In this document: in pieces, positions 1 to 32,230 of the stretch | Position numbering within the stretch: the stretch's first letter is position 1 | Layout of the letters: the number at the start of each line of letters is the position of its first letter | From: Actinomycetales bacterium | GTDB lineage: Bacteria; Actinomycetota; Actinomycetes; Actinomycetales; Quadrisphaeraceae | Reading direction: 5' to 3' | Length of the DNA: 32,230 nucleotides | Assembly: GCA_022701985.1 (NCBI GenBank) | Contig: JAKONK010000097.1 | Coordinates: 1-32,230 of the forward strand | Program-made: the position numbers and the translations under genes | The notes under the pieces: generated by a model | Told to the model about the DNA's origin: nothing | Database searches by the model: none | What the model saw: only the letters and a program-made list of their open reading frames with translations

Positions 1-4
1 GGCC

Positions 5-454
5 ATGGAGGAGAAGGACCAGGGCTTCACCCTGATCGAGCTCCTCGTCGTCATGATCATCATCGGCATCCTCGCGGCGATCGCGATCCCGGTGTTCCTG
101 AACCAGCGCCAGAAGGCGGTGGACAGCAGCATCAAGTCCGACCTGCGCACGGTCGCCAACAGCGTCGAGACCTTCAGCGTGGACAGCCAGGCGTACCCAA
201 CCTCTGCCCAGTTCACCGCCAGCACCGGAGCGCCGAGTGGCAATCAGGTCACCGTCGGCACCACCCCCATCGCGGTGAGCAGCGGCAACACCGTCACCTA
301 CATCGTCCAGAGCGCCGCGAACGGAGGGGGGTACTGCCTCGGCGGCTGGAACGCCAAGGCGACCGCCAATGCGACGAGCCTGCAGTACTGGTACGTCAGC
401 ACGAAGGGCGGGCTCCAGTCCACCCCCAGCGGTACTCCTTCGGTCTGCACCTGA
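5..454 (+). CDS. pilA: Type IV major-type prepilin (PilA-like)
   Basis: Class III prepilin signal QG^FTLIELLVVMIIIGILAAIAIPVFLNQR near the N-terminus; Cys near the C-terminus (GGGYC...PSVC). The start is close to the window edge. Confidence 0.9.
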   Translation: MEEKDQGFTLIELLVVMIIIGILAAIAIPVFLNQRQKAVDSSIKSDLRTVANSVETFSVDSQAYPTSAQFTASTGAPSGNQVTVGTTPIAVSSGNTVTYIVQSAANGGGYCLGGWNAKATANATSLQYWYVSTKGGLQSTPSGTPSVCT

Positions 455-462
455 GGTGACAA

Positions 463-497
463 CCGCGGGCCCGCACCCTCCGGGGGCGGGCCCGCGG
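463..497 (+). terminator. GC-rich stem-loop after pilA (terminator/attenuator-like, no T-tract)
   Basis: 12-bp perfect inverted repeat CCGCGGGCCCGC (463-474) / GCGGGCCCGCGG (486-497) with an 11-nt loop, directly between pilA and the minor pilin genes. Confidence 0.6.
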
Positions 498-539
498 CCA
501 CATCCACCGACCGTCGTCACCAGCCCTGGGGGAGTCGCT

Positions 540-1187
540 GTGGAACACGTGGACGGCCAGGACGACCAGGCGGGGGAGGACCAGACCGACGACGGCTTCA
601 CCCTCGTCGAGGTCGTGGTCGCCCTCGGCCTGCTCAGCGTCGTGGCCACCTCGGCGCTGTCGATGTTCGTCGCGTCGATGAAGCACGCCGACGGGCAGCG
701 CGAGCGCCAGGTGGCGGTCGCCGTCGTCAACGACGCGGTGGAGCGAGTCCACTCGGTGCGCTCCACGGTCACCAGCACCACGTCCCAGACCGTCGCCGGT
801 CTCGCGGGCACCGGCCAGGTGGGCGGCCTGACCTCGGGGCGCACCCCGTCCGACGTCGCCACCGCCTGGAACGCGACCAGCTTCCCCGGCAAGGCCGACA
901 CCCGTCCCGCCTGGGACGCGAACACCCCCGCCGGGCCGCTCGCGGTGCCGCTGTCGGTGCCCTCACAGGTCGGTGGCACGACCTACACGACGACCACGCT
1001 CGTCGGCACCTGCACCCTGGCGACCGCCGCGGGCGGGGCCTGCTCCCTCACGGGCTCCGGTCCGGTCGTGCAGCGGGTCGTCGTCGTCGTGACCTGGACC
1101 GGCGCAGGGTGCTCGCCCACGTGCTCGGCCACCAGCTCCTCGCTCGTCGACGGTCACAGCGACCCGACCTGGCGGGTCGCCTCGTGA
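540..1187 (+). CDS. PilV-like minor prepilin, cassette copy 1
   Basis: DDG^FTLVEVVVALGLLSVVATSALSMF prepilin signature. GTG start at 540 chosen over the ORF-track ATG at 369, which overlaps pilA; upstream GGGGGAG as possible RBS. Confidence 0.8.
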   Translation: MEHVDGQDDQAGEDQTDDGFTLVEVVVALGLLSVVATSALSMFVASMKHADGQRERQVAVAVVNDAVERVHSVRSTVTSTTSQTVAGLAGTGQVGGLTSGRTPSDVATAWNATSFPGKADTRPAWDANTPAGPLAVPLSVPSQVGGTTYTTTTLVGTCTLATAAGGACSLTGSGPVVQRVVVVVTWTGAGCSPTCSATSSSLVDGHSDPTWRVAS

Positions 1188-1873
1188 GCCCGTCACGCAC
1201 GACCTCACCCGTCCCCGTGCAGCCGGCCCCGCGGGGCGACGACGGCGCGACCCTGGTCGAGCTGCTCGTGGCGATGAGCATCCTCACCACGGTGCTCGTG
1301 GTCATGCTGTCGGCCGTGGTCGGCCTGGGCCGCATGACCGTGAAGACGCAGAACCTCACCGACGCCACCGGCGACGTCCGCACCGTCTACCTGCGCCTGG
1401 ACCGCGACGTCCGCTACGCCGACGCCATCAGCGTCCCGGGTGAGGTCTCCGGCGACTGGTTCGTGGAGATGACCAGCCCCGAGAGGGCCACCAGCGGGAT
1501 CCGCTGCACCCAGTGGCGCCTCCACCAGGCCGGGTCGTCCCTCCAGGTGCGCACCTGGGTCCGCGGCGCAGCGGTGCCCACCACCTGGACCACGGTCGCC
1601 GGGTCCCTCGCGACCGACCCGGCCCGCGCGCCCTTCACCCGCGCCGCCGCCGGCTCGACGCCCTCGCAGGGCGCGCAGGTCCCGCTCGCGCGCCAGCAGC
1701 TCGGCGTGCACCTGCTCGCCCAGCGCGGCACCGGCGAGCCCGCTGGGAAGGTCGTGGTGGACACCGCCTTCACCGCGCGCAACAGCAGCGCCGGCTCACC
1801 GGGCAACGCCGACACGACGACCGCCGTCACCGACCTCTGCGGCAGCACCGCGACGATCCGGAGCACCTCGTGA
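1184..1873 (+). CDS. PilW-like minor prepilin, cassette copy 1
   Basis: DDG^ATLVELLVAMSILTTVLVVMLSAVVGL; GTGA overlap with the upstream stop; 'VYLRLDRDVRYADAI' shared with copy 2 at 5311. Confidence 0.8.
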   Translation: MSPSRTTSPVPVQPAPRGDDGATLVELLVAMSILTTVLVVMLSAVVGLGRMTVKTQNLTDATGDVRTVYLRLDRDVRYADAISVPGEVSGDWFVEMTSPERATSGIRCTQWRLHQAGSSLQVRTWVRGAAVPTTWTTVAGSLATDPARAPFTRAAAGSTPSQGAQVPLARQQLGVHLLAQRGTGEPAGKVVVDTAFTARNSSAGSPGNADTTTAVTDLCGSTATIRSTS

Positions 1874-3456
1874 GCACTCCGCAGACCACCCGCTCCGGCC
1901 CGCAGGGGGCCGGCACCACCGACGGCGCTGACGACGCCGGGATCGCCCTGCTGAGCGTCATCATGCTGGTCCTGGTCGTCGCGACCCTGAGCCTGCTCGC
2001 CGTCGGTGCGGTGATGGCCCAGGTGAAGCCGCTGAGCTACACCACCAAGACCGCCGGCACCATCGCGGCCGCCGAGTCCGGCAGCCAGGCGGCCCTGGCC
2101 GCGGTGCGCGCCGCCACCCGCGTCGACGGGGTCGACGGCAAGACGTACGGCGACACCACCCGGCTCCCGTGCCAGCTGGCGGGGACCCTCCCCTCCCGCG
2201 GCCCGGTGCTCGCGTACGCGGTGACGGTCGACTACTACACCAGCGACCCGTCCCAGCAGCCCGCGAGCTGGCTCGCCGCCAACCACCTGACGTGCTCCGC
2301 GAGCTCCGGTGTCAGCGCCACCGGGGACGCACCGAAGTACGCGCTCATCACGTCCACCGCCACGCAGGACGGCGTGGTGGGGATCGCCGACACCAGCGGC
2401 AACCGGCTCCTGCGGGCGACCTACGCCCTGCAGACGACGTCGCTGAACATTCCGGGCGGCCTCTTCTGGTCGTACGGCAAGAAGACCTGCCTCCAGGTGC
2501 GGGGGACGGCCGTGGAGGGCGCTGCCCTGGAGTACGCCGCCCCGTCGGCCTGCCAGGCCCGGACGGCGGACCTCATGTGGGTCCACGACACCGACAACAA
2601 GCTCAAGCTGGCCTCGACGCTCAGCGCGTCGTCCCAGCTGTGCGTGACGGCTGTCGGCAGCGCCGCCCAGCTCGAGCAGTGCGCCCCGGCGCGGACCGAC
2701 GACCAGGTGCTCAGCTACACCGGCCAGACCTTCTCCATGAAGGGCGCTCGGTGCCTGTGGTCCGAGCGCAGGGCGACCCCGTCCACCGACGGGATCGACG
2801 TGGCGCACGTCAGTCGGTGCAGCAGCAACGACTACACCGACTGGTGGAGCTGGTCGCCCGAGCCCGCCGTCGGCGCCGGTGACTCCGGCTACGCCTCGGG
2901 GCAGTTCGTCAACTACAAGTACTTCGGGTCGTGCTTCGAGATCACCCGCGAGGACCCGTGGGCGAACGTCGAGGGCGTCGCCCCGTGCAAGCACGCCGGC
3001 GCCAGCACCAACACCTACAACCAGGTCTGGACCCTCACCACCTCCGCCGGCGCCGGCGACTGGCCCACCGCCGACCAGCCGGTCAAGAGCGGCACGCTGT
3101 CCATCAAGGCCAACAACCACAACCAGCGCTGCCTCAGCCGCCTCGAGACCACGCGCTCGGACGACATGGGCACCTGGAGCCCCGACTACCCCGCCCTGGC
3201 GGACTGCAACGGCACCCCCCAGCAGCGCTTCACCGTCATCGGCTACACCGGCGACTACTACACCAGCTACCTCATCAAGGACGACCTCGGCCGCTGCCTG
3301 GGCTCCGGACCGGTCTACCACCCCGCCCAGGGCTTCGACTACCCGACGGTCATCGCCGCCGCCTGCACCGGCGGCCCCGAGCAGCGCTGGAACGCCCCGG
3401 CCAACCTCGTGCCGGGCGACGTCAACCACGTCCTCGAGACGCCGGTGACGCGATGA
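1870..3456 (+). CDS. PilX/GspK-like pilus protein with C-terminal ricin-B/beta-trefoil-like region, copy 1
   Basis: N-terminal hydrophobic segment DAG^IALLSVIMLVLVVATLSLLAV followed by AAAESGSQAAL (PilX_N-like). C-terminal ~300 aa with repeated Cys pairs and QxW/QxF motifs (NQVWTL, QQRFTV, EQRWNAP). GTG start at 1870 overlaps the previous stop. Confidence 0.75.
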   Translation: MSTPQTTRSGPQGAGTTDGADDAGIALLSVIMLVLVVATLSLLAVGAVMAQVKPLSYTTKTAGTIAAAESGSQAALAAVRAATRVDGVDGKTYGDTTRLPCQLAGTLPSRGPVLAYAVTVDYYTSDPSQQPASWLAANHLTCSASSGVSATGDAPKYALITSTATQDGVVGIADTSGNRLLRATYALQTTSLNIPGGLFWSYGKKTCLQVRGTAVEGAALEYAAPSACQARTADLMWVHDTDNKLKLASTLSASSQLCVTAVGSAAQLEQCAPARTDDQVLSYTGQTFSMKGARCLWSERRATPSTDGIDVAHVSRCSSNDYTDWWSWSPEPAVGAGDSGYASGQFVNYKYFGSCFEITREDPWANVEGVAPCKHAGASTNTYNQVWTLTTSAGAGDWPTADQPVKSGTLSIKANNHNQRCLSRLETTRSDDMGTWSPDYPALADCNGTPQQRFTVIGYTGDYYTSYLIKDDLGRCLGSGPVYHPAQGFDYPTVIAAACTGGPEQRWNAPANLVPGDVNHVLETPVTR

Positions 3457-4262
3457 GCGCCGCGCTGGTGGCCCTCGTGGTCCTCGCCGCCGTCGTGGGG
3501 CTCGCCGTCGGTTCCTTCCTCAACGTGGTGGTGCACCGCGTCCCCGCCGGCGCCTCGGTGGTCCGACCGCCCAGCGCCTGCCCCGCCTGCGCCAGCCCCG
3601 TCGCCGCCCGGGACAACGTCCCGGTGCTCTCGTGGGTGCTGCTGCGTGGTCGATGCCGCTCCTGCGCCGCCCCCATCAGCGGCCGCTACCCCCTGGTCGA
3701 GCTGGCCACGGCCGGGCTCTTCGCCGCCGTGACCGCCTGGGCCGCCCACGAGGGCAGGTGGGCCCTGCTGCCCGTGCTGCTCTACCTGGCGGCTGCCGGC
3801 CTCGCGCTCGCGCTCATCGACCTCGACGTGCGCCGCCTGCCCGATGCCATCGTGCTCCCCGCCTACCCCGTCACCGCCGCCCTGCTGGGCCTGGCCGCGG
3901 TGCTGGAGCACGACGGCGCCGCCGCGCTGCGGGCGCTCGCCGGCGGCCTCCTCCTGTACGGCCTCTACTTCGCCCTCGCCGTGGCTCGTCCCGGCGGCAT
4001 GGGCTTCGGAGACGTCAAGCTCGCCGGCGTCCTGGGCGCCGTCCTCGGCTACGCCGGGTGGTCGGCGCTCGCGGTGGGGGCCTTCTCCGCCTTCGTGCTG
4101 GGCGGCCTGGTGGGGGTCGCCCTGGTCGCCTCCGGGGTGCTGCGGCGCCGCGGGCACCTGCCCTTCGGTCCGTTCATGCTCGCCGGTGCCGCGCTCGGGG
4201 TCGTCGCCGGTGACGCCCTCGGGCGCTGGTACCTGGCGCTGAGCGGCTTCCCGGTCACCTGA
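3453..4262 (+). CDS. pilD: Prepilin peptidase / N-methyltransferase (A24 family), copy 1
   Basis: VGSFLNVVVHRVP; CPAC...CRSC tetracysteine motif; catalytic Asp contexts LIDLDVRRLPD and GMGFGDVKLAG. ATG overlaps the upstream stop (ATGA). Confidence 0.92.
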   Translation: MSAALVALVVLAAVVGLAVGSFLNVVVHRVPAGASVVRPPSACPACASPVAARDNVPVLSWVLLRGRCRSCAAPISGRYPLVELATAGLFAAVTAWAAHEGRWALLPVLLYLAAAGLALALIDLDVRRLPDAIVLPAYPVTAALLGLAAVLEHDGAAALRALAGGLLLYGLYFALAVARPGGMGFGDVKLAGVLGAVLGYAGWSALAVGAFSAFVLGGLVGVALVASGVLRRRGHLPFGPFMLAGAALGVVAGDALGRWYLALSGFPVT

Positions 4263-4310
4263 GGGCGCCACCTCCCGGCACCTCAGGGACGACCGATCGG
4301 GTAGCGATGA

Positions 4311-4336
4311 TCAAGGCTGCTCCACGCCCTGCCGAT
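4311..4336 (+). promoter_or_regulatory. Putative sigma-28/WhiG (FliA)-type promoter
   Basis: TCAA (4311-4314) - N16 - GCCGATCA (4331-4338); resembles the TAAA-N15/16-GCCGATAA consensus. Lies upstream of the second minor pilin cassette. Confidence 0.5.
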
Positions 4337-4381
4337 CAGGACTCGCAGGACACCACCACGGACCACCCAGGGGATCGAGCT

Positions 4382-5314
4382 GTGCAGCTGACGGACCGCC
4401 ACACCCGCGAAGACGGTGCGACCGACGACGGCTTCACGCTGGTCGAGGTCATCGTCGCGCTGGCCCTCCTCGGAGTGATCGCCACGGCGACCCTCGGCTT
4501 CTTCATCTCCGGGACGCGGACGTCCACCGACCTGCAGCGCCGCCAGGTGGCGGTCGCCCTGGCCAACGCGGCCGTCGAGGACGCGCGCGGTCTGCCCGTC
4601 ACGGTGCAGACGAGCACCACGGGCGGCACCACGACGACGTGGCCGCTGCTCGTCCGCGGACGCACCCAGAGCTCGGTGAGCAGCCAGTGGTCCGCCTCCG
4701 GCTCTCCGGCGAGCACGACCTTCCCAGCGTGGGACCCCTCGAGCCCCGTCGGCGCGCTCCTGGTGGCGCCGACGAAGACCGACCGGGTCGGGACGGCGTC
4801 CTACACGACCACGACCTACATCGGCACGTGCTACCGCCTGCGGGCCACCACCTCCCAGCCGTGCGACCGCGCCGGCGGGGAGCGCGCGAACCAGCCGCCC
4901 GCGGGTTACGAGGAGCTCGTCCGCATCAGCGCCACCACCGCGTGGGGGACGGCGCAGGAGTGCTCCGGCAGCGCCTGCTCCTACACGGCGAGCGTGCTGG
5001 TCGACACGTCCGTGGACCCCGAGTGGAACACCTCGGGCGGACGGGCCGTCGACGACACCGCCACCGTGGCGAGGGGCACCCGCCAGACGCTCGACGTCCT
5101 GAACAACGACACGATGATCCCAGCGAGGACCAGCCCCGTGACCGTGAGGTCCGCGCCGAGCGGCATGAGGGCCACGGCCGACCCTGCGGGGACCATCACG
5201 CTGGAGGTCCCCGCCGACGCGGCCCTGGGGTCGGTCACCGTCACCTACTTCGTGAAGGACGCCTACGGTGCGACGTCCAACACCGCCACCGTGCGCGTCA
5301 CGGTGACCCGGTGA
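4382..5314 (+). CDS. PilV-like minor prepilin with C-terminal Ig/cadherin-like domain, cassette copy 2
   Basis: DDG^FTLVEVIVALALLGVIATATLGFF. C-terminal 'DDTATVARGTRQTLDVLNNDT...ITLEVPADAALGSVTVTYFVKDAYGATSNTATVRVTV' resembles bacterial Ig/cadherin-like VLxNDT domains. GTG 4382 preferred because ATG 4307 (ORF track) would overlap the putative promoter. Confidence 0.78.
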   Translation: MQLTDRHTREDGATDDGFTLVEVIVALALLGVIATATLGFFISGTRTSTDLQRRQVAVALANAAVEDARGLPVTVQTSTTGGTTTTWPLLVRGRTQSSVSSQWSASGSPASTTFPAWDPSSPVGALLVAPTKTDRVGTASYTTTTYIGTCYRLRATTSQPCDRAGGERANQPPAGYEELVRISATTAWGTAQECSGSACSYTASVLVDTSVDPEWNTSGGRAVDDTATVARGTRQTLDVLNNDTMIPARTSPVTVRSAPSGMRATADPAGTITLEVPADAALGSVTVTYFVKDAYGATSNTATVRVTVTR

Positions 5315-5967
5315 GCGGCGCGCGCGGGCTCGTCCGCCGCCGGTGGGCCGCCGACGGCGGTGCCCGTCCGGACGCCGGCGTGACCCTCGTCGAGACGCTG
5401 GTCGCGATGAGCATCTTCTCCGTGGTCATGGCCATCTTCATGTCGGCCGTGCTGTCGATGACGACGAGCACCAGCCGCGTGAACAACACCGCGGACGCCG
5501 GTGACGGAGTCCGGGCGGTCTTCCTGCGCCTGGACCGGCAGGTCCGGTACGCCGACGCCATCAACCAGCCCTCTCCGGCTCCGGGAGGCCGCTGGTACGT
5601 GGAGTTCCGCACCGCCCAGCGCGCGGGTGGCCAGCCGACACTGTGCACCCAGTGGCGGTACGACCCCACGACCGCGTCGCTGCAGGTCCGCACCTGGGAC
5701 GACGGGCAGACCCCCGCGGACTCCTTCTCCACCGTCGCCACGCGAGTACTGCCGGACGCCGGCAGCGGGTCGCCCTTCGCGGTGGCGCTCGCCGGCGCCG
5801 ACCACGTCAACCAGAAGCTCACCGTGTCCGTCACCTCCGGGGCCGGCACGGGTGACTCCGCCGGGAGGGCGTCCATGACCACCTCGTTCGTGGCACGCAA
5901 CAGCTCCATCACCTCGCCGAGCAACACCGCCGGCGCTGCTGTCTGCCCGCAGGCCACCCGGCCGTGA
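5311..5967 (+). CDS. PilW-like minor prepilin, cassette copy 2
   Basis: DAG^VTLVETLVAMSIFSVVMAIFMSAVLSM; 'FLRLDRQVRYADAI' shared with copy 1; GTGA start overlap. Confidence 0.8.
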   Translation: MSGARGLVRRRWAADGGARPDAGVTLVETLVAMSIFSVVMAIFMSAVLSMTTSTSRVNNTADAGDGVRAVFLRLDRQVRYADAINQPSPAPGGRWYVEFRTAQRAGGQPTLCTQWRYDPTTASLQVRTWDDGQTPADSFSTVATRVLPDAGSGSPFAVALAGADHVNQKLTVSVTSGAGTGDSAGRASMTTSFVARNSSITSPSNTAGAAVCPQATRP

Positions 5968-7604
5968 GTGGTCACCAGACCCGGGAGGTCACCGTGCTCC
6001 GCTCTGCCGTGCGCCGGCTCCGAGCCCGGACTGCCGGGAGCCCCCCCACGGGCCCTGAGCAGGACGCCGGCGCGGCGCTGCTCGCCGTGGTCCTGCTCAT
6101 GTTCGTCGTCCTGGCGTTGGCGACCCTCGTCCTCGGTGTGGTCGTGAGCCAGGTCAAGCCCACCCGGGCCACCCAGCAGAGCACACGGCTGATCTTCGCG
6201 GCCGAGACGGGCACGCAGACCGCGCTCGCGCAGATCCGCACCAGCACCGGGGCCGGCGGCGTGGGCTCGCTCCGCGAGCTCCCCTGCCGGGTGGCGGGCG
6301 AGGTGCCGAGTCCCGCGGGGGGGCTGTCCTTCAGCTCGGCGATCACCTACTTCACCCAGGACCCGTCGGGCAAGAGCGACACCTGGCAGACGACCAACGC
6401 CCTGCCCTGCACCGAAGGGGCGGGGGTGCCGCGGCAGCCGGTCTTCGCGCTCGTCAGCACCGTCGGCCAGGACGCGAGCGCCGGCGCGCTCGTCCACTCG
6501 CGCTCCCTGCTGGCCCAGTACGCGTTCCGGGTCAGCAACAAGAACATCCCGGGGGGCGTCATCTTCACGGCTCCGCGCGAGGCCTGCCTGCAGGCGTCGT
6601 CAGCCACCGCGGGGGCGACCGTCATCTACCAGCCGGCCACCAGCTGCAGCAGCAGCAACGACCTCCAGCGCTGGGTGTACGACACCGGCTACCACCTGGT
6701 GCTGGCCAGCACCATCACCGCGACCACGACGGGCGGGACGACGGGCTCGAGCGGGCTCTGCATCACGCAGCCGGCTCTCAGCGCGACGGACCGCACGGTG
6801 TCGCTGCAGGCGTGCACCCTCGACTCACGCTCTGCGATGCAGCTGTGGAGCTACGAGAGCGGAGCGCACTTCCGCGGGCAGAACGCCAGCAACAAGGACT
6901 ACGGCAAGAACTGCCTGTACGCCGGTCAGACGAGCTGGTCCGCGGGAGACACCGTCAAGGCCGGTGGCAGCTCGACCTGCGACGCGGCCAACGAGTCCTG
7001 GGGCTCGTTCAGCCCCGAACCGCAGGTGGGTGCGGGAGCCGCCTCGTTCCAGACGTCGCAGCTCGTCAACTACAAGGAGTTCGGCCGGTGCGCCGACGTC
7101 ACCAACATGACCACGAGCTTCCGCTACATGATCCTCTACCCCTGCAAGCAGGACCCGAGCGGCGGTAGCAAGCTGGCGTGGAACCACCGCTGGTACTACG
7201 GGGCCGAGACCGGGGTCGCAGCTGAGCCCGATGGCGCATCAGGACTGTCGACGCGGGTCCGGGTGCGCTTCCAGAACGACTCGGACCGGACGTCGTGCCT
7301 CACCTCGCCGGCACCGGGATCCGAACCCGCCTACGTCACCTTCCGCAGCTGCGACTCCACGCCCTCCCAGGCGTTCACGCGGTACTACGCGACGGGCTCG
7401 TACACGAGCAGCTACACCTTCGTGGCGAGCGACGGCCGCTGCCTGTCGGTCGGGGAGGAGCAGTCGCCCCGCAACGACGGCGTCTACTGGTCGACCATGG
7501 TGCTCGAGACGTGCGACGGTGGTCCGGCCCAGAAGTGGAACGCTCCGCCGACCGCTCTCGAGCCCAGCGTCAGCCGCCAGCTCGAGACCTCCGTGACGGG
7601 GTGA
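5964..7604 (+). CDS. PilX/GspK-like pilus protein with C-terminal ricin-B/beta-trefoil-like region, copy 2
   Basis: DAG^AALLAVVLLMFVVLALATLVLGV...FAAETGTQTAL. Shared landmarks with copy 1: NIPGG, WVYDT, FSPEPQVGAG, QLVNYKEFGRC, SDGRCL, GGPAQKWNAP; several QxW motifs. Confidence 0.75.
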   Translation: MSGHQTREVTVLRSAVRRLRARTAGSPPTGPEQDAGAALLAVVLLMFVVLALATLVLGVVVSQVKPTRATQQSTRLIFAAETGTQTALAQIRTSTGAGGVGSLRELPCRVAGEVPSPAGGLSFSSAITYFTQDPSGKSDTWQTTNALPCTEGAGVPRQPVFALVSTVGQDASAGALVHSRSLLAQYAFRVSNKNIPGGVIFTAPREACLQASSATAGATVIYQPATSCSSSNDLQRWVYDTGYHLVLASTITATTTGGTTGSSGLCITQPALSATDRTVSLQACTLDSRSAMQLWSYESGAHFRGQNASNKDYGKNCLYAGQTSWSAGDTVKAGGSSTCDAANESWGSFSPEPQVGAGAASFQTSQLVNYKEFGRCADVTNMTTSFRYMILYPCKQDPSGGSKLAWNHRWYYGAETGVAAEPDGASGLSTRVRVRFQNDSDRTSCLTSPAPGSEPAYVTFRSCDSTPSQAFTRYYATGSYTSSYTFVASDGRCLSVGEEQSPRNDGVYWSTMVLETCDGGPAQKWNAPPTALEPSVSRQLETSVTG

Positions 7605-7608
7605 CGAC

Positions 7609-8454
7609 GTGAGCGCGCAGCCGTGGGCGGGCGTGGCGGACACCGGGCCGCTGCTGGTGCTCGCCGCCGTCGTCGGGCTCGCGGTCGGGTCGTTCCTCAA
7701 CGTGGTGGTGCACCGCATGCCCGTCGGCGCGTCCGTGGTGCACCCGCCCAGCGCGTGCCCCGCGTGCGCCAGCCCCGTCACCGCCCGCGACAACGTGCCG
7801 GTGGTGTCGTGGCTGCTGCTGCGCGGGCGCTGCCGCTCGTGCGCGGTCCCCATCAGCGTCCGCCACCCCCTGCTCGAGCTCGCCACGGCCGGGCTCTTCG
7901 CCGCCGTCACCGCCTAAGTCGCCCACGAGGGGCGCTGGGCCCTGCTGCCGGTGCTGCTGTACCTGGCGGCCGCCGGGCTGTCCCTCGCGCTCATCGACCT
8001 CGACGTGCACCGCCTGCCCGACGCCATCGTGCTGCCCGCCTACTCGGTGACCGCCGTCTTCCTGGGTCTGGCGGCCGTGCTGGAGCACGACGGCGCCGCC
8101 GCGCTCAGGGCCCTGCTCGGCGGCCTGCTCCTCTACGGCCTCTACTTCGCCCTCGCGGTCGCCAAGCCGGGCGGCACGGGCTTCGGCGACGTCAAGCTCG
8201 CCGGGGTCCTCGGCGCGGTCCTCGGGTACGCCGGGTGGTCGGCGCTGGCGGTGGGGGCGTTCGCCGCCTTCGTCATCGGCGGGCTGCTCGGGGTGGCCCT
8301 CGTGGCCACCGGGGCGCTGCGTCGGCGCGGCCACCTGCCGTTCGGCCCGTCGTTGCTCGCGGGTGCCGCACTCGGCGTCGCCGCACTCGGCGTCGCCGCG
8401 GGCGGCGACGTCGTCCACTGGTACCTGGCGATGAGCGGCGACACCCTCGCCTGA
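7609..8454 (+). pseudogene. pilD: Prepilin peptidase copy 2 interrupted by in-frame TAA (7915-7917); either a pseudogene or split into 7609-7917 and 7951-8454
   Basis: Upstream part MSAQPWAGVADTGPLL...CPAC...CRSC...LFAAVTA*; downstream part in the same frame MLLYLAAAGLSLALIDLDVHRLPD...GTGFGDVKLAG. Copy 1 has TGG at the stop position (VTAWAAHEGRWALLPVLLYL). Confidence 0.85.
8365..8394 (+). repeat. 15-bp perfect tandem duplication in pilD copy 2
   Basis: GCCGCACTCGGCGTC at 8365-8379 and 8380-8394 (AALGV AALGV); not present in copy 1 (AALGVVAGDALG). Confidence 0.9.
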
Positions 8455-8487
8455 CGAGCGTCACCCGAGGTCGTCCCAGGTCAGCGC

Positions 8488-8512
8488 TCAAGTCCGTTCC
8501 CGCCCTGCCGAT
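8488..8512 (+). promoter_or_regulatory. Putative sigma-28/WhiG (FliA)-type promoter upstream of pilM
   Basis: TCAA (8488-8491) - N15 - GCCGATCG (8507-8514); the shared block CGCCCTGCCGATC also occurs upstream of the second cassette (4325-4337). Confidence 0.5.
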
Positions 8513-8567
8513 CGAAGTGGAGAGGGCGACCACGGACCGGTGCCCTCGACCGACAGGAGGGACTCTC

Positions 8568-9599
8568 GTGGCACGACGCACGTCGATCGGGCTCGACATC
8601 GGCTGCAGCGCGGTGCGCGCCGCCGAGCTGTCGTTCACCGCGACGGGAGTGGTGCTCGAGCGCAGCGCCGAGGCGCCGCTGCCCGAGGGCGCGGTGGTCG
8701 ACGGCGAGGTCGTCGACGTCGCCGCGGTCTCCGCAGTGCTCGTGCAGCTGTGGCGCACGGGCCGTTTCTCCAGCCGCCGCGTGACCCTCGGCATCGCCAA
8801 CCAGCGCGTCGTGGTCCGCGAGGTCGAGGTGCCGAAAATGCCGGCCGCCGACCTCCGCAAGGCCCTGCCCTTCCAGGTGCAGGACGTGCTCCCCATGCCC
8901 GTCGAGTCCGCCGTCATGGACTTCCACCCGCTCGAGGTGCGCACCACCGGCAGCGGCCAGGTGGTCCGCGGGCTGCTCGTCGCCGCCTGGCGCGACGCCG
9001 TCGCCGCGCTCGTCGCGGCCGCCGAGGGGGCCCGGCTGATCCCCGAGGCCGTCGACCTCACCGCCTTCGCCGTGCTGCGCGCGGTGGGCTCCGACGTCCA
9101 CGGCGAGACCACCACCGAGGCACTGGTCGACATCGGCGCCACGATCACGCAGGTCGTCGTCCACTCCGGGGGAGCCCCCCGCTTCGTCCGCATCCTCATG
9201 GCGGGCGGCAACGACATCACCGACGCGCTGGTCGAGCGCACGGGCGTCACCGTGCTCGAGGCCGAGCACCTCAAGCGCGGCCTCGGCATCGGCGACGGTC
9301 TCAACGGCGAGCTCACGGTCGTGGGCCACGCCGTGGAGGCCGCGGCGCTCGGCTTCCTCGAGGAGGTCCGCAGCACCATCGACTACGCAGCGGCCACCAG
9401 CGGCCACCGCGCCGAGCGCGTGGTCCTGACCGGCGGCGGAGCCCGGCTCGACGGACTGGCCCCGCGCCTGGCCGCCATGACGGGGCTCCCCGTCGACATC
9501 GGGTCCGTCAGCCACCGCCTGCGCCCCGGTCGCAACCTGCGTCCGACGGACGACGCCGCGACGATGGCCATCGGCCTGGCCCTGGGGGTGTCGGCGTGA
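8568..9599 (+). CDS. pilM: Type IV pilus assembly protein PilM (actin-like ATPase)
   Basis: SIGLDIGCSAVRAAELS; KMPAADLRKALPFQVQDVLPMPVESAVMDFHPL; LVDIGATITQVVV; VVLTGGGARLDGL. GTG 8568 with AGGAGGG upstream. Confidence 0.92.
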   Translation: MARRTSIGLDIGCSAVRAAELSFTATGVVLERSAEAPLPEGAVVDGEVVDVAAVSAVLVQLWRTGRFSSRRVTLGIANQRVVVREVEVPKMPAADLRKALPFQVQDVLPMPVESAVMDFHPLEVRTTGSGQVVRGLLVAAWRDAVAALVAAAEGARLIPEAVDLTAFAVLRAVGSDVHGETTTEALVDIGATITQVVVHSGGAPRFVRILMAGGNDITDALVERTGVTVLEAEHLKRGLGIGDGLNGELTVVGHAVEAAALGFLEEVRSTIDYAAATSGHRAERVVLTGGGARLDGLAPRLAAMTGLPVDIGSVSHRLRPGRNLRPTDDAATMAIGLALGVSA

Positions 9600-10318
9600 G
9601 CGGCCTGACCGAGCTGCTCGCCGGGGTCCGCCCCGCCGGGGACCGCTCCGAGCCCACCGCCTGGGTGGCCCCGCGGGTCAACCTGCTGCCGCCCGGCGTC
9701 ATCTCCCGCCGCGCCGTCCGCCGCGCCAAGCGCGGTGGCGCCCTCGGCGTGGCCGCGGCCCTCCTGGTGGTCGCCGGCTCCTGGGCCGTGGGCGCCGCGC
9801 AGGCCAGCACCGCCCAGGCCGAGCTCGACACCGCGGTGGCGCGCACCAGCGCCCTGCAGGCCCAGCAGGCCCAGTACGCCGCCGCGCCCCAGACCCTCCG
9901 CGCGCTGAGGGCCACTGAGGACGCCCGCGCCACCGCGATGGCCCAGGACGTCAGCTGGGCGGCCTTCGTCGGCACGCTCAGCGCCGCCCTGCCCGCCGGC
10001 GCGTGGCTCGACGGCGTGCAGGCCACCCTCACCACCGATGACGCCTCGACCGCCCCGGCCGCCGACGCGACCGCGGGTGTCCCGGGCAGCGAGGGCAGCA
10101 TCACGATCACGGCGCGTTCCACCTCCTACGAGGACGTGGCCGCCTACCTCGACGCCCTGGGCACCGTCCCCGGCGTGGCCGACGCCTACCTCATGACGGC
10201 CACGATGGACAGCGCCCAGGCGGTCCCCGTCGTCTCCTTCACCATCACCGCGCAGGTCACCGATGCCGCGCTCAGCCATCGCTTCGCCCAGAACGCCGAC
10301 TCCCAGGAAGTGGGCTGA
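9596..10318 (+). CDS. pilN: Type IV pilus assembly protein PilN
   Basis: VNLLPPGVISRRAVRRAKR followed by one TM segment; GTGA overlap with pilM; position between pilM and pilO. Confidence 0.85.
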   Translation: MSGLTELLAGVRPAGDRSEPTAWVAPRVNLLPPGVISRRAVRRAKRGGALGVAAALLVVAGSWAVGAAQASTAQAELDTAVARTSALQAQQAQYAAAPQTLRALRATEDARATAMAQDVSWAAFVGTLSAALPAGAWLDGVQATLTTDDASTAPAADATAGVPGSEGSITITARSTSYEDVAAYLDALGTVPGVADAYLMTATMDSAQAVPVVSFTITAQVTDAALSHRFAQNADSQEVG

Positions 10319-10319
10319 C

Positions 10320-11264
10320 GTGTCCCTGTCGACCCCTGACCTCCGCGCCCCCGGCGGTCGAGGCACCGGCCAGGCCGGGCCCCCCCGCGCCGCCGGCCCG
10401 GCGACCGCGGTGTTCCGCCCCGCCGGCAGCTCGGGCGAGGCGGCGCCGTCCAAGGACCCGCGCCCCCTCCCGTGGCTGCTGGGCGGCGTCGGCGCCGTCG
10501 CGCTCGTCGCCCTCGGCGGCTGGGCGCTGGTGCTGGCGCCCCAGGCCGCCAGCACCGCGGCCCTGGAGGACCAGGCCGTCCAGACCACCGCGAACGAGGC
10601 GCAGCTCACCACCAGGGTGGCCGAGCTCCAGGCGCAGTACTCCGCCCTGCCCCAGTACCAGGCCGACCTGGCCCGGGCCCGCGCGCAGGTCCCCACCGAC
10701 CCGGACCTGGCCGACCTGCTGCGCGCCCTGCGCGACGCCGCCGCCACGACCGGCGTCACCCTCACCGGTGTGGTGCCGGCGGCCCCCGAGACGGCCGCCG
10801 CGGCTGCCACGGACGGCACGGCCGCCGCTGACGGCGCGGCTGCCGCTGACGGCGCGGCTGCCACGGACGGCGCGTCCGCCGCTGACGGCGCCACCGCTGC
10901 GACGACCACGACGACGACCACGACGACGACCAGCACGGACCCGGCCACCGGTCTCATCCGCGTACCGCTCACCCTGACCGCCACCGGCGGGTACACCGCA
11001 GTGGAGGCCTTCCTCGCCGCGGTCCAGCAGCAGGACCGCCTCGTGCTGCTGACCAGCGTCGCGCTCGCCCCGAGCACCTCGGCGGACGGGCAGACCCTGC
11101 TGACGCTGACCGCTGCGGGCTCGGCCTTCGCGCTGCCGGCGACCGATGCCGAGGTCGCGGCGGCTGCCACCGCTGCTGCGGCCGTCCCGACGACCGCGGC
11201 AGCGGCCCCCACGGCCCTGCCGACCACCGTCCTCACCGCGGCGACGCCCGCGGTCACCCGCTGA
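10320..11264 (+). CDS. pilO: Type IV pilus assembly protein PilO, with low-complexity Ala/Asp/Gly/Thr insertion
   Basis: Single TM segment (LLGGVGAVALVALGGWALVL), coiled-coil-like region, LPQYQADLARARAQVPTDPDLADLLRAL, and GGYTAVEAFLAAVQQQDRLVLLTSVAL typical of PilO; synteny M-N-O. Confidence 0.85.
   Translation: MSLSTPDLRAPGGRGTGQAGPPRAAGPATAVFRPAGSSGEAAPSKDPRPLPWLLGGVGAVALVALGGWALVLAPQAASTAALEDQAVQTTANEAQLTTRVAELQAQYSALPQYQADLARARAQVPTDPDLADLLRALRDAAATTGVTLTGVVPAAPETAAAAATDGTAAADGAAAADGAAATDGASAADGATAATTTTTTTTTTSTDPATGLIRVPLTLTATGGYTAVEAFLAAVQQQDRLVLLTSVALAPSTSADGQTLLTLTAAGSAFALPATDAEVAAAATAAAAVPTTAAAAPTALPTTVLTAATPAVTR
10791..10938 (+). repeat. Low-complexity / tandem repeat tract within pilO
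   Basis: Degenerate repeats GACGGCGCGGCTGCCGCT (DGAAAA-like) followed by ACG/ACC repeats (ACGACGACGACC) encoding TTTTTTTTTT. Confidence 0.85.
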
Positions 11265-11287
11265 GCGCGAACGGACCAGGAGCTCCC

Positions 11288-12379
11288 ATGACCACCAGTC
11301 CCTTCGGAGGCCCTCCTGCCGTCGGCCCCGAGGCCCCGGCGATGGGCCCCTTCGAGGCCGCCGCACTCGCCCGGGGCCCCCTCGAGTCGGAGGACGCGCC
11401 CTTCGGCGCGCTGCCCGACGAGCCCCCGGCAGCGGGGACCTCCAGCCCGTTCGGCACGGTGCCGGCCCCGCGCCCCGCTGGTGACACCGCGGCGGCCCCT
11501 GCTGCCGAGGTCACCGAGCCCGCTGGTCTGCGCGCGCGGCCCACCCGCCCCGAGCGCCCCGGGCTGGGCCTGCCCTCGCGCGCCGCAGGGGGCGGGACGT
11601 CCCGTCGCGGCCCGCTCCTCGTCCTCGCCCTCGGTGGCGGTGCGCTGGTGCTGTGGGCGCTCGTCGCCGGCACCCTGCTGAGCGGCGGCGGCGACGACGC
11701 GGACGCGAGCGGCGTCGTCGTCGTCCCGGGTGCCACCGCGGTGCCCGGCTCGTCCGCCGTCCCCTCGGTCGGCACCGTCACCGACCCGGTGGCCGGGCCC
11801 GGTGAGGCGGTCGCCGTGCTGGGGCGCGACCCGTTCGCGGCCCTGGTGGCCTCCACCACCTCCGACCCCACCTCCGGGCCCACCGCCGACCCGGCGTCCA
11901 CCGCCCCCGTCGACGGCAGCGGCACCTCCAGCGGTTCGAGCGGCGTGCTGGGCGGCGGCACCTCGAGCGGTGCAGGCGGAACGGCGTCCGGCGGGGGCAC
12001 CACGACCGTCCAGGTGCCCGGCCCGACGGTCACCGTCACCGCGCCGCCGCCGGCGGCGTCGGCCCCCGCGGCGCTGACCACCGCGCAGACCTGCTCGGCG
12101 GTGTCGGGGCCGATGGCGGCCGTGGAGCAGCTGCTGTCCGCCAGCGCCTCCGCGAGCAGCGCCCCCGTCGACACCGGGACGGCGCTGCGCACGCCCGTCG
12201 CCGCGCTGCGCGCCGCGGTCAGCGCGACCTCCGACGCCGCGCTGGCCTCCCGCCTCGACGTCGCCACGAGCAGCGCCGAGTCGCTGCGGTCGCAGCTGCT
12301 CGCCGGTGTGGCGGTCACGTCCGACCAGGTCACCACCCAGTCGTCGCTGGACGAGGCCGTCCGGACCGCCTGCGCGTGA
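11288..12379 (+). CDS. Membrane-anchored low-complexity protein, PilP-like candidate
   Basis: Follows pilO; ATG with AGGAG upstream; single TM segment ([24 protein letters not shown]), then [15 protein letters not shown] reminiscent of the PilP 'RDPF' motif, Ser/Gly/Thr-rich linker, C-terminal helical domain. Confidence 0.6.
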
Positions 12380-12388
12380 CGACCTGCG

Positions 12389-12413
12389 CCCGGCCGCCCG
12401 ACCGGCGGCCGGG
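12389..12413 (+). terminator. GC-rich stem-loop at the end of the pilus locus
   Basis: 10-bp perfect inverted repeat CCCGGCCGCC/GGCGGCCGGG with a 5-nt loop, followed by additional GC-palindromic sequence. Confidence 0.55.
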
Positions 12414-12452
12414 CCGCGCGGCCCCCGCGGGCCGCGTGGGAGGATCAGCCAC

Positions 12453-13673
12453 GTGCTGCGCTGGCTGACTGCGGGGGAGTCCCACGGCCCCGCCCTCGTC
12501 GGGGTCCTCGAGGGCCTGCCCTCGGGGGTCTCCGTGACCACCGACGACCTCCGGGCCGCGCTCGCGCGGCGCCGCCTCGGCTACGGCCGCGGCGCGCGGA
12601 TGGCGTTCGAGCAGGACGAGGTCACCGTGCTCGGCGGCCTGCGCCACGGGGTGTCGCAGGGCGGGCCGTTCGCGCTCACCATCGGCAACACCGAGTGGCC
12701 CAAGTGGTCCACGGTCATGTCGCCCGACCCGGTCGACCCGTCGCTGCTGAAGACCACCGGTCGCAACGCGGCGCTGACCCGGCCCCGCCCCGGCCACGCC
12801 GACCTGGTCGGCATGCAGAAGCACGGCTTCGACGAGGCCCGCCCGGTCCTCGAGCGCGCCAGCGCCCGCGAGACCGCCACCCGCGTGGCCCTCGGCGAGG
12901 TCGCGGCGAAGTTCCTGCAGCAGGCCGCCGGCGTCAGGCTGGTCTCGCACACCGTCTCCCTGGGCCCGGTCGCGGTGCCCGACGAGGCGTGGGCCGAGGT
13001 CGGCCTGCCGCTGCCCGACGACGTCGCCGCCCTCGACGCCGACCCGCTGCGCTGCCACCACGGCCCCACGAGCGCCCGCATGGTCGAGGAGGTCGACGCC
13101 TGCCACAAGGAGGGCGACACCCTCGGCGGCGTCGTGGAGGTGCTGGCCTACGGCCTGCCGCCGGGCCTGGGCAGCCACACCCACTGGGACCGCCGCATCG
13201 ACGGCCGCCTCGCGCAGGCCCTCATGGGCATCCAGGCCATCAAGGGCGTCGAGGTCGGTGACGGCTTCGAGACGGCCCGCCGCCGCGGCTCGGCCGCCCA
13301 CGACGAGATCGAGACCGGTCCCGACGGCGTGCTGCGCCGCCGCACCGGCCGCGCCGGGGGCACCGAGGGCGGCATGACGACGGGCGAGGTGCTGCGCGTG
13401 CGCGCCGCCATGAAGCCCATCGCGACGGTGCCCCGGGCCCTGGCCACGGTCGACGTCGCCACCGGTGAGGCCACCCAGGCCCACCACCAGCGCTCCGACG
13501 TCTGCGCCGTGCCCGCCTCCGGCGTCGTCGCCGAGGCGATGGTGGCCCTGGTGCTGGCCGACGCGCTGCTGGAGAAGTTCGGCGGCGACTCGGTCCCGGA
13601 GACGGCGCGCAACGTGCGCACCTACCTCGAGGGCATCCCCGAGCTGCTGCGCTCGTCCAGCAGCACCTCCTGA
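12453..13673 (+). CDS. aroC: Chorismate synthase
   Basis: [85 protein letters not shown]. Confidence 0.97.
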
Positions 13674-13675
13674 CG

Positions 13676-15404
<1,729 letters not shown>

Positions 15405-15422
15405 TGCCGGTTCGTCCGCTCG

Positions 15423-15455
15423 GGAGCAGCGCGGCCGGACCGACCGCGCTGCTCC
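15423..15455 (+). terminator. Stem-loop between aroB and efp
   Basis: 12-bp perfect inverted repeat GGAGCAGCGCGG / CCGCGCTGCTCC with a 9-nt loop. Confidence 0.6.
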
Positions 15456-15457
15456 GG

Positions 15458-15463
15458 TAGCAT
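15458..15463 (+). promoter_or_regulatory. Candidate -10 element (TAGCAT) immediately upstream of efp
   Basis: TAGCAT followed by 8 nt and then GTG 15472, the same geometry as aroB. Confidence 0.4.
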
Positions 15464-15471
15464 CGGCCCAC

Positions 15472-16032
15472 GTGGCATCGACGAACGACCTGAAGAACGG
15501 CATCGTGCTCAACCTCGACGGACAGCTGTGGTCCGTGATCGAGTTCCAGCACGTGAAGCCCGGCAAGGGCGGTGCCTTCGTCCGCACCAAGCTGAAGAAC
15601 GTGCTGTCGGGCAAGGTCGTGGACCGCACCTTCAACGCGGGCACCAAGGTCGACACCGCCACGGTCGACAAGCGCGACATGCAGTACCTGTACCGCGACG
15701 GGGTCGACTTCGTCTTCATGGACTCCGACACGTACGACCAGATCACCATCCCCGAGGCCACCGTCGGCGACGTCGCCAACTTCCTCCTCGAGAGCGCCGA
15801 GGCGATCGTCGCCGTCCACGAGGGCACCCCGCTGTACGTCGAGCTGCCCACCTCGGTGGTCCTCGAGGTCACCTACACCGAGCCGGGCCTCCAGGGCGAC
15901 CGCTCCACCGGCGGCACCAAGCCCGCCACGGTCGAGACCGGCTACCAGATCCAGGTGCCGCTGTTCCTCGAGACGGGCACCAAGGTCAAGGTCGACACCC
16001 GCACGGGTGACTACCTGGGCCGCGTCAACTAG
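15472..16032 (+). CDS. efp: Elongation factor P
   Basis: [62 protein letters not shown]. Confidence 0.98.
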
Positions 16033-16445
16033 TGGCAGCTCGCACCAAGGCCCGCAAGCGGGCCCTGGACCTGCTGTTCGAGGCCGAGCAGCGCGGCGTC
16101 GACCCGGTGGCCCTGGCCGCCGAGCGGCTCGCGAGCGGCCTGGTCGGGGTGCCGCAGTACTCCGCCGACCTGGTCGAGGGCGTGCAGGCCCACCGCGAGC
16201 GGATCGACGAGCTGCTCGAGACGTACTCGCACGGGTGGTCCCTCGACCGCATGCCCGCCGTCGACCGCAACCTGCTGCGCATCGGCACCTTCGAGCTCAT
16301 CTGGAGCGACGACGTCCCCGACGCGGTCGCCGTCTCGGAGGCCGTGGGGCTCGCGCAGGAGCTGTCCACGGACGACTCTCCCGCCTTCGTCAACGGCCTC
16401 CTGGGCCGCCTGCTGGAGATGAAGCCGGGGCTCGTCGACTCCTGA
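16032..16445 (+). CDS. nusB: Transcription antitermination protein NusB
   Basis: ARTKARKRALDLLFEAEQRG; RMPAVDRNLLRIGTFELIW; AVSEAVGLAQELSTDDSPAFVNGLLGRL; GTG overlaps the efp stop. Confidence 0.97.
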   Translation: MAARTKARKRALDLLFEAEQRGVDPVALAAERLASGLVGVPQYSADLVEGVQAHRERIDELLETYSHGWSLDRMPAVDRNLLRIGTFELIWSDDVPDAVAVSEAVGLAQELSTDDSPAFVNGLLGRLLEMKPGLVDS

Positions 16446-16471
16446 GCGATCACGCGTGGTGATCACACACA

Positions 16472-16508
16472 CGAGGCCCGCACCCCCCTGCCGGGGGTGC
16501 GGGCCTCG
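16472..16508. terminator. Strong bidirectional terminator hairpin between convergent nusB and bldD
   Basis: 16-bp perfect inverted repeat CGAGGCCCGCACCCCC / GGGGGTGCGGGCCTCG with a 5-nt loop (CTGCC). Confidence 0.85.
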
Positions 16509-16541
16509 TCGTCGCTCACCGGCCGTGACCGGTGCGGGGGC

Positions 16542-17048
16542 TCAGCTGCCGGGCGCGACCGCGCGGCGGGCGTCGGCGTCCAGGACGCCCCAGCCGATGA
16601 GCTCCTCGGCCAGCTGGTGCGGCGGGAGGTCGTAGATGACGGCGAGGGCCCGGAGGTCGTCGCTGCGGATCGACAGGACCTTGCCGTTGTAGTCGCCCCG
16701 CTGGCTCTGGATGGTGGCGGCGTAGCGGGCCAGCGGGCCGGCCTTCTCCGACGGCACCGACTGGAGGCGCTCCAGGTCGAGCACGAGCTTCGGCGGCGGC
16801 TCGCTGTGGCTCGCGGTCCCGCCGTCGGGCAGGAGCGCGGAGACGGGCACGCCGTAGAAGTCGGCCAGCTCGGCGAGGCGCTGCACGGTCACGGCGCGGT
16901 CGCCGCGCTCGTAGGAGCCGACCACCACCGCCTTCCACTGTCCCCCGGAGCGCTGCTCCACGCCCTGCAGGGACAGCCCCTGCTGCGTGCGGATGGCGCG
17001 CAGCCGGCTGCCGAGCGCCTTGGCGTACCCCGATCCTTCCTCGGACAT
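16542..17048 (-). CDS. bldD: Transcriptional regulator BldD
   Basis: YAKALGSRLRAIRTQQGLSLQGVEQRSGGQWKAVVVGSYERGDRAVTVQRLAELADFYGVPVSALLP; C-terminal RGD-x8-RSDD c-di-GMP-binding signature; nusB-bldD-pyrR synteny. Start set at the internal ATG (17046-17048). Confidence 0.95.
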   Translation of the reverse strand: MSEEGSGYAKALGSRLRAIRTQQGLSLQGVEQRSGGQWKAVVVGSYERGDRAVTVQRLAELADFYGVPVSALLPDGGTASHSEPPPKLVLDLERLQSVPSEKAGPLARYAATIQSQRGDYNGKVLSIRSDDLRALAVIYDLPPHQLAEELIGWGVLDADARRAVAPGS

Positions 17049-17149
17049 CCCGACCCCTCTCACCACGCGGTTGTCAACGTTCAACAGACAGTGATCGTCA
17101 CGGGGAGTCATGCCCCGGTCAACTCCAGCCTGGTCACACGCAGTAGTTG

Positions 17150-17164
17150 TTCACCCAGAGTGAC
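17150..17164. promoter_or_regulatory. Putative BldD box upstream of bldD/pyrR
   Basis: TTCACCCAGAGTGAC fits the Streptomyces BldD pseudopalindrome nTnACnC(A/T)GnGTnAn at every defined position. Confidence 0.65.
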
Positions 17165-17242
17165 TACTGGTGACCAGTGGGCGACAGCTCAGGAACCCGT
17201 CGCGGACGACCCACCCCCCAGGCTCCCAGAGGCGCCTCGCGA

Positions 17243-17271
17243 TCGGACGGGGCACCGCCGTGGAGTACGGT
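17243..17271 (+). promoter_or_regulatory. Candidate pyrR-operon promoter
   Basis: TCGGAC (17243-17248) - 17 nt - TACGGT (17266-17271). Confidence 0.45.
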
Positions 17272-17299
17272 TCGAGTGTTCCGACGTCCTTCAACCTCC

Positions 17300-17320
17300 G
17301 TCCTGTGAGGCGGGGAAGGA
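17300..17320 (+). promoter_or_regulatory. Putative PyrR RNA-binding loop in the pyrR 5' leader
   Basis: GTCCTGTGAGGCGGGGAAGGA contains UCCNGNGAGGY, the PyrR-binding consensus, with the SD AAGGAG just after it and ATG at 17329. Confidence 0.6.
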
Positions 17321-17328
17321 GTCGCCGC

Positions 17329-17964
17329 ATGGCTGGCGCACGCCCGGGTGAGGTCCCTCCGACGACCCCCGCAGCACACCCCCGTTCCGCGACCGTCCTC
17401 GACGCCGCCGAGGTGTCGCGGGCGCTGACCCGCATCGCCCACGAGGTGCTCGAGCGCAACAAGGGCCCCCGCGGCCTGGTGCTGATGGGCGTCCCCCGCC
17501 GCGGCACCCACCTGGCCCGCCGGCTGGCCGAGCGCATCGCGCAGGTGGAGCCCGCGTTCGACGCCGAGGCGTGCACCGGCAGCCTCGACGTGACGATGCA
17601 CCGCGACGACCTGCGCCGGAACCCCACGCGCACCCCCGAGCCGACGCGGCTGCCGGCCACGGGCATCGACGACGCGACCGTCGTCCTCGTCGACGACGTC
17701 CTCTACTCCGGGCGCACCGTCCGCGCCGCGCTCGACGCCCTGTCCGACCTCGGCCGCCCCCGCGCCGTGCGCCTGGCCGTCCTGGTCGACCGCGGCCACC
17801 GCGAGCTGCCGATCCGCGCCGACCACGTCGGCAAGAACCTCCCGACGTCGACGGCGGAGCGCGTCTTCGTGCACCTCGCCGAGACCGACGGCGAGGACGC
17901 CGTGCTGATCGAGGGGCCGACCGGGGAGCCGACCGAGGGGCCGACCGAGGGGGAGGACCGGTGA
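17329..17964 (+). CDS. pyrR: Bifunctional pyr operon regulator / uracil phosphoribosyltransferase PyrR
   Basis: [58 protein letters not shown] (PRPP motif); [24 protein letters not shown]. Confidence 0.96.
17910..17955 (+). repeat. 12-bp degenerate tandem repeat at the 3' end of pyrR
   Basis: Repeats of GAGGGGCCGACC/GGGGAGCCGACC encoding [17 protein letters not shown]. Confidence 0.7.
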
Positions 17965-18929
17965 GGCACCTCCTCTCCACGGCCGACCTCTCCCACGCCG
18001 AGGCCGTGCGCGTGCTCGACGTGGCCGAGCAGATGGCCGCCACCCAGCAGCGGGAGATCAAGAAGCTGCCCACCCTGCGCGGGCGCACCGTGGTGAACCT
18101 CTTCTTCGAGGACTCCACCCGCACCCGCATCAGCTTCGAGACCGCGGCCAAGCGCCTCTCGGCCGACGTGATCACCTTCTCCGCGAAGGGCTCCAGCGTC
18201 TCCAAGGGCGAGAGCCTGAAGGACACCGCGCTCACGCTGCAGGCGATGGGGGCCGACGCCGTCGTCATCCGCCACGGCTCCTCCGGCGCCCCGCTGCGCC
18301 TGGCCCGCTCGGGCTGGACCAGCGGCGCCGTCCTGAACGCCGGCGACGGCACCCACGAGCACCCCACGCAGGCCCTGCTCGACGCGTTCACGCTCCGCCG
18401 CCACCTGGTCGGCGGGGGCGACGCGGCGGACCGGGTGGGCGCCGACCTCGCGGGCAGGCACGTCGTCGTCGTCGGCGACGTGCTGCACAGCCGCGTGGCC
18501 CGCTCCAACGTGCACCTGCTGCACGTCCTGGGGGCGCGCACCACGCTGGTGGCGCCCCCGACGCTGCTGCCCATCGGCGTCGAGACCTGGCCCTGCGAGG
18601 TCTCCTACGACCTCGACGCCGCCCTGGCCGGTGACGTGCAGGGCCCCGTCGACGCCGTGATGGCCCTCCGGGTGCAGCTGGAGCGCATGGACGCCGCCTA
18701 CTTCCCCTCGGCGCGGGAGTACTCGCGCCGCTACGGCATCGACGCGGCCCGGCTCGGCCTGCTGCCGCCCCACGCGTCGCTGCTCCACCCCGGACCCATG
18801 AACCGCGGCCTGGAGATCACCGCCGAGGCCGCCGACGGTGCCCGCAGCCGCATCGTCGAGCAGGTCACCAACGGCGTCGCGGTCCGCATGGCCGCCCTGT
18901 ACCTGCTGCTCGCTGGAGAGGACGCCTGA
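17961..18929 (+). CDS. pyrB: Aspartate carbamoyltransferase catalytic subunit
   Basis: [60 protein letters not shown] overlap with pyrR. Confidence 0.97.
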
Positions 18930-20275
18930 TGACGACGACGCTCGTGCGCGCGGCCCGGCCCCTGGGAGCCGAGCCCCGCGACCTGCTGCTGCGCGACGGC
19001 CTGGTGGCCGAGGTCGCGCCGCCGCGGACCCTGACCGCCCCCGACGGCGCCCGCACCGTCGAGGCCGAGGGCCTCGTGGCGCTGCCCGGCCTGGTCGACC
19101 TGCACACCCACCTGCGCGAGCCCGGCCGCGAGGACGCCGAGACCGTCGAGACCGGCACCCGGGCCGCGGCGCTGGGCGGCTTCACCGCCGTGCACGCGAT
19201 GGCCAACACCGCCCCCGTCGCCGACACCGCCGGCGTGGTCGAGCAGGTGTGGCGCCTGGGCCGCGAGGCCGGCTGGTGCGACGTGCGCCCGGTCGGCGCC
19301 GTCACCGTCGGCCTGGAGGGCCAGCGCCTGGCCGAGCTCGGCGCGATGGCCGACTCCGCCGCCGGCGTCCGCGTCTTCTCCGACGACGGGAAGTGCGTGT
19401 TCGACGCCGTGCTGATGCGCCGCGCGCTCGAGTACGTGAAGGCCTTCGACGGCGTCGTGGCCCAGCACGCCCAGGAGCCCCGCCTCACCGAGGGCGCGCA
19501 GATGAACGAGGGCGCCGTCTCCGGCGTGCTCGGGCTGCGCGGCTGGCCGGCCGTGGCCGAGGAGGCCGTCATCGCCCGCGACGTTCTGCTCGCGGGCCAC
19601 GTCGGCTCCCGCCTGCACGTCTGCCACTTGTCCACCGCCGGCAGCGTCGAGATCGTGCGCTGGGCCAAGGCCCGCGGCGTCGACGTCACCGCCGAGGTGA
19701 CCCCGCACCACCTCCTGCTCACCGACGAGCTGGTCCGCGGCTACGACCCCGTCTACAAGGTGAACCCGCCGCTGCGCACCGACGACGACGTCCGCGCCCT
19801 GCGCGCCGGGGTCGCCGACGGCACGATCGACGTCGTCGCCACCGACCACGCCCCCCACCCGGTGGAGGACAAGGACTGCGAGTGGTCCGCCGCCGCCATG
19901 GGCATGACCGGGCTGGAGACGGCGCTGTCCGTCGTCGTGCAGGCGCTGGTGGAGCCCGGGCACCTCGACTGGGCCGGTGTGGCCCGCGTGATGTCGCAGA
20001 CCCCGGCCCGGATCGGGCGGGTCGCCTCCCAGGGCGGCGCCCTGCAGGTGGGCGAGGCCGCCAACCTCGTGCTGGTCGACCCGGCCGCCCGCTGGACGGT
20101 GGACCCGGCCGCGATGGCGACCAAGGGCCGCAACAGCCCCTTCGCCGGCCGGGAGCTGCCCGCGCGGGTCGTCGCCACGTTCTGGGAGGGCCACCCCACC
20201 GTGCTCGACGGCGCGCTCCACTCACCGAACACGGGCCCGCGCCCGGCGGAGGCGGGGTCGACGTGGACCAGGTGA
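18929..20275 (+). CDS. pyrC: Dihydroorotase
   Basis: PGLVDLHTHLREPGREDAETVETGTRAAALGGFTAVHAMANTAPVAD; VDVTAEVTPHHLLLTDE; ATDHAPHPVEDK. Confidence 0.97.
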   Translation: MTTTLVRAARPLGAEPRDLLLRDGLVAEVAPPRTLTAPDGARTVEAEGLVALPGLVDLHTHLREPGREDAETVETGTRAAALGGFTAVHAMANTAPVADTAGVVEQVWRLGREAGWCDVRPVGAVTVGLEGQRLAELGAMADSAAGVRVFSDDGKCVFDAVLMRRALEYVKAFDGVVAQHAQEPRLTEGAQMNEGAVSGVLGLRGWPAVAEEAVIARDVLLAGHVGSRLHVCHLSTAGSVEIVRWAKARGVDVTAEVTPHHLLLTDELVRGYDPVYKVNPPLRTDDDVRALRAGVADGTIDVVATDHAPHPVEDKDCEWSAAAMGMTGLETALSVVVQALVEPGHLDWAGVARVMSQTPARIGRVASQGGALQVGEAANLVLVDPAARWTVDPAAMATKGRNSPFAGRELPARVVATFWEGHPTVLDGALHSPNTGPRPAEAGSTWTR

Positions 20276-20856
20276 TCGCGGGCCTGGCGCTGCTGGCCCT
20301 GGTGCCGCTCGTCTGGCTGCTGATGCTGCGCGGCTGGCGCCGTCGCGGTGCCCAGCAGGGTGCGGCGCTGTCCGCCCCCGCCGGCGTCGACGACGCCGCC
20401 TGGACGGGGGAGAGCTCCCCGGAGGCCGCCGCGCGCACCGTGACCGGCACCTACGTCTCGACGGTGCTCGCCGGGCGCCCGCTGGAGCGCGTCACCGCGC
20501 ACGGCCTGGGCTCGCGCAGCCTCGTCGAGGTGGCCGCGGAGCCCCCCGGGGGCCCGTCGCGGCTCGTCCTGCGGCGCCCCGGTGCCGCCTCGTTCTCGAT
20601 CCCCGCCGCTGACCTGCAGGGCGCGCACCGCGCCCGCGGGCAGGCGGGCAAGGTGATGTTCGGCAAGGAGGACCTCGTGGTGATCTCGTGGCGGCTAGAC
20701 GGGCCGCAGGGCCCCGTCGCGCTGGAGACGGCGGTGCGCACCAAGCCCCAGCAGGACGCGCCCGTCCTGGTGGCGCTGGTCGAGGGCCTCGTGCCCCGGC
20801 CCTCCGACGGTCCACCGGCCGGCCCGGCAGGTACCGACGCGGAGGAGGCGGCATGA
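20263..20856 (+). CDS. Membrane-anchored PH-like domain protein (Rv1382-like), conserved between pyrC and carA
   Basis: N-terminal TM ([24 protein letters not shown]), then a beta-rich ~150-aa domain; position corresponds to mycobacterial Rv1382. GTG 20263 or 20272. Confidence 0.75.
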
Positions 20857-22102
20857 GCACCACGACGACCAGCACGACCGGCACGAGCAGCACGGCGGCG
20901 GGACCGGCGCTGCTGGTCCTCGAGGACGGGCGCACCTTCGCCGGCCGCGCCTACGGCGCCGTCGGCGAGACGGTCGGCGAGGCGGTCTTCTGCACCGCCA
21001 TGACCGGCTACCAGGAGACGATCACCGACCCGAGCTACCACCGCCAGGTGGTGGTCATGACGGCCCCGCACATCGGGAACACCGGCTGGAACGACGAGGA
21101 CGACGAGTCCTCGCAGATCTGGGTGGCCGGCTACGTCGTCCGCGACCCCGCCCGCCGGGCCTCCTCGTGGCGCTCGCGCCGGGAGCTGGTCGAGGAGCTG
21201 TCCGCGCAGGGCGTCGTCGGGATCTCCGGGGTCGACACCCGGGCGCTGACCCGCCACCTGCGCGAGCGCGGCGCGATGCGCGTCGGGGTGTTCTCCGGCC
21301 CGGCGCTCGAGGGCGCCAGCACCGAGGTGCTGCTCGAGCGCGTCCGCGGCGGGGCGCCCATGGCCGGCGCCGACCTGGCCGGCCAGGTGTCCACGCAGGA
21401 CGCGTACGTGGTGCCCGCGGTGGGCGCCAAGCGCTTCACCGTCGCGGCCGTCGACCTCGGCATCAAGGCCAACACCCCCCGCGAGCTGGCCCGCCGCGGC
21501 GCGGAGGTCCACGTGCTCCCCGCGATGGCCACCCTCGAGGACGTGCTCGCCGTCAGCCCCGACGGCGTCTTCTTCTCCAACGGCCCGGGCGACCCGAGCG
21601 CCGCCACCCACGAGGTGGCGCTGATCCAGCAGGTGCTGGAGCGGAAGATCCCGTTCTTCGGCATCTGCTACGGCAACCAGCTGCTGGGCCGCGCGCTCGG
21701 CCTGGGCACCTACAAGCTGCGCTACGGGCACCGCGGCGTGAACCAGCCGGTGCTCGACAGGTCCACCGGGCGCGTCGAGGTCACGGCCCACAACCACGGC
21801 TTCGCCGTCGACGCCCCGCTGGAGGGCTCGGTCGCCAGCCCCTTCGGCGAGGTCGAGGTCAGCCACGTCGGCCTCAACGACGGCGTGGTCGAGGGCCTGC
21901 GCGTCAGCGGCTCCCCGGCGTTCTCGGTGCAGTACCACCCCGAGGCGGCCGCCGGCCCGCACGACGCCAACTACCTGTTCGACAGGTTCGCCGCGCTGGT
22001 CGCCGACCCGGGCGCGCCCCTGCCGCCGCTGGTGAACGCCCCCAAGCCGACCAGCAGCACCACCGGACCGACCTCCAGCTCCGACCAGAAGGGCGACCGC
22101 TG

Positions 22103-22103
<1 letters not shown>
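20853..22103 (+). CDS. carA: Carbamoyl-phosphate synthase small subunit
   Basis: [81 protein letters not shown]. Confidence 0.97.
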
Positions 22104-25458
<3,355 letters not shown>

Positions 25459-25459
<1 letters not shown>

Positions 25460-26430
25460 TGGGGGGCGCGCCGGAGGTCCCCCAGGGCGTGCAGGAGCTG
25501 GCCGAGGTCGTCTCCGCGCGGCCGGTGGGCGCGTACACCCACCTGGTGCTGCGCGCCCCCGAGGCGGCCCGCCGGGCGCGTCCCGGCCAGTTCGTGGCCT
25601 GCGGGACCGGCGACTCCGGCATGCTCCTGCGCCGCTCGCTGTCGCTGCACGCCGCCGACCCGGAGGCGGGCACCCTCGAGGTGGTCGTCGCCGCGGCGGG
25701 CCCCGGCACGCGCCTGCTCGCCGCGAAGCGACCCGGCGACGTCGTCCCCACGACGGCGCCGCTGGGCCGGCCGTTCCCGCTGCCGGCCGACGTCGGCCGT
25801 CCGGGGGCACCCGCCGTCGTCATCGGCGGCGGGTACGGGGCCGCGCCGCTGCCCTGGCTGGCCAGGGAGCTGGCGGCCACCGGCAGCCGCGTCGTCGGGA
25901 TCGTCGGCGCCGCCAGCGCCGACCGGCTGCTGGGCACCAGCGCCGTCGACGAGGCCACCGCGCTCGACGGGCCCGACGGCCCCGCCGATGCGCTGGTGGT
26001 GACCACCGACGACGGCTCCCTGGGGGCCCCCGGCCGCGTCACCGACGCGCTGCCCGAGGTGCTGCTCGAGCTCTCGGAGCTGTCGGACCGGGGCGACCCG
26101 TGGGTCTACGCCTGCGGCCCGATGCCGATGCTCCGCTCCGTGCAGACCACCACCCGCGGGGTGCTGGGGGAGCGCGCGCGGACCTGGCTCGCCGTGGAGG
26201 AGTCCATGGCCTGCGGCGTCGGCGTCTGCATGACGTGCGTGCTGCCCGTCGTCTCTCCCGACGACGGGGCGACCCGGATGCTGCGGGCCTGCACCGCGGG
26301 CCCGGTCTTCGACGGCGACGCCCTGCGATGGGACGCCATCGGTGCCGCCGAGCACCTGCGGGGCGGGGCGCTGGTCCCCGACGACGCCGTGGGCGCCCCG
26401 GTCGCCGGCGGCCCGGCGGGAGGCCACTGA
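25459..26430 (+). CDS. pyrK: Dihydroorotate dehydrogenase electron transfer subunit (PyrK/PyrDII)
   Basis: RPGQFVACGTGDSGMLLRRSLSLH flavin-binding; GGGYGAAPL; CACGVGVCMTCVLPV-like [2Fe-2S] motif (SMACGVGVCMTCVLPV...LRACTAGPVF). Confidence 0.93.
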
Positions 26431-26432
26431 CC

Positions 26433-27437
26433 ATGAGCACGCCCACCGCCACCACCTCGACCGCGGCGGCCGACGTCGACCTCTCGACGTCGATCGGCTC
26501 GCTGCGGCTGCCCGCCCCCACGATGACGGCCTCGGGCTGCGCCGCCGCCGGGGCCGAGCTGGCGCCGTACCTCGACCTGTCGGAGCTGGGCGCCGTCGTC
26601 ACCAAGTCGGTGATGCGCCGGGCCCGCTCCGGGCGCGCGACGCCCCGCATGGCCGAGACCCCCTCCGGGATGCTCAACTCCATCGGCCTGCAGGGCCCGG
26701 GCGTGGAGTCCTTCGCTGCGAACGACCTGCCGGTGCTCGCCGCGGCCGGGGCGCGCGTCGTCGCGTCGATCGCCGGTGGAGACCCGGAGGAGTTCGGCGA
26801 GCTCGCCGCCCGCCTGGCCCGGGAGAGCGCCGTCGGGGCCCTCGAGGTCAACATCTCCTGCCCGAACGTCGCCAACCGCGGGCTCGTCTTCGCCTGCGAC
26901 GCGGGCGCCTCCCGCGCCGTCCTGGAGGCCGTCAGCGAGGCCGTGCGCGCCTCCGGGCGCCCGGACCTGCCGGTGCTCGCCAAGCTGAGCCCCGACGTCA
27001 CCGACCTGGTGGCCGTGGCCCGCGCCTGCACCGACGGCGGCGCCACGGGGCTGACGGCCATCAACACCACCCTGGGCATGGTCGTCGACCCGGTGACCCT
27101 GCGCCCGCAGCTGGCCGGGGTCACCGGGGGCACCTCCGGCCCGGCGATCCGCCCGATCGCCGTGCGCTGCGTGTGGCAGCTCACGGCCGCCAAGCGGGCC
27201 GGCGTGCTGCCCGACGTGCCCGTGGTGGGCGCGGGCGGTGTGGCCTCCGGTGCCGACGCGCTCCAGCTCATCGCCGTCGGCGCGTGCGCCGTGCAGGTCG
27301 GGACGGCGACGTTCGCCGACCCGTCCGCGCCGGCGCGCGTGGCCCGCGAGCTGGGGGCCGAGCTGGCCCGCCGGGGCGCGACCCGCCTGGCCGACGTCGT
27401 CGGCATCGCCCACGAGCCCGGGAGGGGCCTCCGATGA
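26433..27437 (+). CDS. pyrD: Dihydroorotate dehydrogenase (class 1B catalytic subunit)
   Basis: PTMTASGCAAAGAEL; VTKSVMRRARSGRATPRMAETPSGMLNSIGLQGPGVE; VNISCPNV; LAKLSPDVTD; NTTLGMVVD. Confidence 0.95.
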   Translation: MSTPTATTSTAAADVDLSTSIGSLRLPAPTMTASGCAAAGAELAPYLDLSELGAVVTKSVMRRARSGRATPRMAETPSGMLNSIGLQGPGVESFAANDLPVLAAAGARVVASIAGGDPEEFGELAARLARESAVGALEVNISCPNVANRGLVFACDAGASRAVLEAVSEAVRASGRPDLPVLAKLSPDVTDLVAVARACTDGGATGLTAINTTLGMVVDPVTLRPQLAGVTGGTSGPAIRPIAVRCVWQLTAAKRAGVLPDVPVVGAGGVASGADALQLIAVGACAVQVGTATFADPSAPARVARELGAELARRGATRLADVVGIAHEPGRGLR

Positions 27438-28333
27438 GCCAGCAGCCCACCGACCGGCGCGAGCCCTTCGGCACCCGCCTCGCAGCCGCCATGGCGGCCC
27501 ACGGGCCCCTGTGCGTCGGCATCGACCCCTCCCCGGCCCTCCTGGCCGCCTGGGGGCTGTCCGACGACGTCAGCGGCCTGGAGCGCTTCTCGCGGACGGT
27601 CGTCGAGGCCGTCACCGGGGCGTGCGCCGCGGTCAAGCCGCAGGCGGCGTTCTTCGAGCGCCACGGCTCGCGCGGCGTCGCCGTCCTGGAGCAGGTGGTG
27701 GCCGACGCGCGCGCCGCGGGCCTGCTGTGCGTGGTCGACGCCAAGCGCGGCGACATCGGCTCCACCATGGCCGCCTACGCCGACGCCTTCGCGGGGGAGG
27801 GCTCGCCGCTGGCCGGCGACGCCGTCACGGCCTCGCCCTACCTCGGGTTCGGGTCGCTCGACCCGCTGCTGGAGGTGGCCGAGCGCACCGGCAGGGGTGT
27901 CTTCGTGCTGGCGCTCACGTCCAACCCGGAGGGGGCGTCGGTGCAGCACGCCCGCGACGCCGAGGGGCTCGCCACCGCCGCCGCCGTGGCCCGCGCCGCA
28001 GCTCAGCGCAACGCCACCGCCCGGGAGTCCGGTGCTCCGCTCGGCTCGGTCGGGCTCGTCGTGGGGGCGACGACGGGCTCGGCGGCGCAGCGGCTCGGCC
28101 TCGACCTGGCCGCCGTGCACGGCCCCCTGCTGGCCCCGGGGATCGGCGCCCAGGGCGCGGGGCCCGCCGACCTGGAGCGCGTCTTCGGGGCGGCCCGCGG
28201 CGCCGTGCTCGCCTCCTCCAGCCGCGAGGTGCTCGGTGCGGGACCCGCCGTACCGGCCCTGCGGGAGGCAGCCGTACGCTCTGCCGACGCCTGCCGCCAC
28301 GCGCTGGTGGGCGCCGCCGGTCACGCGGGGTGA
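27434..28333 (+). CDS. pyrF: Orotidine 5'-phosphate decarboxylase (type 2)
   Basis: LCVGIDPSPALLAAWGL; AVKPQAAFFERHGSRGVAVLE; VVDAKRGDIGSTMAAYADAF; ALTSNPEG; LAPGIGAQGA. Confidence 0.96.
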   Translation: MSQQPTDRREPFGTRLAAAMAAHGPLCVGIDPSPALLAAWGLSDDVSGLERFSRTVVEAVTGACAAVKPQAAFFERHGSRGVAVLEQVVADARAAGLLCVVDAKRGDIGSTMAAYADAFAGEGSPLAGDAVTASPYLGFGSLDPLLEVAERTGRGVFVLALTSNPEGASVQHARDAEGLATAAAVARAAAQRNATARESGAPLGSVGLVVGATTGSAAQRLGLDLAAVHGPLLAPGIGAQGAGPADLERVFGAARGAVLASSSREVLGAGPAVPALREAAVRSADACRHALVGAAGHAG

Positions 28334-28345
28334 CACACCCCGGCG

Positions 28346-28374
28346 TTGCTCCGACCAGGCGACCTGGCTAGGTT
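28346..28374 (+). promoter_or_regulatory. Candidate mihF promoter
   Basis: TTGCTC (28346-28351) - 17 nt - TAGGTT (28369-28374), intergenic between pyrF and mihF. Confidence 0.5.
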
Positions 28375-28418
28375 CGCCACCAGTCCACTTTCCCCACGAC
28401 GCCCAGAGGTGACTGTCC

Positions 28419-28733
28419 GTGCCGCTCCCGATCCTGACTCCCGAGCAGCGAGCCGCGGCCCTGGAGAAGGCCGCCCAGGCACGCCGTGAGCGCGCCGAGG
28501 TGAAGAACCGCCTGAAGAACTCCCAGGGCGACCTGGGTGACGTCATCCGCGAGGGCCAGGAGAACGACGTCGTCGGCAAGATGAAGGTCTCCGCCCTCCT
28601 CGAGGCCCTCCCCGGCGTCGGCAAGGTGCGCGCCCAGAAGGTCATGGAGGAGATCGGCATCTCCGAGACCCGCCGCGTCCGCGGCCTCGGCGCCAACCAG
28701 ATCAGCGCCCTCATCGAGCGCTTCGGCCGCTGA
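28419..28733 (+). CDS. mihF: Actinobacterial integration host factor
   Basis: [31 protein letters not shown]...[38 protein letters not shown] (H2TH-type). Confidence 0.96.
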
Positions 28734-28749
28734 CAGCCCTGAGCACGCC

Positions 28750-29370
28750 CTGAGCACCGAGAACGCCACCGGCCCGGCCGGGACGACGCCCCAGCGGCTG
28801 GTCGTCCTGGCCGGGCCGACGGCTGTCGGCAAGGGGACGGTCGCCTCCGACGTGCGGCGGCGCTACCCCCAGGTGTGGCTGTCCGTCTCGGCCACCACCC
28901 GGGCCCCGCGGCCCGGTGAGGTCGACGGCGTGCACTACCTCTTCACCTCCGAGGCCGACTTCGACGCCCTCGTCGAGCAGGGGCAGATGCTGGAGTGGGC
29001 CGTCGTCCACGGCCGGCACCGCTACGGCACGCCGCGGCGCCCCGTCGAGGAGGCGCTGGCCGCCGGCACCCCGGTGCTGCTGGAGATCGACCTGCAGGGC
29101 GCCCGCCAGGTGAAGGCGGCGATGCCGTCGGCGCACTTCGTGTTCCTGGCCCCTCCCAGCTGGGAGGAGCTGACGCGCCGGCTGGTCGGCCGCGGCACCG
29201 AGGGGGCCGAGGAGCGGGAGCGCAGGCTGGCCACGGCCCGCGTCGAGCTCGCCGCCGAGCCCGAGTTCGACACCACGATCGTCAACCACGACGTCGCCGA
29301 GGCCGCGGACGAACTCGTATCATGCATGGGTCTGGGCCCGCTGAGCGCTCGCTCGCAGCACTCGCGCTGA
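28750..29370 (+). CDS. gmk: Guanylate kinase; start uncertain (proposed CTG)
   Basis: [80 protein letters not shown]. The P-loop lies upstream of the ORF-track start (28852). Confidence 0.9.
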
Positions 29371-29412
29371 GCTCGCAGGCCCACCCCCGACCCCCCGAGC
29401 TGGAGGACGACC

Positions 29413-29754
29413 GTGTCCGGAACCGCCGCTGCCCCCGAGGGCATCACCAACCCCCCGATCGACGACCTGCTCGAGGCCGCCGAGGGGTCCAAGTACGGCC
29501 TGGTCATCTACGCCGCCAAGCGCGCGCGCCAGATCAACGCCTACTACTCCCAGCTCGGCGAGGGCCTGCTGGAGTACGTCGGCCCGCTGGTGGAGACCCA
29601 CGTGCAGGAGAAGCCGCTGAGCGTGGCGCTGCGCGAGATCGACGCCGGCCTGCTGACGATCCGCCCGGTCAGCGCCGAGGAGGCCGCCGCCGAGGCCGCC
29701 GCCGTCGCGCCGTCCGACCCCTTCGCGGCCCCGGCCGACGACCGCTCCTTCTGA
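29413..29754 (+). CDS. rpoZ: DNA-directed RNA polymerase omega subunit
   Basis: [68 protein letters not shown]. Confidence 0.97.
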
Positions 29755-29774
29755 GCCCCTCCGGTCCGCCCGCC

Positions 29775-31100
29775 GTGCGCGTCGTCCTCGGTGTCGGCGG
29801 CGGCATCGCCGCCTACAAGGCGGCGCTGCTGCTGCGCCTGTTCACCGAGGGCGGGGCGTCCGTCCGGGTGGTCCCCACCGAGTCGGCGCTGCGCTTCGTG
29901 GGTGAACCCACGTGGGCGGCGCTGTCCGGCCAGGCGGTCGCCACGGACGTCTGGAGCGACGTCCACGAGGTGCCCCACGTGCGGATCGGTCGCGAGGCCG
30001 ACCTCGTCGTCGTCGCCCCCGCCACCGCCGACCTGCTGGGCCGCGCCGCCCACGGGCTCGCCGACGACCTGCTGACCAACGTGCTGCTCACCGCGCGGTG
30101 CCCGGTGCTGCTGGCCCCCGCGATGCACACGGAGATGTGGCAGCACCCCGCGGTGGTGGCGAACGCGGCGCTGCTGCGCGAGCGCGGCGTGCACGTCCTG
30201 GAGCCCGACAGCGGCCGCCTCACCGGCGCCGACACCGGGCCCGGCCGGCTGCCCGAGCCGGAGCGCATCCACGCCGCGGCCCTGGCGCTGCTGCGCGGGG
30301 CCGACGGCGGCGGCGCTGGCGACGGCAGCAGCGCCCCCGCTGCGACGACGCCGGTGTGCGACCTGGAGGGCCGGCACGTCGTCGTCTCGGCCGGCGGCAC
30401 GCGCGAGCCGCTCGACCCGGTCCGCTTCCTCGGCAACGCCTCCTCCGGCCGCCAGGGCGCGGCGCTGGCGGCCCGGGCGCTGGCCCGCGGTGCGCGCGTC
30501 ACGTACGTGCGGGCCCACACCGACGTCCCCGACCCCGCCGGGGCCCACGTGGTGCCGGTCAGCACCGCGCTGCAGCTGCGCGACGCCGTCCTCACCGCGG
30601 CCCGCGGCGGCGGGGGAGCCGACGCCGTCGTCATGGCCGCCGCGGTCGCCGACTTCCGGCCCGCCGCCCCGGCGGAGACGAAGATCAAGAAGAGCGACGG
30701 CCCCCACGACGGTCCCGACGACGGGCCCGGTCTCGACCTCCGGCTGGTCCGCAACCCCGACGTCCTCGCCGGCCTCGTGGCCGAGCGCCGCTCCGGCGGG
30801 CTGCCGGCCGGCACGGTGCTGGTCGGCTTCGCCGCCGAGACCGGCGACGAGACCGGCTCCGTCATCGAGCACGGCCGCCGCAAGGCTCGCCGCAAGGGCG
30901 CCGACCTGCTGGTGGTGAACGAGGTCGGCGGCGGCAGGGCCTTCGGCACCGCCGACAACACCGTCGTCATCATCGGTGCCGACGGCACCGAGCGGGCCGT
31001 GGGGCCCGCGCCCAAGGAGCGCATCGCCGACGCCGTCTGGGACGCTGTCGCGATGCGCGTGCCCGGCAGCCAGCCCGTCCACCCCCGAGGAGACCTCTGA
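29775..31100 (+). CDS. coaBC: Bifunctional phosphopantothenoylcysteine decarboxylase / phosphopantothenate-cysteine ligase
   Basis: [92 protein letters not shown]. Confidence 0.96.
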
Positions 31101-32230
31101 TGGCCGCTGCTGCGGACCTGCGCCTGTTCACCTCCGAGTCGGTGACCGAGGGCCACCCCGACAAGATCTGCGACCAGATCAGCGACCGCATCCTCGACGC
31201 GATGCTCGACCAGGACCCGACCAGCCGCGTGGCCGTCGAGACCATGGTCACGACCGGTCAGGTGCACATCGCCGGCGAGGTGCGGACCAAGGGCTACGTC
31301 GAGATCCCGCAGGTGGTCCGCGAGACCATCCTCGGCATCGGGTACGACTCCTCCGAGAAGGGCTTCGACGGCCACTCGTGCGGCGTCTCGGTCTCCATCG
31401 GCGCGCAGTCGACCGACATCGCCCAGGGCGTCGACTCCTCCTACGAGACGCGCGGCGGTGACCCGTCCCTCGTGGGCAGCGACGACCCGCTCGACGCCCA
31501 GGGCGCCGGCGACCAGGGCCTGATGTTCGGGTACGCCTGCGACGACACCCCCGAGCTCATGCCGCTGCCGATCTGGCTGGCGCACCGCCTGTCCGAGCAG
31601 CTCACCGCCGTCCGCAAGAGCGGCGAGCTCGCCCACCTGCGGCCCGACGGCAAGACCCAGGTCACCATCGGGTACGACGGCGACCGGGCCGTCTCCCTCG
31701 ACACGGTGGTCCTGTCCACGCAGCACGCCCCCGGTGTCGACCTGCGCGAGCTGGCCGAGGAGATCCGCACCGCGGTGGTGGCTCCCGTGCTGGAGGGCGT
31801 CGACCTCGACACCACCGGTCACCGGCTGCTGGTCAACCCCACGGGCCGCTTCGAGATCGGTGGCCCCATGGGTGACGCCGGGCTCACCGGCCGCAAGATC
31901 ATCGTCGACACCTACGGCGGCATGGCCCGCCACGGCGGCGGTGCCTTCTCGGGCAAGGACCCGTCGAAGGTCGACCGCTCCGCGGCGTACGCGATGCGCT
32001 GGGTGGCCAAGAACGTCGTCGCCGCGGGCCTGGCGAAGCGGTGCGAGGCGCAGGTCGCCTACGCCATCGGCAAGGCCGCACCGGTCGGGGTCTTCATCGA
32101 GACCTTCGGCACCGGCGTCGTGCCCGACGAGAAGATCCAGGAGGCGGTGCTTGAGGTCTTCGACCTGCGCCCCTCCGCGATCGTGCGCGACCTCGACCTG
32201 CTGCGGCCCATCTACGCCGCCACCGCGGCG
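31100..32230 (+). CDS. metK: S-adenosylmethionine synthetase (partial, runs off the window)
   Basis: [101 protein letters not shown]. No stop codon before the window end. Confidence 0.97.

What the first reader, a model, noticed from the sequence alone, without database searches (positions are those of the whole stretch)
1870..3456. PilX/GspK-like pilin fused to a large beta-trefoil (ricin-B-like) region: candidate pilus-tip adhesin
The N-terminus is prepilin-like (DAG^IALLSVIMLVLV...AAAESG) but lacks Glu at +5, as in GspK/PilX-type components placed at filament tips. The C-terminal ~300 residues carry regularly spaced Cys and QxW/QxF motifs (QVWTL, QQRFTV, EQRWNAP) expected for two beta-trefoil lectin domains. 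Monoderms lack the PilY1/PilC1 arrangement of Gram-negatives, so a lectin displayed on a Glu5-less pilin would be an alternative way to make a tip adhesin.
Basis: partly seen in the sequence, partly recalled or inferred. Interest (0 to 1): 0.75.

Follow-up and report, generated by a model that had tools for sequence, protein, structure and literature searches.

The report
Lectin-tipped pilin in paired pilus cassettes
A soil-type actinobacterium carries, in its type IV pilus gene cluster, two tandem copies of a tip-type pilin fused to a double sugar-binding (ricin-B-like) module; the copy that was flagged has lost the sugar-binding residues that 39 of 40 compared family members keep, and related species repeatedly swap this whole tip cassette for one without the lectin.

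Summary
Window 1870-3456 (PilX1) encodes a prepilin-like, Glu5-less minor pilin followed by six Cys/QxW repeats, i.e. two R-type beta-trefoils. Alone it matches no Pfam or PDB entry, but its family does: PF00652 in 24/25 second and 19/24 first trefoils, and family profiles built without PilX1 find its two trefoils at E 9e-31 and 8e-22. (1) A second, tandem V-W-X-D cassette lies downstream, with its own trefoil pilin (PilX2, 5964-7604). (2) Only repeat 4 carries a conserved Asp/aromatic/Asn sugar site; it is intact in 39 of 40 homologues, and the one exception is PilX1. PilX2 keeps it. (3) In relatives the same locus holds either this trefoil pilin or a different, solenoid-like one. The PilW gene always switches with it (39/39 and 17/17), and the PilM tree requires at least 7 switches. 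Best reading: PilX/PilW/PilV form an exchangeable tip set, and the trefoil version is a glycan-binding tip. PilX1 is a diverged, still constrained second tip without the canonical site. This is a new variant of a known kind, modular lectin pilins.

The parts
1870..3456 (+). PilX1: K-type minor pilin with two R-type beta-trefoils (the finding)
1870..1941 (+). class III leader of PilX1, cleavage after Gly24; mature +5 is Ser, not Glu
1942..2451 (+). PilX1 hydrophobic helix and pilin-like domain (Cys101, Cys142)
2452..2883 (+). PilX1 trefoil 1 (repeats 1-3)
2890..3405 (+). PilX1 trefoil 2 (repeats 4-6)
2932..3030 (+). degenerate sugar site of repeat 4 in PilX1: Glu357, Ala371, Asn384 in place of Asp/aromatic/Asn; the DP of the KQDP motif is deleted
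3406..3453 (+). conserved C-terminal tail after the trefoils (near-invariant Glu523); possible last pilin strand
540..1187 (+). PilV1-like minor pilin (N_methyl)
1217..1873 (+). PilW1-like minor pilin of the trefoil-linked type
3453..4262 (+). PilD1 prepilin peptidase, intact
4382..5314 (+). PilV2-like minor pilin with C-terminal Ig domain (Big_9)
5311..5967 (+). PilW2-like minor pilin of the trefoil-linked type
5964..7604 (+). PilX2: paralogue of the finding (37% aa identity), PF00652 E 6e-15
7089..7193 (+). intact sugar site of repeat 4 in PilX2 (Asp378, Tyr392, Asn407, His408, Trp410)
7609..8454 (+). PilD2, second prepilin peptidase copy, broken by TAA at 7915-7917
5..454 (+). PilA-like major pilin (true start lies off the contig end)
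8568..11264 (+). PilM, PilN, PilO assembly proteins

Best explanation
PilX1 and PilX2 are K-subunit (GspK/PilX-like) minor pilins of a type IVa pilus. They are made as prepilins, cleaved after Gly by PilD, and probably assembled first, with the co-encoded PilV and PilW, into a tip complex. Lacking Glu5 they can only sit on top, and each carries two R-type beta-trefoils outward. In the family the second trefoil has one canonical sugar site (repeat 4), so the trefoil tip set is most likely a glycan-binding tip adhesin. V-W-X is inherited and exchanged as one set while the machine (PilC, PilD, PilM) stays. The window strain has two such sets in tandem: PilX2 keeps the site, PilX1 has lost it but is still under purifying selection, so it is probably a tip with another ligand or a pure assembly/capping role. 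Shown: architecture, homology, site conservation, linkage of W and X types, switching. Inferred: tip position, order of assembly, glycan binding, role of PilX1.
For: Class III leader and no Glu5 in any of 40 homologues. Trefoils: PF00652 in 9/10 full-length members, 24/25 second and 19/24 first trefoils; PDB profile hits to CBM13 and R-type lectins; profiles built without PilX1 recognise it. Asp/aromatic/Asn in repeat 4 of 39/40, aligned to a repeat of a xylanase CBM13 (1isv). Synteny pilT-pilC-pilA-V-W-X-D-M-N-O in relatives. The W type switches with the X type: trefoil 39/39, solenoid-like 17/17. On the PilM tree the type changes 11 times, at least 7 forced by supported branches; PilC tree 7 changes, at least 4 forced for the trefoil label. 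Same-genus G005 vs G002: C 87%, M 76%, D 71%, but V 28%, W 30%, X 26%. dN/dS between this strain and INWT6: X1 0.27, X2 0.25.
Against: No usable structure: both AlphaFold jobs gave mean pLDDT about 30 because only 3-4 sequences could be used. Tip location rests on analogy with GspK, PilA/PilC of S. sanguinis and ComZ. In INWT6 the PilX1 and PilV1 genes carry frameshifts, so cassette 1 is either dispensable there or misassembled. No glycan ligand is known. ComEC is present, so a DNA-uptake role of the pilus is open.
Confidence: 0.7

Rival explanations
1. PilX1 (with V1 and W1) is a decaying duplicate on its way to loss; only cassette 2 plus PilD1 works.
For: PilX1 alone lacks the conserved sugar site. 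INWT6 PilX1 and PilV1 are frameshifted. Cassette 1 has about twice the dS and dN of cassette 2 between the two strains.
Against: All of V1, W1, X1 and D1 are open in the window strain. dN/dS of X1 (0.27) equals that of X2 (0.25), against 0.76 for the broken PilD2. All 12 trefoil Cys are kept.
Confidence: 0.2
2. The trefoils serve DNA capture or pilus self-association rather than glycan binding, as the solenoid domain of Thermus ComZ does for DNA.
For: ComZ, a K-like tip pilin with a large inserted domain, binds DNA (PMC6561018). ComEC is in the genome. The alternative module at the same locus looks solenoid-like.
Against: The conserved residues of repeat 4 are those of the R-type sugar site. 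No DNA-binding trefoil of this family is known to me.
Confidence: 0.12
3. It is a cell-surface carbohydrate-binding protein with an ordinary N-terminal anchor, not a pilin subunit.
For: PF14341 (PilX_N) matches only one of 10 members and weakly; no N_methyl hit for X1.
Against: Leader, conserved Gly -1, missing lipobox, position between pilW and pilD in most relatives read.
Confidence: 0.05

Closest known systems
Streptococcus sanguinis PilC, with PilA and PilB (T4aP minor pilins)
   Same: Minor pilin of a monoderm T4aP carrying a lectin module, thought to sit in a tip complex; modular pilin (PMC9934059).
   Different: PilC has a ConA-like lectin after an Ig module and keeps Glu5; the Glu5-less subunit there (PilA) has no lectin. 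Here the Glu5-less K subunit itself carries two trefoils, and the Ig domain sits on PilV2.
Thermus thermophilus ComZ
   Same: K/GspK-like pilin with a very large domain inserted before the last pilin strand, argued to be at the tip (PMC6561018).
   Different: Module is a beta-solenoid that binds DNA; here two R-type trefoils. The insertion point here is inferred from a conserved tail only.
GspK / PilX (K subunit of HIJK tip complexes)
   Same: No Glu5, encoded after I/J-like (V/W-like) pilins in one operon.
   Different: No sequence match above cut-off to GspK or PilX_N for PilX1; GspK inserts a helical domain.
CBM13 / R-type lectins (PF00652), e.g. Streptomyces xylanase CBM13 (PDB 1knl, 1isv)
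   Same: Cys and QxW repeats; Asp/aromatic/Asn site in repeat 4.
   Different: Only one of six repeats has a conserved site, with a family-specific Lys-Gln-Asp-Pro insert; fused to a pilin.
PilY1/PilC tip adhesins of diderms
   Same: Proposed role: tip adhesin presented by minor pilins.
   Different: No PilY1 homologue found in the genome (but that control rang nowhere); the module sits on the pilin itself.

Membership tests
type IV pilin (class III signal peptide) | short hydrophilic leader, Gly at -1, then about 21 hydrophobic residues | tested here: met
   leader of 24 residues, Gly24 then IALLSVIMLVLVVATLSLLAV
type IV pilin (class III signal peptide) | processing by prepilin peptidase | not testable with these tools
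   pilD lies directly downstream, no experiment
K-type minor pilin (GspK/PilX) | no Glu at +5 | tested here: met
   0 of 40 homologues have Glu at +5
K-type minor pilin (GspK/PilX) | encoded with I/J-like minor pilins of a T4F locus | tested here: met
K-type minor pilin (GspK/PilX) | match to GspK or PilX_N models above cut-off | tested here: not met
   PilX_N one member at E 0.044, GspK E 0.83 for PilX2 only
R-type (ricin B / CBM13) beta-trefoil, PF00652 | sequence match of the module | tested here: met
   family and PilX2. PilX1 alone not met, met through family profiles
R-type (ricin B / CBM13) beta-trefoil, PF00652 | beta-trefoil fold | tested here: inconclusive
   AlphaFold mean pLDDT 31.5 and 29.5
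R-type lectin with a working sugar site | Asp, aromatic and Asn in at least one repeat | tested here: not met
   PilX1: Glu/Ala/Asn in repeat 4. Met in PilX2 and the other 38 homologues
modular pilin | pilin moiety plus a module not specific to pili | tested here: met
tip adhesin | located at the filament tip and binds a ligand | not testable with these tools
   analogy only

The most novel reading that the evidence does not exclude
In actinobacterial T4aP the tip complex V-W-X is a mobile allelic cassette: species exchange a lectin tip for a solenoid-like tip as one unit on an unchanged machine. The window strain carries two complete lectin-type tip sets on one machine and one major pilin, able to build pili with alternative tips.
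Probability: 0.4. Interest if true: 0.7.

Novelty: new variant of a known kind. Interest (0 to 1): 0.52.

Why it matters
T4aP of actinobacteria have hardly been studied, and the reviewed actinobacterial pili are of the Tad/T4c type (PMC6916266). A Glu5-less tip pilin that itself carries tandem lectin domains with one conserved sugar site gives a concrete, testable tip receptor in monoderms without PilY1. Repeated, linked replacement of pilW and pilX at a fixed locus shows that pilus specificity can change by swapping a tip cassette. The tandem cassettes offer a natural intermediate of such a swap.

Tried and rejected
AlphaFold of PilX1 (3 sequences) and of the PilX2 second trefoil (4 sequences) gave pLDDT about 30 and was not interpreted; no fold search was run on such models. 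Homologues from the genome search were not handed to the predictor because its stated rule does not list them. Viral contigs hold no relative. The genome-contig scan gave only Quadrisphaera sp. INWT6. A PilY1 search of the own genome found nothing, but its control also rang nowhere, so absence is not shown. A PDB profile search for the solenoid-like type gave no hit, so 'solenoid-like' rests on reading the repeats. A first count of the sugar-site residues used a wrong position offset and was redone. A lipoprotein or plain Sec signal was rejected: no Cys before residue 101. Paper searches for trefoil or ricin-type pilins found no prior description in the held library.

Full report
What is there. 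Window 1870-3456 (+) is a 528-residue ORF starting with GTG, overlapping the genes on both sides by 4 bases. It lies in a type IVa pilus operon: major pilin (5-454), PilV-like (540-1187), PilW-like (1217-1873), the finding (PilX1), prepilin peptidase PilD1 (3453-4262), and then a second set: PilV2 (4382-5314, with a Big_9 Ig domain), PilW2 (5311-5967), PilX2 (5964-7604), a broken PilD2 (7609-8454), followed by PilM, PilN and PilO. PilX2 is a paralogue of the finding over its whole length (37% identity). The window is contig C34 of a 3.84 Mb assembly; a near relative is Quadrisphaera sp. INWT6.

The pilin part. The N-terminus is a class III leader (DDAG^IALLSV...) with Gly at -1 and Ser at +5. 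None of 40 homologues has Glu at +5. There is no Cys before residue 101. Pfam and NCBIfam give no model above cut-off for PilX1, so the K-type assignment rests on the missing Glu5, the position after V/W-like pilins, and the large module, not on a GspK or PilX_N match.

The trefoils. PilX1 alone matches nothing in Pfam or the PDB. PilX2 matches PF00652 at 6e-15, and 9 of 10 members of the first full-length alignment match it. Split in two, the second trefoil matches PF00652 in 24 of 25 members and the first in 19 of 24. Profiles of each find CBM13 xylanase modules and R-type lectins in the PDB. Profiles built without PilX1 find its trefoils at E 9e-31 and 8e-22, while none of 200 shuffles is found.

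The sugar site. In R-type lectins a repeat binds sugar through an Asp two residues after its first Cys, an aromatic residue two before the second Cys, and the Asn before Q-x-W (established knowledge; the CBM13 and seed-lectin alignments show the same layout). Counted over 40 homologues, only repeat 4 keeps all three: Asp 39/40, aromatic 39/40, Asn 40/40, with a family-specific Lys-Gln-Asp-Pro stretch. The one exception for Asp and aromatic is PilX1 (Glu357, Ala371), which also lacks the Asp-Pro. So the flagged protein is the member least likely to be a canonical lectin, and PilX2 next to it is a good candidate. After the last trefoil nearly all members keep a short tail ending near an almost invariant Glu. 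This suggests that the trefoils are inserted before the last pilin strand, as the solenoid is in ComZ (PMC6561018); this is inference.

The locus in relatives. In the same family the locus keeps its place (alaS - mltG - aroE - pilT - pilC - pilA - V - W - X - D - M - N - O; aroC, aroK and aroB follow in the window) (gene names outside Pfam-tested ones are read from sequence). PilM is present in all 12 family genomes searched, but the X gene is of the trefoil type in only some; others have a different C-terminal module with solenoid-like repeats. Full-length trefoil homologues were found in 30 of 396 genomes of the order. In a class-wide sample of 394, 13 other genomes have the second trefoil; in a phylum-wide sample of 396, none besides the window genome does. 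The PilW gene just upstream is always of the matching type: trefoil X with W-t in 39 of 39, solenoid-like X with W-s in 17 of 17 (the W models were seeded from the window's family). On a PilM tree of 55 loci the type needs 11 changes, at least 7 forced by supported branches for the trefoil label. The smaller PilC tree needs 7, at least 4 forced. In one genus G005 and G002 share PilC 87%, PilM 76% and PilD 71%, but PilV 28%, PilW 30% and PilX 26%. The tip genes are therefore exchanged as a set while the machine stays; transfer versus loss of ancestral duplicates is not resolved.

The two cassettes. Tandem cassettes occur only in the window strain and INWT6 among the loci read. PilX1 and PilX2 are as far apart (37%) as PilX1 is from other genera, but PilD1 and PilD2 are 84% identical, so the V1-W1-X1 set is old or foreign while pilD was duplicated recently. 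PilD2 has a TAA at 7915-7917 in the window and frameshifts in INWT6, with dN/dS 0.76. PilX1 (0.27) and PilX2 (0.25) are both constrained. In INWT6, however, PilX1 and PilV1 carry frameshifts: recent loss, or assembly errors.

Mechanism. Most likely the V-W-X set is the tip complex: X, lacking Glu5, caps the filament and carries the trefoils outward, as argued for GspK, for the PilABC complex of S. sanguinis (PMC9934059) and for ComZ. The trefoil version is then a glycan-binding tip. Which glycan is unknown. ComEC is present, so DNA uptake by the same pilus is not excluded. PilX1 may bind something else or serve only assembly.

Comparison with what is known. Modular pilins, including ones with lectin modules, are well described (PMC8179133, PMC9934059); the 2021 survey required the IPR012902 motif, and PilX1 has no match to the related Pfam N_methyl model. 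No paper on trefoil pilins turned up in the held library. New are the tandem R-type trefoils on a Glu5-less K subunit, the single conserved sugar site, the linked switching of pilW and pilX, and the paired cassettes. This is a new variant of a known kind.

Noticed in passing
window 7915-7917: PilD2, the second prepilin peptidase copy, is broken by an in-frame TAA where PilD1 has TGG; in INWT6 the same gene has different indels.
   Followed up: yes
L003 9001-10589 and 7666-8315: In Quadrisphaera sp. INWT6 the PilX1 and PilV1 genes carry single-base frameshifts while V2, W2 and X2 are intact.
   Followed up: partly
L036, L041, L010, L011 (G026, G099, G058): Some homologues have a LamG (ConA-like) domain nested inside repeat 2 of the first trefoil, i.e. 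a lectin within a lectin.
   Followed up: partly
window 5045-5302: PilV2 and its relatives in G005 and G003 carry a C-terminal bacterial Ig domain (Big_9); PilV1 lacks it.
   Followed up: partly
window 5-454: The major pilin gene is cut at its 5' end by the contig end and diverges faster from INWT6 than its neighbours (dS 0.34 against about 0.1).
   Followed up: no
window 11288-12379: A gene without Pfam match sits between PilO and aroC; a gene in the same place follows PilO in relatives.
   Followed up: no
L059, L060, L064, L072, L075, L098: A third module type on the same pilin, with regular beta-helix-like repeats, occurs at the syntenic locus, for example in same-genus G001.
   Followed up: partly
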